This document shows positions 1-64,000 of a stretch of DNA of 64,000 nucleotides, piece after piece. Numbering within the stretch: the stretch's first letter is position 1; each line of letters begins with the position of its first letter. A program made the position numbers and the translations under genes. The stretch is from Myxococcales bacterium. Its GTDB lineage: Bacteria > Myxococcota > Myxococcia > Myxococcales > Myxococcaceae. Where the stretch lies: positions 62,001 through 126,000 of the forward strand of contig JADLDB010000009.1 in NCBI GenBank assembly GCA_020846875.1, in the 5' to 3' direction. The notes below the pieces were generated by a model that saw only the letters and a list, made by a program, of their open reading frames with translations, searched no databases and was not told the origin of the DNA.

Positions 1-367
1 CGCCGCCGTCCTTGCCCTTCACCGGCACCACCTTCACCACCGCGAGGATGAAGAGGCGGCGCAGGTTGCGCTCGGTCTCCAGCACGTGCGACGGCTCCCA
101 GGCCTCGCCTTCCTGCACCAGCACCTCGCGGCGGATGACGGACTCGCGGGTCTTCTTGTGGAAGATGTTGAGGAAGAGCGGGTACGGATCGCTCGGCGCG
201 AAGATCTCCTCGGAGGCGATGAGGATCTCCTCGACGCGCTTGCCCACCGGCTCCGGCTCGAGTTCGCGCTGGTGCAGCTCGAGCGCCCAGCCGATCAGCC
301 GATCCTCGTACCCTGTCTCGGCGGACGGCGTCGCCCCAGCCAGGAGGGCCACGAGCAGCGCGTGCAC
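1..367 (-). CDS. POTRA/BamA-like outer-membrane surface antigen, N-terminal part (cut by window edge)
   Basis: The 122 visible codons start at a GTG at 365-367, just after an in-frame TGA, and run off the left edge. The first ~18 residues (VHALLVALLAGATPSAETG) form a short hydrophobic signal peptide. A POTRA-like stretch follows, with the recognisable pattern VIRREVLVQEGE and then an ER-NLRRLF segment, as in BamA/TamA-type or Omp85-related surface antigens of myxobacteria. Such proteins sit in the outer membrane with periplasmic POTRA repeats and a C-terminal barrel; the barrel would lie outside the window. It is the last visible gene of a minus-strand run, 10 bp behind the methyltransferase. 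Family assignment rests on one POTRA-like segment only. Confidence 0.6.
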   Translation of the reverse strand, partial: MHALLVALLAGATPSAETGYEDRLIGWALELHQRELEPEPVGKRVEEILIASEEIFAPSDPYPLFLNIFHKKTRESVIRREVLVQEGEAWEPSHVLETERNLRRLFILAVVKVVPVKGKDGG

Positions 368-377
368 GACGGCGACT

Positions 378-1121
378 CTAGCTCAGGGCCGGCGGCACCC
401 AACGAACGAAGCCCTGCTCCCGCTCCCACTCGGTCGCCTGGAGCCCCGTCACCGCCCCGAGGCTCTGCGCGAACCGCTCCTGCGGCGATCGCCCCGGCCC
501 CAGCGCCTCCACCGCGACGTTCCACTCGGTGAACAGCGCGTGCACGGCCGTCCCTGGTTTCACCTGCCGCCGCAAGTCCCTCGGCAGCCAGTCGCGGAAC
601 AGCCACGGGGAGAACCCATGCGAGAAGTCAGTCCACAACAGCAAGGCCTCCTTCACCAACTCCTCCCCGCGCCGGCCCACCACCCACACCGTCAACACAT
701 GCCCTTCCGTGTCGGTGCTGCCCTCGAGGAACAGCCCGCCGTCCTCGATGGCCTGGCCGAGCAGCGCGTGGATCTCGGCCGCCTCGTCCTCCCGGTAGCC
801 GCGCAGGACGTTCATCACCCGCACCAGCACCGCCGGCCCCAGCGCCGCCAGCACGTCGAAGTGGCTGGCCCGCACCTCGACGCCGGGAAGCGGCGTCACC
901 CGGGAAAGGTCCCGCTCCACCCCGAGGACGCGCAGCGACGGCTCCACCGCCCACAGCGCCTCCTGCAGCGCCTTCGTGGTGACAGGCTTGTCCCCGAAGC
1001 CCACGTCCAGCACCAGGCCACCCGGCCTCAGCGCACGCGCACGCTCGTGACACACCCACGCGTCCAGCGCGGCCAGGCGGCCGGGGCGCGTCCGGGCGCG
1101 GACTGGACGATCGACGCTCAG
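378..1121 (-). CDS. Class I SAM-dependent methyltransferase-like protein
   Basis: About 247 residues. After an N-terminal segment RPVRARTRPGRLAALDAWV comes a motif I-like strand GGLVLDVGFGDKP, then PSLRVLGVERD (an acidic SAM-ribose position) and VRVMNVLRGY, the layout of a Rossmann methyltransferase. No substrate can be named. The start is uncertain: no ATG or GTG precedes the conserved-looking RPVRA-TRPGR segment, and a CTG at 1119-1121 would overlap the TGA of the upstream lipoprotein as CTGA. The first GTG (1053-1055) would remove that segment. It lies between the BsuPI lipoprotein and the outer-membrane protein gene, probably co-transcribed with both. Confidence 0.7.
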   Translation of the reverse strand: MSVDRPVRARTRPGRLAALDAWVCHERARALRPGGLVLDVGFGDKPVTTKALQEALWAVEPSLRVLGVERDLSRVTPLPGVEVRASHFDVLAALGPAVLVRVMNVLRGYREDEAAEIHALLGQAIEDGGLFLEGSTDTEGHVLTVWVVGRRGEELVKEALLLWTDFSHGFSPWLFRDWLPRDLRRQVKPGTAVHALFTEWNVAVEALGPGRSPQERFAQSLGAVTGLQATEWEREQGFVRWVPPALS

Positions 1122-2200
1122 AGCGAGACGACCCGCACCGACACCGGCGCCGACGCCGACGGCGGCGTGCCCATCGCGCCCGAGCTGCTGGTGAGGAAGG
1201 CCCGCAGGGTGAACTCCCCGTCCAGCTGCAGGCCCTGCGAGTCCTCCAGCGCGAAGTCCGCGTCGTACCCCACGCTCTTCCCCGGCTCGAGGCGCAGCGT
1301 CGTCATCGCGAAGGTGCACGCGCGGCGCTCGGACAGGCGGCCCACCACGCGCCCACCGGCGGTGAGGGCCTCCACGTCGAACTGGCAGCCGGAGGTGAAG
1401 CGGAACACCTGCGCCTGGCTGGAGGTGTTGGTCACCTCGAAGCGCACCTTCGCCACCGCCGTCTCCGCGTTGCCCGGGCAGGGCGTGGTGATGCACGCGA
1501 TGGTGTTGGGCTTCGAGGTGTACCGCGCCTGGTCCAGCGTGACGCGCGCCGCGACGGCGACGGAGGGCAGCGCGTTGCCGTTCACGCTCGCGCTGGCCAG
1601 GGTGAAGCGCTCGCCGCGGCCCGTCTTGAAGCCCACCAGCCCCACCCGCGGCGCGAAGGACAGCTCGGTGAAGGCGGGCGGCGTGCAGAAGGCCACCGGA
1701 TCCGGCTTCTGCTCGAAGGAGATGACGCGCGTGTCCGCGAAGTCCTGCGCCGGAGTGGACACCAGCACCCCCGTGCCGCTGCGCCGCGCGGTGTACGTGG
1801 TGCACCTGCCCTCACCCAGAATCCACGCCGTGCGTGCGTACCCGAAGCGCACGAAGGGCACCCACTTCGCGCCGTTCCACATCAGCAGCGTGGTGGAGTT
1901 CTCGCTCGCCGTGCCCACCCACACCGGGTGCGCGAACAGCCCCGACAGCAGCGCCATGCCGTCGCCCACGTCCGTCAGCGTCACCGTCCGCGCGCTGGTG
2001 GCCGACGTGAAGGTCCACCGGTTGCCCTCCTGCATCGGCAGCCAGGTCGCCGCGCGGCTGGTAGAGGTCAGCTCACCCTCCACCGTCTCCACGTCGTCCA
2101 CGCCGTCGTCCACGCCCACCATCGCCGTCGCGTCCGGGCCTCCGCAGCCCACCAGCGAAACGGCCAGCACCGCCATCCACAGCCACAGGTTGCGCGTCAT
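1118..2200 (-). CDS. Lipoprotein with BsuPI-like C-terminal domain
   Basis: 360 residues, starting at ATG 2198-2200; an upstream in-frame start lies before the promoter and is rejected. Residues 1-18 are a type II signal peptide with lipobox VSLVGC (Cys19), so the protein should be lipid-anchored. The middle region (NRWTFTS, about residue 60 on) looks like a beta-rich secreted domain. The C-terminal ~110 residues contain VRFEVTNTSSQAQVFRFTSG, typical of the BsuPI/intracellular proteinase inhibitor beta-sandwich. A TTGACA-type promoter lies just upstream at 2232-2260. In bacterial envelopes BsuPI folds often serve as generic binding modules, so protease inhibition is not claimed. Confidence 0.75.
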   Translation of the reverse strand: MTRNLWLWMAVLAVSLVGCGGPDATAMVGVDDGVDDVETVEGELTSTSRAATWLPMQEGNRWTFTSATSARTVTLTDVGDGMALLSGLFAHPVWVGTASENSTTLLMWNGAKWVPFVRFGYARTAWILGEGRCTTYTARRSGTGVLVSTPAQDFADTRVISFEQKPDPVAFCTPPAFTELSFAPRVGLVGFKTGRGERFTLASASVNGNALPSVAVAARVTLDQARYTSKPNTIACITTPCPGNAETAVAKVRFEVTNTSSQAQVFRFTSGCQFDVEALTAGGRVVGRLSERRACTFAMTTLRLEPGKSVGYDADFALEDSQGLQLDGEFTLRAFLTSSSGAMGTPPSASAPVSVRVVSL

Positions 2201-2231
2201 CGGGACACCCCCACGGTTGAGAAGCGGGCGG

Positions 2232-2260
2232 GGTATGCCCAACACCTACATCTCTGTCAA
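2232..2260 (-). promoter_or_regulatory. Sigma-70-like promoter for the BsuPI lipoprotein
   Basis: On the minus strand a perfect TTGACA (2255-2260) is followed by a 17-nt spacer and CATACC (2232-2237) as a weak -10. It lies about 30 bases before the ATG at 2200 and after the kinase stop, so the lipoprotein group may be transcribed separately from the kinase gene. Confidence 0.5.
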
Positions 2261-2293
2261 CGGAGGGGGAGAAGGGGTGTCACTGACGGCAAT

Positions 2294-3937
2294 TCAGCGC
2301 CAGGAGAGCTCGAGCTCGACGCGTTCGGCGGCGGTCTTCTCCCAGGAGGCGGACAGCTCGACGTGGAAGAGGCTCTGGCAGAGGGAGCGAAACAGGCCGA
2401 TGTACACCTGGATGGGCAGCACCTCTTCCTTGAAGACGAGCTTGGCCGACGAGTCGTCGGACTCGGCGACCAGCCGGTGGCCGGGGGCGATCATCGGATT
2501 CAAGGTGGCCAGCAGCGGCTTGAAGAGCGCGCGCGGCCCGCCGGCCTTGAGCCCCTCCAGCGACTTGCCGAAGGGCGACCTGAGCAAGGCGTCCATCGTG
2601 TAGTGGCCGAGCTGCTCGAAGGCGTCGTCCACGCTCCGGCGCTTGGGCGCGAGCAGCTCCACCGCCTTCCACAGCATGCGTAGGAACTCGGGCGTGGGGT
2701 ACGAGAGCGAGTCGACGTACGCCCTGGGCTCCTTCGCGGCCTTGCGCAGCTGCGGCTCGGCGGAGGCGCCGATGAGGCGCAGCACCGCAGCGATGAGGGC
2801 GTTGAAGAACATGCCGCGCATGACGTCGGCGGGGCTGGTGCCGGCGATGCGGGCCTCCAGCTCCCTCTGGTCCAGCACACCCTTGCGCTCGGCTCTGGTG
2901 GGCTTGAGCTCGACACCGCCGGAGCTCGAGCTGCCCAACTCGTCCAGGGTAGGCGCGGATTTGTCGGTGGAGTGGGTAACTTCGCCCGACGCCGTCAACA
3001 CCGGCTCCAGCTCCACGTCCTCGGGGAAGAGCTCGCGCATGAAGGCGGCGAGGTGCGCGCTGGTGGCGGGCAGGCGCTGCTTGGCGAGGAAGCCTTCGAT
3101 GGCCTGCCGCAGCTCGCCGCCCGTCTGGTAGCGGGCCTCGCGCTCGCGATCGAGCGCCTTCATCACGATGGCGTCGAGCGCCTTGGGCACCTGGCGATCG
3201 AGCTGCGACGGCGGGTGGATGGTGGCGCCCACCACCGCGCGCAGCGTATCCGTCTCGTTCTCGCGCTTGAAGAGGCGCTCGGTGCAGAGGATTTCCCAGA
3301 AGACGATGCCCAGGCCGAAGACGTCGCTGCGCCCGTCGAGGTCCTTCCCGTAGGCCTGCTCCGGCGACATGTACGCGTACTTGCCCTTGATGATGCCGGT
3401 GGCGGTGCGGACCAGCTTGTTGGCCGCCTTCGCCACGCCGAAGTCGATCAACTTCACCGCCCCGTTGAAGCCGATGAGGATGTTCTGCGGGCTCACGTCG
3501 CGGTGGATGAGGTCGAGCGGCTGGCCCGACGGCGTCTTCGCCTGGTGCGCGAAGTCGAGCGCGTTGGCGGCGTCGGCGATGACGCGGCACTTGAGCGCCA
3601 GCGGCATGCCGCCCTTCGTCTCGGTGGCGTGGACGAGCACGTCGCGCAAGGACAGCCCGTGCACGTACTCCATGGCGATGTAGTACTCGCCCTTGTCTTC
3701 GCCGAGATCGTAGATCTGCGCGATGTTCGGGTGCGTCAGCACCGCGGCGATCCGCGCCTCGTCGAAGAACATGTTGACGAACTCCTGGTCCTCCTTGAGG
3801 TGGGCCAGCAGCGTCTTCACCACCACCAGCTTCTCGAAGCCCGCCACGCCCTTCTGCTTGGCCAGCCACACCTCGCCCATGCCGCCGATGGCCAGCTTCT
3901 TGACGAGGTGGTACCGCCCGAGGACCTGAGAAGACAC
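2294..3937 (-). CDS. Ser/Thr protein kinase with C-terminal DUF2378 domain
   Basis: 547 residues from a GTG start. The kinase domain fills about residues 9-275: glycine loop IGGMGEV (17-23), Lys41, HRDVSPQN with catalytic Asp147, DFG at 165-167 and YMSPEQ in the activation region. All key residues are present, so it should be active. A motif [10 protein letters not shown] follows at about 300, then an acidic Ser-rich linker. The last ~190 residues match DUF2378, a domain I know mainly from myxobacteria (Mxa_TIGR02265 family) and of unknown function. No transmembrane segment is visible, so it is cytoplasmic. It lies 88 bp downstream of a PEGA lipoprotein on the same strand, so co-transcription is plausible. 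Confidence 0.93.
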   Translation of the reverse strand: MSSQVLGRYHLVKKLAIGGMGEVWLAKQKGVAGFEKLVVVKTLLAHLKEDQEFVNMFFDEARIAAVLTHPNIAQIYDLGEDKGEYYIAMEYVHGLSLRDVLVHATETKGGMPLALKCRVIADAANALDFAHQAKTPSGQPLDLIHRDVSPQNILIGFNGAVKLIDFGVAKAANKLVRTATGIIKGKYAYMSPEQAYGKDLDGRSDVFGLGIVFWEILCTERLFKRENETDTLRAVVGATIHPPSQLDRQVPKALDAIVMKALDREREARYQTGGELRQAIEGFLAKQRLPATSAHLAAFMRELFPEDVELEPVLTASGEVTHSTDKSAPTLDELGSSSSGGVELKPTRAERKGVLDQRELEARIAGTSPADVMRGMFFNALIAAVLRLIGASAEPQLRKAAKEPRAYVDSLSYPTPEFLRMLWKAVELLAPKRRSVDDAFEQLGHYTMDALLRSPFGKSLEGLKAGGPRALFKPLLATLNPMIAPGHRLVAESDDSSAKLVFKEEVLPIQVYIGLFRSLCQSLFHVELSASWEKTAAERVELELSWR

Positions 3938-4025
3938 GGCTGACGGACAGGGGATAGCACGAGAACCGGCGCGGCCGGACAGCTCAAGTGCCCGGTCGCG
4001 GGAGGCCCTGCTTCACTCCCGCGCG

Positions 4026-4505
4026 TCACCGAGGCAGGGGAGGAGGAGGCGGCGGCGGGTAGAGGTCCCTCGCGAGCAGCTGCGGACTCGCCGGGACGGC
4101 AGCCACCGGCTCACCCGAAGGCTGCAGACTGACGCTGCAGATGTTGTCGTCGAGGTCGTTCCACGCGCCGCTGGCGTCGATGTACGCGATGCAGCCGAAC
4201 GGAAAGAGCAGCAGGCACAGCGCGGTGTCGGCCACGACGTAGCCCATCCCCACCGAGGTCCGAGGCCAGCACGTCTGCGCGTACCGGCCGGGCGCGCTCA
4301 CCTCGATGCGCTGCGGGTGCTTGCGGTCGATCTCCACGACGGTCGGCGTACGCCCAACGGACATCCCGTTGACGCGCACCTCGGCGCCAGGGATGTCGGA
4401 CACGATCTGGTACGGCGAGGTCCGCGAAGCGACCATGGTGGCGCAGCCGGTGGACGAGACGGCGATGCCAGCGACGGTGGTCAGAAACAGCGTTCGGGTC
4501 AGCAT
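4026..4505 (-). CDS. PEGA-domain lipoprotein
   Basis: 159 residues. Signal peptide with lipobox SSTGC (Cys21). Residues ~35-75 carry the PEGA pattern: IPGAEVRVNGMSVGRTPTVVEI, then an aromatic/basic strand. A hydrophobic segment (VVADTALCLLLFPFGCIAYI) may be membrane-inserted or a buried hairpin. The C-terminus is a polyproline tail (PPPPPPLPR). PEGA modules are common in myxobacterial envelope proteins and on the outer side of Ser/Thr kinases. Here the domain is a separate lipoprotein directly upstream of the DUF2378 kinase gene. Partnership with the kinase is inference only. Confidence 0.8.
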   Translation of the reverse strand: MLTRTLFLTTVAGIAVSSTGCATMVASRTSPYQIVSDIPGAEVRVNGMSVGRTPTVVEIDRKHPQRIEVSAPGRYAQTCWPRTSVGMGYVVADTALCLLLFPFGCIAYIDASGAWNDLDDNICSVSLQPSGEPVAAVPASPQLLARDLYPPPPPPPLPR

Positions 4506-4744
4506 GTGAGTCTCCGGAGTGGGAGCGTGCGGCTCGGTGGTGACGTGCCGCTGTCCAAGCCGCGTGCCGGTCGCAGCCGCTCGAAAGGGGCGTCTCTTTC
4601 CGGGTCGAGGGGTCCCGTGCCTGACGAAGCGTCCGTCATGCGGGATGGAGCGCCTCCCCCGAACTCCTCATCCTCCGGGGCCCTCGCGACGGGCACGCGA
4701 GGTGCTCCGTCGCCCGTCCACACTCCAACCCCAAGGACAACCCC

Positions 4745-5428
4745 ATGCGCTCCCTCTTCCTCATTGGCCTGTCGCTGGCCGCTTCCGGCTGCGCCCGTTC
4801 GCTCCGCCTCCCTCACCTCGACCTCAAGCCCGAGGTGGCCACCTTCGAGACGGGCCTCAACCAGCGCACGAAGGTGTTCGACTTCGAGATCCCCGAGGTG
4901 AAGAAGGACACGCAGCGGGTGAACAGCGTCACGCTGAAGTACGGAGACACGAAGCTGGGCGGCACCGAGAAGCAGGATCAGCTCTCGAACCTGACCGTAC
5001 TGCGCGGCGGTCAGCCGATGATGAACGTCGCGTGCCGCTCAATCCAGGACGGCGCGACCGCCTTCGGCCGCGACTTCTCCCGGCACACGTTCGCCTGCCA
5101 GGCCGTCGACTTCACGCTCGAGGTGCAGGAGCCGCAGGACGACGTCTTCGTCGGCCACGCGCGCCTCGGCTCGGTGGAGCTCACCTTCGAGTCGAGCGAC
5201 GACATGGAGAAGGGCGTCCCGCAGTACCCCACGGGCTTCCACCTCTCGCAGAAGGGCAAATGGGTGGCCACGTTCGAGTACTTCCAGGGCGGCAAGGCGT
5301 ACGTGAACCCTAGCCTCTCCGCCGCCGAGCGTGACGCTGTCCTCTCGGTGCTGGTGGTGCTGCACTCCACCGGGACGTGGCTGGCGAACAACGCGTCGCG
5401 GAACCAGGCGCGGCCCTTCGGCATGTGA
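4745..5428 (+). CDS. Putative lipoprotein of unknown function
   Basis: 227 residues. A good AAGGA ribosome site precedes the ATG. Lipobox LAASGC puts the acylated Cys at 16. The rest is a soluble beta-rich sequence with no domain I recognise: repeated charged strands, three further cysteines (about 97, 112 and none clearly paired elsewhere), and no membrane helix after the signal. It is divergent from the PEGA lipoprotein across 239 bp that hold no other recognisable gene, and is followed by an inverted repeat at 5434-5464 before thiL. Confidence 0.75.
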   Translation: MRSLFLIGLSLAASGCARSLRLPHLDLKPEVATFETGLNQRTKVFDFEIPEVKKDTQRVNSVTLKYGDTKLGGTEKQDQLSNLTVLRGGQPMMNVACRSIQDGATAFGRDFSRHTFACQAVDFTLEVQEPQDDVFVGHARLGSVELTFESSDDMEKGVPQYPTGFHLSQKGKWVATFEYFQGGKAYVNPSLSAAERDAVLSVLVVLHSTGTWLANNASRNQARPFGM

Positions 5429-5433
5429 CGCGG

Positions 5434-5464
5434 GTCCGGCGGCTCCTTCAACGTCGGGCCGGAC
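5434..5464. terminator. 7-bp inverted repeat between lipoprotein and thiL
   Basis: GTCCGGC at 5434-5440 pairs perfectly with GCCGGAC at 5458-5464 across a 17-nt loop, in the 54-bp gap before thiL. There is no T-run, which is usual in DNA this GC-rich. It could be a terminator for the lipoprotein or a leader hairpin of thiL. Confidence 0.4.
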
Positions 5465-5482
5465 GCGCTACGGTGGGTGCCG

Positions 5483-6424
5483 ATGAACGAGTTCCAGCTC
5501 ATCGACGCCTTCGTCGCCGCCTTTCACCCGCCGCCCCCGCCCCTGGGCCCCGGCGACGACTGCGCGGTGCTTCCGCCGGCCCGCGCTCTGACCTGCGTCA
5601 CCACCGACGCGCTGGTGGAAGGCGTGCACTTCACCCGGCGCACCTTCAGCTTCGAGGACATCGGCCACAAGGCGCTGGCGGTGAACCTGTCGGACCTCGC
5701 GGCGATGGGCGCCCGGCCCCGGTGGGCCCTGTGTGCGCTGGGGCTGCCCGACGGCGTCAACGCGACGGAGCTGCGAGCGGTGGCGAAGGGCATGGCCGCG
5801 CTGGCGAAGGTGCACGGCGTGGAGCTGCTGGGTGGCAACGTCACCCGCGCGCAGCAGCTCTCCCTCACCCTCACGCTGGGGGGCGTGGTGCCTCCCGGCC
5901 GGCAGCCGCTGCTCCGCTCCGGTGCGCGCCCCGGCGACGTCCTCTACACCTCGGGCTTCCTCGGTGACGCGGCGGCGGCGCTGCACCTCGCCTCGCATCG
6001 CCGGCCCGTACCTCGCGCGCTCGCGCTCGCCCAACGACGGCCCTCCCCTCACCTCGCCTGGGGCCTGGCCGCCGCGCCCTTCGCCTCGTCCGCCGTCGAC
6101 GTCTCGGACGGGCTGGTGCAGGACCTGGGGCACGTCTGCGCTGCGTCCTCCGCCGGCGCCGAACTGGAGCGCGTAGCCCTGCCCCTCTCTCCCACCCTGC
6201 GCGAAGCCGTCCCTCCCCCCGTCGCCCAGCGCCTCGCCCTCTCGGGAGGGGAAGACTACGTGCTGCTCGTCTCAGTACCCGCGCGCCGCGCCACCGCCTT
6301 CGAGCGCGCCGTGGCGAAGCGCCACCTCGACGCGCACCGAATCGGCCGCATCTCCGAGGTCCCCGGCGTGCGCGTCGACGGCCTCCCCTTCCGCGGCCCA
6401 GGGGGCTTTCAGCACCGCCCCTGA
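5483..6424 (+). CDS. thiL: Thiamine-monophosphate kinase
   Basis: 313 residues from ATG 5483 (a GTG two codons earlier is possible). ThiL phosphorylates thiamine monophosphate to the active cofactor thiamine diphosphate using ATP. Visible family motifs: GDDCAVL near residue 24, TDALVEGVHF (41-50), the ATP/Mg segment AVNLSDLAAMGARP (66-79), GGNVTR, and C-terminal DVSDGLVQDLGH with GGEDYVLL. Length is normal for the family. It is preceded by a hairpin and followed by another at 6425-6444, so it probably forms a single-gene unit. Confidence 0.93.
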   Translation: MNEFQLIDAFVAAFHPPPPPLGPGDDCAVLPPARALTCVTTDALVEGVHFTRRTFSFEDIGHKALAVNLSDLAAMGARPRWALCALGLPDGVNATELRAVAKGMAALAKVHGVELLGGNVTRAQQLSLTLTLGGVVPPGRQPLLRSGARPGDVLYTSGFLGDAAAALHLASHRRPVPRALALAQRRPSPHLAWGLAAAPFASSAVDVSDGLVQDLGHVCAASSAGAELERVALPLSPTLREAVPPPVAQRLALSGGEDYVLLVSVPARRATAFERAVAKRHLDAHRIGRISEVPGVRVDGLPFRGPGGFQHRP

Positions 6425-6444
6425 CTGCGCGGCTTCTTGCGCAG
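6425..6444. terminator. Hairpin directly after thiL
   Basis: CTGCGC at 6425-6430 and GCGCAG at 6439-6444 form a perfect 6-bp stem with an 8-nt loop, beginning at the base after the thiL stop codon. The loop is T-rich but no T-tract follows. Confidence 0.45.
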
Positions 6445-6516
6445 CGGAGGGCGCGGCCTCCCCTCGTTTCCACGCCCCGGCAGAAGGCCTGCGCGTTGCT
6501 CAGGCTTCTGGCCTCC

Positions 6517-7239
6517 ATGACGACCCGACCCGCGCTCGCTGGCCCCGAGGTGCAGGACTCTGGTACACGGCGCCGCGTGGCCGAGGACGTCCCGAACAAG
6601 CCAGGGCTCTTGAAGCGCCTGTGGGGCTCGTGGGCCACCCGCAGCCTGGCCGTCGGCGCGGTGGCCACGGCCATCGATCTCGCCGTGGGCGTGTCGCTCC
6701 TCGAGGTCGGCGTGTCCACCCTCGTCGCCGCGCGCGTGGGTGTGGCCATCGGCAGCACCTTCACCTTCGCCGCCAACCGCTACTTCGCCTTCAAGGAGCA
6801 CAACCCCAACGTCACCACCCGCTCGCTGGTGTTCATCCTCAGCATGGGCGTGGCGGTGACCGCCGGCAGCGCGCTGGCCGCGGGCTTCATTCCCGACGCG
6901 GCGCTCGTCCCGTGGCTCTTTGGGGTGGGCCTGCTGATCGCCACCATGCCGGCGCAGATCCACTGGCTGCGCAAGACGGATCCGGATCTCAAGGGACAGG
7001 TGATCAAGTTCCTCGTCACCACCAGCATCTCCATGTGGGCGCACGGCCTGCTGGTGCAGTGGCTGCGCGACCGCGTGGGCGTGCCGTTTGCGATCAGCAA
7101 GATGGCGGCCGACCTGGTCGTCTTCACCTTCGTGCAGTTGTTGCTGCTGCGCTACCTGGTCTTCAAGAAGAAGCCGACGTCCACCGAGCCGGGCGCCGCG
7201 GACGCCACGCCTGAGCCGTCGTCGTCCAGCAGCAGCTGA
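6517..7239 (+). CDS. GtrA-like polytopic membrane protein
   Basis: 240 residues starting at ATG 6517; the few codons upstream to a TTG look non-coding. After a ~35-residue polar N-terminus there are about seven or eight hydrophobic helices in two similar halves. Each half contains the GtrA-type pattern of a helix, a basic-aromatic turn (FAANRYFAF in the first half; LRYLVFKKK at the end of the second) and another helix. GtrA/DPMS-like proteins help flip polyprenyl-linked sugars or otherwise assist cell-surface polysaccharide synthesis. The C-terminus is a Ser-rich tail. No glycosyltransferase is adjacent, so the substrate is unknown. Confidence 0.65.
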   Translation: MTTRPALAGPEVQDSGTRRRVAEDVPNKPGLLKRLWGSWATRSLAVGAVATAIDLAVGVSLLEVGVSTLVAARVGVAIGSTFTFAANRYFAFKEHNPNVTTRSLVFILSMGVAVTAGSALAAGFIPDAALVPWLFGVGLLIATMPAQIHWLRKTDPDLKGQVIKFLVTTSISMWAHGLLVQWLRDRVGVPFAISKMAADLVVFTFVQLLLLRYLVFKKKPTSTEPGAADATPEPSSSSSS

Positions 7240-7266
7240 CTCAAAGCGCCAGTGAGGGGTTCAGCT
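7234..7266. terminator. Palindrome containing both stops of a convergent pair
   Basis: AGCTGA (7234-7239, ending with the stop of the GtrA-like gene) and TCAGCT (7261-7266, starting with the stop of the small minus-strand gene) pair perfectly around a 21-nt loop that has its own CTCA/TGAG pairing. Confidence 0.4.
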
Positions 7267-7422
7267 CGCCTCGGGCTTGGGCGCCAGCACCTGAAAGAGC
7301 GCCTTCGCCTGCGACTCGGACGCGCAGCGGTACTCCTGCACCTTGCCGTTCTCTCGTTGCACGCGGATGACCCACACGTCCTCTTCGTGGGTCAACGTAG
7401 GCCGGGCCGTCTCGAGTGCCAT
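7261..7422 (-). CDS. Small hypothetical protein, 53 residues
   Basis: A short frame from ATG 7420-7422 encodes a compact protein with alternating hydrophobic and charged residues: a beta-hairpin-like part (VWVIRVQRENGKVQEYRC) followed by a helix (SQAKALFQVL). The codon third positions are strongly GC, as in neighbouring genes, which supports translation. It has no signal peptide or membrane helix and I recognise no family. It is convergent with the GtrA-like gene and downstream of the helicase gene by 118 bp. Confidence 0.6.
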   Translation of the reverse strand: MALETARPTLTHEEDVWVIRVQRENGKVQEYRCASESQAKALFQVLAPKPEAS

Positions 7423-7539
7423 GAGGTGAGGAAAGCGGCAGCACGGCGCGTGCCGAGAGGTGCGACCCGGATTCCGGGGCGTTGGCACCCGTCAGGAGCG
7501 CCAACCGCACAACCGTGCAGGGTGGGCCGCAACTTTTCG

Positions 7540-9447
7540 CTACTGGGAGGGCCACTCCCAGGCGCTGCGGTAGCCCCCGGCGGCCTGCACCGCGTCCTGA
7601 AACGCGGCGTAGAACTCGTGGGCGCAGAGCGTGGCGGAGTCCCCGACGACGAAGAGGTGCCGCCGCGGCCGGGTGATGGCCACGTTCATCCGCCGCAAGT
7701 CCTCGAGGAAGCCCACCTGCTGCTCGGCGTTGCTGCGCACGAGGGACACCAGCACCGCGTCCTTCTCCCGCCCCTGGAAGGCGTCCACGGTGTCCACCTC
7801 CAGCTCGGCTACGTCGATGAGCCGCTCGCGGATGAGCGAGGCCTGCGCGCGGTACGGGGTGATGACGGCCAGCTCCTGCGGTGACAGGCCGGCGGCGAGC
7901 AGCTCGCGCGCCCGTGCGACGATGAGCTCGGCTTCGCCTTCGTTGCGCAGGGACTCCGTGCCCGGGGCCTTCACCTCCTCGAAGCCCTTTCCGGCGGTGT
8001 CGAGGAAGAGGACGGGCGGCGCGTCCACCTTCGCGCCCGCGGAGAGCACGTCCTCGAGCGTGTGGCCGGCCACCGACGGGTGGGCGCGCAGTTGCCCCTG
8101 GTACATGCGCTGCGAGGGGAAGGTCATGATGCCTTCGTGCATGCGGTACTGCTCCTTGAGCATCCGCTTCACCTCGTCACCGGAGTCGGCGAGCAGCCGC
8201 TCGAAGAGCGACGTCCCCAGGCCCTGCGCCTGCGCCTCGAGGGAGATGACGGTGGGCGCGAGCTGCTGGGGATCTCCGGCCAGCACCACCGTGGGCGCCT
8301 TGAGGAAAGCCATCAAGGCCAGGGGCTCGACCGCCTGCGTGGCCTCGTCGAGCAGCGCCACGTCGAAGGACTGGCCACGCAGGATGGAGGAGTCCAGCAT
8401 CGCGCAGGTCGCGCACACCACCTGGGCGTGCCCCAGCACCGCGGCGACCGCCTTCCGCTCCAGGGCGCGGGCCTCGTCCATCAGCTTGCGCGCTTCGGCC
8501 TGGGCCTCGCGGGCGTTGGAGAAGCGCTCCCGGCTGCGGCCTCGCGAGCGCTGCTTGCGGGCGTAGCCGAGGAGGTCGAAGGCGTCTTCGAACAGCCCGC
8601 GCGCCAGTTGGCGATCCGCGTGGGCCTCCACCTGGAGATCGAGCGTGTGCTCCTGCAGCCGCGGCAGCACGCGCGCGGGGTGGCCGATGCGCAGCGCGTC
8701 GAGGCCGGCGTCGAGGCAGAGCTCCAGCAGGCGATCGACGGCCGCGTTGCTGGCGGCGGTGCACAGCAGGCGCTTGCCGCGGCGGGCCCATTGCACGGCG
8801 AGCTCCGCCAGTACGGTGGACTTGCCGGTGCCGGGCGGCCCGTGCACCAGCGCCACGTCGCGCGCGCAGAGGGCCAGGGCCACGGCCTCGGTCTGCTCGG
8901 GGTTGAGCGGCCGCGAGGGCTCGAAGGCGGGCGGCTTGTCGAAGCGTGGCGGTTGGTTGCCGAGGACGACCTCACGGCGGTCGCGCTTCTGGCCCTGCTC
9001 GTAGCCCTTCCAGGTGGCCAGCGCCGCCTTCGCGCGCTCCCAGGTGACGTCGTTGGCGACGAGGTCGATGCGCAGCCGGCCCTCGCTCATCCACTCGGGC
9101 GGCGGGCGATCGAAGGCGATCTCCAGGGACGTGCGGGTGGAGCGCGACACGGTGCCGCCGGGCGCGTCCTCCACCTCTGCCTTGCGCGGAGCGACGGTGA
9201 CGAGATCGCCGGGAGAGAAGCGCGCGGGGAGCGGGCCCCGGCGCTCGTGGGTGAAGGTGACGAGGTGCCGGCCGCCCAGGCCGACGGAGAACTCCTGCGC
9301 CTCCACGTCCAGCAGCACCAGCCCGCGCGCCGCCAGCTCGGCGAGGGGGAGCTGCGCCTTGTCCAGGGCGCGGCGCTCCCGCTCCGCCTGCCTCTCGAGG
9401 TCGAGCAGGTGGGCCAGTCGATCGAAGTGGCTCTCGTCGCGCGCCAT
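7540..9447 (-). CDS. Superfamily 1 DNA/RNA helicase, IGHMBP2/UPF1-like
   Basis: 635 residues from ATG 9445-9447; the upstream open extension is Arg-rich and unlikely to be coding. The N-terminal ~175 residues contain a beta-barrel-like segment resembling the 1B region of UPF1-like enzymes. Then come the helicase motifs: Q-like LNPEQTEAV, Walker A GPPGTGKS (203-210), the Ia-type stretch LLCTAASNAAVDRL, Walker B with DEAT (LLDEATQA), GDPQQLAP (motif III), EQYRMHEGI (motif IV), PYRAQ, VDAFQGREKD (motif V) and VAITRPRRHLFVVGD (motif VI). All ATPase motifs look intact. Nucleic-acid unwinding is expected from the family; the substrate cannot be read from the sequence. Confidence 0.92.
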   Translation of the reverse strand: MARDESHFDRLAHLLDLERQAERERRALDKAQLPLAELAARGLVLLDVEAQEFSVGLGGRHLVTFTHERRGPLPARFSPGDLVTVAPRKAEVEDAPGGTVSRSTRTSLEIAFDRPPPEWMSEGRLRIDLVANDVTWERAKAALATWKGYEQGQKRDRREVVLGNQPPRFDKPPAFEPSRPLNPEQTEAVALALCARDVALVHGPPGTGKSTVLAELAVQWARRGKRLLCTAASNAAVDRLLELCLDAGLDALRIGHPARVLPRLQEHTLDLQVEAHADRQLARGLFEDAFDLLGYARKQRSRGRSRERFSNAREAQAEARKLMDEARALERKAVAAVLGHAQVVCATCAMLDSSILRGQSFDVALLDEATQAVEPLALMAFLKAPTVVLAGDPQQLAPTVISLEAQAQGLGTSLFERLLADSGDEVKRMLKEQYRMHEGIMTFPSQRMYQGQLRAHPSVAGHTLEDVLSAGAKVDAPPVLFLDTAGKGFEEVKAPGTESLRNEGEAELIVARARELLAAGLSPQELAVITPYRAQASLIRERLIDVAELEVDTVDAFQGREKDAVLVSLVRSNAEQQVGFLEDLRRMNVAITRPRRHLFVVGDSATLCAHEFYAAFQDAVQAAGGYRSAWEWPSQ

Positions 9448-9643
9448 GAGACTCTGAGGCGATGGTAGGCGCCGGCGCCGCCGCGGGGAACGCTCGTCTC
9501 GCCGAGGCGGCAGTCTCGTGGAGGTGTCAAGCCTCCGCGCCGCTCCCATCGCGCTGCCCACAGGTGCTGCTGCTCCTCCTCTTCGTGTCTCGCCACAGGA
9601 AGGGCGGAGCATTCGCGACGTCGCGCCGTTACTGTTGCGCGCC

Positions 9644-11740
9644 ATGAGCACGCCCCCCGCGCACGCCAACCGCCTGGCGAAGGAGCCGTCTGCCTACCTC
9701 AAGCAGCACGCCACCAACCCGGTGGACTGGTACCCATGGGGCGAGGAGGCGCTCGCGCGGGCGAGGGAGGAGGACAAGCCCATCCTCCTCTCGATCGGCT
9801 ACTCGGCGTGCCACTGGTGCCACGTGATGGCGCACGAATCCTTCGAGGACGAGGCCACCGCCGCGGTGATGAACCGGCACTTCGTCAACGTGAAGCTCGA
9901 TCGCGAGGAGCGCCCGGACCTGGACCAGCTGTACCAGGGGGTGGTGCAGTTGATGGGGCGCGGCGGCGGCTGGCCGCTCACCGTCTTCCTCACGCCGGAC
10001 TTGAGGCCCTTCTTCGGCGGCACCTACTTTCCGCCCGCGCCCCGGCACGGCCTGCCCGGCTTCTCCTCCCTGCTCGCCAACGTCGCGCAGGCCTGGGCGG
10101 AGGAGCGGCAGGAGCTCGTGCAGCAGGCCAACGCCTTCCAGGACGGCCTCGCGAAGTTCGCCTCCTGGGGCCTGGACGCGACGCCTGGCGTGCTGAAGCC
10201 CGAGGAGGTGGTGGACGCAGCGAGGAGCCTGGCGCGCGAGGTAGACCCGGTGCACGGCGGCTTCGGCCAGCGAGGGCCGAAGTTCCCCAACCCGATGAAC
10301 GTGGCGCTGTTGCTGCGCGGCTACCGGCGCTCGGGCGATCCTCGCCTCAGAGCCGGCGCGCTGCTCACCCTGGAGAAGATGGCGAAGGGCGGCCTCTTCG
10401 ATCATCTCGGCGGCGGCTTCCACCGCTACTCCGTCGACGAGCGCTGGCTGGTGCCGCACTTCGAGAAGATGCTGTACGACAACGCGCAGCTGCTGCACCT
10501 CTACGCGGAGGCCTTTCAGTTGGCGCCCCGGCCGCTGTGGCGCACCACGGTGGAAGAGACGGTGGCGTACGTGGCGCGGGAGATGACCCACGAGGGCGGC
10601 GCTTTCTACGCGGCGCAGGACGCGGACAGCGAGGGCGAAGAGGGGAAGTACTTCGTGTGGCGGCCCGAGGAGCTGGCGGCGGCGCTGGGCGCGGACGAGG
10701 CCAGGCTGCTCGCCGCGCACTTCGGCGTGTCCGAAGGCGGCAACTTCGAGCACGGTACGTCGGTGCTGGAGGTGGCGAAGGACGCGGACGCGCTGGCGAA
10801 GGACCTCGGACTGCCCGTCGACGCGGTGCTGGCGCGGCTCGCAGCGGGGAAGGCGAAGCTCCTTGGGGTGCGCAGCGCTCGCGTGCCTCCGGGGCGCGAC
10901 GACAAGGTGCTGGCCGGGTGGAACGGGCTGATGATCCGCGGCCTGGCCTTCGCGTCCCGCGTCTTCGGGCGCCGCGACTGGGCCGAGCGGGCGACGCGCG
11001 CGGCGGACTTCGTGCTGACGAAGCTGCGGGCCGGGAATGGGCGGCTCTTTCGCAGTTGGCAGGCCGGAGCGCCGCGGCTGGACGGCGTGCTGGAGGACTA
11101 CGGCGACGTGTGCGCCGGGCTGGTGGCGCTCTACCAGGCGACCTTCGCGCCCCGCTTCCTCGAGGCGGCGGAGCACCTGGCGGACACCGCCTCCGAGCTG
11201 TTCTGGGATGAAGCGAGGCGGGCGTACCTCGCGGCCCCGAAGGGCACGGGCGACCTCTTGGTGCCCACGTACGCGCTGCACGACAACGCCTTCCCGTCGG
11301 GGGCGTCCTCGCTGACGGAGGCGCAGGTGGCCCTGGCGGCGCTCACCGGGCGGACGCGACACCTCGAGCGCGCCGCGGCGTACCTGGGGAAGCTGCACCA
11401 GCCGCTGGTGGACAGCCCGATGGCGTACGGACACCTGTGGCTGGCGGCCGACGCCTACCTCGATGGCGCCCCGGAGCTGACGCTGGTGGGCCAGGGTCAG
11501 GCGCTCGACGCGATGCAGCGGGTGGTGGACTCGGCATACCTGCCCACCGTGGCGCTCCACCGGCAGGAGGCCGGGACTCCGGTGCCTCCGGTGGCCGCCG
11601 AGGTGCTCGCCGAGCGGAAGGTGCGCGCAGACGCGGCGGCGTACCTGTGCCGGAACTTCGCCTGCCAGCCACCGGTAGACTCCGCAGACGCGCTACGGGC
11701 CTTGCTCGTCCCCCTCCTCCCGCCGGGTGGGACAACCTGA
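9644..11740 (+). CDS. DUF255 / thioredoxin-domain protein (YyaL, SSP411 family)
   Basis: 698 residues from ATG 9644. The opening [21 protein letters not shown] is the hallmark of the family. It is followed by a thioredoxin-like domain whose CxxC reads CHWC (Cys56, Cys59) in [16 protein letters not shown], then [17 protein letters not shown] and FGGTYFPP. The remaining ~500 residues are an alpha/alpha-barrel related to N-acylglucosamine 2-epimerases and mannosidases, with [22 protein letters not shown] as a conserved block. The physiological role of this widespread family is not settled. The 196-bp gap to the divergent helicase gene holds no other recognisable feature. Confidence 0.93.
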
Positions 11741-11819
11741 CACCCGCAGGTGTCAGTGGACGCCGATCGCGTGCACCAACTCGCGGCTCGTGCCAGCATT
11801 CAGGGCAAGGGAGCCCCAC

Positions 11820-12290
11820 GTGATCTCCAAACTCCGCAGCAAGCCGGTGGTGTCGAGGAAGTCGGTGTCGCGCCTCATGGACGGGCTCAAGAAGGCGCCT
11901 TCCACCACCAGGCGCGGCAGCAGCAACGGCGTCAGCCGCTTCGAATCGGCGGTGCAGGGCGCCGGCAAGAAGGTCAACCAGAACCCCGCGCAGGCGCGCG
12001 AGCGCAAAGAAGCGATCCGCGACCTCTGGAACCTCCGCAGCGCGCTGCACACGAAGGACAAGGCCAAGGCGCTGGAGCAGGCGAAGAAGCTCGCCGACCG
12101 CCTCCATCTGGCCATCGGCAGCGGCGCGAAGACGGCGAAGCAGGTGCTGACCCTCATCGGCCGGCAGGTCATCTCCCCCGACTTCACCTTCAAGTCGCAG
12201 CGCGACTTCCATGTGATCGCCAGCCTCTACAGGAACCCCTTCAGCCGGTACACGCCGAACGATCCGGATCCGACGGCGCTGAGCCGCTAA
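11820..12290 (+). CDS. Small basic hypothetical protein
   Basis: 156 residues, taken from GTG 11820, which has AAGGGA upstream at a good distance; earlier in-frame sequence is non-protein-like. It is Lys/Arg-rich and helical, with a low-complexity basic N-terminus (SKLRSKPVVSRKSVSRL) and a predicted long amphipathic helix (ARERKEAIRDLWNLRSALH). There is no signal peptide or membrane segment. A DNA- or protein-binding role would fit the charge but is only a guess. Its stop (TAA, 12288-12290) overlaps the TAG of the convergent kinase gene. Confidence 0.65.
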   Translation: MISKLRSKPVVSRKSVSRLMDGLKKAPSTTRRGSSNGVSRFESAVQGAGKKVNQNPAQARERKEAIRDLWNLRSALHTKDKAKALEQAKKLADRLHLAIGSGAKTAKQVLTLIGRQVISPDFTFKSQRDFHVIASLYRNPFSRYTPNDPDPTALSR

Positions 12291-15200
12291 CGCGATCCGA
12301 GCAGCTTCACCAGGCAGCGCACCGCGCTCCGCACATTCTCCGACTGCTCCACCAGCGACGGCATAGCGCCTTGCGGCTGCTGCACCTGGGCCACGCGCGC
12401 GCGCGCCCGATCCACCTTGCCCTGCGCCGCCTCGAGGTGCCCACGGCACAGCGACAGCACCGCGTGAAAGTGGGCGTCGGTCACCTGAAACAGCACCGCC
12501 TCGGCCTCGTCGAGCAGCTCCTTCGCCTCCCCTTCCCGCCCCAGCGCCGCCAGCGCGGCCGCCCGGTGCCCCAGCGCCACCCCCAGGTAGCGGCGATCGT
12601 TCACCGCGCGGAACGCCGCCAACGCCTGTCCACAGCGCTGCTCCGCCTCCAAGGGCTCGCCCGCCTCCAGGGCCATCAACCCCAACTGGTAGAGGCCAAT
12701 CGCCTCGAAGCGCGCGTTGCCCGTCTCGCGGTGGATCGCCTGCGCCTTGTCCAGCAGCGCGCGCGCCTCGTCGGGTCGCTCGGACGCGCCGGCCAGCGAG
12801 GCCAGATTGGACAACACCATGCCTTCGCTGCGGCGGTTGCCCACCTCGCGGTGGATGCGCAGCGCGTCCTCGAAGAGCTTGCGGGCCTGGGCCGCGTTCT
12901 TCTTCTCGTGGTGGTAGCTGCCCAGGTTCGCCAGCACGATGCCCTCGAAGCGGCGATCGCCCACCTCGCGGTGGATGGCCAGCGCGCGCTCGTAGAACTG
13001 CCGGGAGGCGTCCACCGCCCCCATCTCCTGCGACAGCCCCCCCAGGTGACCCAGCACGCGCCCTTCCATCCAGCGATCGCCGGCCTGGCGCACCAGCCCC
13101 AGCGCCTGCTCGTAGCGGGCCTTCGCCTCGTCCATCCGCCCCTGCTGCCGCAGAGACGCCGCCGCGTGGTGGTGGACGCGCCCCAGGAGCCGCGGCTCGG
13201 ACGTCAGCGTGGCCGCGGCCTCGAGATCGCCCAGCGCCTCCACCAACTGCCCGCGCGCGAGCCGGGCGATGCCCTGCGCCAACAGGCCCAGGGCCCGCAG
13301 CCTGCCTTCCACGCCGGCCTCGCCCGCGCGCCGGGAGGCCGCCTCCAACATCTTGAGGTGCGCGCCAAAGGGGCCCCGCACCGAGAGGACCGGATCCAAC
13401 GCCAGCGCCGCCTCCAGGGCCTCGCGCGCCGACTCCGGGCTTCTGGCGCGCTCCATCGCCCGCTGGAAGACAGCCGACAGGTTGTCCCGCTCGAGCTGGA
13501 GGCGATCGACGGCCGCCATCGCCTGCTTCGTCTCCGTCTCGCTGGCCAGCCGCCCGCCCAGCTCGAGGAAGTGCGCGGCGTGCCGGGCGAGCGCCCCTTC
13601 GCCGACGCCGGGCATCCCCTTGAGCTTCTCCAGCGCGTACTCGCGAATGCTCTCCAGCAGGCCGAAGCGCAGCTCCCCGCCGGCGCCTGTCTCCCAGGCG
13701 CGGACCAGCGACTTCTCCTTGAGCGTCTGCACGACGTCCAGCGGCCAGGGCGCGCCGGGGAAGGACGCCACGTCCACCACCACCTCCACCGCCTCGATGG
13801 AGAAGCCGCCACGGAAGACACCCAACTGGGCCAGCGCCGACTGCTCATGCGCCTGGAGCAGCTCCCAGCTCCAGTCGATGGCGCCCCGCATGGTGGCCTG
13901 CCGCGCCGACACCTGCGCTTCGTTGCCCTTGAGCAGGTCCAGCCGCCGGGGCAGCCGCTGCATCACCTGGGCGGGGGACAGCATGGCGAGGCGGGCCGCC
14001 GCCAGCTCGATGGCCAGGGGCAGCCCGTCCAGCGCGAGGACGATTTCCTCCACCGCCTTGCGATCCGCCGCCTGGGGCTCCCAGCCCGGCCGCGCCGCCC
14101 GCGCCCGCTCGAGGAACAAGTCGACCGCCTCGTCCAGCGGCGGCACCTCGTACAGCACCTCCTCGGCCACGCGGAGCGGCTCGCGCGAGGTGACGACGAA
14201 GGTGGCCTCTGGCGCGGCGGCTCGCCAAGCCCCCACGGTGGCCTCGGCGTCGCGGATCACCTGCTCGAAGTTGTCCAGCACCACCAGGCACGCCCCTTTG
14301 TCGTGGAGCGCCCGGGCGATCACCTGCTCCGCCGCCACGCCCGCGGTGAGCGAGAGGCCCAGGGCGCGCGCCACCAGCAGGCACACCCCTTCGAAGTCCA
14401 CCGCGGAAGTGAGGTCGACGAAGCACGCGGGCACGTCTGCGAGGCGGGCCACCTCCATCGCCAGGCGCGTCTTCCCCGCGCCGCCGGGCCCCAGCAACGT
14501 CACCACCCGCTCCCCTCGGAACAGGAGCACCCGCAGCGCCGAGAGCTCCCGGCTCCGCCCGACGAAGGACGTGCCGGCCTCGGGCAGCGCGGGGCGTTCC
14601 CCCACCACCTTCTTGAGCCGCTCCACGGTGTCCGGGCCGGCGCCCTTCATCGCCCGGGCGATGGACTTGGAGCTCTTGGTGCGCTGCGGGTCGTCGGGGG
14701 GCTCCTCGACGAAGGTGTCGCCCTCGGGGAAGAGCTCCCGCATGAAGGCCCCCAGGTGGGCCACGCTGGCCGGGAGGCTGGCGTCGAGCAGGAAGTCCTC
14801 CAGCGCCATGCGCGCCTCTGCGAGGTCGGGGAAGCGCTTGTCCGGGTCCTTCGCCAGCATGCGCAGGGTGATGGCCTCGAGCTCTAGGCTTACGTCGGGT
14901 TGGACGCTCCTCGGCCGCACCACCTTGCACTCCGCCACCAACTGCAGCGTCATCGCGTCGGAGTCGCTGCGGAACAGGCGCTTGCCGGTGAGCAGCTCCC
15001 ACAGCACCACGCCCAGAGAGAACTGATCGCTCTTCGCGTCGACGCGATCCTCGGCCACCTGCTCGGGCGCCATGTACGGGTACTTCCCCCGCAGCACGCC
15101 CTGCCCGGTCTCCTGCAGGCGGTTGGTGGCGCGGGCCACGCCGAAGTCGATCAGCTTCACCACCCCGTCGAAGCTGACCAGCAGGTTGTGGGGCGAGACG

Positions 15201-15637
15201 TCGCGGTGGACGATCTGCATCGCCCGGCCCTGCGCGTCGCGGGCCTTGTGCGCGTAGTCCAGCGCGGCGGCGGCGTCGGCGATGACGCGGGCACACAGCC
15301 CGTGGGGCGCCGCGCGCTGCTTCGAGCGGGCCTGGGCGGTGATCTTCCGCAGATCCTTCCCCGGCACGTACTCCATGACGATGAACCACTGCCCGTCGAC
15401 GTCACCCAGCTCGAAGATCTGCGCGATGCCCGGGTGGTTGAGGCGCGCGGCGATCCGCGCCTCGTCGAGGAAGAGATCCTTGAACTCGGTGTTCTGCGCG
15501 AGGTGTGGCAGGACGCGCTTCACCACGAAGAGCTTCTCGAAGCCGGCGGCGCCGCGGGCCCGCGCGAGGAAGACCTCCCCCATGCCGCCGGTGGCGATGC
15601 GGGTGAGCAACTCGTAGCGGCCGAAGGGCTGAGACAC
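12287..15637 (-). CDS. Ser/Thr kinase fused to NB-ARC-like ATPase and TPR repeats
   Basis: 1116 residues from GTG 15635-15637. Kinase domain ~7-280: TGGMGEV loop (16-22), Lys40, HRD at 144-146, DFG at 164-166, YMAPEQ. The motif [10 protein letters not shown] (296-305) follows, as in the other kinase of this window. Residues ~357-640 form a STAND/AfsR-type ATPase: FVGRSREL, Walker A GPGGAGKT (383-390), Walker [10 protein letters not shown] (451-459), a sensor TSREPLRV, and [14 protein letters not shown]. The rest (~690-1110) is a run of ~36-residue TPR-like repeats with recurrent AxxIHREVGxRRxEG. STAND proteins act as ligand-triggered switches; here the switch is covalently joined to a kinase. 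It follows a transglutaminase gene by 16 bp. Confidence 0.93.
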
Positions 15638-15653
15638 CGGTCGACAGCGTGCG

Positions 15654-17138
15654 CTACTGCTTCGGTACGGGCAACGCCTTCGGCGCAGGGGCGGGGCTGG
15701 GCAGCACCTCCAGCACCTTCATCGAGCCGATGAGGGGGGTGATCTCTGCGTTCGCCTCCTCCCCCACCGCGAAGTGCGTCGCGTCGGCCACGTCCTGCCC
15801 GAAGGTGGGGTCGAGCTGCGTCCACTCGCCGACGTACGCCTCCACCCACTCGTGCCAGTACAGCGCCGGCACCTGGTCGTCGTTGAGCAGGTACACCACG
15901 CCGTCCACCCGCTTGGCGGGAATGCCCAGCGCGCGCAGGAGCGCCACGGCCAGCAGTGAGTGCTCGGTGCAGTCGCCCTTGAGCTCGCGCAGGACGTCGC
16001 TGGCGCGATCAGAGGAGGCCCCGTAGTCCTTCTTCATGTTCTCGTTCACCCAGCGGTTCACCTTCTTCGCCACGGTGTAGGCGTCCTTTTCGGTGCCGGC
16101 GATCGTCTTCGCCAGCGCCTTGATGTCCTTGTCGTTGGCCTCCACCACGATGGTGCTCTTCAGGTTGACGCCCCCGTTGGGATCGAGCAGCGGCCGCGGC
16201 TTGCGCGCCTTCGGCTCGAAGGCGCTCAAGGTCACCTCCACCTTGTCCCCGTCCAGCGCGACGAACTTCTGCCGGTAGCTGTCCACCCGGAACTTCTCGG
16301 GCAGCCCGCTCATCACGAAGCGCAGCGAGCCGGGGATCTGCCGGGCCTCGGGGCCGGGCGGCCGGGGCAGCGTCACGCGCGTCAGGCCGAACACCTCCAC
16401 CAGGTCCACCCGCTTCGCCTTGTCCGGCGGCTCGGCCAGCGCCGTCATCATCGGGCTGTACTGCACCTCCAGCATCCGACCCTGCTCGTCGACGAAGGCG
16501 TCGGTGGGCACCTTCTCCTTCTCGGACAGCGTCACCACCTTCTTGAGCACCACCTTCACGCCGCCCAGGGTGCGCTGCTCGGTGCCGCCCAGGGTGGTGG
16601 TCACCTTGTACTGCTCGAGGTCCGTGGAGTCGGTGATGGTGCCTTCCACCTTCGCGTTGCGCTTCAAGGCCACCCGCGCCTGGTCGGCGTCCTCCACCAC
16701 CTCCTTCGAGGCAGGCAGCTTGAGCGTCTCGTCCGCCTTGCCCGGGCGCTTGCGCACCACGGTGATGCCCGCGATCGTAGCGGTGCCTTCGAGGCGTTGG
16801 TCGCCGCCGTCGCCCTTCTGATCCATCACGAAGGACAGCAGCCGGCCGCCAGGCCTCGACTCGTACACCCGCGTCTCCACCATGTGGCGCTCGCTGGTGG
16901 CGGTGGGGCCCACCTTGGCCTTGAAGTGGATCTCGGTGACGGCGGTGACCTTGTCCTTCGCCGCGGACAGCGTCACCCCGCTGAACATGTAGCCGACCTT
17001 CTGGCCCTTCAAATACAGGCCGAAGTACTCGCCGTTGGGAGGCCGCGGGACGGTGACGGCGTCGGACAGCGCGGGGCCAGCCAGCGCAGGCAGCGAGACG
17101 AGGATGACGAGCGCGAGGGAGAAGAAGCGACGCGGCAT
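15654..17138 (-). CDS. Secreted/periplasmic transglutaminase-like protein
   Basis: 494 residues from ATG 17136-17138. Signal peptide 1-20 (hydrophobic FFSLALVILVSLPALAGPA). The long N-terminal region (~30-300) is beta-rich. The C-terminal transglutaminase/protease core begins near KVNRWVNENMKK. Its catalytic triad is visible: Cys in GDCTEHS, His in YWHEWVEAYV, Asp in LDPTFGQD. This matches bacterial transglutaminase-like cysteine proteases, which cleave or crosslink proteins outside the cytoplasm. A Pro/Ala-rich tail ends the protein. It is immediately upstream of the kinase-ATPase-TPR gene (16 bp), so the two are almost surely one transcript. Confidence 0.9.
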   Translation of the reverse strand: MPRRFFSLALVILVSLPALAGPALSDAVTVPRPPNGEYFGLYLKGQKVGYMFSGVTLSAAKDKVTAVTEIHFKAKVGPTATSERHMVETRVYESRPGGRLLSFVMDQKGDGGDQRLEGTATIAGITVVRKRPGKADETLKLPASKEVVEDADQARVALKRNAKVEGTITDSTDLEQYKVTTTLGGTEQRTLGGVKVVLKKVVTLSEKEKVPTDAFVDEQGRMLEVQYSPMMTALAEPPDKAKRVDLVEVFGLTRVTLPRPPGPEARQIPGSLRFVMSGLPEKFRVDSYRQKFVALDGDKVEVTLSAFEPKARKPRPLLDPNGGVNLKSTIVVEANDKDIKALAKTIAGTEKDAYTVAKKVNRWVNENMKKDYGASSDRASDVLRELKGDCTEHSLLAVALLRALGIPAKRVDGVVYLLNDDQVPALYWHEWVEAYVGEWTQLDPTFGQDVADATHFAVGEEANAEITPLIGSMKVLEVLPSPAPAPKALPVPKQ

Positions 17139-17188
17139 GGGGGAGAACCGTAGCAGGGGAAACGGAATCGGGACCTGTCCATTCACCC

Positions 17189-17219
17189 GTCGACAAACCA
17201 GCGCCTCTGTTTGTTCGAC
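17189..17219. promoter_or_regulatory. Inverted repeat, probable operator upstream of the S1P-lyase-like gene
   Basis: GTCGACAAAC at 17189-17198 faces GTTTGTTCGAC at 17209-17219: an 11-over-10 inverted repeat (one unpaired base) with a 10-nt spacer, so the half-sites are about two helical turns apart. This is the usual shape of a dimeric repressor site. It lies in the 162-bp region between the divergent transglutaminase and lyase genes, ~80 bp before the lyase ATG, next to a locally AT-rich stretch (TTACATAA at 17226). Confidence 0.5.
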
Positions 17220-17300
17220 CGGGCCTTACATAACAGTGGCCGCATCATCGAAATCCCCGGGTAGAGGGCGCGCGCACGCCGCACCTCTTTGGAGAAGACG

Positions 17301-18614
17301 ATGAAGACGCTGCCGAAGACTGGAACGCCGTCGAAGGACGTCCTGGCGGCCTTGAAGGCCAGGCACCGCGAGGACGCAAACTGGAAGGCGGGCCGCACCT
17401 TCTCGCTGGTGTACTTCGCGGGCGACGAGGTCTCTTCCCTGCTCAAGGACGCCTACACCGAGTTCATGAGCGAGAACGGCCTGTCGCCGGTGGCCTTCCC
17501 GTCGCTGCGGCAGATGGAGACGGAGGTCGTCTCGATGACCGCGAGCCTGCTGGGCGGCGACGACGAGGTCGCAGGCACGATGACGTCCGGCGGCACCGAC
17601 AGCATCATGATGGCGATGAAGGCGGCGCGAGAGTGGGGCCGGAAGAAGGGCCTGGCCCGCCCCCGCGTGGTGGCGCCCTGGTCCGCGCACCCTGCCTTCG
17701 ACAAGGCGGCCCACTACTTCGACCTGGACCTGGCGCACGCGCCGGTGGGGAGCGACTTCCGCGTGGACGTGAAGGCGATGGAGCGCCTCCTCGACGAGAA
17801 CACCGTCCTCCTGGTGGGCAGCGCGCCGTCCTACCCTCAAGGCGTGGTGGACGACATTCCCGCCATCGCCTCCCTGGCGAAGTCGCGCGGGCTGTTGTGC
17901 CACGTGGACGCGTGCCTGGGCGGCTTCTTCCTGCCCTTCGCGAAGAAGCTCGGCCGCGCGGTGCCGGCGTGGGACCTCTCGGTGGACGGCGTCACCTCCA
18001 TCTCGGCGGACCTGCACAAGTACGGCTACGCGGCGAAGGGCGCCTCGGTGGTGCTGCACCGGAGCGCGGCGCTGCGGCGCAATCAGTTCTTCACCTACTC
18101 CGGGTGGAACGGCGGGCTGTACGCGTCTCCCTCCTTCTGCGGCACGCGGCCCGGAGGCGCCATCGCCGCGGCGTGGGCGGTGATGCAGCACCTGGGGGAA
18201 GACGGCTACCTCGCGCGGACCCGGAGCGTGCTGGACACGACAGCGAAGCTGCTGGCGGGCATCCGCGCCACGCCCGGGCTGGCCGTGATGGGGGAGCCGG
18301 TGGGCGGTGTGTTCGCCTTCACCTCCGACTCACTCAACGTGTACGAGCTGGGCGACGCGATGGACGCGCGCGGGTGGAAGCTCGATCGCCAGCAGAAGCC
18401 CCCCGCGCTGCACTGCATGATCACCCCCGCGCACGAGCAGGTGGCCGAGGTCTTCCTCGCCGATCTCCGCGACTGCGTGGCGCGGCTGGCGAAGGGCGAG
18501 CCGGCCCCGGAAGGCAGCGCGGCGATGTACGGCATGGTCGGCGCGGTGCCCGATCGCCAGCAGGTGGACGACTTCCTGCTCGACTTCCTCGACGGGCTCT
18601 TCCCCCGCGGGTAA
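17301..18614 (+). CDS. PLP-dependent sphingosine-1-phosphate lyase-like decarboxylase
   Basis: 437 residues from ATG 17301 with GGAG upstream. Fold-type I PLP enzyme of the group II decarboxylase/S1P-lyase branch: NWKAGRTFSLVYFAGDEV near the N-terminus, phosphate-binding TSGGTDS (95-101), HVDACLGGF with Asp203, and SADLHKYGYAAKG with the Schiff-base Lys240 preceded by His239. S1P lyase splits sphingosine-1-phosphate into a fatty aldehyde and phosphoethanolamine; related enzymes decarboxylate amino acids, so the substrate needs testing. No N-terminal membrane anchor is seen, as in other bacterial members. It heads a four-gene plus-strand run with two permeases and an ArsC fusion. Confidence 0.85.
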   Translation: MKTLPKTGTPSKDVLAALKARHREDANWKAGRTFSLVYFAGDEVSSLLKDAYTEFMSENGLSPVAFPSLRQMETEVVSMTASLLGGDDEVAGTMTSGGTDSIMMAMKAAREWGRKKGLARPRVVAPWSAHPAFDKAAHYFDLDLAHAPVGSDFRVDVKAMERLLDENTVLLVGSAPSYPQGVVDDIPAIASLAKSRGLLCHVDACLGGFFLPFAKKLGRAVPAWDLSVDGVTSISADLHKYGYAAKGASVVLHRSAALRRNQFFTYSGWNGGLYASPSFCGTRPGGAIAAAWAVMQHLGEDGYLARTRSVLDTTAKLLAGIRATPGLAVMGEPVGGVFAFTSDSLNVYELGDAMDARGWKLDRQQKPPALHCMITPAHEQVAEVFLADLRDCVARLAKGEPAPEGSAAMYGMVGAVPDRQQVDDFLLDFLDGLFPRG

Positions 18615-18627
18615 CTCGGGGCGCCTC

Positions 18628-19368
18628 ATGGGATTGCTCGCGGGCATCGTCTTCCTCGCCTTCCTGGTGGAGGCCGCCGCCGGCTTCGGGAGCATGGTGG
18701 TGGCGATGACGATGGGCGCGCTGTGGTTTCCGGTGCCGCAGTTGCTGGGGTGGCTGGTGCCCGTCAACCTGGTGCTGTCAGTGTACCTGGTGCTGCGCGG
18801 GCGCTCGTCGCTGGACTGGGGCTTCTTCCTGAAGCGCATGCTGCCGGTGATGGCGCTGGGGCTCGTGGGAGGCACGGTGATCGCCGGGCGGGCGGCCCAG
18901 GCGGCGTGGCTCAAGCCGGCCTTCGGCGTCTTCGTGGTGGGCGTGGCGGCCTGGCAGTTGACGCGCGGCCGCAGGGAAGGGGCGCCGCTCTCGCAGGGGA
19001 CGCGGGCGCTGGCCCTGCTGGGCGCGGGCGTCCTTCACGGCGTGTACGCCACCGGCGGACCGCTGGCCGTCTTCGTCTCGGCGCGGGAGCTGAAAGACAA
19101 GGCCGCCTTCCGCGCCACGCTGTCGGCCCTGTGGGTGGTGCTCAACCTGCTGGTGCTGCCGCGCCTCGTCGTCCAGGGCGAGGTGACGGAGAAGACGCTG
19201 GGGACCAGCGCGCTGATGCTGGGGCCGCTGGCGCTGGGGATTCTCGCGGGCGAGTGGGTCCACCACCGGCTGGACGAGGGCCGCTTCCGGGTAGCGGTGT
19301 CGGCCCTGCTGTTGCTCGCGGGCGGGGTGCTGGCGGCGGGCTCGCTGACCGAGGCCTTGCCGAGATGA
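18628..19368 (+). CDS. TSUP (TauE/SafE) family permease
   Basis: 246 residues, about seven or eight membrane helices in two halves, each opening with the family's Gly-Phe-Gly-type turn: EAAAGFGSMVVAMTMG in the first and GVLHGVYATGGPLAVF in the second. TSUP proteins carry sulfite, sulfoacetate or other small anions across the inner membrane, usually as exporters. It starts 13 bp after the lyase gene and its TGA overlaps the ATG of the next permease (ATGA), so translation is coupled. Substrate unknown. Confidence 0.88.
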   Translation: MGLLAGIVFLAFLVEAAAGFGSMVVAMTMGALWFPVPQLLGWLVPVNLVLSVYLVLRGRSSLDWGFFLKRMLPVMALGLVGGTVIAGRAAQAAWLKPAFGVFVVGVAAWQLTRGRREGAPLSQGTRALALLGAGVLHGVYATGGPLAVFVSARELKDKAAFRATLSALWVVLNLLVLPRLVVQGEVTEKTLGTSALMLGPLALGILAGEWVHHRLDEGRFRVAVSALLLLAGGVLAAGSLTEALPR

Positions 19369-20510
19369 GCGTGCTGGCGGCGCTGCAGGTACTCCTCTGC
19401 GTGGGCTTCCCCGCACTGGCCCTCGCGGCGGCGGAGCGGAACCGCCTGGCGAAGGCGGTGGGCCCGGTGGTGCTCTGCTACGGCGCGGGGCTGGTGCTGG
19501 CCAACGTCCCGGGGGTGACGCTGGTGGGCCGCGCGTCGCTGACGGTGGCCGAGGCAGCGGTGCCGCTGGCCATCCCCCTGCTGCTCTTCTCCACCGACGT
19601 GCGGAAGTGGGCGGGGCTGGCCCGCGGCGCCCTCGTCAGCTTCGCCCTGGCCTGTGGCTCGGCGGTGGTGGCGGCGGCGGTGGTGTCGCTGGCCTTCCGC
19701 GCGCGCGTCGAGGAGTGGTGGCAGGTGGCCGGCATGCTGGTGGGCGTCTACGTGGGCGGGACGGCGAACATGAGCGCGATCGGCCTCGCGCTGGGCACCC
19801 GCAGCGAGACCTTCGTGCTGCTCAACGCGGCGGACGTGGTGTGCGGCGGCGCGTACCTCCTCTTCCTCCTCTCGCTGGCGCCGCGGGTGCTGTCGCGCTT
19901 CCTCCGGCCCTTCACCGCCGAGGCCCACCACGAGGCCTTCCAGCACCCGGGGGAGAAGCTGTCGGCGTGGACCCGCGCGCACGTGAAGCCGATGGCGGCG
20001 GGGTTCGCCCTCGCGGCCGCCATCGTCGGGCTGTCCGCAGGGGGCTCGCTGGTCCTCCTGGGCCGTCTCGAGCCGGGCGCGGTGCTGCTGTCCATCACCA
20101 CCCTGGCGCTGGCGGCGTCCTTCTCTGCCCGCGTCCGGCGCCTCGACGGCACCTTCGAGCTCGGGGAGTACGTGCTGCTGGCCTTCTGCGTGGCGGTGGG
20201 CTCGCTGGCGGACGTGCGCCAGCTCGGCGGAGGCAGCGCGGTGCTGCTGGGCTTCGTGGCGGCCACGCTGGTGCTGGCTTCTCTTCTCCACTTCTCGCTG
20301 TGCCGGCTGTTCCGCATCGATCTCGACACCGCGGTGATCAGCTCGACGGCCGCCATCTTCGGGCCGCCCTTCATCGGGCCGGTGGCCGCGGCGCTGAAGA
20401 ACCGGCTGCTGGTGGGGCCGGGGCTGACGATGGGCCTCGCGGGCCTGGCGCTGGGGACGTACGTGGGCCTCGGGACCGCCTACGGGCTGCGCGCCCTGTT
20501 CGGCGGGTGA
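19365..20510 (+). CDS. DUF819 family integral membrane protein
   Basis: 381 residues from ATG 19365, overlapping the TSUP stop by 4 bp. About ten to eleven membrane helices. Recognisable DUF819 (YjcL-like) blocks are [13 protein letters not shown] in the first half and [25 protein letters not shown] near the end; both have the Gly-rich broken-helix look of a secondary transporter with inverted repeats. The family is related in architecture to Na+/substrate symporters but no substrate is established. Coupling to the TSUP gene and to an ArsC fusion suggests anion handling, which is inference. Confidence 0.88.
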
Positions 20511-20517
20511 GCGAGGC

Positions 20518-21408
20518 ATGGCCACCGAGGTGGCAGGTGGCTACCTTCCGTTCGCGATGAGCGGCCGCGGTGTCCTCTTCCTCTGTGTGGCGAACTCGGC
20601 GCGCAGCCAGATGGCCGAGGGCCTGGCGCGCCAACTCTTCGGCGATCGCTTCCCGGTGGCGAGCGCGGGCAGCGCCCCGTCGCGGGTGAATCCGTTTTCC
20701 GTCGAGGTGATGCGCGAAGTCGGCGTGGACGTGAGCGCCCACCGCTCGAAGTCCGTCGAGGAGATCGACGCCGCGACGGTCGGCACGGTCATCACCCTGT
20801 GCGCCGGGGAGGTGTGCCCGGTGCTCCTCGGGCGGGCGCGGCGCCTGCACTGGCCGATCGCCGATCCGGCGAGCAAGGACACGTCCCTGTCCGATGACGA
20901 GCTGCGGGCGCGGTTTCGCGCCGCGCGGGATCTCATCCAGGCGAAGCTGGCGCAGTGGGTGGCCGAGGGCGGCCTGGGCCCGGAGCCAGCGAGCGAGGGC
21001 GATCTCGACGCGGCGCGGGCGCTGGTCGCCTCCGCCGGCCTGCCGACGATTGGTGTGGAGGACGCTTTCCCCCGCGGCTACTCCGTCGTGCGCGGTGGAA
21101 ACGGCCTGCTCGGCGTGGCGGGACTCGAGGTGCACGGCGACGTGGGCCTGCTCCGCTCGGTGGCCGTGGTGCCCTCCAAGCAGCGCTCGGGCCTGGGCCG
21201 GTGCCTCGTCGAGGATCGGCTGGCCGCCGCGCGGGAGGCGACGCTGGGCGCGGTGTACCTGCTCACCACCACCGCGGCAGCGTGGTTCCGGAAGCTGGGC
21301 TTCGAGGACACGCCGCGCCAGGACCTGCCTGAGGCGCTGCGGCGCTCGACGGAGTTCGCCGCCGTGGGCCCGTCGTCTGCGACCTGCCTGGTGGAGCGGC
21401 TGGCCTGA
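20518..21408 (+). CDS. Fusion of arsenate reductase (LMW-PTP type) with ArsN2-like acetyltransferase
   Basis: 296 residues from ATG 20518 (alternative ATG 20557, closer to usual ArsC starts). Residues 17-150 are a low-molecular-weight phosphatase fold: [11 protein letters not shown] gives the CX5R loop (Cys23-Arg29), and [10 protein letters not shown] supplies two more Cys (95, 100) placed like the redox cascade of thioredoxin-linked ArsC. Residues ~160-296 are a GNAT domain: [22 protein letters not shown] (acetyl-CoA loop) and WFRKLGFED. Such fusions are known in arsenic operons, where GNAT ArsN proteins acetylate organoarsenicals. No arsB, acr3 or arsR is adjacent. It follows DUF819 by 7 bp. 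Confidence 0.88.
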
Positions 21409-21416
21409 GACGCGCG

Positions 21417-22337
21417 TCACCCCGGCGCGCCGCGGACCTTCACCGCGTCGATGATCCGCCGCGCCGCCGCGAGGTCCCCGGGAGTCGTGCGACAGCAGCC
21501 GCCGACGACCCGGACCCCGGCGTCGAGGTACCGCGACACCAGCGCGCCGAAGTCGCCCACGGGACTTCCCACCCAGCGCCGCGTGGAGGCCTCCCACGTC
21601 TCCCCGCTGTTCGGCGACGCGACCAGCGGCGCCCGGAGCCCCCGCGCACTCACCAGCAGCGGCACCACCCGCTCGGGCGGCAGGCAATTCACCCCCACCG
21701 CCACCACGTTCTCCGCATCGGCCACCCGGCGCGCCACGTCGGCGAAGCGCTCCCCGTGCGCCAGGTGCACCTCGTCGCGGGTGGAGAAGGTCACCACGAA
21801 GGGCACCGCCGTAAACGCCGCGCAGAGCCGGAGGATGGCGCGCGCCTCCACCTCCGAGGGGATCGTCTCGAACAGCACCAGATCCGGTTGACCCTCGAGC
21901 GCAGCCTTCACCCGGAGGCGATGAAAGTCGGCCAGCGCCTCCTCGGACAGCGGGTAATCCCCGGTGTACTCGCTGCCATCGGCCAGCACCGCGCCGTACG
22001 GCCCCAGCGAGGCCGCGACCAACGCCCTGCCTTTCACCACCTCGCGCGTGGAGGCCACCCCGCGCGTGAGGCGCGCGTCGGCTTCTGCCTCGGACAGGCC
22101 CACCCGCGCGAAGCCCTGACGGCTGGCCTGGTAGGTGGCGCTGCACACCACGTCCGCGCCGGCCTCCAGGTAGTCGCGCTGGACCGCGGCGATCGCCTCG
22201 GGCGCGTCGAGGAGCTGCCGCGCCGACCAGAGGTGACTGGAGAGATCCGCGCCCCGCCGCTCCAGCTCGGTGGCCATCGCCCCGTCGAGGAGCACGGCAG
22301 CGCGGGCGTCGAGCAGCGGCAGAAGCGGGTTCTTCAC
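21417..22337 (-). CDS. Homocysteine S-methyltransferase (MmuM/BHMT type)
   Basis: 306 residues from a GTG (22335-22337) that overlaps the TGA of the upstream lipoprotein gene (GTGA). TIM-barrel enzyme of the Pfam S-methyl_trans family. Zinc ligands are visible: Cys218 in VGVNCLPP and Cys281/Cys282 in VGGCCRTTP. The N-terminus VLLDGAMATELERRG and the block GADVVCSATYQAS are also diagnostic. It transfers a methyl group, probably from S-methylmethionine or a betaine, to homocysteine, giving methionine. Length equals that of stand-alone MmuM. Methyl donor is not decided by sequence. Confidence 0.92.
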   Translation of the reverse strand: MKNPLLPLLDARAAVLLDGAMATELERRGADLSSHLWSARQLLDAPEAIAAVQRDYLEAGADVVCSATYQASRQGFARVGLSEAEADARLTRGVASTREVVKGRALVAASLGPYGAVLADGSEYTGDYPLSEEALADFHRLRVKAALEGQPDLVLFETIPSEVEARAILRLCAAFTAVPFVVTFSTRDEVHLAHGERFADVARRVADAENVVAVGVNCLPPERVVPLLVSARGLRAPLVASPNSGETWEASTRRWVGSPVGDFGALVSRYLDAGVRVVGGCCRTTPGDLAAARRIIDAVKVRGAPG

Positions 22338-23554
22338 GGCGGCAGCTTCGGAGTCTGCTGCAGCGGACCGAAGGGGGCCACCGGCCGCTCCCCGCGGGCC
22401 ATCGCCTCGAGGTGCGTGGCCCGGGCCTTCAGCTCCTTTTCGTAGAAGGGGCTCACGGTGCGGTCCGCCTTCGTCTGCACGAACTCGGCGTCGGCGGTGT
22501 GGCAGGCGGCGCAGCCCACCAGCTCGACGTTGGCGCGCAGGTCGGGCAGGCGGGCCAGCGTGCCGGCATCGAGGCCGTCCAGCGAGAGCGGCGGCCGGGG
22601 GATTCCCTGCGTCACCCGCACCGAGGGCGCGCGGAAGCGCTCGGGGATCGCCTGGCGCCGGGCATCGAGGAGATCGGCGTTGGCCTCCACCCACGCGAGG
22701 AACTCGTCGCGGCGCGGCCCGGGCGCGTTGAGACCCTCCACGTCGACCTGCTGGAAGAGGGGCGGGTTCTCCAGCACGAAGGGCAACTGCCCCGAGGGAT
22801 CGGCCGCCTTCACCCACTGCCGCCACTCCCAGGGCGCGAGGGTGAACTCCACCGTCTCGAGCAACAGGAAGCGCTCGCGCGTCATCGCCTGCGCGAACGC
22901 CAGCTTGAGCCGCTCGTTCAGCGCCGCGCCGTCCAGGGTGGACAGGTCCGCCCAGGCGCGGGCGGTCTGCTCGCAGGTGACCTGCCCGTCGTGCGTGTCG
23001 CCGGGGAGCAGCGGCTGCCGGAACAGGAACAGCACGTGGAACGGCTGCAGCGTGACGTCGGTGGAGGCCACGGAGACGCGGAACTCGCCGCAGTGCCCTT
23101 GCGGGCTGAGATCCGCGAGGTCCATGCGGCTGTGCAGGCCGGTCACCTTGAAGGGCAGCGTAGAGAGATCCCACCGCGAAGGGTCGGCGCCCTGCGCGGC
23201 CACCACCTGGTCGATGAACTGCGCGGGCAGCGCGCGCTCGGAGTGCGGCGTGGTGGCGAAGCGGTGGAACCAGGCGGACAGCAGCTTCCCGCCGTGCCCG
23301 TCCGGCGCCACCGTGGCCATCACCTTCGCGAAGGACACCACCTGCGGATCATCGAGGAGCGCGCCATCGGACCAGAACAGGCTGCGCTCGATGACGACGG
23401 ACGGCACGGCGAGGCCCCCTCCGGATCCGCCGCCCGCTGCACCGCCACCGCCGCTTCCTCCCGCGCCGCCGCCCTCTCCACCACCCGTGCCCGTGCCGAC
23501 GCCTGGGCCACAGGCGATCAGCGCCAACACCAGACCTGCCGCTGCTGGTCTCAT
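22334..23554 (-). CDS. Lipoprotein with Gly-rich linker and one CxxCH motif
   Basis: 406 residues. Lipobox ALIACG (Cys15) then a Gly/Ser linker to about residue 48. The globular part is unfamiliar, except for VGCAACHTADAEF near residue 350, a single CxxCH that could bind c-type heme or be a redox/structural site. Two more cysteines occur (GHCGEF; VTCEQT). Proteins of this style are common in myxobacteria as predicted outer-membrane lipoproteins. Its stop overlaps the start of the homocysteine methyltransferase gene, so the two are co-translated although their cell compartments differ. Confidence 0.75.
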   Translation of the reverse strand: MRPAAAGLVLALIACGPGVGTGTGGGEGGGAGGSGGGGAAGGGSGGGLAVPSVVIERSLFWSDGALLDDPQVVSFAKVMATVAPDGHGGKLLSAWFHRFATTPHSERALPAQFIDQVVAAQGADPSRWDLSTLPFKVTGLHSRMDLADLSPQGHCGEFRVSVASTDVTLQPFHVLFLFRQPLLPGDTHDGQVTCEQTARAWADLSTLDGAALNERLKLAFAQAMTRERFLLLETVEFTLAPWEWRQWVKAADPSGQLPFVLENPPLFQQVDVEGLNAPGPRRDEFLAWVEANADLLDARRQAIPERFRAPSVRVTQGIPRPPLSLDGLDAGTLARLPDLRANVELVGCAACHTADAEFVQTKADRTVSPFYEKELKARATHLEAMARGERPVAPFGPLQQTPKLPP

Positions 23555-23708
23555 CGCTGCGCACTATGGAGATCGCCGCGCTGGCCGTCACCTGTTCACC
23601 GGAGTGCACACCCGAGTCTCAGCCGGCAACACTTGCGGGCCATCAAGCACCTGGGTTATTGCTGAACGTCTGCAACAAAGGGGACAGCCGAAACCGAAGG
23701 CCCTGCGC

Positions 23709-25898
23709 ATGCGCGCCGTCCTCGCCCTCCTCCTCTCGTCTTCGGCCCTCGCCGCCACCACGCCGGTCGGCGTCACCAGCCCCATGGGCGGCAACGGGCA
23801 CAACGTCACCTTCGACGGGAAGCTGTTCGTCATCGCCACCGGACCGGGGTGGGTGGCGCGGGTGCTGCGGCCCCAGGCCGCGCAGAACACCGGCAGCGGG
23901 CCGAACATGTCCCAGGCCTTCTCACCGGAGGTGCTGATCCAGCCGCCCACCAACAACGAGAACGCGGTGGCGCTGTGTGAGGAGACGCCGCAGCCCACCC
24001 GCTGCACCTCCTCGGGCGCGCCGGACGCGAGCGGCAGCCACGCCTGCTACGACGTGTGGGTCTTCGACTCGGACGCGGTGACCGCCGCGCCCGCCAACGT
24101 GATGCGGCGCCGGCGCCTCAAGGTGGTGGTGTCGAGCCCCAACACCGCGCAGGCGGAGGTGGCCAGCTTCACCTGGCTGCAGGGCCAGGCGCAGCCGCTC
24201 ACCACCACGCTGCGCGGCATCGAGCCGTCGGTGACGCAGGACGGGAAGCTGCTCGTCTGGCAGGGCCACCCCAACAACTCCGGCGCCATCGACACCATCG
24301 TGTACTCGGTGAACACCAGCCCCTGCGCGCTGACCGGGTGGACCACGCCGAAGTCCATCTCGGCGATGAACACCGATCCGCTGGTGACGCGCTACCGGCT
24401 GTCGGAGCGGCCGCTGCGCGATCCCGCCGGCGTCGCCTTCACCCCCGGGCAGGTGGTGTACGGCGGCTACCCGTGGATCTTCCCCGACGGCGAAGCGGTC
24501 AACTTCACCGCGGTGAACATGCCGTGCCGCTCGCAGCCGCCCAACGAGGATCCTCCCGGCTGTGGCCCGCGGCGCAACGCGCTCTCGGTGCTGGGCTACC
24601 CGACCAACTGGCAGGTGGCGCACATCGACGGCGCGGCCAACCCGGACACGGACAACACCGTGCGGCTCTTCTTCACGTCCCCCGGGCGGACCACCGCGGC
24701 GCCGCTGCCCTTCACCTCGGGCGTGGACGTGTGGCCCTTCTTCGGCTCCAACACCTCCAACTACGTGGAGCTGGTCTTCGACGACGGGCTGGACGGCCGC
24801 TACGCCGGCTTCTGGCACTTGAACGAGTTCGTCAACGCGCTGGGGAACTACGACCGCACCCGCACCGCCGACAGCTCGGGCTACTCCAACACCGGCACGC
24901 TGCGGACGGGCGCCACCTTCCCGCTGCGGAACAACGGCGCGCTGGGCAAGGCGATCGTCTTCGACGGCGTGGGCGGCCGGGTGGAGGTGCCGCACTCCGC
25001 CAGCCTCTCGCCGGTCAACGCCATCACCGTGGAGTTGATGGTGAAGCCGCGCGTGTCTCCGGACTGCGACGGCAACAACAACTACCGGCTGCTCCTGGGG
25101 AAGGCGAACCTCAACGGCGCGTACAGCCTGGTGCTGGAGGACGACCTCTCGCTGCAGGCGCGGGTGCGGGTGGCGGGCGGCGCGCAGTACGACGTTCGCT
25201 CGATGCAGGCGCTGCCGGTGGGGCAGTGGACGAAGGTGGCGTTCCAGTACGACGCGGCCAGCGGCACCATGGCCTTCCTGGTGAACGGCGTGGAGACCAA
25301 CCGCGTGGTGCGCACGCCCGCGCTGCTCCAGGCCACGGGGGACGCGCTGTCCTTCGGCGCTCCGGGGCCACGCGCGGCCTGTCCTCCAGCGGGGGATGGC
25401 GCGTTCGACGGGGAGCTGGATGAAGTCGCCATCTCCCGCATCTGGCGCTACGGCACGCCGCCGTCCACGGGGACGGGTGGCGGCGCGGGCGGAGGTGGCG
25501 GAGCGACTGGCGGCGGAGGCGGTGCGGCCGGCGGCGGCATGGGCGGCGGCGCGATGGGCGGCGGCGCGGGCGGTGGCGCGACGGGCGGCGGCTCCGGCGG
25601 CGGCGCGACGGGCGGCGGCTCCGGCGGTGGCGCGACGGGCGGCGGCGTCGGCGGTGGCGCGACGGGCGGCGGAACCGGCGGTGGCGCGACGGGCGGCGGA
25701 ACCGGCGGTGGCGGCGAACCGACGGGTGGCGGCACGGGAGGCGGGGAGCCGCAGGGAGGTGGCTCGGGCGGTGGGGAGCCGGTGGGCGGTGGAGGCGATC
25801 ACTCCTCGACCACCGTGATGGGCGGGTGCACCTCTGTCCCGGCGTGGTTGCCGCTCGCGTGGCCGCTCCTGCTGCTGCTTCGGCGGCGGCGGCGCTGA
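23709..25898 (+). CDS. LamG-domain surface protein with Gly-rich stalk and MYXO-CTERM-like tail
   Basis: 729 residues from ATG 23709, where a signal peptide begins (AVLALLLSSSALA); the long open frame upstream is antisense to the lipoprotein gene. Residues ~20-360 are a beta-rich region that includes WIFPDGEAVNFTAV. Residues ~370-590 are a concanavalin/LamG-like jelly roll (GKAIVFDGVGGRVEVPHSASL, ITVELMVKP, GQWTKVAFQYD, DGELDEVAISRIWR). Then ~105 residues of Gly/Thr/Ser stalk, and a C-terminus with one Cys (MGGCTSVPAWL), a hydrophobic helix and RRRRR, as in MYXO-CTERM sorting tails processed by myxosortases. Surface display is expected. Confidence 0.85.
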   Translation: MRAVLALLLSSSALAATTPVGVTSPMGGNGHNVTFDGKLFVIATGPGWVARVLRPQAAQNTGSGPNMSQAFSPEVLIQPPTNNENAVALCEETPQPTRCTSSGAPDASGSHACYDVWVFDSDAVTAAPANVMRRRRLKVVVSSPNTAQAEVASFTWLQGQAQPLTTTLRGIEPSVTQDGKLLVWQGHPNNSGAIDTIVYSVNTSPCALTGWTTPKSISAMNTDPLVTRYRLSERPLRDPAGVAFTPGQVVYGGYPWIFPDGEAVNFTAVNMPCRSQPPNEDPPGCGPRRNALSVLGYPTNWQVAHIDGAANPDTDNTVRLFFTSPGRTTAAPLPFTSGVDVWPFFGSNTSNYVELVFDDGLDGRYAGFWHLNEFVNALGNYDRTRTADSSGYSNTGTLRTGATFPLRNNGALGKAIVFDGVGGRVEVPHSASLSPVNAITVELMVKPRVSPDCDGNNNYRLLLGKANLNGAYSLVLEDDLSLQARVRVAGGAQYDVRSMQALPVGQWTKVAFQYDAASGTMAFLVNGVETNRVVRTPALLQATGDALSFGAPGPRAACPPAGDGAFDGELDEVAISRIWRYGTPPSTGTGGGAGGGGGATGGGGGAAGGGMGGGAMGGGAGGGATGGGSGGGATGGGSGGGATGGGVGGGATGGGTGGGATGGGTGGGGEPTGGGTGGGEPQGGGSGGGEPVGGGGDHSSTTVMGGCTSVPAWLPLAWPLLLLLRRRRR
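25473..25797 (+). repeat. Degenerate GC-rich tandem repeat coding for a Gly-rich stalk
   Basis: About 325 bp of imperfect units built on GGCGGCGGNNCCGGCGG-like blocks, encoding GGG-A-TGGGS-type periods. It lies wholly inside the LamG protein and is likely to vary in length by slippage or recombination. Confidence 0.7.
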
Positions 25899-25951
25899 AC
25901 GACCCGCCTCGTTGCGGCGCCGTCTTCCTTCGCGCGTAGACTCGCCTGGAG

Positions 25952-26614
25952 ATGACCGCGCTCGTCCTGCTGCTCCTCGTCCAGACGCCCCCGGGCTACC
26001 TCGCGCGCGAGGTGAAGCGCGAGGGCGCACGCTTCCAGGTGGTGACGCTGGACACGCGGAGCATCGCCGTCTCGCTCAAGCGGGAGTGCGCGGGCGAACG
26101 CTGCGAGCGCCTCCCCGCGGCGAAGAAGGGCGCGCTGGTGGCGATGAACGCGGGCATCTTCGAGCCAGGCCTGGCTCCCACCGGGCTGCTCGTCGTCGAC
26201 GGGAAGGAGTTGTCGCCGCTCAACACGGCGAAGGGCGAGGGCAACTTCTTCCTGCAGCCCAACGGCGTCTTCTTCATCGGCGCCGACGGCGCGCCGGGCC
26301 TCGCCACGACGAGCGACTTCGCGAAGAAGAAGCCGAAGGCGCACGGCGGGCGCCTCAACGGGAAGTTCAGCAAGGGCTCGTCCAACCTCAACGTCCGCAA
26401 CGCGGTAGGCGTGAAAGGGCCGCTGGTGCGCCTGGTCTTGAGCCTCGAGCCGGTGTCCTTCCACGCGCTCGCCTCGCTCTTCCGCGACGTCCTGAAGGTG
26501 GACGAGGCGCTGTACCTCGACGGCTTCATCAGCGAGCTCGCCGCCGACGGCCTGAAGCCTGCGCGCGCGCCAGAGCACGACTTCGCGGCCTTCATCGTGG
26601 CGTCGCCGCGCTGA
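25952..26614 (+). CDS. Phosphodiester glycosidase / DUF2233 family protein
   Basis: 220 residues. Short hydrophobic N-terminus (MTALVLLLLVQTPPGY) that may be an uncleaved or weak signal peptide. Family blocks: LVAMNAGIFEPGLAPTGLLV, NFFLQPNGVFFI, and the C-terminal DEALYLDGFISELA, matching the NAGPA-like domain (Pfam DUF2233). Members include the phosphodiester glycosidase that uncovers mannose-6-phosphate; bacterial members act on envelope sugars but mostly lack known substrates. It converges with the following minus gene, with a palindrome across the 9-bp gap. Confidence 0.88.
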   Translation: MTALVLLLLVQTPPGYLAREVKREGARFQVVTLDTRSIAVSLKRECAGERCERLPAAKKGALVAMNAGIFEPGLAPTGLLVVDGKELSPLNTAKGEGNFFLQPNGVFFIGADGAPGLATTSDFAKKKPKAHGGRLNGKFSKGSSNLNVRNAVGVKGPLVRLVLSLEPVSFHALASLFRDVLKVDEALYLDGFISELAADGLKPARAPEHDFAAFIVASPR

Positions 26615-26627
26615 CGTCCGAAGTCAG
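26611..26627. terminator. Palindrome containing both stops of a convergent pair
   Basis: CTGAC at 26611-26615 and GTCAG at 26623-26627 form a 5-bp stem with a 7-nt loop. The arms contain the TGA of the DUF2233 gene and of the opposing membrane-protein gene. Confidence 0.35.
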
Positions 26628-27400
26628 GGGGAGACGCGCGCGGTCGACACGCCGCCTCCACGGGCCGACGGGGACTCGACGCGGCGAAGGCACACGGTGA
26701 AATCGGGGATGGGCGGGAGCGCCTCGAGCGTCTTCCGGAAGTTCTCCCGCAGCAGGGCGCGGTACCGGGACCAGCCGGTGAGGCGGCTCACGAGAAAGAA
26801 GACGCCCCACTGGCCGACCACCGCGGCCGCGACCAGGCCGAAGAGCCGCCAGTCGCGCAGCACGAAGAACGAGACGAGGGCCAGCAGGCCCACGAAGGTG
26901 CCGAGCGCGGTGAGGAGGCCGAGCGCCAGGATGAGGCCAGACCACCTGGGCTTCGGGGGATCTCCGGGGAGCTCCTCGTCCTCGAGGCGCTCCTCGTGGG
27001 GAAGGTACGCCCAGGCCTCGACGGCATAGCCCCCCGGCGGGACGTCGAAGTGGTGCCGCGGCGACTCTCCCGCGCGCTCCTTCCCGGCCAGCACGGCGGC
27101 GCGGCCGGTCAGCACCAGCTTCCCCGTCGGCACGCGCAGCCACAGGCCCTCGACGTGCTGGTGGGCGTACCGCGCGTGAGAGGGCGGTGGCTCCTCGAGG
27201 AGGAGCTCCACGGTGCCCATGAATTGCCGAATGCCCTCGCACTCCAGCCAGGTGCAGTGGCCCGCCTCGGCCTCGGCGCGCTCGCCCTGGCCGAGGATGA
27301 AGTCGTTGAAGGTGCGCGTCTTCCACCGGGCTTCCGAGGAGGCGTCGAAGAGGAGCAGCGGCCCGAACTCGGCGTAGAGGTCCTTGAGCTCGTGCCTCAT
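26624..27400 (-). CDS. Hypothetical membrane protein with two central helices
   Basis: 258 residues from ATG 27398-27400; open sequence further upstream is antisense to the aldehyde dehydrogenase gene and rejected. Residues 1-150 are soluble (RHELKDLYAEFGPLLLF at the start, later a beta-rich GYAVEAWAYLPHEE). Residues ~165-220 hold two adjacent hydrophobic helices (LILALGLLTALGTFVGLLALV and LFGLVAAAVVGQWGVFFLV) with a short charged turn, and a ~45-residue basic tail follows. No family recognised. The promoter region is shared with the divergent aldehyde dehydrogenase gene. Confidence 0.7.
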   Translation of the reverse strand: MRHELKDLYAEFGPLLLFDASSEARWKTRTFNDFILGQGERAEAEAGHCTWLECEGIRQFMGTVELLLEEPPPSHARYAHQHVEGLWLRVPTGKLVLTGRAAVLAGKERAGESPRHHFDVPPGGYAVEAWAYLPHEERLEDEELPGDPPKPRWSGLILALGLLTALGTFVGLLALVSFFVLRDWRLFGLVAAAVVGQWGVFFLVSRLTGWSRYRALLRENFRKTLEALPPIPDFTVCLRRVESPSARGGGVSTARVSP

Positions 27401-27499
27401 CCCGCGCCACAGAGTAGCGCTGCCACCGGGACGCCAGGTGACGATTTCCGCCCGACGGGCTTGTCGCGCCACGGCACCCAGCGGTATTCGCGCCCCACC

Positions 27500-29047
27500 A
27501 TGACCGCCACCCACGCGCCAGGCAGCATCAACCCCGCTGACCTGAAGCCGCTGTCCCCCGTGACGCCGTCCACGCCCGCCGAGGTTCGGGAGGTGGCGCA
27601 GAAGGCCCGCGCCGCGCAAGGCGCCTGGGCCGCCCTGCCCCTCGACGCCCGCTCCGCCGCTGCCTACGCCTTCGGCCAGAAGCTGCTGGAGAAGGCCGAC
27701 GCGGCCGCGGACCTCCTCTCGATGGAGACGGGCCGCAGCGCGCTGGAGTGCAAGATGAGCGAGCTCGTCTCCGTGGCCGAGTACGTGAAGGCCGCGGTGC
27801 GGGTGGCGAAGCAGGCGCTCAAGCCCGAGAAGGTGAAGCTGTCGGCGCTGGACTACCCGGGCAAGCGGGCGGTCATCGAGCCGGTGGCCCGCGGCGTCAT
27901 CGGGATCATCGCCCCGTGGAACTACCCGATGGGCAACTTCTTCAAGTCCCTCTTCCCCGCGCTGCTCTCGGGGAACGCGGTGGTGCTGAAGCCTTCGGAG
28001 TTCACCCCCCGCTCGGGCGCCTTCCTCGCGCAGTTGGCCGCGGAGGTCTTCCCGAAGGACCTGGTCGGCCTGGTGCAGGGCGCGGGCGAGGTGGGGGCCG
28101 CGGTGATCGACAACGTGGACGCGGTGGTCTTCACCGGCAGCGTCCCCACGGGACGGAAGGTGGCGATGAGGGCGGCGGAGCGGCTCATCCCCTGCTCGGT
28201 GGAGCTGGGCGGGAAGGACGCGGCCCTGGTGCTGGCGGACTGCGATCTCGATCGCACCGCGGTGGGCGTGGCGCAGTGGGCGATCCACAACTGCGGGCAG
28301 AACTGCGCGGCCATCGAGCGCGTATACGTGGAGGAGGCAATCGCCGATCGCTTCGTCGAGACGCTGACGCGCGTGGTGAAGAAGCTGCGCGTGGCGCCCG
28401 GCGCCGGCCCGACGGACCTGGGTCCCCTGCAGAGCGAGGCGCAGCTGGCGATCGTCGAGAAGCACGTGGAGGAGGCGAAGGCGAAGGGCGCCGTCGTCAC
28501 CTGCGGCGGCGCGCGCACCGGCCAGGGCCTGGGCTACCAGCCCACCGTCCTCGACAAGTGCGCCGGCGACATGCAGGTCGTGCGCGACGAGACGTTCGGG
28601 CCGGTGATCGCCGTGCTGCGGGTGAAGGACGCGGAGGAAGGCCTCAAGCGCGCCAACGACTCGCGCTACGGCCTCAACGGCTCGGTGTGGACCAAGGACC
28701 TCGCCCGCGGAGAGGCGCTGGCGCGGCGGATGGAGGTGGGCGTGGCGTACGTGAACAACCACGCCTTCGGAGGGATTCTCGCGCAGGTGCCGTGGACCGG
28801 CGTGAAGGAGACCGGCCCGGGCATCGCCGCCAGCGGGTACAGCTACGGCACCTTCGTGCGGCGCCGCACCGTGCTGGTGGACGGCTCGAAGAACCCGGAC
28901 CCATGGTGGTTCCCCCTCAACGAGGACATCGCGGCGTTCTCCGCGGCGCTGATCGAGCGCGGGCGCGGCGGCGGGCTGGGCGTGCTGCTCAAGCTGGGCG
29001 GGCTGGTGAAGAAGCGCACCCAGGCGATCCGCGAGCTCACGAAGTAG
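27500..29047 (+). CDS. NAD(P)+-dependent aldehyde dehydrogenase
   Basis: 515 residues from ATG 27500. Oxidises an aldehyde to the acid. Catalytic elements are present: Asn141 in APWNYP, cofactor loop FTGSVPTGRKV (211-221), general base Glu235 in VELGGKD, nucleophile Cys269 in NCGQNCAAIERV, and ETFGPV with the downstream NDSRYGLNGSV. The C-terminus extends ~50 residues past the usual YG-F segment, with a helix rich in Leu/Gly and a basic end, as in membrane-associated fatty-aldehyde dehydrogenases. A long-chain aldehyde is therefore possible; the S1P-lyase-like enzyme upstream would yield one, but the two genes are 9 kb apart. Confidence 0.92.
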   Translation: MTATHAPGSINPADLKPLSPVTPSTPAEVREVAQKARAAQGAWAALPLDARSAAAYAFGQKLLEKADAAADLLSMETGRSALECKMSELVSVAEYVKAAVRVAKQALKPEKVKLSALDYPGKRAVIEPVARGVIGIIAPWNYPMGNFFKSLFPALLSGNAVVLKPSEFTPRSGAFLAQLAAEVFPKDLVGLVQGAGEVGAAVIDNVDAVVFTGSVPTGRKVAMRAAERLIPCSVELGGKDAALVLADCDLDRTAVGVAQWAIHNCGQNCAAIERVYVEEAIADRFVETLTRVVKKLRVAPGAGPTDLGPLQSEAQLAIVEKHVEEAKAKGAVVTCGGARTGQGLGYQPTVLDKCAGDMQVVRDETFGPVIAVLRVKDAEEGLKRANDSRYGLNGSVWTKDLARGEALARRMEVGVAYVNNHAFGGILAQVPWTGVKETGPGIAASGYSYGTFVRRRTVLVDGSKNPDPWWFPLNEDIAAFSAALIERGRGGGLGVLLKLGGLVKKRTQAIRELTK

Positions 29048-29705
29048 CTGCCGCCGTCGAGGGGCGCGCGCTGCGGTATACGGCGAGCGCGCCGCCATCG
29101 AACGAGACGGGCTCGAGCCACGGGCACCCCGGGAGGGGAAGGTCCACGCAGCACACCCGAATTGGCCGTGCGCGCGACAGCGCCTCCAGGCGGCCCAGAA
29201 GCCGCGTGAGCCGGGCGCCGCCGAAGGGGCAGTAGAGAAAGAAGACGTTGCCCAGGACCAGGTGCGGGGACGGCTCGGCGGCGTCTCCTTCCACCACGGC
29301 GAAGCGCGCGCCATGCACCCGCGCCGCCAACCGCCGGGAGGCCTGCGCCAGCGCGGGCTGGATCTCGAGGCCAATGGTGACGGCACCCGTGAGCAACTGC
29401 ATGAGGAGCGCCGCGCGGCCCAGGCCCGAGCCTACGTCGAGGATGACGTCGTCCGGCCCCACCTGGGCGAGCTCCATCGCGCGAAGCACGTCGTCGACCG
29501 CGGTCGGCAGGTAGGGCACGCAGCCGCGTGGGAGCAGGGCGCCGTCCTCGGCGACGTCGTGGAGGTCGAACACCACGTCCAGCCACGCGTCGCGCTCGGT
29601 TGGCGGCACCGCGAGGAGCGCGCTCCGAAACTCGGCCGGCGGCACCAGGCGCGCGGCGAGCGCCTGCCTCAGCGTCTCGGCGGTCTGGCGGAGGACGTCC
29701 TTCAC
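29037..29705 (-). CDS. Class I SAM-dependent methyltransferase-like protein
   Basis: 222 residues. Motif I VILDVGSGLGRAALLMQ (~residues 89-105) followed by IGLEIQPALAQASRR (acidic SAM-ribose strand) shows the Rossmann methyltransferase core; the preceding VPYLPTAVDDVLRAMEL is the usual entry helix of this group (as in Dot1-like or PCMT-like enzymes). Acceptor unknown. Its 3' end overlaps the convergent aldehyde dehydrogenase gene by 11 bp, and it sits 33 bp after the FKBP gene, so the two are probably co-transcribed. Confidence 0.8.
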   Translation of the reverse strand: MKDVLRQTAETLRQALAARLVPPAEFRSALLAVPPTERDAWLDVVFDLHDVAEDGALLPRGCVPYLPTAVDDVLRAMELAQVGPDDVILDVGSGLGRAALLMQLLTGAVTIGLEIQPALAQASRRLAARVHGARFAVVEGDAAEPSPHLVLGNVFFLYCPFGGARLTRLLGRLEALSRARPIRVCCVDLPLPGCPWLEPVSFDGGALAVYRSARPSTAAATS

Positions 29706-29738
29706 GTGCGGCAGCCGGCGCCGGAAAGAGTCGCGCCG

Positions 29739-30149
29739 TCAAGGCGTGATCTGCAACAGCTCGACGTCGAAGATCAGGTGGGAGTTCGGCGGGATCTGCC
29801 CCACGGCCCGGCTGCCGTAGGCGAGGCGCGGCGGGATGACGAGCGTCCGCTTCCCGCCCACCTTCATTCCCAGGAGGCCCTGATCCCACCCGCGGATCAC
29901 CCGGCGCGCACCCAGCTTGAAGGTGAGCGGCTCCCGGGTCAACGACGAGTCGAAGACCTGCCCGTCGGTCAGCGTGCCCCGGTAGTGGACGGTGACGGTC
30001 ATCCCCGCGATCGCCGCCTCGCCGGTCCCCACGACGGTGTCGATGATCTGCAGCTCGTCGGAGTACTGATCCACCACGTCCTCCGCGGGCTCGGGAGTCG
30101 CCGCGCAGCCGGACGCCAGGAGCACCACCGCCAGGAGGTGTGAGCGCAT
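29739..30149 (-). CDS. FKBP-type peptidyl-prolyl isomerase lipoprotein
   Basis: 136 residues. Lipobox LLASGC (Cys15) makes it an envelope lipoprotein. A single FKBP domain follows (~33-136): VTVHYRGTLTDGQVFDSS, FKLGARRVIRGWDQGLLGM, KRTLVIPPRLAYG and the C-terminal LIFDVELLQI. These cover the hydrophobic pocket residues of active FKBPs (Tyr, Phe, Asp, Val-Ile, Trp, Tyr). It would speed proline isomerisation in periplasmic folding. Confidence 0.92.
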   Translation of the reverse strand: MRSHLLAVVLLASGCAATPEPAEDVVDQYSDELQIIDTVVGTGEAAIAGMTVTVHYRGTLTDGQVFDSSLTREPLTFKLGARRVIRGWDQGLLGMKVGGKRTLVIPPRLAYGSRAVGQIPPNSHLIFDVELLQITP

Positions 30150-30296
30150 GTGCGTGCTCTTTAGCAGAGGAAGACCGCGTCTCGCCGGGCGGACGCCCGA
30201 CGAGATGTGACTGCCAGTGGCTCCGCGGGGTTCGCCCTGGCCCGGCGCTCGCTCTGGGGAGCGGTATTCCCACCCGCTGCACCCCGGAGAACCACC

Positions 30297-30620
30297 ATGA
30301 AGACCCTGCTCGCCGTCGTCGCCCTGCTGCTCACTGCCACCGGTTGCGGAGGGAAGGCCTCGGCGCCCATCGGCGCCGCCTGTAAGGACTCGGGCGACTG
30401 TGCGAGCTCCTCATATTGCGCCACCAACTATCCGGGGGGCTACTGCTCCATGACGTGTACGGGGCGTCCAAGCACTTGCCCTTCTGGCAGCCTGTGCGCG
30501 CGCGTCAGCCCCGACACCGCGGAGTGCTACTCGACCTGCTCCGCCAACTCCGACTGCCGCTCCGGCTACGGCTGCTTCTCCATTACGGGATCGTCTCAGG
30601 CCATCTGCCTGCCGCTCTGA
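30297..30620 (+). CDS. Small Cys-rich lipoprotein
   Basis: 107 residues from ATG 30297 with GGAG upstream. Lipobox TATGC (Cys17). The mature part has twelve or so cysteines in short spacing (CKDSGDCASSSYC, YCSMTC, TCPSGSLC, CYSTCSANSDC), a pattern common in myxobacterial Cys-rich surface lipoproteins and like the Cys modules of the big lipoproteins at 51206 and 53866. Disulfide-stabilised; function unknown. It is divergent from the FKBP gene. Confidence 0.8.
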   Translation: MKTLLAVVALLLTATGCGGKASAPIGAACKDSGDCASSSYCATNYPGGYCSMTCTGRPSTCPSGSLCARVSPDTAECYSTCSANSDCRSGYGCFSITGSSQAICLPL

Positions 30621-30660
30621 CGAGGCTGGCGGCTCCCCGTCCCCCGCGCCTGGCGTTAGG

Positions 30661-30683
30661 CTCCCCGGGACTCCTCCGGGGGG
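30661..30683 (+). promoter_or_regulatory. Hairpin just before the start codon at 30692
   Basis: CCCCGG (30663-30668) pairs with CCGGGG (30676-30681); two more pairs (one G-T) extend it to 8 bp, with a 7-nt loop. The right arm ends 8 bases before the ATG and covers the G-rich Shine-Dalgarno position, so it may end the lipoprotein transcript or mask the ribosome site. Confidence 0.35.
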
Positions 30684-30691
30684 CCGTCTTC

Positions 30692-31765
30692 ATGGGCTGG
30701 AAGCCAGTGCTGGCGGTGGGCGTCGACCTCAAGTCCCTTCCGCTGTCGCCGCTCCACGGCTTCGTGCTGTCTCGCGTGGACGGCGCCTCGGACGTGGAGG
30801 TGTTGTCGAAGGTGACGGGGCTGTCCGTAGACCGCGTGCAGACGCTGCTCGATGAGTTGGTCGCCACCGGCGCGCTCCAGGCCCCACCCGCGGCCGGCCC
30901 CGAGAGCACCTCGACGCCGGCTCCACCTGACGCGACGAGCGCCGGTGCGAGTTCCCCACTCTCCAACGCCGAAGAGAGCGACGCCTCCGCGGACGCCGCA
31001 CCCGAGGAGCCGCCGGCCGAGACGGCTGACGAGCCCGCGGCGCCGGATGACGCTGCTGCAGCGGCGGAGCCCGAGCCAGGGACGCACCGCCAACTGTTTG
31101 AGGCGGAGCTGCACGGCCTCACCGCGGATGAGCGCGGCGTGCGCGCGCAGAACGCCGTGGAGCCATACCTGTCCGCGCTCTGCTTCGATCCCCTGCCCTC
31201 CGTCGTGCAGGCGCTCTTGGACAACCCGCAGTTCGGGCTGCAGCAGGCGCGCCTCGTCGCGCGCCACCACCGCAACCCCAACGGCCTCGAGGCGCTCGCC
31301 GGCCGCGCCGCCTTCGCCGCCGACGGCCAGGTGCGCCGGCTCCTCCTCCACAACCCGATGTTGCCGGGCAGCCTGTACCGGCGCCTGTGGGCGACGCGCC
31401 GAATGCTGGAGCAACACCAGGTGCTCATCAGCCGGGAGGTGCCCGAGCAGACGCGGCGCGCTGCCCGCGAGGTGCTGCGCACGCGCTTCACCTCCGGTCC
31501 GTCGGAAGAGAAAGCCGAGCTGATCGTCAAGACGGAAGGCCGCTGCCTGGCTGCGCTGGTGGGCCTGCCGCTGGACGGGAAGACGACGTCGCTCCTGTGC
31601 CAGCGGACCTACGCGTCGGTGCTCTTCGTGCAGAACCTGGCGCGCTGGAGCGCCGCGCCGCCGCAGCTGATCGCCCACCTGCAGCGTCAGGACGTGGTGA
31701 AGCGCAACGGCATGCTGCGCACGTTGTTGGACCGGCACCCCAACGCGCCGAAGGGCCACGTCTGA
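30692..31765 (+). CDS. Hypothetical cytoplasmic protein with Ala/Pro/Glu-rich linker
   Basis: 357 residues from ATG 30692. N-terminal ~60 residues resemble a small winged-helix-like module (PLSPLHGFVLSRVDGASDVE, VTGLSVDRVQTLLDELVATG). A 75-residue acidic, Ala/Pro-rich linker follows. The C-terminal ~220 residues are helical and repetitive (LSALCFDPLPSVVQALLDNP, RHHRNPNGLEALAGR, LLHNPMLPGSLYRRL), suggestive of HEAT-like repeats. No signal peptide. Known myxobacterial proteins with this arrangement have no assigned role as far as I recall. Confidence 0.75.
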   Translation: MGWKPVLAVGVDLKSLPLSPLHGFVLSRVDGASDVEVLSKVTGLSVDRVQTLLDELVATGALQAPPAAGPESTSTPAPPDATSAGASSPLSNAEESDASADAAPEEPPAETADEPAAPDDAAAAAEPEPGTHRQLFEAELHGLTADERGVRAQNAVEPYLSALCFDPLPSVVQALLDNPQFGLQQARLVARHHRNPNGLEALAGRAAFAADGQVRRLLLHNPMLPGSLYRRLWATRRMLEQHQVLISREVPEQTRRAAREVLRTRFTSGPSEEKAELIVKTEGRCLAALVGLPLDGKTTSLLCQRTYASVLFVQNLARWSAAPPQLIAHLQRQDVVKRNGMLRTLLDRHPNAPKGHV

Positions 31766-31771
31766 CGTCCT

Positions 31772-31791
31772 CGAGCGAAGGGAGCCGCTCG
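31772..31791. terminator. Hairpin between convergent genes
   Basis: CGAGCG (31772-31777) and CGCTCG (31786-31791) form a perfect 6-bp stem with an 8-nt loop in the 36-bp gap between the gene ending at 31765 and the opposing one ending at 31802. Confidence 0.4.
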
Positions 31792-31801
31792 CCGACAGCG
31801 C

Positions 31802-32818
31802 TCACCTCTCGCAGGCGTACACCTCGATGGCCTGAGGGCGCCGGTCTCGCGGCGGGACCTGCCGGCACGTCCCCGCATCCTCGGCGGAGCAGGCGAGTTC
31901 CCAGAGTGGATGGCCTGGGTCATGCGTCTCGATTGCCTCGCGAGCGCGCTTGAAGGCCGCGCGAGCGGCCGGATGACCGGCAGCTCTCAGGCGCAGCCCG
32001 TCCACGTAGTACGACGCCGCGAGGAAGAGGCCCGCCGGCGCTGCGGGGAGCCTGAGGTTCACCCGTGAGTTCTCTGCCACCGCCTCCTTCAGTTGACCAT
32101 GCAAAGCGAGCAGGAGCGCGTGCAGCGCGGGCGCGTACGCGGCGTGGAGCGGGCCCGGTGGGGGTGGACGAGCGAGCGCGTAGAGAGCGCGCGCCTCGTC
32201 CCACCGGCCAACCGCCAGCAGGCCGTGGAAGGCCGCCCACCACGCCGTTGGTGACTTCGCGGCTGCGGTCCTGGCCTGAGTGATCCGCTCGTCGCTGGCC
32301 TCCAGCCGGCGCCACACCGTGCCCAGCGTGGGGAGGTTGACGTCACGAAGCGTGAGCGACGCGGCGCGCTCCGCCTCGGGCAAGGCGCCGAGATCGAGGT
32401 ACCAGAGCGCCTCGCAGGCGCCCTTCTGCTCGCGTCGAGTCAGCGCGACCTCTCCTCCCGGAAGCCGTGGCTGCGGACGAAGCGCGTCCAGCCACGGGAT
32501 GACCCGTGAACACAGGGGTGCGTCGGGGTGCTGGGCGCACCACAGGCGAAGGGCTGCAGCGTCGTCGCCCCCGTCGAGGCCCAGTTGGACTCGGACCGCG
32601 ACTCGCAGGACTCGGTCGGCCAGCGTCGTGGGCCCATTGCCGTCGAGCGATCCAGCCTCAAGGGCGCCGCGCCTCAAGGTCGGCTGCGCTGGGTCGCGAA
32701 AGGCCGCCATGGCCAGCGCGACGACGCCGCTCGCGCCACCATCGGGCACGTCGAAGAGACCTCCGTCCAGCGCGGCCGCCGGGGCCGTGGCGAGCACGAG
32801 TGCCATCACCGAAATCAT
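31802..32818 (-). CDS. Hypothetical secreted protein, helical (TPR-like)
   Basis: 338 residues. Signal peptide ISVMALVLATAPAAA then a mature N-terminus. The body is Ala/Leu-rich and helical, with repeats such as AFHGLLAVGRWDEARALYALA and ALHALLLALHGQLKEAV that resemble degenerate TPR pairs. Six or so cysteines are scattered (LWCAQH, APLCSR, KGACEAL, LACSAEDAGTC, YACER), fitting an oxidising compartment. It begins with an ATGA overlap with the small gene upstream (stop at 32815), so the two are translationally coupled. Confidence 0.65.
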   Translation of the reverse strand: MISVMALVLATAPAAALDGGLFDVPDGGASGVVALAMAAFRDPAQPTLRRGALEAGSLDGNGPTTLADRVLRVAVRVQLGLDGGDDAAALRLWCAQHPDAPLCSRVIPWLDALRPQPRLPGGEVALTRREQKGACEALWYLDLGALPEAERAASLTLRDVNLPTLGTVWRRLEASDERITQARTAAAKSPTAWWAAFHGLLAVGRWDEARALYALARPPPPGPLHAAYAPALHALLLALHGQLKEAVAENSRVNLRLPAAPAGLFLAASYYVDGLRLRAAGHPAARAAFKRAREAIETHDPGHPLWELACSAEDAGTCRQVPPRDRRPQAIEVYACER

Positions 32819-33222
32819 GGGACGGGCATCGTGGCCCAGGTCCGGACCTGGGTCAGCTGGTAGGCGTAGTCGATCGCGAACCGGGCCCTGCCCGCTGCCG
32901 CCTCCTTGAAGAGCTGCCCGGTGTTCTCGTCGACATAGAACCGGTGCAGCGCTCCACCGTCTCCCGGATCGCGAAAGTCGTAGAAGAGGTGGCCCTGGTC
33001 GTCGACTCCCCGGCCGGAGATCGTGACGAAGTGATCGGTGATGCCTTCGTTGTGGCCCAGGCGCCCGGCGCCGTCGCGCCCAAACGCGCGGCGAAGCTCA
33101 TCGCCCGGAATTCCCGACCGCTCGAGATCCCGACGCGTGTTCTCGCCGAGCGTAGTGCTGTCGATTCTTCCGTCCTCGGAGGTGCAGCCGTCGACAAAGG
33201 CCTGACGTGTGATGGTGGACAT
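32815..33222 (-). CDS. Small hypothetical protein coupled to a secreted partner
   Basis: 135 residues from ATG 33220-33222; no signal peptide. The N-terminal third is polar with a DGRID turn and GENTRRDLERSGI helix. The second half contains DHFVTISGRGVDDQGHLFYDF followed by RFYVDENTGQLFK, which reads like the His-bearing beta-sheet of a papain/C39-like or amidase domain without a clear catalytic Cys partner (only Cys13). Base composition is slightly less GC-rich than neighbours. Toxin- or effector-like function is conceivable but unproven. Its stop overlaps the start of the secreted protein downstream. Confidence 0.6.
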   Translation of the reverse strand: MSTITRQAFVDGCTSEDGRIDSTTLGENTRRDLERSGIPGDELRRAFGRDGAGRLGHNEGITDHFVTISGRGVDDQGHLFYDFRDPGDGGALHRFYVDENTGQLFKEAAAGRARFAIDYAYQLTQVRTWATMPVP

Positions 33223-33319
33223 GGGGCGTGGCGCAGCAAGATCCTGGCCACGTCCAGGCGCGAGGAGCTCGGCCTCTCGTGGTCTCTCGGAGGGAACCAG
33301 GAGTCCTTCTCTCCGGACG

Positions 33320-34060
33320 TCACGGCACGTCAGTGCGCAACAGCCTCTCGAACACCACGCGGGCGGCTACCTCGAAGAGACGCCCGGAGGCGAGCAACCC
33401 ACCGCAGTGGCCCGGCTCGCGCGCGAAGGTGAGGCCCACGCACTTCTCCAGCACCGCGCCCCAGAAGGCCTCGCTGCCGCGCGGCAGCAGGTGCTGGGTG
33501 ATGACCTCCTCCGGCCAGGGAACGACGGTGGTCGGATCCGCGTCGCTCGGCGAGGTGAAGCAGTCGAGGTCGACGTCGAGCAGCACGCGCTCGGCGCGGC
33601 GAAGGAGCTCGCGTGCCCGCTTCCCCTCGGGGCTGGCGCGCTCGGTGCCGAAGTCGCACGCCACCGGGTCCACCAGGGACGAGGCGAGCAGGTGGTGCAC
33701 GCCCCCGCGGGAGTCGGTCCAGGCCTGGGCCTGCACGCTGCCTACCGGGTGCGTGCGCGCGAAGAGGATCGCGTCGCCGACCAGCCCGGCCTCCATCGCC
33801 GCGAGGAGGTGGTCGACGTTGCGCTCGTCGAGGCGCGTACGGACGTGCTCGTCGTACTGCGCGATGGTCCACCCCGGCTGCGGCGGCGCCTTCGGCGGCA
33901 CGGTGTCGAAGTGGCGATCCAGCGTCACGAGCAGGGCCGGCTTTCCTCCCGTCGCCATCGCCCAGCAGGGCAGCGCGAGGCGATGTGGATCGAAGACGAA
34001 CGCGCGCGCTGGTCCCCGGCCGCGAAGGGACAGCTCGATGACGCCGGCCGGAGCGGACAT
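33320..34060 (-). CDS. UPF0489 family protein (arginase-like fold)
   Basis: 246 residues. UPF0489 hallmarks: LVTLDRHFDTVPP (Asp-x-His-x-Asp metal-like motif) near residue 45, GDAILFARTHPVG, and RVLLDVDLDCFTSP near residue 160. The two acidic clusters match the metal site pattern of the ureohydrolase fold, to which this family is thought to be related. No substrate or biochemical function is known for the family. No signal peptide. Confidence 0.85.
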   Translation of the reverse strand: MSAPAGVIELSLRGRGPARAFVFDPHRLALPCWAMATGGKPALLVTLDRHFDTVPPKAPPQPGWTIAQYDEHVRTRLDERNVDHLLAAMEAGLVGDAILFARTHPVGSVQAQAWTDSRGGVHHLLASSLVDPVACDFGTERASPEGKRARELLRRAERVLLDVDLDCFTSPSDADPTTVVPWPEEVITQHLLPRGSEAFWGAVLEKCVGLTFAREPGHCGGLLASGRLFEVAARVVFERLLRTDVP

Positions 34061-34150
34061 GCGCCGGAGGACATAGCGCGGGGCTCACCTTCGCTCTACA
34101 AGGGCGGGGGCGCCCGACGCTGCTGCGCCCGGTCCAGTTCACGCGATTTC

Positions 34151-34159
34151 AAAGGAGGT
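34151..34159 (+). promoter_or_regulatory. Full-match Shine-Dalgarno sequence
   Basis: AAAGGAGGT is nine bases complementary to the 16S rRNA 3' end and lies 5 bases before ATG 34165. It is much stronger than the sites of neighbouring genes, so the secreted protein downstream is probably made in quantity. Confidence 0.75.
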
Positions 34160-34164
34160 CCGCC

Positions 34165-34953
34165 ATGCAGCGCTTCCGGATCGTCGCCGTCCTCGCCGTC
34201 TTCACCGCCAGCACCGCGCTCGCCCAGTACACGAGCTCGTACGGGTACAGCTTCAACAACCCGATGAGCGCGATGGCGAACAACTTCTTCTTCCAGAACA
34301 TGAACAAGCGGGCGCTGCTCCGCTCCATGCTCAAGAAGCGCGGGTACACCGACGAGAAGCTCAACGCGATGACGCTGGACGAGATGATCGCGGCGCTGGG
34401 CGGCACGAAGAAGGCGGTGGAGGCCTCCCGCGAGGTGCCCGCGCCCACCTCGACGAAGTTCAAGCCCGCCGGCAAGCGCCTGCTGGTGCCCACGTTGGCC
34501 GCGTCGCTCTCCCAGGACAAGGCGCAGCAGCAGGCGCTGGTGGAGCTGTTCGAGCAGGGCATCAAGGCGTACGAGCAGGAGGCCGCGAAGGACGGCTTCG
34601 TGAACGATCTCGCCGGGGCGATCGCCTTCTTCATCGGCACCGCGTACTTCGTCTTCCACGAGGGCCAGGAGCCGGACGAGGACGGGCTGACGCTCTTTGC
34701 CCGGCAACTGCAGCACGCGATGGACACGCCGGACCTGAAGAAGGTGGGCGCGGCCGACAAGCAGAAGTTCTACGAGCTCCTGGTGGGCATGGGGACGTGG
34801 CTGGGCGTCAGCTACCAGCACGCGGCGCGCGACGGGGACGAGGCCCTCAAGGCCCAGCTCAGGGACGCGGCCGGCGGCGTGCTCAAGGGCTACCTGAAGC
34901 TGGAGCCGTCGAAGCTGGCCTTCACCGCCAACGGGCTGGTCATCGCGCCCTGA
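34165..34953 (+). CDS. Secreted DUF6683-like protein
   Basis: 262 residues. Signal peptide 1-20 ending ASTALA-Q. A low-complexity Tyr/Ser/Asn segment follows (YTSSYGYSFNNPMSAMANN). Then a helical domain with PAGKRLLVPTLAASLSQDKAQ, ELFEQGIKAYEQEA, and NDLAGAIAFFIGTAYFVFHEG, which I associate with DUF6683, a family of unknown function found in myxobacteria and others. An unusually strong ribosome site precedes it. It is convergent with the AEC transporter gene, 5 bp away. Confidence 0.8.
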   Translation: MQRFRIVAVLAVFTASTALAQYTSSYGYSFNNPMSAMANNFFFQNMNKRALLRSMLKKRGYTDEKLNAMTLDEMIAALGGTKKAVEASREVPAPTSTKFKPAGKRLLVPTLAASLSQDKAQQQALVELFEQGIKAYEQEAAKDGFVNDLAGAIAFFIGTAYFVFHEGQEPDEDGLTLFARQLQHAMDTPDLKKVGAADKQKFYELLVGMGTWLGVSYQHAARDGDEALKAQLRDAAGGVLKGYLKLEPSKLAFTANGLVIAP

Positions 34954-34958
34954 AGGCG

Positions 34959-35864
34959 TCAGCCCAGCCGCCCCACCAGCCACCACCAGGCGGGGACGGT
35001 GGCGAGGCTCAAGGGCACGCCCACGGCGATGAGGCCCGCGGCGAGCTTCGGCTCCAATTCGTACTCCGCGGCCAGCACCCCGCCCGTCACCATCGGCGCC
35101 ATCGCCGCCTGCGCCACCGCGACCCGCTCCGCCAGCCCCACCGTGGGCGCCGTCAGCCACACGAGCGCGAGCATCACCAGGGGCGCGACGAGCAACTTGT
35201 AGGCGAGGCCAACCGTCACGCGGCGCCCCTGGCCTCTCAGCGCCGAGGGCTCCAGTTGCCACCCGACGCTGGTGAGCGCGAGCGGACTCAACAGCAGCCC
35301 GAGCCCTCGCAAGCCGTCGTCCGCCCACTCGGGGAACGCTACCGGGCGCAGCGCAAAGGCCGCCACCAACGCGAGGAAGGGGGGAAACAGTACCGCGCGC
35401 CGCGCCACGAAGGCCGCCGACACGCGCCCGCCGGACAGCCACGCCGCCAGGGGCACCGCGCCCAGGCTCAGCGCGAAGAAGCTGCCGAGCTGATCGACCA
35501 CTACCGCGGGCCCAAGCGCCTCCTCTCCGCCCAGCGCCCGGAGCAGCGGCAGGCCCACGAAGGAGGTGTTGGCCAGCCCCGCGCAAAGCGCCAGTGCGCC
35601 GGCGACTGGGCGAGCGGTTCCTCGCCGCACTGCCAGCAGCGCCCCCACCGCGGCGAGCCCGAAGCACAGCCACAGCCCGAGCACCGGCACCACCAGCCGC
35701 GCCGACAGCGGCACCGCGTGAATGCTGCGCAGCACCACCGCCGGTAGACAGACGTACAGCACGGCTGCGTTGAGGAGCCGCGGAGTCTCGTTCGGCAGCT
35801 TCCCCGAGCGGCGCGCCGCCAGGCCCAGCGCCATGCACCCCAGCAAGAGCGCGAGGACGCTCAC
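34959..35864 (-). CDS. AEC (auxin efflux carrier) family transporter
   Basis: 301 residues with ten predicted membrane helices and no soluble domain. Family features: N-terminal helix then RRSGKLPNETPRLLNAAVLYVCLPAVVLRSI, the crossover segment GLANTSFVGLPLLRALGG, and a C-terminal half with PMVTGGVLAAEYELEPKLAAG. Members export or import small organic acids and amines by ion coupling. Substrate unknown. It follows the RNase D gene by 4 bp on the same strand. Confidence 0.88.
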   Translation of the reverse strand: MSVLALLLGCMALGLAARRSGKLPNETPRLLNAAVLYVCLPAVVLRSIHAVPLSARLVVPVLGLWLCFGLAAVGALLAVRRGTARPVAGALALCAGLANTSFVGLPLLRALGGEEALGPAVVVDQLGSFFALSLGAVPLAAWLSGGRVSAAFVARRAVLFPPFLALVAAFALRPVAFPEWADDGLRGLGLLLSPLALTSVGWQLEPSALRGQGRRVTVGLAYKLLVAPLVMLALVWLTAPTVGLAERVAVAQAAMAPMVTGGVLAAEYELEPKLAAGLIAVGVPLSLATVPAWWWLVGRLG

Positions 35865-35868
35865 GGCC

Positions 35869-37020
35869 TCACAGGTACGGCTTGAGCGCCGCCAGCAGCG
35901 ACTCCCCGTGCCGCGCGAGGCGCTTCTCGCCGAAGAAGGGCACCTGCCGTAGCTCGTCCAGCGAGCGCGGCGCGGTCGCGGCGATGCCCTCCACCAGGGC
36001 GTTGGGCAGCACCACCGACGGCGTCACCTTCCGCTCCGCCGCGGCGGCTTTGCGCCAGTCCATCAGTACGTCCTCGCGCTTCTTCGCACGGGGATCCTTC
36101 CGCTCCTTCTTGTCGAGATCCTCCAGGCCGCCGCCGTGCGCGCGCTGCTTGAAGGCCTCGAGGGTGGCCAGCACCTCGTCGCCGTGCTGGCGGACGAAGG
36201 CGCCGCGCACGCCCTGCTGCTTCGCCAGCTCGCGCAACGACGCGGGCGGCTTGGTGGCGATGGAGGCGATGGCCATGTTGGACAGCATGCGGCCCATCGG
36301 CACGTCCTCCGCCTCGGCCCATTTCAGCCGCAGGCGGTTCAGCTCCCGCGCGAGGTGCTGGGCCAGCCGCACCTGCTCGGCCGAGAGGCCCTGTCTGGGC
36401 AGCTTGACGTTGAGGGCCTCGGCGGGATCGGGCCGCGCCGCCGCGTCCTCGCACATCCGCTCGCAGTCCAGCACCACCTCTTCGAGGATGTCCGCGGCGA
36501 GGCAGGCGTCGCGCACCTTGCGGGCCACGTCCACCAGGTAGCGCACGTCGTCGGCGATGTACGCGCGCAGCTCGGGCGGCAGCGGGCGCAGCGAGAAGTC
36601 GGACTGCTGGTGCTCCTTCTGCAGCGTGGCGCCCAGGTGATCCTTCACCAGGTCCGCCAGGCCCACCTTCGGCCAGCCCAGCAGGGTGGCGGCGCGGTGG
36701 GTGTCGAACAAGCCCTTCACCCGCACGCCCGCCTCGGCCAGGTACTGCAGGTCGCCCTGCGCGGCGTGGAAGAACTTGGTGACGCTGCCGTCGGCGAAGA
36801 CGGGCGCCAACACGTCGGCGCGGACGTCGGGCGCGAGCGTGTCGACGAGGAACACTTCGGCGTCGGTGCCCAACTGCACGAAGCACAGCCGGGCGCGGAA
36901 GTGGTGCATGGCGTCGGCTTCGACGTCGACCGCCAGCTCCTTGACCGAGGCCAGCGCACTCGCGACCTCGAGGAGCGCCTGGGGGGTCGTGATGTCTTCG
37001 GCTCCGCCGGGGATCGCCAC
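35869..37020 (-). CDS. rnd: Ribonuclease D
   Basis: 383 residues from GTG 37018-37020; the upstream frame overlaps the divergent ttcA leader and is not protein-like. RNase D trims the 3' end of tRNA and other small stable RNAs. DEDDy exonuclease residues are visible: Asp32 and Glu34 in LAVDVEADAM, Asp90 in FHAAQGDLQYL, Tyr154 and Asp158 in RAYIADDVRYL. Two HRDC-like helical domains follow in the C-terminal half (LRLKWAEAEDVPMGRML and RSLDELRQVPFFGEKRL). Length is typical. Confidence 0.92.
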   Translation of the reverse strand: MAIPGGAEDITTPQALLEVASALASVKELAVDVEADAMHHFRARLCFVQLGTDAEVFLVDTLAPDVRADVLAPVFADGSVTKFFHAAQGDLQYLAEAGVRVKGLFDTHRAATLLGWPKVGLADLVKDHLGATLQKEHQQSDFSLRPLPPELRAYIADDVRYLVDVARKVRDACLAADILEEVVLDCERMCEDAAARPDPAEALNVKLPRQGLSAEQVRLAQHLARELNRLRLKWAEAEDVPMGRMLSNMAIASIATKPPASLRELAKQQGVRGAFVRQHGDEVLATLEAFKQRAHGGGLEDLDKKERKDPRAKKREDVLMDWRKAAAAERKVTPSVVLPNALVEGIAATAPRSLDELRQVPFFGEKRLARHGESLLAALKPYL

Positions 37021-37151
37021 GGGTGAGGCGCATAGCAGATGAAGGAGATCCCCGGAGAGGAGGAACCACGTGCTAGCCAAACGCCTCGAAGTGTGGGCTA
37101 TAGGCGCGCGCACCCGGCGGTCGGGAGGGGTCGCCGGGGGGGGAGTGATTC

Positions 37152-37997
37152 GTGTCCACACTGGCCCAACAGCACGAGGACGTGGCCCGGCTCGAGAAGG
37201 GTCTCTTGTCGTACGTCGGCAAGGCGATCCACGACTTCGAGCTCATCTCGGAGGGGGATCGAGTCCTGGTGGGCGTCTCCGGCGGCAAGGACTCGTACAC
37301 CCTGCTCCACTGCCTGCGCGCGCTGCAGAAGAAGGCGCCGGTGAAGTTCGAGCTCCTCGCCGTCAACCTCGATCAGGGCCACCCCGGCTACCCCGGGCAC
37401 CTGCTCGAAGGGTGGCTGAAGGAGAACGGCTACGAGTACCGCATGTTGAAGGAGGACACGTACTCCATCGTGCTGGAGAAGCTGGAGCCCGGGCAGACGC
37501 AGTGCAGCCTGTGCAGCCGGCTGCGCCGCGGCGTCCTCTACAACGCGGCGGTGGACTTAGGCTGCAACAAGATCGCGCTGGGGCACCACCGCGACGATCT
37601 GATCCACACGCTGTTGCTCAACCAGTTCTTCGCCGGCGCCACCGCCACCATGCCGCCGAAGCTCCGGAGCAACGACGGGCGCAACGTGGTCATCCGCCCG
37701 CTCGCCTACGTGCCGGAGGCCGACATCGTCCCCTTCGCGAAGGCGCTGGGCTTTCCGATCATCCCCTGCGACTTGTGCGGCTCGCAGGAGAACCTGAAGC
37801 GCGCCCGGGTGAAACGACTGGTGGACGAGCTGTCGAAGGAAATCCCCCACCTGCGCAGCTCGCTGCTCAAGGCGATGGGCAACCTGCACCTCTCGCACCT
37901 GCTCGATCAGCGCCACTTCACCGTCCCCACCGAGGACGCCCGGCCCGGCCCGACGCTGGTCCCCCTGTCCACCCCGGAGCCCCCCCATGCCGCGTAA
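37152..37997 (+). CDS. ttcA: tRNA 2-thiocytidine biosynthesis protein TtcA
   Basis: 281 residues from GTG 37152. It installs 2-thiocytidine at position 32 of some tRNAs, using ATP activation and an iron-sulfur cluster. PP-loop SGGKDS at 43-48; cluster cysteines in [13 protein letters not shown] (Cys118, Cys121) and a second pair in [14 protein letters not shown] (Cys206, Cys209); [19 protein letters not shown] is the second ATP-binding block. The tail after 260 is Pro-rich. Its last 11 bases overlap the next gene, making a three-gene operon with a TerB-like and a PhnD-like protein. Confidence 0.92.
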
Positions 37998-38811
37998 CGC
38001 CCTCGAGCAGGCCCGCCGCGATCGAAACGCCGCGCTGATCGACGCGATGATCCTCGCGGCCAGCGCCGACGGGCAGCTGCTGCCGGTGGAGGTGCAGACC
38101 GTCATCCAGCGGGTCATCGAGCGGCCGGAGTTCGAAGGCGTGGCGGCCACCGAGTTGTCGGGGATGGTGGAGGCCTCGGCGCGGCGGCTGTCCCAGGCCC
38201 GCGCGCTGGAAGACATCCTGAACGCGCTCAAGGCCCGGCTGCCGGATCACCGCAACCGGCTGCTGGCCTTCGGGCTGGCCACAGCGGTGGCGCTGGCAGA
38301 TCGCCGGACGCAGCAGGACGAGCTGAGCCTGCTCAAGACGATGCAGCAGGCCCTGGGCATCTCGGACCAGGAGGTGTCGCGCGTCTTCGAGGTGGTGGAG
38401 AAGGGCGAGTCGTTGGCCATGGCGCTGGGCGAGCCGCTGGAGCGCCTGTACGCCGAGACGATGGTGCTGGTGTCCGCCGCCGACGGGGAGGTGCAGCCCG
38501 CCGAGCTCAAGCGAATCCTCGAGGAGCTGGCTGGCGACCCCGTCTTCAAGGACGTCTCCCTGGAGAGCGCCGATCACTACCTGCGCGACGCGGTGCAGAA
38601 CCTGGCCACCGAGGGGCTCCCGCAGCGTCTCACCGTGCTGGCCCACGGCCTCAGCACCCACGCGCAGCGCACCCGGGCCTTCCGGCTGGCGGTGCGGGTG
38701 GCCTGGGCGGAAGGCAAGCCGTCGGCCGACGGGCTGCGCGCGCTGGAGCTTCTGCAGGCCACCTTCGGGCTGGCGGACGACGAGGTCGCGCGCATCACCT
38801 CGGAGGGATGA
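37987..38811 (+). CDS. TerB-like protein with two acidic-helix repeats
   Basis: 274 residues, all helical. Two similar halves each begin with the TerB-type pattern: [20 protein letters not shown] (near residue 17) and [19 protein letters not shown] (near 157). Each has the A-x-DG turn that in TerB binds metal, and a middle segment [18 protein letters not shown] resembles a third. TerB domains occur in stress-response and signalling proteins and are cytoplasmic. The gene starts inside ttcA and overlaps the PhnD-like gene (ATGA), so all three are tightly coupled. Confidence 0.82.
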
Positions 38812-39620
38812 ACGTGAGCCGGGACGAGTACGCCGCGCTGCAGTTCGCCCTGCCCCCCTCGCTGGGGACGGAGCTGGGGACGCGGTCGAAGCTCCTGCAG
38901 GACTACCTGAAGAAGGCGCTGGGGCGAGACGCGGCGGTGGTGACGCCGGGCAGCTACGAGCAACTGGCGCGCGAGCTGCTCGCGGGCAAGGTGGACGCGG
39001 CGTGGGCCCCGCCCTTCGTGTGCGCGCGGATCGAGGCGATGGGCGTGCGGGTGCTGGTGCGGGGCGTGCGCAACGGCGCGTCGACGTACCGGGCGGCGCT
39101 GGTGTGCCGCAAAGACGCCAACGTGACGCTGGAGACGCTGCAGGGCACCACCGCCGCCTGGAGCGATCGCGACTCGGTGGGCGGGTACCTCTTACCGATG
39201 GCCTTTCTGCGCGAGAAGGGCCTCGAGCCCTTGCGCACCTTCTTCCGCCAGGACTTCCTGGGCAGCTACCGCGCCACGCTGGAGGCGGTGGCCGCGGGGA
39301 AGGCGGACGTCACCAGCCTGTTCGCGCCCTCGGCGAAGGGCGGCCAGGCGCAGGGGACGGGCAGCGACGAGGTGTGGCCGGGCCACGAGGGCGACTTCAA
39401 GGTGATCGCCTACACCGAGGACGCGCCCAACGACGGCGTCGCGGTGTCCATGGGGCTCAACGGCGCGGTGGTGACGGAGCTGGAGAAGGCGCTGCTCAAC
39501 CTGCACCAGTCGCCCGAAGGCCAGGCGGTGCTGAAGGACTGCTTCCACGCGGAGAAGTTCGAGGTGTCGCCCCGCATGGGGTACCGCGCGCTGTACCGGG
39601 TGGCGCTGGCCAGCCTCTGA
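38808..39620 (+). CDS. PhnD-like type 2 periplasmic-binding-fold protein without signal peptide
   Basis: 270 residues. Fold markers of phosphonate/phosphite-binding proteins: a start strand (LQFALPPSLG), LLQDYLKKALGRDAAVV, DAAWAPPFVCARIEAMGV, then AWSDRDSVGGYLLPMAFL and FLGSYRATLEAVAAGKADV, where solute-binding homologues contact the ligand. The first residues [13 protein letters not shown] are polar, so there is no secretion signal and no lipobox; no ABC permease is nearby. It is likely a cytoplasmic sensor-like protein rather than a transporter subunit. The start overlaps the TerB-like stop by 4 bp. Confidence 0.82.
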   Translation: MNVSRDEYAALQFALPPSLGTELGTRSKLLQDYLKKALGRDAAVVTPGSYEQLARELLAGKVDAAWAPPFVCARIEAMGVRVLVRGVRNGASTYRAALVCRKDANVTLETLQGTTAAWSDRDSVGGYLLPMAFLREKGLEPLRTFFRQDFLGSYRATLEAVAAGKADVTSLFAPSAKGGQAQGTGSDEVWPGHEGDFKVIAYTEDAPNDGVAVSMGLNGAVVTELEKALLNLHQSPEGQAVLKDCFHAEKFEVSPRMGYRALYRVALASL

Positions 39621-39630
39621 CTTTCGTCAG
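39617..39630. terminator. Palindrome containing both stops of a convergent pair
   Basis: CTGAC (39617-39621) and GTCAG (39626-39630) pair with a TTTC loop. The arms contain the stop of the PhnD-like gene and of the opposing DUF4079 gene. Confidence 0.4.
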
Positions 39631-40061
39631 GGCAAGAGCGAGAGCCCCAGCATCGCCGCGACGCCCGCGAGGAAGAGCGCGAGGAGCCCCAGCACGCCGT
39701 GGGTGTTGGCGAGGGCCTTGTGGTTGTCGAGCAGCTTGCGGCCCAGGAGCCACACCGCGCCGAAGAGGATCGCGGCGCCCAGCGCCAGCCTCCCGTGCCA
39801 GGTGCCCAGCGGCGCCCACTCGCGCAAGGCCACCGCCGAGCCCAGGCCCCCGACGAGGGAGGCGAGGAATAGGCCCACCGCCCACGGGCCGAGCGAAGAG
39901 TGGCGCTTCAGGTTGCCCGCCGGGGCCGGCGTCTTCCGCAGGCGCGCTCGGCGCTGGGCGAGGCCCTGCCGCAGCACCACGAAGCACAGCAGCAGGCAGA
40001 CGGTGGCCATCGCCGGGTGCAGGTAGGCGAGGAGGCCTGGGTTCTTCGGATCCACTGGCAC
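39627..40061 (-). CDS. DUF4079-like small membrane protein
   Basis: 144 residues with four predicted membrane helices. Histidines lie at or near helix ends, in LHPAMAT, RHSSLGP, WHGRLAL and NTHGVLG, a spacing that recalls b-type-heme four-helix proteins and the DUF4079 family. Heme binding is inferred from this pattern only. It converges on the ttcA operon and has no obvious partner gene. Confidence 0.7.
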   Translation of the reverse strand: MPVDPKNPGLLAYLHPAMATVCLLLCFVVLRQGLAQRRARLRKTPAPAGNLKRHSSLGPWAVGLFLASLVGGLGSAVALREWAPLGTWHGRLALGAAILFGAVWLLGRKLLDNHKALANTHGVLGLLALFLAGVAAMLGLSLLP

Positions 40062-40109
40062 GCGCTGCTACTTGACGCGTCCGCCGCCGCGCAAGGCTCG
40101 TCGCGAAAG

Positions 40110-40592
40110 TCAGCGCGACGCGATGAAGCTGGCGGGGATGGCCGGCTCGCACCGGAAGCCCACCCCGTCGGGCAGCCGGGAGCAGTTGTCGCGCTCCTCG
40201 ACGAGGGTGAGGGCGGGGGTCATCAGCGGCTCGGACATTCGGGCCTCGTCGAGGAAGACGGGCGCGTCGGCGCCGCCGTGAGAGGTCGCGCCGAGGATGA
40301 GGCGGCCCGCGCCCAGCAGCATCAGCAGGGAGGCGGCCACCGCGACCAGCACGCGCGACCAGGGCCGGGTGTGAGCCAGGCCGCGACGCTGGGCCACGCC
40401 CTTCCACAGCGCCGACACCTCGTCGCGGGCGGCGCGCTCGCGGAACAGCCTGGCCTCGGTCTCCAGCCAGTTGAGCTCGTGGCGGCAGCGGGCGCAGTGC
40501 GCGGCGTGGGCGCGCAGCTCGGTGGCCAGCGCGGCCGGCGCGTCACCGGCGACGACGGACTCGAGCGACGATGAATAACCGCAGGTGCTCAT
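40110..40592 (-). CDS. Anti-sigma factor with zinc-finger (ZAS) domain
   Basis: 160 residues from ATG 40590-40592, overlapping the sigma gene stop (ATGA). The ZAS motif is His29-x3-Cys33-x2-Cys36 in AHAAHCARCRHEL. One membrane helix (about 80-100, VLVAVAASLLMLLGAGRLIL) separates the cytoplasmic sigma-binding part from a ~60-residue outer tail with two cysteines (NCSRL, FRCEP). It should hold the ECF sigma factor at the membrane until a signal arrives. Confidence 0.9.
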   Translation of the reverse strand: MSTCGYSSSLESVVAGDAPAALATELRAHAAHCARCRHELNWLETEARLFRERAARDEVSALWKGVAQRRGLAHTRPWSRVLVAVAASLLMLLGAGRLILGATSHGGADAPVFLDEARMSEPLMTPALTLVEERDNCSRLPDGVGFRCEPAIPASFIASR

Positions 40593-41203
40593 GACCGGCC
40601 TCCTCCTCCGACGTGCGGCAGCAGCGCGGCGCGCAGCTTGAGGCGCGCCCGGTGGATCTCGTTCTTCACCGTGGGGATCGACCAGCCGAAGGCCTGGGCG
40701 ATGTCCTCGTAGGCCAGCCCGTGATCGACGCGCATCAAGAGCGCGGCCCGGCGCTTCTCGGACAGCACGCTCAAGGCCTCGGTGAAGTGCTTCTCCAGCT
40801 CGCGGTCCAGCAGCGCCGCCTCCGGGTTGGGCGAAGGGATGACGGCGTCGGGCGTGCCCTCGTCGTCGTCGGACTCGATGGGCTCGTGCTGGCGGACCCG
40901 GCGGACCTCGAAGGCCACGTTGCGGGCGATGCCCAGGATCCACGGCTTGAAGCGATCGCGATCGACCAGCTTGCCCAACTGGGCGTGGGCACGGGCGAAG
41001 GCCTCCTGGGTGGCGTCGTCGGCCAGGTGCTTGTCGCGGATGAGGTCGCGCAGGAAGCGCCGCACCGCCACCACGTGCCGCTCGAAGAGCGCCTTGAAGG
41101 CCGCCGACTCCCCCACCTGCGCACGACGCACCAACGCCTCGTCGGGCGTCTCGGGGCCGATGGGCTCGGGGCGTTTCAGCAGGCGCAGCACGGCTACCGA
41201 CAA
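40589..41203 (-). CDS. RNA polymerase ECF sigma factor (RpoE-like)
   Basis: 204 residues, TTG start (41201-41203) with GGAG four bases upstream; a GTG four codons later is a poorer choice. Region 2: AFKALFERHVVAVRRFLRDLI and DATQEAFARAHAQL with RFKPWILGIARNVAFE. Region 4: LSEKRRAALLMRVDHGLAYEDIAQAFGWSIPTVKNEIHRARLKLR, with the recognition helix near the end. The linker between them is acidic (ESDDDEGTPD). It is coupled to the anti-sigma gene, and its promoter should lie in the AT-richer stretch around 41280-41335. Confidence 0.93.
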   Translation of the reverse strand: MSVAVLRLLKRPEPIGPETPDEALVRRAQVGESAAFKALFERHVVAVRRFLRDLIRDKHLADDATQEAFARAHAQLGKLVDRDRFKPWILGIARNVAFEVRRVRQHEPIESDDDEGTPDAVIPSPNPEAALLDRELEKHFTEALSVLSEKRRAALLMRVDHGLAYEDIAQAFGWSIPTVKNEIHRARLKLRAALLPHVGGGGRS

Positions 41204-41600
41204 TGTGCTCCGAGGAGGCCTCTGGTTTCAACCCGGTCTCCCGGGCTGGCCTCGCCTCCACGACGCAGGGGCTCAGTTGATACGAAATCCGTCCGCACGA
41301 GAAAATTCCCCTGCGAATTTGGCCATTTCCGTCGACAACGAGGTAGTGCGGCGCGCGCGCGGTGACTCGGCAGCAGGGCACCAGCGTTGCCGCCCTTGTT
41401 CGCTCGTACCTTGAGAGCCTCGCCGGGCGGCAGCGAGGGACCGGACTCGCGGGGCGACTGGAGGCGCGGTGGAGGCGCTCGATGGGTGGGTCTGAGGCGC
41501 CGTTCTCACGCGACGACGCGTACGACGGCCGCGCGTGACCGTCGAAAGGCAGCGGCCGGCGGCTTGAGGCCGCGACGAGCCAAGTGCTTGATTCCGACGC
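41204..41600. other. 397-bp intergenic region upstream of the sigma factor gene
   Basis: The longest gene-free stretch of the window. It has an AT-richer patch at 41280-41335, with AAATT (41303-41307) facing AATTT (41316-41320), unlike the surrounding ~70% GC. This is a likely promoter/regulator zone for the sigma gene. The remainder is GC-rich with only short, non-protein-like open frames on both strands. I see no RNA gene in it. Confidence 0.4.
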
Positions 41601-41966
41601 ATGACGAGCGCTGTTGACGAGGCAACTCTGGACGTGTGCATCGAGCGGCTGACGCGGCAGCACCCACGAGCACAGCTCTTCATCTTCCACGCTCGCGGCG
41701 AGCCGTTCTGGGCCCGCTTCGCGCCCACTCCGGGCGAGCTTGAGGTGCTCCCCGAGGCTCTGTCCCTGATCGAGCGCGCCCTCGAGACCGGGACGGCGCC
41801 CCTCACGGGAGCGGAGCCAGGCGGCCGCTTCACCTTCCTGGTCGTCGACGCGGAGGCCACGTGGTTCGCGGTCGTCTTCCGCACGGAAAGCGGACTGCCC
41901 GCGCAGACGAGAGCGCGGCCCGTGGCCGGTCGACTCCTTTCGCCAGCGAACTTCCCTCACCGGTGA
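41601..41966 (+). CDS. Hypothetical protein, 121 residues
   Basis: Starts at ATG 41601. A compact alpha/beta-looking sequence: helix VDEATLDVCIERLTRQ, strand AQLFIFHARGEPFWARF, a long helix LEVLPEALSLIERALE and a strand pair FTFLVVDAEATWFAVVF. It has no signal peptide or known motif. The third-position GC bias supports coding, but no ribosome site is obvious. It ends 5 bp from the opposing peptidase gene in a 12-nt palindrome (CTCACCGGTGAG, 41956-41967) that spans its stop. Confidence 0.55.
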   Translation: MTSAVDEATLDVCIERLTRQHPRAQLFIFHARGEPFWARFAPTPGELEVLPEALSLIERALETGTAPLTGAEPGGRFTFLVVDAEATWFAVVFRTESGLPAQTRARPVAGRLLSPANFPHR

Positions 41967-41971
41967 GCGAC

Positions 41972-43111
41972 TCAGCGGCCCAGCAGCCACTCTGCCAGCG
42001 CGGCCGCGCGCGGGACGAGCGTGTCCACGAAGATGAACTCGTCGGGCGTGTGGTAGCCGCCGCCGCGCGGCCCCAGCGCGTCGATGGTGGGGATGCCCAT
42101 GGCCGAGGTGGTGTTGCCGTCGCTGCCGCCGCCCTGCCGGGGCGCCTCGCCTCCGCCCAGCCCGTGCCGCCGCGCGCACTCCGAGTACGCCTCGCACAGG
42201 GCCAGGCTGGCCGCGCTGCGCTCCATCGGCTGGCGCATGGTGAGCCGCTCCAGCTCCACGTGGACACCGGGAATGCCCAGGTCCTCCGCCGCGTCGTCCA
42301 GCCCCGTCAGCACCGCCTCGTACGTCGCCAGCGTCGGCGCCCGCACGTCCACCAGCGCCTCGGCCAGGGCCGCCACGGTGTTGCGCGAGGTGCCGCCCTT
42401 CACCACGCCCACGTTCACCGTCACGCCCATGTCCCGCACCGACAACTGCTGCGCGCGATCGACGAAGCGCGCCAGCGCCCAGATGGCGTTGGCCCCTTCC
42501 CAGTAGGCGTTGCCCGCGTGAGCCGCCTTCCCCCGCGCCAGCACCTTCACGCTACCCGTCCCGCTGCGCTGGGTGACGACGGCGTCGTTGCTGCGCCCCG
42601 GCTCGAAGTCCAGCGCCGCGCCGCAGCCCGCCAGCGCCCGGTGGATGACGGACGCGCCTTCAGGGGAGCCGTCCTCCTCGTCCGACACCACCACCACCCT
42701 CACGGGCGGCAGCCGGCCCAGCCCGCCCGTCGCCGCCAGCGCCTTGAGCGCCCACGCCACCACCACCAGTCCACCCTTCATGTCGAAGACGCCGGGCCCG
42801 CGCCGCAGCGCGCCGTCCACCCGGTAGCCCTCGAAGGTGCCCGGAGGGAATACGGTGTCGAGGTGCCCCAACAGCCCCACCGGCTGCGCGTCCGCCCGGC
42901 CCTCGCTGCGGAAGACGAGGTGCGGGGCGAAGCGCGCGCTGTCCACCACCTCCACGGCGAGGCCCGGCATGCGCAGCACCTCCACCAACAGCTCCCCCAC
43001 CCTCCGCCCCCCGTCGCGGTTGCCGGTGAAGGAGTTGAGGTCCACCAGGGTCCCCAGCGCTGCCTCCATCGCCGGCAGTTGGTGCGAGAGCCACTGCGAC
43101 GCCTCGTCCAT
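41972..43111 (-). CDS. M20 family metallopeptidase (glutamate-carboxypeptidase-like)
   Basis: 379 residues from ATG 43109-43111. Zinc-site motifs: GLLGHLDTVFPPGTF (His and catalytic Asp), GPGVFDMKGGLVVV (bridging Asp), VVVVSDEEDGSPEGA (Glu-Glu pair), FEPGR, and a late GGGYHTPDEFIF (final His). The dimerisation domain sits between about 175 and 290 (GKAAHAGNAYWEGANAIWAL). The pattern is closest to carboxypeptidase G2-type enzymes, which remove C-terminal glutamate. It has no signal peptide. It is divergent from astA across 91 bp. Confidence 0.92.
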   Translation of the reverse strand: MDEASQWLSHQLPAMEAALGTLVDLNSFTGNRDGGRRVGELLVEVLRMPGLAVEVVDSARFAPHLVFRSEGRADAQPVGLLGHLDTVFPPGTFEGYRVDGALRRGPGVFDMKGGLVVVAWALKALAATGGLGRLPPVRVVVVSDEEDGSPEGASVIHRALAGCGAALDFEPGRSNDAVVTQRSGTGSVKVLARGKAAHAGNAYWEGANAIWALARFVDRAQQLSVRDMGVTVNVGVVKGGTSRNTVAALAEALVDVRAPTLATYEAVLTGLDDAAEDLGIPGVHVELERLTMRQPMERSAASLALCEAYSECARRHGLGGGEAPRQGGGSDGNTTSAMGIPTIDALGPRGGGYHTPDEFIFVDTLVPRAAALAEWLLGR

Positions 43112-43202
43112 GAAGCAGAGGTGTACCACGCACCCTCGAGAGGCCACCGGAAACCGGCCGCGGGTGTGGCCGAAGGTGGGATTCTCGGCTATTGCCCAGC
43201 GA

Positions 43203-44228
43203 ATGCTGCTGCTCCGCGACGTGGCGAAGTCGGATCTCGCCGGCCTCAAGCGCCTCGCGGCGGTGCTCAACAGCGTCAACCTGCCCAACAACGAGAAGGT
43301 GCTGGCCAGCCTCATCGACAAGTCGGTGAAGAGCTTCTCGGGGAAGGTGGAGGAGGCCTTCGAGCGCGAGTACCTCTTCGTGCTGGAGGATCTGCGCAAC
43401 GAGCGGCTGATCGGCACCTCGATGATCATCGCGCAGCACGGCACCCGCGAGGCGCCGCACATCTACTTCCAGGTGACCGAGGCGGAGCACTACTCGGCGA
43501 CGCTGGACAAGCACTTCCGGCACAAGGTGCTGTCCATCGGCTACAACTACGACGGCCCCACCGAGGTGGGCGGGCTGGTGGTCGATCCGCCGTACCGCTC
43601 CGGGCCCGACAAGCCGGGCAAGCAGTTGTCCTACGTGCGCTTCCTCTTCATGGCCATGCACCGGCCGGCCTTCCGCGACCGCGTGCTGGCCGAGCTGTTG
43701 CCGCCGCTGCTCAAGGACGGGCGCAGCCTGCTGTGGGAGGCCTGCGGGCGGAAGTTCACCGGCCTGACCTACTGGGAAGCGGACAAGATCAGCCGGCGGA
43801 ACAAGGAGTTCATCAAGGAGCTCTTCCCTGCCTCCGACATCTACTCGACCCTCTTCCCCCAGCGCGCGCAGAAGGCGATCGGCGAGGTCGGCCCCAACAC
43901 CCGCGGCGTCCAGCGCATGCTGGAGCGCATCGGCTTCCGTTACTCCAGCCACATCGATCCCTTCGACGGCGGGCCCCACTACGAGGCGGACACGGCTGAC
44001 ATCAGCCTCATCCGCCACTTCCGCACCGCCACCGTGGCCAAGGCGCCGCTCGAGCTCGAGGCCGAGGACTTCATCGTCGGCGTGGGCAGGGCCACCGGCG
44101 CCAACCGCTTCCGCGCGGTTCGCACCCCGGTGCGCTTCGACGATCAACAGGCGCTGCTCCCCAGAGCCGCCCGCGAGCAGCTCAAAGTGAAGCCCGGCGA
44201 CCGCATCGCCCTCGTGCCCTTCGAGTAG
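43203..44228 (+). CDS. astA: Arginine N-succinyltransferase
   Basis: 341 residues from ATG 43203, normal AstA length. AstA transfers succinyl from succinyl-CoA to arginine, the first step of the AST degradation route. Recognisable: MLLLRDVAKSDLAGLKRLA at the start, PHIYFQVTEAEHYSATLDKHF, TEVGGLVVDPPYRSGPDKPG, SYVRFLFMAMHRPAFRDRVLAELLP and GLTYWEADKISRRNKEFIKELFP. The fold is GNAT-like. No astB, astC, astD or astE is nearby, so the rest of the pathway, if present, is elsewhere. Confidence 0.92.
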   Translation: MLLLRDVAKSDLAGLKRLAAVLNSVNLPNNEKVLASLIDKSVKSFSGKVEEAFEREYLFVLEDLRNERLIGTSMIIAQHGTREAPHIYFQVTEAEHYSATLDKHFRHKVLSIGYNYDGPTEVGGLVVDPPYRSGPDKPGKQLSYVRFLFMAMHRPAFRDRVLAELLPPLLKDGRSLLWEACGRKFTGLTYWEADKISRRNKEFIKELFPASDIYSTLFPQRAQKAIGEVGPNTRGVQRMLERIGFRYSSHIDPFDGGPHYEADTADISLIRHFRTATVAKAPLELEAEDFIVGVGRATGANRFRAVRTPVRFDDQQALLPRAAREQLKVKPGDRIALVPFE

Positions 44229-44310
44229 CGTCCCAAGGCCGGTGTGCCGCGGTGTCGGCGCTTTCACACCTTTCGCCGGCGGGGCGTCTGACGCATAGAT
44301 CGCCCCTCCC

Positions 44311-45303
44311 ATGCTGACCGCCGCGCTCCTCTGCGTCGTCGTCGGCCAGGCTCCGGCCGAACCGTCGCTCTCCGCGGGACGCTTCTTCGCGAAGCACCTG
44401 GCGTCGGGGCGGGTCGAGGCGGCGTGGGGCGCCCGCAGCCGCCAGGTGGAGGACGGCGCCGAGGCGAAGCGGAAGGTGGCGCGGCTGGCGGCGCAGGTGC
44501 GCGGCTTCGGGCCCGAGACGCGCCTCATCTCCGAGGGCCTCCAGGCCGACGGCGAGCGCTGGGTGTACCGGCGCGTCGTCTCCGTGGAGTACTACGCGCG
44601 CGGCATGGAGTTGACGCTGGTGCTGGACGAGCGCGGCCGGCTCCTCGACGGCTCGGTGGCCCAGGCCGCGGACGAGGCGCCCACCACGCGGGGCAACTAC
44701 CGCGCGAAGAACCACTACGCCTCCCCCGTCGGCGGCCAGTGGTCCGTGCTGTGGGGCGGGCGCACCTGGGACGACAACCGCCACGCCGCGGTGCCCGACA
44801 TGCGCTACGCGCTGGACCTGCTGGTGCGCGGCGGCGACGGGCGATCCTGCGGCGGCGCCTGCCGGCGCAACGAGGACTACCACGCGTGGAACGAGCCGGT
44901 GCTGGCGGCGGCCGCGGGGGTGGTGGTGGTCGCGGACGACGGCCTGCCGGACACGCCGCCCAACCGCCCGCGCCTCGGCAGCCTGTACGGGAACTTCGTG
45001 GTGCTCGATCACGGCCAGGGCGAGTTCTCCCTCTACGGCCACCTGCGCCAGGGCTCGGTGCGCGTGCGCCCGGGGGACTCCGTCGCCGCCGGCGATCGCC
45101 TCGCCCGCGCCGGCTCCAGCGGCCTGTCGACCGAGCCGCACCTGCACTTCCAGGTGATGGACCACGCCGACTACCGCGAGGCGCAGGGCCTGCCGGTGCA
45201 GCTCGAGGACCTGGTGGTGAACGGCAAGCAGGTGGACCGCGCCGAGCTGCGCCGCGGCGACGTCATCGGCCCGCGCGAGGCCGCGGCCCGCCGCGACGAC
45301 TGA
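44311..45303 (+). CDS. Secreted M23 family peptidase with DUF3887-like N-terminus
   Basis: 330 residues. Short signal peptide (AALLCVVVGQAPAEP). Residues ~20-120 resemble DUF3887 (small helical/beta module). The M23 domain follows: PDMRYALDLLVRGGDG, NEPVLAAAAGVVVVADDG, GNFVVLDHGQGEFSLYGHL, RVRPGDSVAAGDRLARAGSSG, TEPHLHFQVMD. The HxH pair (His-Leu-His) and the Asp of ALDLL are present, but the His normally four residues before that Asp is Arg in RYALD, as in a known divergent M23 subgroup. Lytic activity on peptidoglycan is therefore uncertain. Confidence 0.85.
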   Translation: MLTAALLCVVVGQAPAEPSLSAGRFFAKHLASGRVEAAWGARSRQVEDGAEAKRKVARLAAQVRGFGPETRLISEGLQADGERWVYRRVVSVEYYARGMELTLVLDERGRLLDGSVAQAADEAPTTRGNYRAKNHYASPVGGQWSVLWGGRTWDDNRHAAVPDMRYALDLLVRGGDGRSCGGACRRNEDYHAWNEPVLAAAAGVVVVADDGLPDTPPNRPRLGSLYGNFVVLDHGQGEFSLYGHLRQGSVRVRPGDSVAAGDRLARAGSSGLSTEPHLHFQVMDHADYREAQGLPVQLEDLVVNGKQVDRAELRRGDVIGPREAAARRDD

Positions 45304-45390
45304 CGGCCCGGGCTGGACGCGCGCGTTGAAAGCCGGCCCTCGCGTGGCTACACCCGCGCCGGACTGCCACTGCTACCGAAGGAGCCACCC

Positions 45391-46326
45391 ATGAAGCGCC
45401 TCGCCCTGTCGCTGTCGCTGCTCGCCGTGCCCGCCCTCGCTGGCCCGCCCGCCACCGCGCCCGCGGCCCCTGCGCCCACTGCCCCGGCGAAGACCGAGCC
45501 GAAGAAGCCCGCCGCGGCCGTCACCTTCAAGGAAGGCCTCGCCACCCCGGAGTCCGTCCTCTACGACGCCGAGTCCGACACCTACCTGGTGAGCAACATC
45601 AACGGCAGCCCCACGGACAAGGACAACAACGGCTACATCGCCGAGCTGGCCCCCGACGGGAAGGTGGTGGCCGCGAAGCTGATCGCCGGCGGCGAGAAGG
45701 GCGTCACCTTGAACGCGCCCAAGGGCCTGGCGGTGGTCGGCGGCGTCCTCTACGTGGCGGACATCGACACGGTGCGCCTGTTCGACCGCAAGACGGGCGC
45801 GGCGAAGGGCGAGGTGGCGGTGCCCGGCGCCAGCTTCGTGAACGATCTCTCCGCAGGGCCGGACGGCAAGCTGTACGTCACCGACTCCGGCCTCACGCCG
45901 AAGTTCGAGAGCTCCGGCACCGACGCGCTCTACGTGATCGAGCTGGGCAAGAAGCCGAAGCTCAAGGCCCTGCTCAAGTCGAAGGACCTGCCCCGCCCCA
46001 ACGGCATCCTCGCCACCAAGGACACGCTGTACGTCAGCTTCTTCGGCGCCGCGGAGCTGCGCGCCTTCGACTTGAAGGGCAAGCCGAAGGGCGAGCCCAC
46101 CAAGCTCCCCGCGGGCGGCGGCGACGGCGTGCTCCTGCTGGGTGAAGACATCCTCGTCTCCAGCTGGGACGGCAAGGCCGTCTTCCGGGGCAAGCCGGGA
46201 GGCGAGTTCACCGCCATCCTCAGCGAGCTCACCGCGCCGGCCGACCTCGGCTACGACAGCAAGCGCAGCCGGGTGCTCGTCCCCCGGTTCCAGGACAACC
46301 TGGTCGAGGCCTTCGACGTGAAGTGA
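45391..46326 (+). CDS. Secreted SMP-30/gluconolactonase-like beta-propeller
   Basis: 311 residues with GAAGGAG before the ATG. Signal peptide 1-17 (LALSLSLLAVPALAG) then a 25-residue Pro/Ala linker. The remaining ~265 residues are six-bladed-propeller-like with repeats such as TPESVLYDAESDTYLVSNIN, LYVADIDTVRLFDRK, SFVNDLSAGPDGKLYVTDSG and RPNGILATKDTLYVSFFG, resembling the SMP-30/LRE or NHL family. Enzymatic activity is unknown; many such secreted propellers bind ligands. The gene ends in a 13-nt palindrome shared with the receptor gene's stop. Confidence 0.85.
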   Translation: MKRLALSLSLLAVPALAGPPATAPAAPAPTAPAKTEPKKPAAAVTFKEGLATPESVLYDAESDTYLVSNINGSPTDKDNNGYIAELAPDGKVVAAKLIAGGEKGVTLNAPKGLAVVGGVLYVADIDTVRLFDRKTGAAKGEVAVPGASFVNDLSAGPDGKLYVTDSGLTPKFESSGTDALYVIELGKKPKLKALLKSKDLPRPNGILATKDTLYVSFFGAAELRAFDLKGKPKGEPTKLPAGGGDGVLLLGEDILVSSWDGKAVFRGKPGGEFTAILSELTAPADLGYDSKRSRVLVPRFQDNLVEAFDVK

Positions 46327-46336
46327 CGGGCCGTCA
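46324..46336. terminator. Near-perfect palindrome containing both stops of a convergent pair
   Basis: TGACGG (46324-46329), one G, then CCGTCA (46331-46336): a 6-bp palindrome with a 1-nt centre whose ends are the TGA of the propeller gene and the TGA of the opposing receptor-like gene. Confidence 0.35.
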
Positions 46337-49300
46337 GGACGCCAGCCAGATCTCCTCGAAGCGCACCTGGGGCGGCGTCTGGTGCAGCCGCACGCCCTGG
46401 ACCGTATGGGCCGCCGCGGCGTGGAAGCGCTCGTGGTACAGCGGCACCAGCACGCAGTCCTCGCGCACCAGGTTCTCCGCCTTGCGGTAGAGCTGCTCGC
46501 GCAGCCCGGGATCGATGGACACCCGCGCCTCGTCGGTGAGGCGATCGAACTCGGCGTTCTTGTAGGCCAGGCCGTAGTACGCCTGCGCCTTGGAGTTGAG
46601 CAGCACGTAGAGGAAGTTGTCGGGATCGGCCACGTCGGCGATCCAGTTGCCGCGGAAGATCCCCAGCCGGCCCTCGCGCACCCGGTCCCAGAAGTCCTTG
46701 TTCTCCACGTGCTCCAGCTGCACCAGGCCCGCGTCCACCAGCGGGGAGAAGAGCGCGCGGTCCTCTTCCCGGGTGTCCCGGTCCGGCGCGTAGTGCAGGG
46801 TGACGCGCACGCTGGACAGCCCCGCCTCGCCCAGGAGCCGCCGCGCCAGCACCACGTCGGTGCGCGGCTCGTGGATGCGATCGCTCTCCAAGAGTGACGG
46901 CGGCGTGAGCGAGCGCGCCACCCGCGCCCCGGGGTGGAAGCCGGACACCTGCGCGCGCACGTCCAGCCCGGCGCGGATCGCCCGCCGCACCCGCACGTCG
47001 TCGAAGGGCGCGGTCTGCGAGTTGAAGCCCAGAAACCACACCGACGGGGTGTTGACGGTGAGCGCCTCGGCCGGCGTCAGCCCCGCGTCGCGCAGGTTCT
47101 CCGCGTGCAGGTACGAGACGAGCTGCACCTCGCCCTTCGCAAAGCCCTCCAGCGCCGCCTTGCGCGAGGGGTAGAGGCGGTACTCCAGGCGCGCCAAGAG
47201 CGGCAGCCCGGGCTTGTAGAAGGTGGGGTTGCGCTCCAGCGTCACCGAGTCGGCGGTGGCGTCGACGAAGCGGTACGGACCGGTGCCCAGCACCTTGCCC
47301 CCTTCCCGCCGGGTGATGCCGGTCGACGGCAGGGCGAGCAGCCGCAGGAAGAAGGCCCGCGCCTCGTCGAGGCGGATTTCCAGGGTGTGCTCGTCCAGCA
47401 CCTCGATGCCGGCCACCTCGCCCGCCTGGCCGGCCAGGTAGTCCTGGGCCCCGGCGATGTCCTTGAAGAGGACCGCGTCGGGCGCGCCCACCTTGGGATC
47501 CATCAGCCGCTCGAGGTGGCGCTTGACGTGCGCGGCGGTCAGCGTGGCGCCGTCGGGGAAGGTGACGCCCTTGCGCAGCGTGAAGCGGTAGCGCTTGGCG
47601 GTGCGATCCGCCTCCCAGGCCTCGGCGAGATCCGGCACCAGAATGCCGTCCTCGTAGCGGACCAGCGTCGAGTACAGGGCGCTGGACACCTCGCTGATCT
47701 GCAGATCGATGGTGAAGAGCGGATCGAGGCCCGCGCTCGGATCCAGGGTGAGCGCGCGGTGCAGGCCGACCTTGAGCGTCCCGCCGGCGCGCGCCTGGGG
47801 CAGGTTGAAGCGGAACACCTCGGCGTCCAGCGTGTTCGCCTCGTGGCCGAGCTGCTCGACGGTGCGGGTGAGGTGATCGCTGATGCGCACCACCCGCTGC
47901 GCGTCCTCCCGCACCTCGGCCACCTCCTCGGCGATCGCCTGGTCCCCGTCCTTCAGCACCGCCTGGCTGGCGCGGATCTCGTCGATGGCCGCGGTGAGCC
48001 GCAGCACCGAGTCGGACAGATCGCGGCCCACCGACACCTGGCCGGCGGCGCGCCCCGACGTCTCCTTCGCGATGCGCGACATGTCCTGCATCGTCTTGAA
48101 CAGCTCGCGCCCCTGGCTGGCCTGATCCGCCGCCTGGCGCACCATCTCGCCCACCCGCTCGGACACCTGCTGAGACACCGCCACCAGCGCCTGCCCCTGG
48201 CGCTCGAGGCGCCCCGTCTCCTGCGCCGTAGACTCGACCGCCGCCAGCGCCCGCAGCGAGGTGGCCTGAATGCCGCGCAGCGCGGTAGCCGCCTTCTCGC
48301 CCAACTGCACGCCCACCTCGGCCTCGTCGCGGCCGCGCGTCACCAACTCCACCGCGCGCTCCACGCCCTCGCGCACCATCCTCACCTTCTGGGCGATCTC
48401 CCGGGTGGAGCGGCCGGTCTTCTCTGCCAGGCTGCGCACCTCGGACGCCACCACCGCGAAGGGCTTGCCGCTCTCGCCCGCCTGCGAAGCGATGATGGTG
48501 GCGTTGAGCGCGAGCAGGTTGGTCTGGTCGGCGATCTCCTGGATCACGTCCACCACCCGGCCGATCTCGAGGCCGGAGACGCCCAGCGCGTCGACGTACT
48601 TGGTGGCGCGGCGCACCGTGTCGTCGATGCGGTGCATGCCCCGCAGCGCGTCCTGCACCAGCGCGGCGCCCTGCTCGGCGGTGGCCGTCACTTCGCGCGC
48701 CAGCTCGCCCGTCTCGTCGCTGCGGCGGCGCACGGCGTCGATCGCCCCCTCCGCCAGCGCCACCGCCTCGCGCGCCTGCAGGGACAGCTTGCTCACCGCG
48801 TCGCCGGCGTCCGACACCCAGGTGGCCTTCTGGCTCATCGCCTCGGCGCGCTCGCTGGTCTTCTGGGCGCTGGCGTTGAGCGAGGCCAGGGCCTGCGCCA
48901 CGTGCTCGATGCTCTCGGTCATCTCCGCCAGCGCGCTGGTCGTCTCCCGGGCGAAGCTCTCCAGTTGGGCCACGCGCTTCTGGCTGCCCTCGAGGCTCTC
49001 GCTCATCCCCGACACGGCCTTCTGGCTGCGCTCGGCGGCCGAGCCCTGGCGGCGCGCGGCTTCGAGCAGCGAGCGGGCCTGGTCTTCTACCTCGCGGGCG
49101 GTGCGGTGCAGCGAGGTGGTGACGCGCTGCACCTGCCAGAGCGCGCGGCGCAGCGAGAGGGCGAGGCGCTGGAACTCTCCGTCGCCGTCCTCTTGCGCGG
49201 TGGGCACCACCGAGAGGTCGCCCTGGGCGAAGCGCTCGATGATGGCCCGCCGGCGATCGGCCCTGCGCGCGGACTGCTGGTACCAGATCACCCAGCCCAG

Positions 49301-49456
49301 CGCCGAGAAGCTCGCCATGGTGGTGACGACCAGCGCCGCCCAGGCCCCGAAGGTCGACGGGTGGCCCGACACCGCCAGCAGCACCAGCCCCGCCAGAAGG
49401 CCTGCCACGAGCCCGCCGGCGGGACCGAAGAGCACGAGGTACCAGCGGTTGTCCAT
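46334..49456 (-). CDS. Chemoreceptor (MCP) signalling domain fused to family-5 solute-binding domain
   Basis: 1040 residues. Two membrane helices at ~5-30 and ~36-59 joined by a tiny loop (HPSTFG). Residues ~65-550 are a chemoreceptor-type coiled coil with a canonical hairpin tip at 307-345 ([39 protein letters not shown]). From ~557 to 1036 it is a complete SBP_bac_5 (peptide/nickel ABC binding protein) domain: [66 protein letters not shown]. With both helices N-terminal, the binding domain should be in the cytoplasm, where such domains are not normally found. There is no signal peptide and no HAMP domain evident. Confidence 0.9.
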
Positions 49457-49497
49457 GCGCGGCCTCGAACCCTACAGCGCTAAGCTCCGACGCCCAA

Positions 49498-50340
49498 ATG
49501 CTCGCTGCGCTCCTCACCCTGTGCGTCGGCGCCGCCCCGCAGCGGTGGCTGCTCACCGTCGACGGCGTGCCCCTGGCGGAGCTGCGCGTCAGCGTCGACG
49601 GGCGGGCCTACCGCTACGAGTCCACGCGGTTTCTGGAGGAGGGCCCGGCCGAGCGCCTCTTGGACTTCACCCTCGACGAGGCGGGCCGGGTCGACGGCCT
49701 CACCCCGGAGGTGCTGGCCCTGGCCAGCCGGCCCGGCCTCGGGTGCCAGCAGGTCTTCGAGGAGCTGCGCCGCACGCCCGAGGAGCTGTGCGTCAACCAC
49801 CGCGAGGGCGCTACCGACACCGGCCAGCTGGCGGGCCAGCCCTACAGCGCCCGGTACGACGCGCGCGGAAAGTTGGCGACCCTCACCCTGGGCAAGGCCC
49901 GCTTCGAGGCTCGCGCCGCGCCCACCACCCTGCCTCCGCCCGAGGCCAACCCCTTCACCCGCGGCTTTCCGCTCGAGGGGACGGCGGGGCCTGCGGCGCT
50001 CGAGCCCCCGCTGGGGGGTGCGCGGCGGCTGGACAAGCCACCGCGCGGCGCCGGGGACGCGGAGTCGGTGGGCCGGGTCCGCTGCCTCATCGCCGCGCGC
50101 CGCTACGTCGCGTCGCACCCGAAGGCGGAGGTGGTGCTGGGCCTGGTGTTGGAGGGCGGGCGCGCCTGGCCGCACGCGTGGGTGAGGGAGCTGGGCGTGG
50201 AGGTGGATCCTTCCGTAGCGCCGGGCGACGCCGTGCTGAAGGCGCGGCAGTACCTGGCGCTGCCACCGAGAGAGGCGGGCCGGGTGTACCTGGAGCTGCT
50301 CGACGGGACGCGCCGCGTCCGCCTGGGCGCGAGCCGATGA
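49498..50340 (+). CDS. Secreted mini-transglutaminase-like protein
   Basis: 280 residues. Signal-peptide-like start (MLAALLTLCVGAAPQ). The N-terminal ~170 residues are beta-rich (RWLLTVDGVPLAELRVSVDG). The C-terminal ~80 residues hold a shrunken transglutaminase core: Cys in VRCLIAARRYV, His in AWPHAWVREL, Asp in VEVDPSVAPG, with the same spacing logic as larger family members. It is divergent from the receptor-fusion gene across only 41 bp, so their promoters overlap. Whether it is enzymatic is unclear. Confidence 0.7.
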   Translation: MLAALLTLCVGAAPQRWLLTVDGVPLAELRVSVDGRAYRYESTRFLEEGPAERLLDFTLDEAGRVDGLTPEVLALASRPGLGCQQVFEELRRTPEELCVNHREGATDTGQLAGQPYSARYDARGKLATLTLGKARFEARAAPTTLPPPEANPFTRGFPLEGTAGPAALEPPLGGARRLDKPPRGAGDAESVGRVRCLIAARRYVASHPKAEVVLGLVLEGGRAWPHAWVRELGVEVDPSVAPGDAVLKARQYLALPPREAGRVYLELLDGTRRVRLGASR

Positions 50341-50577
50341 GGCCGCTTCGCAGCGCTGCCCGCGTCCACCAAGCCGGGACGGGAAGCCGAGCGCCAGCAC
50401 CAGCGACGGCACGCCCTCGCGCGCAGGCCTCCCCGGGGCCGCGCCCCGCGCGCATGAGGTCGGTTCTCCTTGCGGTGCGCCTCGCTTGCACCCCGCGGAG
50501 CCTCGGCCCGTGAGCGGGCGTTTGGCCTCGAAGAGAGGCGCTGTGCACGTCGCTTTCCCCTGGTGGAGCGCCGTCCA

Positions 50578-51144
50578 GTGAGCTGGCTCCTCGCGCCTCT
50601 CGCGTTGCTGGCAGGCGCCGGCGCCCTCGGCTGGAGGATCCACCGCTTCGGCCGCCGCGCCCCGCGCCTGCCGGACCGGCCCACCGTCGCCGTGGTGCTG
50701 GGCGCGCGCGTCTTCGCCGATGGTACGCCCAGCGACGCCCTGAAGGATCGCGTCCAGGTGGGCGTGCGCCTGCTCGAGTCCGGCCACGCATCGGCGCTCC
50801 TCTTCAGCGGCGGCAGCCCCGACGCGCGGCCCACCGAGGCCCTCGTCGCCCACCGCCTCGCCCTCGCCGCGGGCGCCCCGCCGGCCCAGTGCCTCACCGA
50901 GACGAAGAGCCGCTCCACCTTCGAGAACGCGCGAGAGGTGGCCGCCGTGCTTCGGCGACGCGGCGAGCGGGAGGTGATCGTCATCACCTGCGACTTCCAT
51001 CTCCTGCGGGCGGCTGCGCACTTCAGCGCACACCGGTTGAACGTCTTTCCGGTGGCCTCCCCGAGGAAGCTCGGCGTAGGCCAGCGGCTGCTGGTGACGG
51101 CGAAGGAGGTGGCCGCGCTGGCCCGGCGGCCCTGGCTGTTGTGA
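50578..51144 (+). CDS. YdcF/SanA family (DUF218) protein
   Basis: 188 residues, taken from GTG 50578; an upstream frame continues but reads Arg-rich. One N-terminal membrane helix (LLAPLALLAGAGALGWRI) then the DUF218 domain: PTVAVVLGARVFADGTPSDALKDRV, LFSGGSPDARPTEA, ETKSRSTFENAREVAAVLRR, and VIVITCDFHLLRAAAHFSA. Family members are membrane-bound, partly linked to envelope integrity (SanA) and to binding of S-adenosylmethionine (YdcF); the role here is open. Confidence 0.85.
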   Translation: MSWLLAPLALLAGAGALGWRIHRFGRRAPRLPDRPTVAVVLGARVFADGTPSDALKDRVQVGVRLLESGHASALLFSGGSPDARPTEALVAHRLALAAGAPPAQCLTETKSRSTFENAREVAAVLRRRGEREVIVITCDFHLLRAAAHFSAHRLNVFPVASPRKLGVGQRLLVTAKEVAALARRPWLL

Positions 51145-51205
51145 GGCATAGGTCAGGTGGACGCAATCGGCCCCCCGCGGGTGAGACTCCCCTATACTCG
51201 CGGGC

Positions 51206-53848
51206 ATGCCTTCCTTCCGGGTGCTGAGTGTCCTCGCGGTGGTGGCAGTGGCGTTCACCGGCTGCAACTGCGGAACGTCGACTCCTGCCGATGCCTGCTC
51301 CTTTGACAGCGACTGTCCGACCGGTCAGGTCTGCGGCGCAGAGAAGCGCTGCGTAGCCCAGGCCACGTGCCCCGACACGCCGTGCGCCGCGGGCGAGAGC
51401 TGCCTGGGGGGCCGCTGCTACGCCGCCGACTGTCCGACGCGAGACTGCGGCGACGGCCAGGTCTGCGCCTCGGGCCGCTGCCTGGACGAGGCGTGCGTGG
51501 GCAAGACCTGCCCGGGCGGCAACGTCTGCATCCGGGGCGGCTGCTACCAGGGCCAGTGCGCCGGCGTGAGCTGCACCGGCCGCGAGGTGTGCGTCGAGGA
51601 CTACTGCGTGTCGCGGAGCTGCCTGGGCGTCACCTGCCCCGGCGATCAGCGCTGCGCGGCCGACGGCAACTGCTACCCGAAGGGCGGCTACGGCGGGGGC
51701 TCCGGCACCGGGCCTGGACCGGGCACGGGCGGTGGCGCGGGTACAGGCGGTGGCACGGGCACGGGCGGTGGCACGGGCACCGGCGGTGGCACGGGCACCG
51801 GCGGTGGCACGGGCACGGGTAACCAGGCGTGCATGAGCAACTGCACTCCGGTGCAGGTCTGCGTCATGAACCAGTGCGAAGAGGCGCGGTGCGTGGGCAT
51901 CACCTGCCCCACCGGCCAGGCGTGCTCGCAGGGTCAGTGCGTGCCCACCACCTGCGGTGCTGGGAGCTGTCCGGCTGGCAAGGCGTGCGGCCCGACGGGC
52001 ACGTGCGTGGACACCGCGTGCGCCACGGTCTCCTGCCCTGGCGGGTACCGCTGCCAGCAGGGCCTCTGCTACCCGACGGGCGGCGGAGGTGGAGGCTCGG
52101 GCACCGGCGGTGGCACCGGGACCGGCGGCGGTACGGGCACCGGCGGCGGTACGGGCACCGGCGGTGGTACGGGCACCGGCGGCGGTACGGGTACCGGCGG
52201 TGGTACGGGCACCGGCGGTGGGACCGGCACGGGCGGCGGCACCGGCACGGGGGGCGGCACGGGCGGTGGCACCGGCACGGGGGGCGGCACCGGCACGGGC
52301 GTCGTCCTCGGACCTGACGGCGGCGTCATCGGCATCGCCGGGCCGGACGGTGGCCTCGTCCTCCTGCCCGACGGCGGCGTGGCCGGCGGGCCGTGCCTCC
52401 CGTCGCAGTGCACGGAGATCGTCTGCGACGATCGTCTCGACAACGACGGCAATGGCTACTCGGACTGTGACGAGCCTTCCTGCGCGGCGCAGGCCTGCAA
52501 CGACAGCAACGCCTGCACCGCCGGCGAGCGCTGCGTGGCGAGCAGGTGCCAGCCCGCCACCACCTGGAGCTGCAACTCCCCGCCCACCTCGTGCCACTCG
52601 CCCAGCGGGCAGTGCATCGGCGTGGGCCAGTGCAACTACCCGGTGATGGCGGGCGCGCCCTGCGGAGGGAGCGGCAGCGGCATGGCGTGCCTGCCGGACG
52701 CCACCTGCGGCGTGCTGCCGGGCAACGGCGTCTTCACCTTCACACCTTCCAACTTCGATCCCTCGACGATCGGCCTCACCCCCGGCGACGTCATGACGGG
52801 CGGCGGGACGGTGACGGTGAACACCAACACGGGGACGCTGGGAGGCAGTTGGGGGCCGCTCAGCCCGACGGTCACCACGGTGATGACCAGCACCGGCCCA
52901 GCGGTGGTGATCGCCGCCGAGAACTTCGACCTGGGGACCGGCACGGTGCTGCAGATCACCGGCAGCAACCCGTTAATCATCGCCGCCAGCCAGACGATCG
53001 AGATCCACGGCGTCATCGACATCTCCGCGGTCGGCGCCAACCCCGGCCCCGGCGGCCATCGCGGCTGCGGGACGGCGGCCGGCGGTGACGGCAGCCTGGG
53101 CTCCAACTCGGCGGCGGGCGGCGGGGGCGCGGGAGGCTCGCAGTCGGCCGGCGGCTCGGGCGGCGGCGGAAGCACCTTCGGCCTGGGCGGCGGCGGAGTG
53201 GCCGGCACGGTGTTGGCGCGCGGCGCCCAGGAGCTCAAGGGCGGCTGCCCCGGCGGCGCGGGAGGCAACGCCGGCGGGCGGGGCGGCGCCGGCGGCGGGG
53301 CCATTCAGCTCACCGCGGGCTACGGCCTGGGCATCGGGCCCACCGGGGCGATCATCGCCAACGGCTCGGGAGGCCTGGGCGGCGCCCGCACGACGGGCTC
53401 GTACAGCCCCAAGGGCGGCGGCGGCGGCGGCTCGGGCGGCACCATCATCCTGGAGTCGGGCTACGTCTTCGCCGACCAATCGCGGCTGTTGGCCAACGGC
53501 GGCGGCGGCGGCGAGGGCTCGGGCTGGCTCAGCTTGCCGGGGGCGGACGGCGCGGACGGCGACAAGCTGTACGGCCTCCTCGGGGCGCCGGGCGGCGGCG
53601 GCATGTCCGGCAACGGCGGCAACGGCGGCAACGGCGGGGCGCGATACTCGGCGGTGGGGGACGGGCGGGCCGGCCAGCAGTACTTCGACGAGACCAACTA
53701 CTGGGAGTCCGCGGGCGGCGGTGGCGGAGGCGCGGCGGGGGCGCTGCGCATCAACATCACCACGCCGCTGGGCCGGTGCATCTTCCCGGACAACGTGAAG
53801 TTCAGCCCGCACATGACCACCAACTCGGGGGACAACTGCTACCAGTGA
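51206..53848 (+). CDS. Large Cys-rich, Gly/Thr-repeat lipoprotein
   Basis: 880 residues. Lipobox AVAFTGC (Cys20). Residues 30-160 are a run of Cys-rich EGF-like/laminin-like units (C-x-D-x-DCPTGQVC, CPDTPCAAGESC and others). A short Gly/Thr repeat, a second Cys-rich block (~210-290), then a long GGGTGT repeat (~300-365) follow. Residues ~385-505 hold more Cys modules ending with a GVFTFTPSNFDPS strand region. The final 340 residues are a beta-helix-like, glycine-loop-rich part (GGGGAGGS, NGSGGLGGARTTG). This is the typical architecture of myxobacterial surface lipoproteins of unknown role. It converges on a second Cys-rich lipoprotein gene. Confidence 0.85.
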   Translation: MPSFRVLSVLAVVAVAFTGCNCGTSTPADACSFDSDCPTGQVCGAEKRCVAQATCPDTPCAAGESCLGGRCYAADCPTRDCGDGQVCASGRCLDEACVGKTCPGGNVCIRGGCYQGQCAGVSCTGREVCVEDYCVSRSCLGVTCPGDQRCAADGNCYPKGGYGGGSGTGPGPGTGGGAGTGGGTGTGGGTGTGGGTGTGGGTGTGNQACMSNCTPVQVCVMNQCEEARCVGITCPTGQACSQGQCVPTTCGAGSCPAGKACGPTGTCVDTACATVSCPGGYRCQQGLCYPTGGGGGGSGTGGGTGTGGGTGTGGGTGTGGGTGTGGGTGTGGGTGTGGGTGTGGGTGTGGGTGGGTGTGGGTGTGVVLGPDGGVIGIAGPDGGLVLLPDGGVAGGPCLPSQCTEIVCDDRLDNDGNGYSDCDEPSCAAQACNDSNACTAGERCVASRCQPATTWSCNSPPTSCHSPSGQCIGVGQCNYPVMAGAPCGGSGSGMACLPDATCGVLPGNGVFTFTPSNFDPSTIGLTPGDVMTGGGTVTVNTNTGTLGGSWGPLSPTVTTVMTSTGPAVVIAAENFDLGTGTVLQITGSNPLIIAASQTIEIHGVIDISAVGANPGPGGHRGCGTAAGGDGSLGSNSAAGGGGAGGSQSAGGSGGGGSTFGLGGGGVAGTVLARGAQELKGGCPGGAGGNAGGRGGAGGGAIQLTAGYGLGIGPTGAIIANGSGGLGGARTTGSYSPKGGGGGGSGGTIILESGYVFADQSRLLANGGGGGEGSGWLSLPGADGADGDKLYGLLGAPGGGGMSGNGGNGGNGGARYSAVGDGRAGQQYFDETNYWESAGGGGGGAAGALRINITTPLGRCIFPDNVKFSPHMTTNSGDNCYQ
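51729..51820 (+). repeat. 18-bp tandem repeat coding for GGGTGT
   Basis: About five copies of a unit reading GGCGGTGGCACGGGCACS (S = C or G), in frame within the Cys-rich lipoprotein gene. Copies differ only at silent positions, suggesting recent expansion. Confidence 0.8.
52104..52300 (+). repeat. Second block of 18-bp tandem repeats coding for GGGTGT
   Basis: About eleven copies of GGCGGNGGNACGGGNACC-type units, one of them shortened to six bases' worth of Gly-Gly-Thr, all in frame. Together with 51729-51820 it gives the gene two homologous repeat arrays about 380 bp apart, able to recombine and delete the Cys-rich block between. Confidence 0.8.
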
Positions 53849-53869
53849 CGGCCTGACGCCGGCCGTCAC
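53845..53869. terminator. 9-bp stem-loop shared by two convergent genes
   Basis: GTGACGGCC (53845-53853) and GGCCGTCAC (53861-53869) pair perfectly around a 7-nt loop. The left arm contains the stop of the lipoprotein gene ending at 53848, the right arm the stop of the gene ending at 53866. Best hairpin of its kind in the window. Confidence 0.55.
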
Positions 53870-56016
53870 GGCAGCGCCCGCCGCAGCCCTTCCACCCCGT
53901 CGGCCTGAGGCCACCCGCCAAAGCCCAGCGGCAGCCCTTTCAGCTCGTACGCTTCCAGCGCCACGCCCGCGTCGCCTTCGTCGACGAAGACGAAGAGGTT
54001 GCCGGCGGCGAAGAGGGCCCCGCGGACGTCCGACGACTCCGGCGGCAGGGGGCAGAGGATGGCCCGCCGGCCGGCGGTGAAGACTTCCAGGTACGCGCCC
54101 AGCCCGTAGCCCGCGTCGAGGCTGGAGAAGTCGGCCTTCACCAGCGCCGCCACCGAGCCGGGCATGAAGTTGACGAGCGCGGCTTCCTCGAGTCGCGACT
54201 CGATGCCGGCGGGCAGCACCTTCACCTCCCAGCGCTCGGCGCCGGTCCGCAGGTCCGTCACCCGCGCCCACAGCTCTCGGTCCACCGGCATGCAGCTGGT
54301 GAGGGGCTGAGCGCAGCGCCAGGCGAACACCACCACGCTGTCGGTGGAGGCGAGGACGGCCCGGGGCTCGGCGTCCAGCAGCACGCCCGCGTCGGAGCGC
54401 CAGGAGAGGTCGACGAAGTCCGCTCCGCCGTCCGCCAGCCACCACAGCTCCTGCCGGCCACCCAGCACCAAGCCCAAGCGCGCGCTCACCAGCGAGGGCA
54501 GCCCCGCGTCCACGCGCACCACGGTGACTTGCAGGCCTCCGTCGCCGTCGTCGCCCAGCACCGACAACAGGCCCGCGTCGGCCTGCCAGGCGTAGAGGGT
54601 GCCGCGCACGTCCAGCGCCAGCACTCCCGTCCCCCCCAGCGCCACCACCGGCACCAGCCCGGCGTCGCTCCAGGTGGCCACCGTGCCGTCGTCCAGCCAG
54701 AGCTGCAGGCCCCCGTCCTCCGAGGCGGCCACGGCGCCCGGTTGAACCGCCGCCTCGAGCGCCTCCAGGAGCCGCCCGTCCAGGCGAGCGCGCAGCTCCA
54801 GCCCTCCGTCGCGCGCCAGCAGCACGCCGCGGGGCGAGACGTTGAGCAGCCGCCGCTCGCCGTCCTCCTCGTAGGGCGCGACGAAGCGATCGAAGCCCGA
54901 AGAGGTCCACGAGGCGAGCGCGCACACGCCGGGATCGCCCGCGTCCTCACCTCCGTCTACCTCACCCCCGTCAGCGCCAGCGTCGGCGCCAGCGTCGAGG
55001 CCGCCGTCGTCTCCTCCATCCACCGCGAGGCGGGGCACGCCGCAGGTGTTGAAGAAGAGGTTGCCGGCGCTGGCCAGCATCGTGGGGCGCTCCCGGGAGG
55101 GCTGGCCGGGCACGCGGGTGGACCAGCGAGGCAGCCAGGCGCCGGCGTCGGGGCGCACGCACACCTGGTTCCTGCAGCGCGCCTCGGGGATGCAGGCGAC
55201 CTCCACGCCGCAGAGGAAGCCGTCGGGGGTGGGCAGCACCAGGCACCCGCCGTTCAAGCAGAAGTGCCCCGACACGCAGTCGACGTCGCCGCATTGGGTG
55301 CCGTCGGCGGCGTTGGCGGAGCCGCAGCCGCTCAGCGGATCGCACGCGGCCACCTTGCACGGCTCGGTGGGTGGCGGGCAGGTGCGGGGCGAATTCACGC
55401 ACCCCGACATCATCGAGCAGCCGTCGTTGGTGCAGGCGTTGTTGTCGTCGCAGCTCCGGGGCACGCCCAGGCAGGTGCCGCTGCGACAGCGCCCCTGCTC
55501 GAGGCAGATGTTGCCGGGATCGCACGCGGTGTCGTCGGGGGACACCGCCTCGACGCATTGATCGAGCTCCAGCGAGTAGCTCGACTCGCGGCACGGGGCC
55601 GACGGCGTGCACACCGGCGGGCGCACGCCCACGCCGTGCAGGGCTACCTCCAGGGTGCGGGAAGGCGCGGACAGCACCAGCGTGCCGGTGACCTCGCCGT
55701 TGCCCGCGGTGAAGGTGACGGGGAGCTCCACTGAGCCACCGGCGGGCACGTCCACCGTCATCGGCGCGGAGAAGGGCGCGCCCACCGAGGCCGACACGGT
55801 GAGGGCCGCGCGCGTCTCGGCGTGGATCAGCACCGCCTTCGTGACCTGCTGGCCTTCCAGCACGCGGCCGAACTCCAGCGACTGAGTGGAGGGATCGACG
55901 CGGAAGTCCGCGTCCACCGGGTCGACGTCGGTGCCGCACCCGCGGCAGCTCAGCAGGCCCAGCGCCAGCGCCAGGAGGATCGAGCCGGCGCAGCGCCGTG
56001 GGAGCCGGTACGTCAT
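53866..56016 (-). CDS. Cys-rich lipoprotein with Asp/Gly-repeat region
   Basis: 716 residues from ATG 56014-56016. Lipobox LGLLSC (Cys24). Residues ~30-130 form an ASPM/SPD-2/Hydin-like Ig domain (QSLEFGRVLEGQQVTKAVLIH, PVTFTAGNGEVTGTLVLS). Residues ~135-290 are Cys-rich modules (CRSGTCLGVPRSCDDNNACT and repeats). An Asp/Gly/Ala low-complexity run (DGGDDGGLDAGADAGADGG) follows at ~330, then ~350 residues of beta-propeller-like strands with recurrent LALDVRG and DGG turns. Function unknown; surface exposure likely. It is third in a minus-strand group and ends at the shared stem-loop. Confidence 0.85.
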   Translation of the reverse strand: MTYRLPRRCAGSILLALALGLLSCRGCGTDVDPVDADFRVDPSTQSLEFGRVLEGQQVTKAVLIHAETRAALTVSASVGAPFSAPMTVDVPAGGSVELPVTFTAGNGEVTGTLVLSAPSRTLEVALHGVGVRPPVCTPSAPCRESSYSLELDQCVEAVSPDDTACDPGNICLEQGRCRSGTCLGVPRSCDDNNACTNDGCSMMSGCVNSPRTCPPPTEPCKVAACDPLSGCGSANAADGTQCGDVDCVSGHFCLNGGCLVLPTPDGFLCGVEVACIPEARCRNQVCVRPDAGAWLPRWSTRVPGQPSRERPTMLASAGNLFFNTCGVPRLAVDGGDDGGLDAGADAGADGGEVDGGEDAGDPGVCALASWTSSGFDRFVAPYEEDGERRLLNVSPRGVLLARDGGLELRARLDGRLLEALEAAVQPGAVAASEDGGLQLWLDDGTVATWSDAGLVPVVALGGTGVLALDVRGTLYAWQADAGLLSVLGDDGDGGLQVTVVRVDAGLPSLVSARLGLVLGGRQELWWLADGGADFVDLSWRSDAGVLLDAEPRAVLASTDSVVVFAWRCAQPLTSCMPVDRELWARVTDLRTGAERWEVKVLPAGIESRLEEAALVNFMPGSVAALVKADFSSLDAGYGLGAYLEVFTAGRRAILCPLPPESSDVRGALFAAGNLFVFVDEGDAGVALEAYELKGLPLGFGGWPQADGVEGLRRALP

Positions 56017-56075
56017 GGCGGAGCACTGTGCCCGAAGGCCCCCACCTTGGGGAAGCCGGGGGACGGACGGGCTGC

Positions 56076-56705
56076 TCATTTCCTCCGCGGCGCAGGCCGG
56101 GCCGGCTTCCGCGCGGGGCGGCCTTCACGAGCCGCCGGGCGCGCGCGCTGGGCTCCGGGACGCACGAGCCCGACAGCGCCGAGCAGCGTCTCGATGTCGT
56201 CGGGCGATACGCCGCCGTTCGCGAGCCGCGCCCGGAGCGCCCCGGCGCGCAGGCCGGCGTCGGCCATGCGCCGCGCGTAGGCGTAGGCCGGCTCGTCTTC
56301 CGGCCAGTCGTCGTCGATCAAGTCCGCGTCGACCTCGTCAAGGAGCTCGTCCACCCGCTCACTGCGGTCGCGCCTCCGCGAGCGCTGGGGGGCACCGCGT
56401 CCCTCGAAGCGGGCGCTCAGCGGGCTGAACCAGATGGCGTAGAGGCTGAAGACGCTGAAGAGCGTGCCGACCGGAAACGCGAAGAACGCGAGGACGGAGA
56501 GTGCGGTCTGGAGGCCCCGGCCACGCCCCTTCTCGAGCACCGCCCCCAGGTAGGCGAAGGGCAACGCCAGCAACAGCCCGCCGAGCGCCACGAGGAGGCC
56601 GAACCCGCCGGCGTTCGTGCCCGCGCTCATGAGCGCAAACCACGCGCACCCGATGAAGAGGAAGATCGCCTGGAGCCAGTTCAAGAGAGAGACGATCCGC
56701 AGCAT
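56076..56705 (-). CDS. Hypothetical membrane protein with acidic-basic cytoplasmic tail
   Basis: 209 residues. Three membrane helices in the first 100 residues (LLNWLQAIFLFIGCAWFALM, GLLVALGGLLLALPFAYLGAV, LSVLAFFAFPVGTLFSVFSLYAIWF). The second half is soluble: an Arg-rich stretch (RSRRRDRSERVDELL), an acidic patch (DEVDADLIDDDWPEDEP), and a Pro/Arg/Ala-rich basic end (RPARKPARPAPRRK). No family recognised. The basic tail could touch nucleic acid or phospholipid; this is inference. Confidence 0.7.
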   Translation of the reverse strand: MLRIVSLLNWLQAIFLFIGCAWFALMSAGTNAGGFGLLVALGGLLLALPFAYLGAVLEKGRGRGLQTALSVLAFFAFPVGTLFSVFSLYAIWFSPLSARFEGRGAPQRSRRRDRSERVDELLDEVDADLIDDDWPEDEPAYAYARRMADAGLRAGALRARLANGGVSPDDIETLLGAVGLVRPGAQRARPAAREGRPARKPARPAPRRK

Positions 56706-56783
56706 GGCGTCGGCGGACGAGCGTACCCCCCTGATTCACCGCCAACCACCGAAAGAACAATCCCGACCACCACCAAGGTTCCT

Positions 56784-57395
56784 TCAGCTTCGGCGGCGGC
56801 GCCAGAGCCAGCGGAGCAGCAAGGCCACCACCAGCGCGCCCACCGCCCCGAGGGCCGCGTGCCGGTAGGTGGAGAAGAACGTGTCGATGCGCTCGGCGTT
56901 CTCGCCCAGGGCGACGCCCACCGACACCAGCAGCGCGTTCCAGGCCAGGGCGGAGACGCCGCCCAGGAGGAGCGCGCGGGACAGCGGAATGCCGGCGGCC
57001 CCCGCCGCGATGAAGACCATGGCGCGGAAGCTGGGCAGGAAGCGGTTGACGACCAACAGCCACGCCCCGCGCTGCCGCATCAGGACCTGGGCCGCCTGGA
57101 GGCGGGCGACCGGCAGGCCCAGCACGCGGCGCTCCGCGGGGAAGGTGGACAGCCGCGCCCCCAGGGCCAGCCCGAAGCGCCAGGTGGCGGCGATGCCCAC
57201 CAGGCTGCCCGCGGTGAGGGCGATCATCACCAGGAGGAGCGAGCGCTGGCCGCCCGCGGCGTACGCGCCGCCCAGCAGCGCGACGGTGTCACCCGGAAAC
57301 GGCGGGGCGAGGTACTCGAGCATCGCCGCAGCGGCGAGCACCAGGTACCCCAGGGGGCCGACCGCGCGCAGCCAGACGTCGACGAGCTCGAGCAC
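56784..57395 (-). CDS. DedA family membrane protein
   Basis: 203 residues with about five membrane helices. DedA marks: the N-terminal pattern YLAPPFPGDTVALLGGAYAAG (family F-x-P-GD), the loop LTAGSLVGIAATWRFGLALGAR, and the reentrant segment VVNRFLPSFRAMVFIAAGAAGIPLSR with its Arg. DedA-type (VTT domain) proteins move undecaprenyl-phosphate or phospholipid across the inner membrane. A basic RLWRRRRS ends it. It follows the TPR membrane gene by 36 bp on the same strand. Confidence 0.92.
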   Translation of the reverse strand: MLELVDVWLRAVGPLGYLVLAAAAMLEYLAPPFPGDTVALLGGAYAAGGQRSLLLVMIALTAGSLVGIAATWRFGLALGARLSTFPAERRVLGLPVARLQAAQVLMRQRGAWLLVVNRFLPSFRAMVFIAAGAAGIPLSRALLLGGVSALAWNALLVSVGVALGENAERIDTFFSTYRHAALGAVGALVVALLLRWLWRRRRS

Positions 57396-57431
57396 GGCGT
57401 CATCGTGTTCGCCCGGCCGCGCACGTCAAGC

Positions 57432-58265
57432 CTACTCGTCGGAGGCCGGGTCGGCGCCGCCGCTCAAGGACGGATCGTAATACTGGCCGCCCGCCGAGCC
57501 TTCCATTTGCGCGGCCCAGGCCGACGCCCTCGGGCCCACCACCACCCCGAGGAAGAAGAGGATCAGCACCAGGACGAGCGCGTAGGTCGCGGGCCGCGAA
57601 GGCCGGGCGCGCCAGGCCCACAGCCGCTCCTTGCGGCGCTGAAAGCCGGGGGCGGACACGTACTCCCGCCAGGCCTCGTCGCGCATCAGGGCCGCGCTGC
57701 CGTCGTCGCCGGCGCCTTCCATCGCCCGCGCCAGCAGCACCCGGCCGTGGACGGTGCCGCGCCGGTGCTTCACCAGGGCCTCCAGCGCCTGCTTCGCGCC
57801 GGTGAAGTCGCCCTTCGCCAGCCGGCCCTGGCCCTGGACCAGGTCGATTTCCCCCAGCCGGAAGTCGGGATCGAGCTGCTGCGCGTGGGCGAGCAGCTTC
57901 TCGCCCTGCTCGTGGAAGCCGGCGCCTACGCACGCCGCGCCCATGGTGAAGACGGTCTGCACGTCGTCGTCGCCGTGCTCCAGGTTGGGGCGAAGCACCT
58001 CCACCGCCTTGCGGTACGCCTTGCGGTCGACCAGCAGCCCCGCCCACTCCAGGCGCGCGCGGCCGTCGCTGGGGTTGGCGAGGAGCAGGCGCTCCAACTG
58101 TCCCTCGCGGCGGCGGCGCATCACCCAGCGGAAGGGATCCGGGAGGAGGCCCAGGGTGAAGCGGTCCACCACCAGGTAGAAGACGAGGAGGAAGAGCGCC
58201 GAGCCCAGCGGGCTGCCGGTGATGGCGGTGAGGATGATCCACTGGAAGTAGCCGGTCATGGACAT
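57432..58265 (-). CDS. Membrane-anchored TPR-like protein
   Basis: 277 residues from ATG 58263-58265 (a second ATG two codons later is equally possible). An N-terminal helix pair (FQWIILTAITGSPLGSALFLLVFYLVVDRF), then TPR-like units: DGRARLEWAGLLVDRKAYRKAVEVLRPNLEHG, TMGAACVGAGFHEQGEKLLAHAQQLDPDF, GRLAKGDFTGAKQALEALVKH. A C-terminal membrane helix (YALVLVLILFFLGVVVG) and a ~35-residue outer tail end the protein. Such proteins assemble or regulate membrane complexes. It is upstream of dedA and probably co-transcribed. Confidence 0.78.
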   Translation of the reverse strand: MSMTGYFQWIILTAITGSPLGSALFLLVFYLVVDRFTLGLLPDPFRWVMRRRREGQLERLLLANPSDGRARLEWAGLLVDRKAYRKAVEVLRPNLEHGDDDVQTVFTMGAACVGAGFHEQGEKLLAHAQQLDPDFRLGEIDLVQGQGRLAKGDFTGAKQALEALVKHRRGTVHGRVLLARAMEGAGDDGSAALMRDEAWREYVSAPGFQRRKERLWAWRARPSRPATYALVLVLILFFLGVVVGPRASAWAAQMEGSAGGQYYDPSLSGGADPASDE

Positions 58266-58486
58266 GGCGCCTCTGCGTGCCGCGTAGGAGGAGATTGACC
58301 CCGCGCGGCGAAGCCGGGTGCAGAATACCCGCGGAGCGCCGGCCCGTAACGGGAGAGGAAGCGATCGAGGGCCTTGACGGACGCGGGCGCCCGACGAGAC
58401 CAGCGACTCGAACTCGGACGGGTGCGCGCGAGGAGGAAGACGTGGCCCCGCCAGCAACGCGAGCAGCGCGCCCATGGCCGCTGGCG

Positions 58487-59707
58487 CTACCTTGAGGCCC
58501 GGCCGCGGTGGATGACGACGAGGAAGAGCACCGCCACCACGCCCAGCAAGAGCAGCGGCAGCAGGCCCACCAGACCCAGGGCCGCCTGCAGCGCGCGCTC
58601 CGTCGCCCGCCGGGACACGTACACCCATCCCCCAAACCAGAGCAGGCTCACGAGCTGCGCCAAGCCGCCAAGGAAGACGATCACCCGGGCTGCCTGGGTC
58701 GCTTCCTGGTTGCCTTCGGGCAACACCGCGTCCCTGGGCGTGAACAGCCACCTCGGCAGGCGGTGCATGAAGATCCGCAGCCACTCCCGCCGCGCACTCT
58801 CCCTGGCGTCCGCTGCGTTGGTCGCGTCGCCCAGCTCGAGGAAGACGCGCTCGGCGGCCAAAGCGTCGGCCCGGGCCTCACGATGCCGGTGCACCTGGCC
58901 CAGCACCTCCGCGCGCACGCACAGCGCTGACGCGCGATCCCCGGGCGTCTTCGCGCAGGCCAGCGCCTCCTCGACGAAGCGGAGCGCGTCGTCGTTGTGG
59001 CACGCCTCGCGCTCGAGCCCGGCGAGCCGCATCAGGCAGTCGCATTGGTCGCGGCCATCTGGTTCGCGCGACAGCGCGAGGGCGCGCTCGAAGGCGTGCC
59101 GCGCGGGCAGGTACTCGCCACGGCGCTCGTGACGGCGCCCCTGAGCCAGCCAGGTCCAGGCGACGACGAAGGCGGGGCCGGTGTGCTCGACGAGCGCCCT
59201 CGCCCGCTCCAGGAGCTCGGGCTGCTCCTCCTCCGGGACGAGGTGATGCAGAAACAACAGGCACGTCGCCGCGTAGGCGCACTCGCCTTGCCGCTCAAAC
59301 AGCGCCGCGGCCTCCACGCGGGCTGCCCGGGCCTCCTCGTACCGCTCGAGGGCCTCGGTCGCCTCGGCGAAGGCGACGAGCGCGTGGGGCAGCAAGGTGA
59401 CGAGCCCGCCCGCGCGGCTCAAGCGCACCGCGCGCTGGGCGAGCCACGCGGCCCGCTCCTGGTTCGCTTCGGCCCGCGCGAGGCGCGCCGCGCACAGCGC
59501 TTCGAAGACGTCCGCCTCCGCGTCGCCGCGAAGGGCGGTGAAGTCCTGCAGCGTCGCGCGCGCGGCGGTCAAGTCTCGCTCGCCGAGGTGTATTCCCAGC
59601 AGCCCGTACAGAAGCTCGGCGATCTCCACTGGCGGAGCGCCCTCGCGGCGGCGGGCCTCGAGGAGGGCCAGGAGTTCCTCGCGCGTCGACGACTGCGGAG
59701 CGGCCAT
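58487..59707 (-). CDS. TPR protein with C-terminal membrane helices
   Basis: 406 residues from ATG 59705-59707. Residues 1-300 are helical repeats of the TPR type (LLYGLLGIHLGERDLTAARATL, ALVAFAEATEALERYEEARAARVEAAALFERQ, WLAQGRRHERRGEYLPARHAFERALAL), alanine- and arginine-rich. The last ~90 residues hold two membrane helices (VIVFLGGLAQLVSLLWFGGW and LGLVGLLPLLLLGVVAVLFLVV), so the repeats face the cytoplasm. Partner proteins cannot be predicted. It is divergent from the small gene at 59753. Confidence 0.75.
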   Translation of the reverse strand: MAAPQSSTREELLALLEARRREGAPPVEIAELLYGLLGIHLGERDLTAARATLQDFTALRGDAEADVFEALCAARLARAEANQERAAWLAQRAVRLSRAGGLVTLLPHALVAFAEATEALERYEEARAARVEAAALFERQGECAYAATCLLFLHHLVPEEEQPELLERARALVEHTGPAFVVAWTWLAQGRRHERRGEYLPARHAFERALALSREPDGRDQCDCLMRLAGLEREACHNDDALRFVEEALACAKTPGDRASALCVRAEVLGQVHRHREARADALAAERVFLELGDATNAADARESARREWLRIFMHRLPRWLFTPRDAVLPEGNQEATQAARVIVFLGGLAQLVSLLWFGGWVYVSRRATERALQAALGLVGLLPLLLLGVVAVLFLVVIHRGRASR

Positions 59708-59752
59708 GCAGGGCGATGGTAGCGCAGGCGGGCGGCCTTCAGCGCGCATACG

Positions 59753-60105
59753 GTGACTCCGCCGTCACCCCTCGCGCCGGCCAGCGGCGCGAAGCGCTGG
59801 TACGAGGAGCACAGCCGAGAGTGCCACGCCCGGGTGCGCGCCCTGGAGGACGAGCGCGTGGCGCTGGCCGCCCGCCGAGACGCGCTCCGCGGGGAGTTCG
59901 ACAGGGCTTCCCGCGCCGGCCGGCGCCGCGACGGGCGCCTGAGGGCCGCGGGGCAGGTGCTGGGCCTCACCATCCTCCTGGCGGCGCTCCTCCACCTCGC
60001 CGGCTCTGCACCGTCACTGTTGAGCGGCGCGTCCGGGGCGCAGGGCGTGGGGCTCCTCGGGGCCTGGCCGCGCTGGGCCTCGCGTTGCGCGCGCGGGCCC
60101 GGTGA
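59753..60105 (+). CDS. Small coiled-coil membrane protein, probably frameshifted near its 3' end
   Basis: Starts at GTG 59753. Residues ~15-55 form a charged helix (WYEEHSRECHARVRALEDERVALAARRDALRGEF) and a membrane helix follows (GQVLGLTILLAALLHLAG). In this frame the sequence turns into ARG-rich nonsense at about 60062 and runs 226 bp antisense into bioD. In the next frame the DNA reads GLAALGLALRARAR and stops at 60105, a natural second helix and basic end. One base missing from the G-run at 60058-60062 would join both parts into a ~117-residue protein. I give 60105 as the end; the frame is uncertain. Confidence 0.45.
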
Positions 60106-60197
60106 GACGCCCGGCGCGGCACCTCTGCGCAGCAGCGCGCCTCCGCCGACACGGGCGGACGGTTGCCTCCCTCAACCTGCGCGAGCGCGGCACTTCT

Positions 60198-60845
60198 TCA
60201 CAGCAGCGCGCCCACGGCCACCCGGAAGGCGGCCCGCCGCCGCCCGCCCTGGGCGACGAAGGGCACCGGGCCCACCACCCGCACCCTCGGGAAGCGGCGC
60301 TCCAGCTCGGCGCGGTTCACCCTCACCGACGGCTCCCGGCCCCGCGTCGCCTGGACCAGCACCACGCCGGCCACCCGGGCGCCACGCTGGAGCAAGGCCA
60401 GGAGCGTCAGCGTGGTGTGGTTGATGGTCCCCAGCCCCGCGCGCGCCACCACCACCACCGGCAGCCCCAGCAGCACCGCCAGGTCGATCACGTCCTGCCT
60501 CGGCGTGAGCGGCACGTGCAGGCCTCCCGCCCCCTCCACCACCACCGGATGCCCGGCGTACCTCTGCAGCAGCGCCTTCACCTTCCGTGGATCGCCCGCG
60601 TCCCCTCCCGGCGCCGCCATCGCCGGCGCCAGCGGCCGCTTGAAGCGGAACAGGCACACTGACGCCTTCGGCTGCCAGCCGCCCGCCGCCCGCCACAGCG
60701 CCTCGCTGTCCGACGCGCCGCCCGTCTCGTAGGGCTTGAGCGCGAACGGCGTCTCCCCGCGCGCCCGCAGCACCTCCAACAGCGCCACCGACACCTGCGT
60801 CTTCCCCACCCCGGTGTCGGTGCCGGTCACGAAGTAGCCGCGCAC
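60198..60845 (-). CDS. bioD: Dethiobiotin synthetase
   Basis: 215 residues from GTG 60843-60845, two bases after the histidine kinase stop. BioD carboxylates 7,8-diaminopelargonic acid to dethiobiotin using ATP and CO2, the next-to-last step of biotin synthesis. P-loop FVTGTDTGVGKTQVSVALLE near the start; KPYETGGASDSEALWRAAG contains the KPV/KP-like signature; VVVEGAGGLHVPLT and GLGTINHTTLTLLAL are also typical. No bioA, bioF or bioB is in the window. Confidence 0.9.
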   Translation of the reverse strand: MRGYFVTGTDTGVGKTQVSVALLEVLRARGETPFALKPYETGGASDSEALWRAAGGWQPKASVCLFRFKRPLAPAMAAPGGDAGDPRKVKALLQRYAGHPVVVEGAGGLHVPLTPRQDVIDLAVLLGLPVVVVARAGLGTINHTTLTLLALLQRGARVAGVVLVQATRGREPSVRVNRAELERRFPRVRVVGPVPFVAQGGRRRAAFRVAVGALL

Positions 60846-60847
60846 CG

Positions 60848-61765
60848 TCAGGCCCCCAGCCGCAGCGGCAGGGCGATCCGGAACAGCGCGCCTCCACCCG
60901 GCGCCTCGTCCACGCTCACCGTGCCGCCCATGGCCGTCGCCGCCGCCTTCACCGAGAACAGGCCCATCCCGCTGCCGGCCGCCTTGGTGGTGACGAGCGC
61001 GTCGAACAACCCTGGCCGCCGCTCCGCTGCAATGCCCGGCCCGTCGTCCTGCACCTCGAGGACCGCGCGCTCCTCGTCGTGGCGCGTCCGCACCGTCACC
61101 CGCCCCTTCCCGTCCGTCGCCTCTCCCGCGTTCACCACCAGGTTGGTGACGATCTGCGAGACGAACACCGGGCTCGCGTTCAGCTCGATGGGCTGCGGCA
61201 GCTCGACCTGCAGCTTCGCGCGGCGGAGCGCCGGGTGGTGGCGGACCAACTCCACCGCCTCGCGCACCACCGAGGTCAGCTCGATCGGCTGCGCCGACGT
61301 GCGCGCCTGCTTGCCCGCCTGCACCAGGCGGCGGTTGAGCTGCACCAGGTGATCGAGCGCCTCGCGGATCCGCTCCATGGTGGCGTGGTCGATCTGCCCT
61401 CCGCGGATCAACTGCAGCTCCGTCAGCACCACCGCCAGCACGTTGTTCGCGTCGTGCGCCACCGAGGACGCGATCAGCCCCGCGAAGACGCGGCGCTCGT
61501 TGGCGATCATCGCCCGCTCCCGCTGCACCAACTCCTGGCCCGCCTCCTCGATCCGCCGGAGCGCGAACCGGCTGGCCAGAAAGAGCGCGGCGGAGCTCAC
61601 CACCATGAAGCCCCAGCCCTTCCAGAGCTCGATCCGCTCCAGCTCTTCCTTGGTGTGGGCGCTGCTCGCCGCGAAGGAGCCGGAGAAGGTGACCCACGCC
61701 CCCGCGAGCAGCAGGTACCCACCCGCCAACAACGCTGCCCAGCGGAGCGCCTTCACCGAGCGCAC
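60848..61765 (-). CDS. Membrane sensor histidine kinase
   Basis: 305 residues from GTG 61763-61765 (a TTG further up is possible). Two membrane helices (ALRWAALLAGGYLLLAGAWVTF and KGWGFMVVSSAALFLASRFAL) bracket a short ~25-residue outer loop, so it likely senses within the membrane. A short coiled coil leads to the phospho-acceptor His104 in SSVAHDANNVLAVVLT. The ATPase domain has N-box SQIVTNLVVNAGEAT, G1 VQDDGPGIA, and GSGMGLFSVKAAATAMGG. No response regulator gene is adjacent, so it is an orphan kinase in an operon with bioD. Confidence 0.88.
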   Translation of the reverse strand: MRSVKALRWAALLAGGYLLLAGAWVTFSGSFAASSAHTKEELERIELWKGWGFMVVSSAALFLASRFALRRIEEAGQELVQRERAMIANERRVFAGLIASSVAHDANNVLAVVLTELQLIRGGQIDHATMERIREALDHLVQLNRRLVQAGKQARTSAQPIELTSVVREAVELVRHHPALRRAKLQVELPQPIELNASPVFVSQIVTNLVVNAGEATDGKGRVTVRTRHDEERAVLEVQDDGPGIAAERRPGLFDALVTTKAAGSGMGLFSVKAAATAMGGTVSVDEAPGGGALFRIALPLRLGA

Positions 61766-61827
61766 CTTATCCGCACCGTCGAAAGAAGGACCGCCCAAAG
61801 GCCGCCTGTGGAAGACTCGGAAGCCCT

Positions 61828-62640
61828 ATGGCGCGTGTGCTGCCCGTGGTGCTGCTCCTGGCCCTGCCGGCGTGGGCGAAGGACATCCCACCTGCCCCTG
61901 CCGGGGAGGTGTACACGCTGGACGAAGCAGGCCTGGTGTCCTCTTCCGACGAGCTGCACCTCTCTTCGCTGCAGCGCACCGCCCTCGACACCTACAACAC
62001 GCCGATCGTGGTGGTGACCATCTCGCGGGTCAGCGACTACGGCGAGGCGTCCGTCGAGGCGCTGGCCACCCGCTGGTTCAACACCTGGAACATCGGCACC
62101 TTGGGCCTGGAGCAGGGGGCCAACCAGGGCGTCCTCTTGCTGGTGGCGGTGGAGGATCGCCGCGCGCGCATCGAGCTGGGCGCCGACTGGGGCCACGACT
62201 GGGACGGCTTCACCCAGCAGATCATGGATGGGACGATCGTCCCCCGCTTCAAGTCGGGGAATTACTCCGCCGGCATCGTCGGCGGTGTCGAGTCGCTGCT
62301 GGAGATGGCGAAGCAGGGCCCGCACAGCCACCCGCCGGGCGACTTCCTCGAGCAGAAGGTCCGGCCGATGTGCAAGTACAGCCTGCTCGATCCGATGCCC
62401 TTCCTGGCGATGATGGGGCTGGGCCTGGCGCTGATCCTCCTCGGCGCCTTCGGCAAGACGAGCCACAGCGGGCTGCTCATCGGCGTGGGCGTGGGGCTGA
62501 TCGTCTTCGCGGCCTTCACCTACGTGGTGATCGTCCTCCTGCTGGCCATCTTCGGGCGGCGGGGACGCGGGGGCGGCGGGGGCGGCCGGGGGTTCTCGGG
62601 TGGGTTTTCGGGAGGCGGCGGCGCCTCGGGGAGCTGGTGA
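61828..62640 (+). CDS. TPM-domain membrane protein (DUF477 type)
   Basis: 270 residues. Signal peptide 1-17 (VLPVVLLLALPAWA). A TPM domain follows at ~30-155: LDEAGLVSSSDELHLSSLQR, TPIVVVTISRVSDYGEASVE, WNIGTLGLEQGANQGVLLLVAVEDRRARIELGAD. Then two membrane helices (~190-240) and the typical glycine-rich end [23 protein letters not shown], split only by FS pairs. TPM proteins are implicated in photosystem repair in plants; in bacteria they are linked to envelope stress, with activity unproven. Three bases separate it from the next TPM gene. Confidence 0.9.
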   Translation: MARVLPVVLLLALPAWAKDIPPAPAGEVYTLDEAGLVSSSDELHLSSLQRTALDTYNTPIVVVTISRVSDYGEASVEALATRWFNTWNIGTLGLEQGANQGVLLLVAVEDRRARIELGADWGHDWDGFTQQIMDGTIVPRFKSGNYSAGIVGGVESLLEMAKQGPHSHPPGDFLEQKVRPMCKYSLLDPMPFLAMMGLGLALILLGAFGKTSHSGLLIGVGVGLIVFAAFTYVVIVLLLAIFGRRGRGGGGGGRGFSGGFSGGGGASGSW

Positions 62641-62643
62641 GAG

Positions 62644-63306
62644 ATGAACGCCAACGACTTCCTCGCCGACAAGAAGCCGGTGGAGGACGCGATCGCGCGC
62701 CTCGAGCAGAAGAGCACCGCCGAGGTGGTGTGCGTGGTGGCGACCGAGTCGGGCCGCTACGACCGGGCCGAGTCCTTCTTCGGCGTCGCGCTCGGGCTGG
62801 TGGGCCTGGCGATCGCCGACGGCGCCTGGGCCTCGTGGGGACCACCCGGGAGCTGGACGGGCCCTGCACCGCTCGTCGCGCAGGCGGCCGGCGTGGTGGT
62901 GGGCTTCCTGGCCGGCCTGCTGCTGGCCAGCTTCGTCCACCCCCTGCGCCGGCTGCTCGTGTCCGCCCGCGAGCAGGAGGAAGAGGTGCGCCGCGCCGCG
63001 TGGGCGGCCTTCAGCGGCTCGCGGGTGGGCTCGACCGCCGGGAGGACGGGTGTCCTGGTGTACGTGTCCCTCTTCGAGCACCGGGTGGTGGTGCTGCTCG
63101 ACAGCGGCGTGCGCGCCGTCGTCGAGGAAGGCTTCGCGCAGCAGTTGGTGGACAAGGCGGTCGCGGGCCTCAAGGCGGGCCGGCGCGCCGAGGTGCTGGC
63201 CGAGCTGGTGGACCAGGTGGGCGAGGCGCTGGCCGCGAAGCTGCCTCCGGCGGCGAAGACGGCCAACGAGCTGCCCAATCACGTGATCGCGCTCCACCCG
63301 CGGTGA
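62644..63306 (+). CDS. TPM-domain membrane protein, second of a pair
   Basis: 220 residues, no signal peptide. TPM-like core is split around two membrane helices: KKPVEDAIARLEQKSTAEVVCVVATESGRYD at the start, helices at about 45-65 and 82-105, then TGVLVYVSLFEHRVVVLLDSGVRAVVEEG. The usual second domain strand order is kept. A very similar pairing of TPM genes (one with, one without signal) occurs in other proteobacterial relatives, consistent with a heteromeric complex. Translationally coupled to its partner. Confidence 0.88.
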   Translation: MNANDFLADKKPVEDAIARLEQKSTAEVVCVVATESGRYDRAESFFGVALGLVGLAIADGAWASWGPPGSWTGPAPLVAQAAGVVVGFLAGLLLASFVHPLRRLLVSAREQEEEVRRAAWAAFSGSRVGSTAGRTGVLVYVSLFEHRVVVLLDSGVRAVVEEGFAQQLVDKAVAGLKAGRRAEVLAELVDQVGEALAAKLPPAAKTANELPNHVIALHPR

Positions 63307-63310
63307 CGAC

Positions 63311-63329
63311 GGTCCGGAAAGCGCGGACC
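63311..63329. terminator. Hairpin after the TPM gene pair
   Basis: GGTCCG (63311-63316) and CGGACC (63324-63329) make a perfect 6-bp stem with a 7-nt loop, starting 5 bases after the stop codon at 63306. No T-run follows. Confidence 0.45.
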
Positions 63330-63516
63330 GCGTCCGGAAGCTCTTCGGTCACGCCGCTCGCGCGCTGGGGTGGAGCGCTGACAAGCCCGGCAAAGCGGAG
63401 TGACCGGCTGACGAGGGGGCCCTCTTCGAGCGGCCGGCCGTCCCAGCGCCCGGGTGCTCCGCTCGCGCGGAAAGTCCGCCTCACGCCTCGTGCGAGCCCG
63501 GCTCCTCCGGCTGGAC

Positions 63517-64000
63517 TCACGCGGCGTGATCGATCGACGCGCCCGGGCTCAACGCGGGGTGTCGCGCGGCCCTCGCCAAGAGCTCGAGGATGCGCCCCGC
63601 CCGCTCCAGGCTCGCGTCGCGCACCGCCCAGGCCCGCAGCGCGTAGCCGTCCGCCAGCTCGGTCCACTGCCTCGCCGGTGAGAGGCCCACGCCCGCGCGC
63701 ACCAGCGCCGTCATCCGCTCCACCTCGGGCTCGAAGGCACCCAGCCGCTCTCGCGCCAGGTAGTCGAGGTACGGGGGCTCGGTGCCGGGGATGACGCGGA
63801 ACACCAGCAACGGCCCGGTGGCCGTCTCGAGCAACTCCTGCAGCGTGGAGTGGGCCAGGCTGCCCATCACCGGGACGTCGGTGAGGCCGTAGAGCGCCGC
63901 CAGGAGCGGGTGCGCGAGGAAGCCCAGCGCCGCGAAGCCAGGCCGATCCCCGTAGGCCGCGTTCAGCGAGGCGCGCAGCCTGTCATCCCGGCCGCACAGC
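63517..64000 (-). CDS. Hypothetical protein, C-terminal part (cut by window edge)
   Basis: At least 160 residues are visible; the frame stays open through the right edge, so the start lies beyond. The first visible part reads LCGRDDRLRASLNAAYGD and LGFLAHPLLAALYGLTDVP, then EPEVERMTALVRAGVGLSP and a helical end (AGRILELLARAARHPAL). It is Leu/Ala-rich and mostly helical with no membrane segment, and no motif I know. The C-terminus is short and polar (GASIDHAA). Confidence 0.65.
   Translation of the reverse strand, partial: LCGRDDRLRASLNAAYGDRPGFAALGFLAHPLLAALYGLTDVPVMGSLAHSTLQELLETATGPLLVFRVIPGTEPPYLDYLARERLGAFEPEVERMTALVRAGVGLSPARQWTELADGYALRAWAVRDASLERAGRILELLARAARHPALSPGASIDHAA

Follow-up and report, generated by a model that had tools for sequence, protein, structure and literature searches.

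A PhnD-fold protein without export signal as a candidate ligand sensor in the ttcA-terB operon of Myxococcaceae

The third gene of a tight co-directional ttcA - tandem-TerB - phnD-like operon, found in the 7.06 Mb genome of a Myxococcales bacterium, encodes a protein with a predicted type II solute-binding fold of the PhnD/AioX/ArrX kind. It is proposed here, with chances judged to be slightly better than even, that this protein stands outside transport and serves as a non-classical ligand sensor modulating TtcA. Going by its sequence, it probably works inside the cell, as a sensor or a helper, and is not a part of a transporter.

Gene order and neighbourhood

The window is the whole stretch of 64,000 nucleotides that was analysed, and its features of interest are collected in Table 1. 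The original prediction placed the phnD-like gene in an operon headed by ttcA and containing a TerB-like gene, and on this the coordinates and the domain matches agree. Neighbouring ABC genes, said to be missing, are indeed not found among the flanking genes covered by the domain scan, which besides ttcA and terB comprise the RNase D-like gene, DUF4079, a weak zf-HC2 match, an ECF sigma factor, an M20 peptidase and AstA. The start of the divergent RNase D-like reading frame probably lies too far upstream; most of its orthologue matches start at residue at least 26, with L077 as the exception. The window holds no Rfam match at gathering score, and a scan limited to one promoter type, the sigma-70-like one, found neither such a promoter nor a terminator near the operon.

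Table 1. Features of the window, with positions counted from its first letter
Feature	Position	Strand	Basis
ttcA, tRNA 2-thiocytidine(32) synthetase	37152..37997	+	NF007972 E 1.8e-114, above its cut-off
Tandem TerB-like cytoplasmic protein (predicted)	37987..38811	+	PF05099, 2 stretches, E 3.3e-13
PhnD-fold cytoplasmic protein (predicted), changed pocket	38808..39620	+	PF12974 (Phosphonate-bd) E 1.9e-42; 270 aa
RNase D-like gene (3'-5' exonuclease + HRDC), divergent	35869..37161	-	domain scan; conserved upstream neighbour
Codons 123-125 (Ser-Val-Gly), place of the Ser-Thr-Ser anion-binding motif	39174..39182	+	profile alignment to Ps_PtxB and AioX; column counts
Codon 154 (Tyr), place of the anion-binding His	39267..39269	+	profile alignment; column counts
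Chemoreceptor-like protein, 1040 aa	46334-49456	-	N-terminal TM helices, MCP signalling domain (252-414), C-terminal SBP_bac_5 (606-957)

It was also stated earlier that the window contains a second intracellular solute-binding fold. This fold exists as the SBP_bac_5 domain of the chemoreceptor-like protein, in which hydropathy gives no further TM helix after the N-terminal ones and thereby puts the domain on the cytoplasmic side. Another fused protein of the window (20518-21408, + strand) joins a low-molecular-weight phosphatase domain to a GNAT acetyltransferase domain.

Predicted fold and putative pocket

The AlphaFold2 model built from 35 orthologues has a mean pLDDT of 89.9, and the protein combines a PF12974 domain with a type II binding-protein fold, the latter seen in this predicted model. 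In alignments of the model the closest solved structure is ArrX (6x8w; Z 28.4, rmsd 2.3, 250 aligned residues), followed by AioX (6esv; Z 27.5, rmsd 2.6, 252 residues), PtxB (5o2j; Z 25.9, rmsd 2.6, 250 residues) and PhnD (3quj; Z 25.7, rmsd 2.7, 248 residues), with transferrin lobes next at Z of about 21.

The pocket was mapped by profile alignment to Ps_PtxB and AioX, with contact residues taken from PMC5700983 and PMC5908839 (these papers, like those cited below, are quoted from excerpts) and with Tyr 88, Tyr 131, Ser 161, Ser 163, His 192 and Asp 210 as the reference positions of AioX. According to the same excerpts, PhnD, PtxB and AioX bind oxyanions by a Ser-Thr-Ser/His site (PMC5700983, PMC5908839). 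Among the 35 operon orthologues the two pocket tyrosines are retained, Tyr50 in 34 and Tyr94 in 32 of them. At the place of the Ser-Thr-Ser motif the first residue, S123, is S in 29, A in 5 and L in 1, the middle one, V124, is V in 31, L in 3 and I in 1, and the third, G125, is G in 21, A in 13 and T in 1; the place of the His is taken by Y154 (Y 33, F 2), that of AioX Asp210 by F172 (F 34, Y 1) and that of AioX Cys106 by P68 in 35/35. The STS-H anion-binding motif is not kept, and the AioX-type set is incomplete: both Tyr and mostly the first Ser are there, whereas AioX Ser163 (the second Ser of the set), His192, Asp210 and Cys106 stand against Gly/Ala in 34 of 35 sequences and against Tyr/Phe, Phe/Tyr and Pro in 35/35 each. 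A cytoplasmic sensor of a small anion had been predicted, and the comparison bears this out only in part: the fold, the two tyrosines and mostly Ser123 are there, while the His and the third Ser turned out to be replaced.

The pocket columns are nevertheless more uniform than expected of random columns. The majority residue of the 8 mapped columns averages 0.889 in the operon rows against 0.682 over columns 12-255, a value reached by 137 of 20,000 random 8-column sets, and over all 70 cytoplasmic rows the figures are 0.787 and 0.560, with 69 of 20,000 random sets as high; the random columns include surface loops, and the test speaks of constraint and says nothing on ligand binding. These column counts show an altered pocket under constraint; a pocket in simple decay would not be expected to stand above random sets.

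Cytoplasmic and exported relatives

A joint alignment of 74 rows was used for comparison (Table 2), in which the exported rows have signal-like N-termini. The loss of the His and the third Ser is common to all 19 N-terminal domains of kinases and to most stand-alone cytoplasmic copies, although at column 154 residues other than His, Tyr or Phe stand in 3 of the 16 stand-alone rows and 4 of the 16 keep Ser at column 125. Within these rows, columns 125, 154 and 72 set the cytoplasmic branch apart and Val124 does so for the operon group; 4 stand-alone rows have Val124 too, and Val124 and Phe172 are weak markers, the exported rows varying there (Ala at 124 and Tyr at 172, each in 3/4). Trp66, Trp118 and Arg95 are each present in 3/4 exported rows, and R81, R85 and R88 in 17, 19 and 19 of the 19 kinase rows.

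Table 2. Rows of the joint alignment with the given residue
Column and residue	Operon (35)	Stand-alone (16)	Kinase (19)	Exported (4)
154 His	0	0	0	4
154 Tyr/Phe	35	13	19	0
125 Ser/Thr	1	4	0	4
72 Cys	33	13	19	0
123 Ser	29	16	19	4
124 Thr	0	5	17	1
88 Arg	35	16	19	3

At the thresholds used, 18 of the 19 kinase rows combine an N-terminal PF12974 with HATPase_c, 16 of these 18 having HisKA and 11 PAS_4, and the remaining row, L117, shows PF12974 and PAS_4 only. The PhnD-domain histidine kinases (L101-L116, L068 and L069) are about 720-780 aa long and occur in several genera of the family; a profile search found none in the genome of the window itself. The hydropathy test covered the 16 full-length kinases L101-L116, leaving L068 and L069 aside, and its highest 19-residue value of 1.54, with no predicted TM helix, argues for their being soluble. 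Several stand-alone copies (for example L067, L070, L071, L080, L121 and L122) have an uncertain start codon and are likely not exported. A tree built quickly from 62 of the alignment's 74 rows, with long branches and only 4 exported controls, separates 58 cytoplasmic rows from the 4 exported ones by a single branch (SH-aLRT 99). Its 14 kinase rows group as a single clade (99), and 2 changes are needed for the operon rows, among which the in-family stand-alone copy L042 falls. The stand-alone copies adjoin varied genes (PilZ, protein kinase, FHA, rhomboid, acyl-CoA dehydrogenase, Hsp90 and others), and no consistent clue to a ligand comes from the neighbours of the kinases and stand-alone relatives.

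The genome of the window also encodes an exported paralogue (L001, contig C52) with a lipoprotein-like signal and with Ser-Thr-Thr and His at the aligned places. Its gene adjoins a HAMP-GGDEF diguanylate cyclase, a pair which we take to resemble the XAC2383/XAC2382 pair of Xanthomonas.

Anion sensor or ligand-free scaffold

The protein could detect one of the small inorganic anions phosphate, phosphite, hypophosphite, arsenate or thiosulfate in the cytoplasm and be coupled to tRNA thiolation or to a TerB-type stress response, and this we regard as rather unlikely. Its nearest solved folds, ArrX, AioX, PtxB and PhnD, are oxyanion binders, Y50, Y94 and S123 mostly remain, Arg85 and Arg88, both invariant, might bind an anion, and PhnD-type domains of sensor kinases are reported as sensors of thiosulfate and probably of tetrathionate in the excerpt of PMC5408782. 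Some of this counts directly against a sensor of a non-classical ligand, since Ser123 occurs in 29/35 operon rows and in every one of the 35 other cytoplasmic rows, stand-alone or kinase, Thr124 is retained by 17/19 of the related kinases, and HtxB, with Phe158 at the His position, still binds hypophosphite (PMC5700983, excerpt). All 35 orthologues have another residue in place of the His and 34 have one in place of the third Ser, and this makes a classical oxyanion ligand, on the sequences, less likely, with HtxB as the precedent in its favour; the Val/Leu/Ile at the middle position and the Phe/Tyr at the Asp210 place, both in 35/35, speak the same way with lesser weight, as exported rows vary there too.

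It is improbable, in our estimate, that the protein is a ligand-free scaffold, that is a protein- or RNA-binding module aiding TtcA, for instance in tRNA presentation. Six arginines (R74, R81, R85, R88, R95 and R260) kept in 35/35 operon orthologues, a very conserved C-terminus (GYRALYRVALASL) and the acidic TerB partner suggest binding surfaces, and a scaffold would show conservation as well. Nevertheless, the columns mapped to the pocket rank with the better conserved ones and the kinases begin with the same domain, both of which suggest ligand sensing; R81, R85 and R88 are common to the kinases and therefore not specific to a partner of ttcA. A sensor of a non-classical ligand is the reading preferred here.

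Conservation of the operon

The gene order was checked in other Myxococcota, where it is kept within the family and absent at the loci checked in other families. Of the 96 family genomes (own genome included), 81 have ttcA and the phnD-like gene on one strand within 1 kb of each other, and the junctions are tight or overlapping. The 12 ttcA loci that represent other families of the class (L085-L096) were all without a match to terB or phnD in downstream flanks of 1.4 to 7.0 kb. A class-wide search matched the TtcA model in 145/147 genomes and the phnD-like protein, paralogues included, in 125/147 at E <= 0.001. The close relatives of the phnD-like protein come from records named Archangium, Archangiaceae, Myxococcales and Hyalangium, and a contig scan with one query sequence found 6 of them. 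Loss of the operon order in close relatives, which would have spoken against the operon, was looked for and did not appear.

In seven family genomes (G053, G060, G064, G067, G088, G102 and G115) ttcA and the phnD-like gene lie on different contigs, and in each of them phnD or terB stands at a contig end. Six others have ttcA and no listed phnD orthologue: in G063 the contig stops 54 bases after the ttcA match, G092 keeps ttcA-terB and lacks phnD with about 5 kb of downstream sequence present, the three reduced genomes G125-G127 keep ttcA with neither terB nor phnD, and G051 has a ttcA locus (L097) with neither partner. Neither gene is listed for G054 and G124, which give weak matches only. L100, a further ttcA copy found in a genome of the family, has no terB or phnD match within its flanks. 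In G090 (L057) phnD follows 1 bp after ttcA and TerB is unmatched genome-wide at E <= 1e-10, which is possibly a natural deletion of terB.

Only rnd, ttcA, terB and phnD, out of nine window query genes, recur in distant genera in the flanks fetched, which shows the block to be better preserved than the genes around it. Matches to ecf, M20, AstA and the membrane-transporter gene at 34959-35864 were confined to closer relatives (few of them for the first three), the DUF4079 neighbour was matched in none of the family loci, and the block persists across genera in which the identity of the phnD-like protein falls to about 45%. General synteny was considered as the cause of the ttcA-phnD adjacency and rejected, as these neighbours, serving as internal controls, change while rnd, ttcA, terB and phnD stay. 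A chance match was ruled out by the E-values and the family-wide conservation.

That the phnD-like gene merely hitch-hikes, unrelated to TtcA and sharing its promoter in this family only, seems to us quite improbable. The cytoplasmic relatives in unrelated contexts would agree with it, as would the 12 loci of other families, at which TtcA does without a phnD partner and which count against a link to TtcA together with the lone ttcA of G125-G127. It is opposed by the persistence of the block among changing neighbours and by L057, where phnD still directly follows ttcA with terB unmatched.

Start codon and missing export signal

The original prediction described a polar N-terminus without export signal, and this agrees with low hydropathy both here and in the orthologues. 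Within the first 40 aa, the highest Kyte-Doolittle mean over 19 residues is 0.28 for the window protein and ranges from -0.36 to 1.02 in the 35 orthologues, whose N-termini are short and polar; the exported relative L119 gives 1.9 for comparison. The highest 19-residue hydropathy, 1.09, indicates no TM helix. An in-frame upstream start encoding a signal peptide was searched for: the phnD-like frame contains no ATG, GTG or TTG upstream, back to the stop at 37995, and its GC by codon position there (0.96/0.78/0.48) is of a non-coding pattern, compared with 0.70/0.48/0.97 in the gene. Because of these two observations a hidden signal peptide is ruled out, the upstream stops of orthologues adding to this: 18 of 39 operon loci (a few single genomes being included under two ids) have one in frame 5 to 18 codons before the match. 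A cytoplasmic location without signal peptide is thus supported on sequence grounds.

A Shine-Dalgarno-like GGAGGG at 38802-38807 abuts the ATG at 38808 and lies six bases before a GTG at 38814. This spacing suits the GTG better, which may be the true start, and therefore the overlap with the TerB-like gene given in the earlier description, 4 bp for the ATG, may instead be a 2-bp gap.

An ordinary phosphonate-type ABC binding protein with a missed signal peptide or an unusual export route, as the Pfam and NCBIfam names would have it, is very hard to reconcile with the start-free upstream frame, the upstream stops of the orthologues, the absence of ABC genes among the scanned neighbours and the exported paralogue encoded elsewhere in the same genome.

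TtcA and TerB partners

The window ttcA has SGGKDS and two Cys-x-x-Cys motifs; in the family, SGGKDS is found in 34/35 ttcA reading frames, the exception being cut by the end of its locus, and both Cys-x-x-Cys motifs in 35/35. According to the excerpt of PMC6082896, TtcA depends on an Fe-S cluster, and H2O2 induces it in Pseudomonas aeruginosa; a signal connected with redox state or sulfur is for this reason a sensible starting guess, though only that.

The TerB-like protein matches PF05099 above the cut-off with its DG....E motif, and D-G and the later E of both repeats are kept in 19 to 21 of 21 sequences. It is acidic, with a pI of 5.0 in the window and a median of 5.26 over the 21. Its predicted model has a pTM of 0.57, and Foldseek returned no match at E <= 0.001; a literature search of limited scope found no papers on TerB domain function. 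Outside the family (e.g. G005:C64 and G010:C100) the TerB relatives match over about 130 residues, mostly of the first half, and sit on contigs other than that of the best ttcA match.

Proposed role

What we infer about ligand, partner and effect can be put as follows. The PhnD-fold protein would open and close, by analogy with its relatives, on an intracellular ligand, probably not a classical oxyanion, held at the putative site of Tyr50, Tyr94, Ser123, Val124, Gly125, Tyr154 and Phe172. Through protein contact the ligand state would reach TtcA or its product, perhaps relayed by the acidic TerB protein, and s2C32 thiolation of tRNA would be adjusted as the outcome. Operon conservation is the one line of evidence that points to coupling with tRNA thiolation. 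Coupling with TerB, also part of the original prediction, appears weaker, because G090 keeps ttcA-phnD without TerB and G092 keeps ttcA-terB without phnD; terB is nearly always in the operon, and it would make a natural go-between, yet one seemingly dispensable to the ttcA-phnD pair of G090.

A wider view, which we offer as unlikely but worth stating, is that a myxobacterial intracellular branch of the PhnD fold reads a cytosolic metabolite, with one member gating TtcA and its sisters feeding soluble kinases. If true, tRNA C32 thiolation would be directly controlled by a ligand, and a related signal would enter soluble histidine kinases via the sister domains.

Comparison with known systems and significance

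The arsenate-binding ArrX and the arsenite-binding AioX, closest to the model, are sensory and not transport proteins (PMC5908839, excerpt). They are periplasmic, in contrast to the phnD-like protein, which has no export signal and whose gene is not next to a kinase. With the ABC proteins PhnD, PtxB and HtxB it shares PF12974, the fold (Z 23 to 26) and the two pocket tyrosines, and with HtxB the missing His, but it lacks their signal peptide, adjacent ABC genes and STS-H motif. TtrS and ThsS use a PhnD domain for sensing, and relatives of the phnD-like protein head histidine kinases; for TtrS the sensing is described as periplasmic (PMC5408782, excerpt), whereas 16 of the myxobacterial kinases have no predicted TM helix and the phnD-like protein has no kinase part at all.

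The phnD-like protein has, by its sequence and predicted model, the features of a cytosolic solute-binding fold: the fold itself, no export signal and no TM helix. Cytosolic examples of what solute-binding profiles recognise are MqnA, HisG and the effector domains of LysR. Solute-binding Pfam profiles are reported to match cytosolic proteins and cytosolic sensor domains too, and since this is stated in the excerpt of PMC9602780 the kind is already known. In a literature search of limited depth we found no published account of a PhnD-type cytosolic protein tied to tRNA thiolation, nor of a ttcA-terB-phnD-like operon or a cytoplasmic PhnD-fold branch. To our knowledge, no dedicated ligand-binding regulator of tRNA thiolation enzymes has been described.

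A conserved and purifiable operon partner makes the question of such a regulator directly testable. A two-position signature, Tyr for the His and Gly/Ala for the third Ser, is available for finding more members. For myxobacteria, the annotation “phosphonate ABC transporter substrate-binding protein” should be taken with care, as neither export nor phosphonate binding need follow from it.

Follow-up and report, generated by a model that had tools for sequence, protein, structure and literature searches.

Chemoreceptors usually meet solute-binding proteins outside the cell, as separate partners, and SBP_bac_5 domains normally lie outside the cell as well. The gene described here, located in the window (the whole 64,000-nucleotide stretch of a Myxococcales contig that was analysed), encodes a chemoreceptor signalling hairpin (MCP) and an SBP_bac_5 domain (SBP) in one protein. 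This raises the questions whether the fusion is genuine, what its binding domain senses and on which side of the membrane, and to which signalling pathway the receptor reports.

The MCPsignal match of the protein covers residues 252-414 (Pfam; E 1.3e-32, 113.5 bits against a cut-off of 34.6) and the SBP_bac_5 match residues 606-957 (Pfam; E 2.3e-60, far above the cut-off), while matches to PDB chains of solved peptide-binding proteins stretch the latter region to residues 556-1018. The canonical tip at residues 307-345, in which 13 residues are followed by the motifs GKPFAVVA and EVRSLAE, is nearly invariant among orthologs, and in the ortholog alignment L552-P553 and G558-G559 are invariant at the junction between hairpin and binding domain. 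One putative, consensus-like methylation site was recognised in the sequence, at residues 258-265. The MCP hairpin and the SBP_bac_5 domain are parts of one protein. A sequence-only reading of this DNA had described a fused protein of 1040 residues with two N-terminal helices, a chemoreceptor tip at residues 307-345 and a binding domain at residues 557-1036, and Pfam, hydropathy and AlphaFold2 bear this description out. The gene position given there, 46334-49456, is also right; the strand, which was missing, is minus (Table 1).

Table 1. Features of the window protein and their coordinates in the window
Feature	Position	Strand	Basis or remark
mcpK ortholog, 1040 aa: membrane-anchored chemoreceptor with C-terminal SBP_bac_5	46334..49456	minus	ATG start
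Membrane helix 1 (aa 5-30)	49367..49444	minus	hydropathy; AlphaFold2 helix 5-30
Membrane helix 2 (aa ~36-58), then Arg-rich stretch	49283..49351	minus	hydropathy; AlphaFold2
HAMP-like region (aa 59-108)	49133..49282	minus	profile alignment with McpJ HAMP; without Pfam HAMP match
Descending arm of signalling hairpin (aa 93-325)	48482..49180	minus	AlphaFold2; MCPsignal
Kinase-contact tip (aa 291-350)	48407..48586	minus	mean conservation 0.89, highest in the protein
Ascending arm of hairpin (aa 327-547)	47816..48478	minus	AlphaFold2; collinear with McpJ to the McpJ end
Short linker from hairpin end to binding domain (aa 548-556, 9 residues)	47789..47815	minus	AlphaFold2
SBP_bac_5 (OppA/DppA-type) binding domain (aa 557-1036)	46349..47788	minus	Pfam, PDB matches, AlphaFold2 fold, OppA alignment
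R935, aligned with OppA R413	46652..46654	minus	42/42 orthologs
D941, aligned with OppA D419	46634..46636	minus	41/42 orthologs

By sequence comparison, the gene is the ortholog of Myxococcus xanthus McpK (MXAN_6456, ABF92748). The ortholog in M. xanthus AM003 (L087) has 1048 residues, is 52% identical over the whole length and has conserved neighbours. AM003 has 21 MCPs, matching the number for M. xanthus in PMC3945109, and the sole frame of 1000 or more residues among these is L127. Moine et al. (2014, PMC3945109) listed McpK at 1048 residues and gave it a 'Bacterial extracellular solute-binding proteins domain'; its GFP fusion did not belong to the ten that were clearly localised. M. xanthus McpK and the window protein share the domain order and the neighbourhood, and differ in sequence divergence alone; in the published record, McpK is tabulated with three membrane segments and attributed to Dif, an attribution that the hairpin geometry described below does not support. 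Later work on McpK was not found in the open literature, and other chemoreceptors with a C-terminal SBP_bac domain were not found in open-licence papers. The architecture having been catalogued already in 2014 limits the novelty of the present description; what is new is the evidence for retained binding-site residues, for a McpJ-type hairpin and for Che8 as the likelier pathway, together with the predicted cytoplasmic location of the binding domain.

McpK was found in 92 of the 195 genomes of the phylum that were searched, i.e. in 88 of 96 genomes of the same family and in four outside it. The family copies include a few that are cut by contig ends and one that is frameshifted (G137), and the four relatives outside the family have the identical domain order at 36-44% identity; G164, one of the four, has its halves on different contigs. 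A scan of named genomes recovered orthologs across Myxococcus, Corallococcus, Pyxidicoccus, Archangium, Hyalangium and Citreicoccus, and a scan with the SBP domain found no relatives among viral contigs. The only homolog split at the junction is that of G137, in which two frames that meet at residue ~557 make up the gene; each of them still has its match, and the upstream one reads on into unrelated sequence. This split is an isolated frameshift in one genome among some 90 without it. Because the fusion recurs across the family and beyond, a sequencing or assembly artefact is ruled out, and the data support that the fusion is genuine and old. Moreover, a dN/dS of 0.10-0.34 for the SBP domain in seven close ortholog pairs indicates that this domain is under purifying selection, somewhat looser than that on the signalling part. 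Archangium violaceum and A. lansinium each encode McpK twice (L069, L072, L074, L082), and the second copy may sense a different ligand. A contig labelled Comamonas sp. KCTC 72670 (L077, BNCN01000012.1) has McpK with Myxococcus-like neighbours, and this record is probably mislabelled or contaminated.

We then considered the binding domain. Modelled alone by AlphaFold2 (pLDDT 81.5, pTM 0.74), it forms a complete two-lobed fold that superposes on whole periplasmic binding proteins (Z 33.7 for GbpA, 33.6 for an OppA model and 32.4 for DppA). Several of the closest fold matches were solved with peptides, and peptide binders lead the sequence matches. When the domain is aligned with OppA, R935 and D941 coincide with R413 and D419, which in OppA contact a carboxylate and the amino end of the bound peptide, respectively. 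The Asp and Arg of the ligand cleft are thus intact in nearly all orthologs (Table 1), and D941 is also retained in the four relatives outside the family. We consider it probable that the domain is a functional small-molecule sensor. The McpK domain shares its fold (Z about 32-34) and the two OppA contacts with the periplasmic proteins of the OppA/DppA/GbpA type; unlike these, it is fused to a receptor, predicted to be cytoplasmic, and has neither signal peptide nor lipobox nor a nearby transporter. Since it lacks these export signals and an adjacent permease gene, it is a relative of these proteins at the level of the domain and not a component of an ABC transporter.

As for the ligand, the retained contacts and sequence matches tilt us towards a peptide-like compound. 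Several SBP_bac_5 branches have WxxD-type contacts, which makes the inference to a peptide unspecific, and because the family also includes nickel-chelate, opine and glutathione binders, a peptide-like ligand is favoured and not proven. That the ligand would be a peptide acquired by predation is a guess. The cytoplasmic domain might alternatively bind a non-peptide metabolite such as a sugar phosphate, an amino acid or a metal chelate, as is thought for SgrR-type regulators. This reading has a real if smaller chance of being correct: SBP_bac_5 covers nickel, opine, sugar and glutathione binders, several of which are close by fold, SgrR acts in sugar-phosphate stress (PMC4021124), and glutamate binding by SgrR has been reported (PMC13060122); on the other hand, the top sequence matches are peptide binders, as are most of the fold matches, and there is hardly any variation at the two OppA contact positions. 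SgrR and DsvR resemble McpK in having a C-terminal SBP_bac_5 domain on an intracellular signalling protein (PMC13060122), whereas they have a DNA-binding output and no membrane anchor, and the sequence match is weak (SgrR model, E 0.0024). The statement in the sequence-only reading that known SBP_bac_5 proteins are exported was therefore too strong, because such a domain forms the C-terminal part of regulators such as DsvR, an SgrR homolog with an N-terminal DNA-binding domain (PMC13060122).

The pathway served by McpK was approached through its hairpin. HAMP was absent from the Pfam matches listed for the window protein at E<=1 and from the 25 commonest Pfam families over 42 McpK members; in profile comparison, the HAMP-like segment of McpK aligns with the HAMP of McpJ. 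The profiles of McpK and McpJ (MXAN_5907) give a single alignment of 501 columns (E 3.4e-56) that runs through the McpJ HAMP, while those of McpK and DifA align over 329 columns only, with large gaps. The last residue of McpJ corresponds to residue 552 of McpK, and in either protein this position is 239 residues away from the Asn of the tip; from this collinearity it follows that the SBP domain sits directly behind the point at which a McpJ-type receptor ends. From membrane helix 2 to the tip there are 252-259 residues in the McpK sequences with a detected helix 2, leaving out two sequences (281 and 286 residues) in which the scan took helix 1 for helix 2, 260-261 in ten McpJ and 181-194 in ten DifA; in other M. 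xanthus receptors this distance is mostly 143-193 residues. The arms of about 254 and 239 residues in McpK thus do not match the hairpin length of DifA (181-194 and 172). A tree of 28 receptors places McpK as the sister of McpJ (support 96/84). Because these 28 receptors are gap-free within 135 residues of the tip, a class based on indels is uninformative there, and arm lengths were used in its place; McpJ and DifA in AM003 and other genomes were named from length, HAMP position, operon and tree. McpK and McpJ therefore share a collinear hairpin with HAMP-like region, the arm lengths and the nearest position in the tree, while only McpJ has an extended N-terminal region ahead of HAMP and only McpK has a sensor at its C-terminus, the SBP domain. 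Receptors that differ in length are thought not to share arrays (PMC3945109); McpK and McpJ have hairpins of matching arm length and so should array together.

Three genomes with small receptor sets (G006, G020 and G026) contain exactly three MCPs, i.e. DifA, McpJ and McpK, and two CheA by dimerisation domain, i.e. DifE and CheA8. The CheW-domain matches lie within the dif and che8 operons, all of them in G020 and nearly all in G006 and G026. In these genomes and in M. xanthus, the dif operon includes DifA and the che8 operon is without a receptor. CheA8 is present in all 11 McpK genomes that were checked. G012, a genome of the same family, has no McpK, McpJ ortholog or CheA8 and has kept DifA and DifE; this argument from co-loss comes from one genome, which is 93% complete. 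Together, the McpJ-type hairpin, the three-receptor genomes, the receptor-less che8 operon and the co-loss in G012 make Che8 the simplest reading, and we consider it likely that McpK signals with McpJ to Che8. In G012, another CheA and MCP (L160, L167) are found where relatives have Che8, McpJ and McpK. Two reduced genomes of the same family (G019 and G033; 2.1-2.7 Mb) are without any MCPsignal match.

Moine et al. (2014, PMC3945109) assigned both McpK and DifA to hairpin class 44H and suggested that McpK belongs to the Dif system; on that view, the cytoplasmic sensor would signal together with DifA in the control of exopolysaccharide. This alternative is rather unlikely in our view. It has in its favour the published class and the MCP group common to McpK and DifA; moreover, DifE is present in 11 of the 11 McpK genomes checked, so that presence alone does not speak against Dif. 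However, the arms of DifA are about 65-70 residues shorter on each side, DifA and McpK align only with large gaps, the tree joins McpK to McpJ, and G012 retains Dif yet lacks McpK, McpJ and CheA8. For Che8, our preferred pathway, no function or input is known (PMC9040617), and its CheA8 kinase is reported to participate in the phosphorylation of MXAN_4468, which regulates the groEL genes (PMC9040617).

It is improbable that the SBP domain has lost small-ligand binding and now serves as a protein-docking or dimer-spacing module. In favour of this reading, no transporter gene is adjacent, and spacing matters at the membrane-proximal hairpin end, where the domain is located; against it, the entire two-lobed fold is retained, as are the nearly invariant cleft residues R935 and D941, which one would not expect a spacer to keep.

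With respect to topology, hydropathy analysis of the window protein detected two membrane segments at the N-terminus, within residues 4-59, and past residue 70 no stretch that resembles one (best 19-mer 1.1 on the Kyte-Doolittle scale). AlphaFold2 modelled the whole protein with helices at residues 5-30, 36-77, 93-325 and, after a turn at 326, 327-547, followed by the mixed fold of the SBP domain from residue ~560; confidence was low (mean pLDDT 66.5, pTM 0.40) and the secondary structure alone was used. In this model, residues 457-547 are a single charged helix, and residues 500-556 consist of one soluble helix plus the 9-residue linker; neither hydropathy nor AlphaFold2 gave a membrane helix at residues 500-560 that would place the SBP domain outside. 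A signal peptide or lipobox was not found ahead of residue 557, and the protein has a single cysteine, C1001, and thus no disulfide. By the positive-inside rule, the Arg-rich stretch that follows helix 2, together with the shortness of the loop joining the two helices, places the N-terminus, the hairpin and the C-terminus in the cytoplasm. Moreover, nothing after the tip can cross the membrane and the tip must be cytoplasmic to meet CheA, which puts the SBP domain in the cytoplasm as well. By these sequence criteria the binding domain is almost certainly cytoplasmic, which supports the earlier claim that it stands behind the signalling part and inside the cell. In class III chemoreceptors (IIIc, PMC8396549), as in McpK, a membrane anchor is combined with a cytoplasmic sensor; by description, however, the class III sensor precedes the HAMP and signalling domains (PMC8396549), whereas that of McpK follows them and is an SBP and not a PAS or GAF domain.

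The TMHMM table of 2014 has three membrane segments for M. xanthus McpK (PMC3945109). Hydropathy analysis of that protein gave residues 354-372, inside the hairpin just past the tip, as the sole further hydrophobic stretch, and this is probably the third segment tabulated. That the binding domain would be outside the cell, by way of an unrecognised membrane segment, which the 2014 table might suggest, or of an inverted topology, is hardly credible, because the extra stretch falls within the hairpin beside the tip, residues 457-547 are modelled as one charged helix, and inversion would also expose the CheA-binding tip.

With the domain placed in the cytoplasm, the following mechanism can be proposed. 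Two helices would anchor McpK, with a loop of a few residues as the only outside portion, and the HAMP-like segment would lead into the long hairpin, the tip of which should contact CheW and CheA. The OppA/DppA-type domain, attached by the short linker, would lie in the cytoplasm where the hairpin nears the membrane. The two lobes would close on an internal ligand that has a free amino terminus, for which a peptide or a metabolite resembling one is the most likely candidate, and the linker (residues 548-556) would pass this closure to the ascending helix beside the HAMP-like segment. HAMP in other receptors tunes bundle packing. The change would travel to the tip some 240 residues away and alter kinase activity; by analogy, we infer this coupling of lobe closure to the kinase. 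Sharing arrays with McpJ, McpK would in this way control the Che8 kinase.

Taken as a whole, the explanation that McpK is a membrane-anchored receptor that senses a cytoplasmic peptide-like ligand and acts with McpJ on Che8 has, in our estimate, about an even chance of being correct. More tentatively, McpK could be an internal sensor of the peptide pool of Myxococcaceae, reporting on nutrition, prey digestion or peptidoglycan recycling to Che8; in its evolution, sensing would have shifted from the outer to the inner side of the membrane as the N-terminal sensor region of a McpJ-type receptor was lost and a cytoplasmic oligopeptide-binding domain was gained. The binding protein is built into the receptor and predicted to face inwards, an arrangement that has been retained by nearly all family members, even in genomes with three receptors. 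With McpK and McpJ as the likely receptors, the question of the input and function of Che8 becomes testable.

The genes adjacent to mcpK encode an NHL-type protein, an unnamed exported protein, M20 and M23 peptidases, AstA and a DUF218 protein. Domain searches of the contig found neither a CheW domain nor a CheA dimerisation domain, and the annotation of the neighbours gave no ABC permease gene adjoining mcpK, in agreement with the sequence-only reading, which had noted that no CheA, CheW or ABC permease gene is adjacent. The divergent neighbour of mcpK (49498-50340, plus strand) encodes a protein of 280 residues with an apparent signal peptide and without a Pfam match. Its Cys196, His226 and Asp237 are conserved in at least 95% of 36 homologs and resemble a transglutaminase-type triad; the gene adjoins mcpK in most family members, and the two may be functionally linked. 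The gene at 42837-44228 (plus strand) encodes arginine N-succinyltransferase AstA (6e-101) and lies near mcpK in many family members, so that a link to arginine metabolism is conceivable. Finally, the product of the gene at 51206-53848 (plus strand) is predicted to be exported; it contains Cys-rich repeats and extended tracts of Gly-Thr-Gly-Gly.
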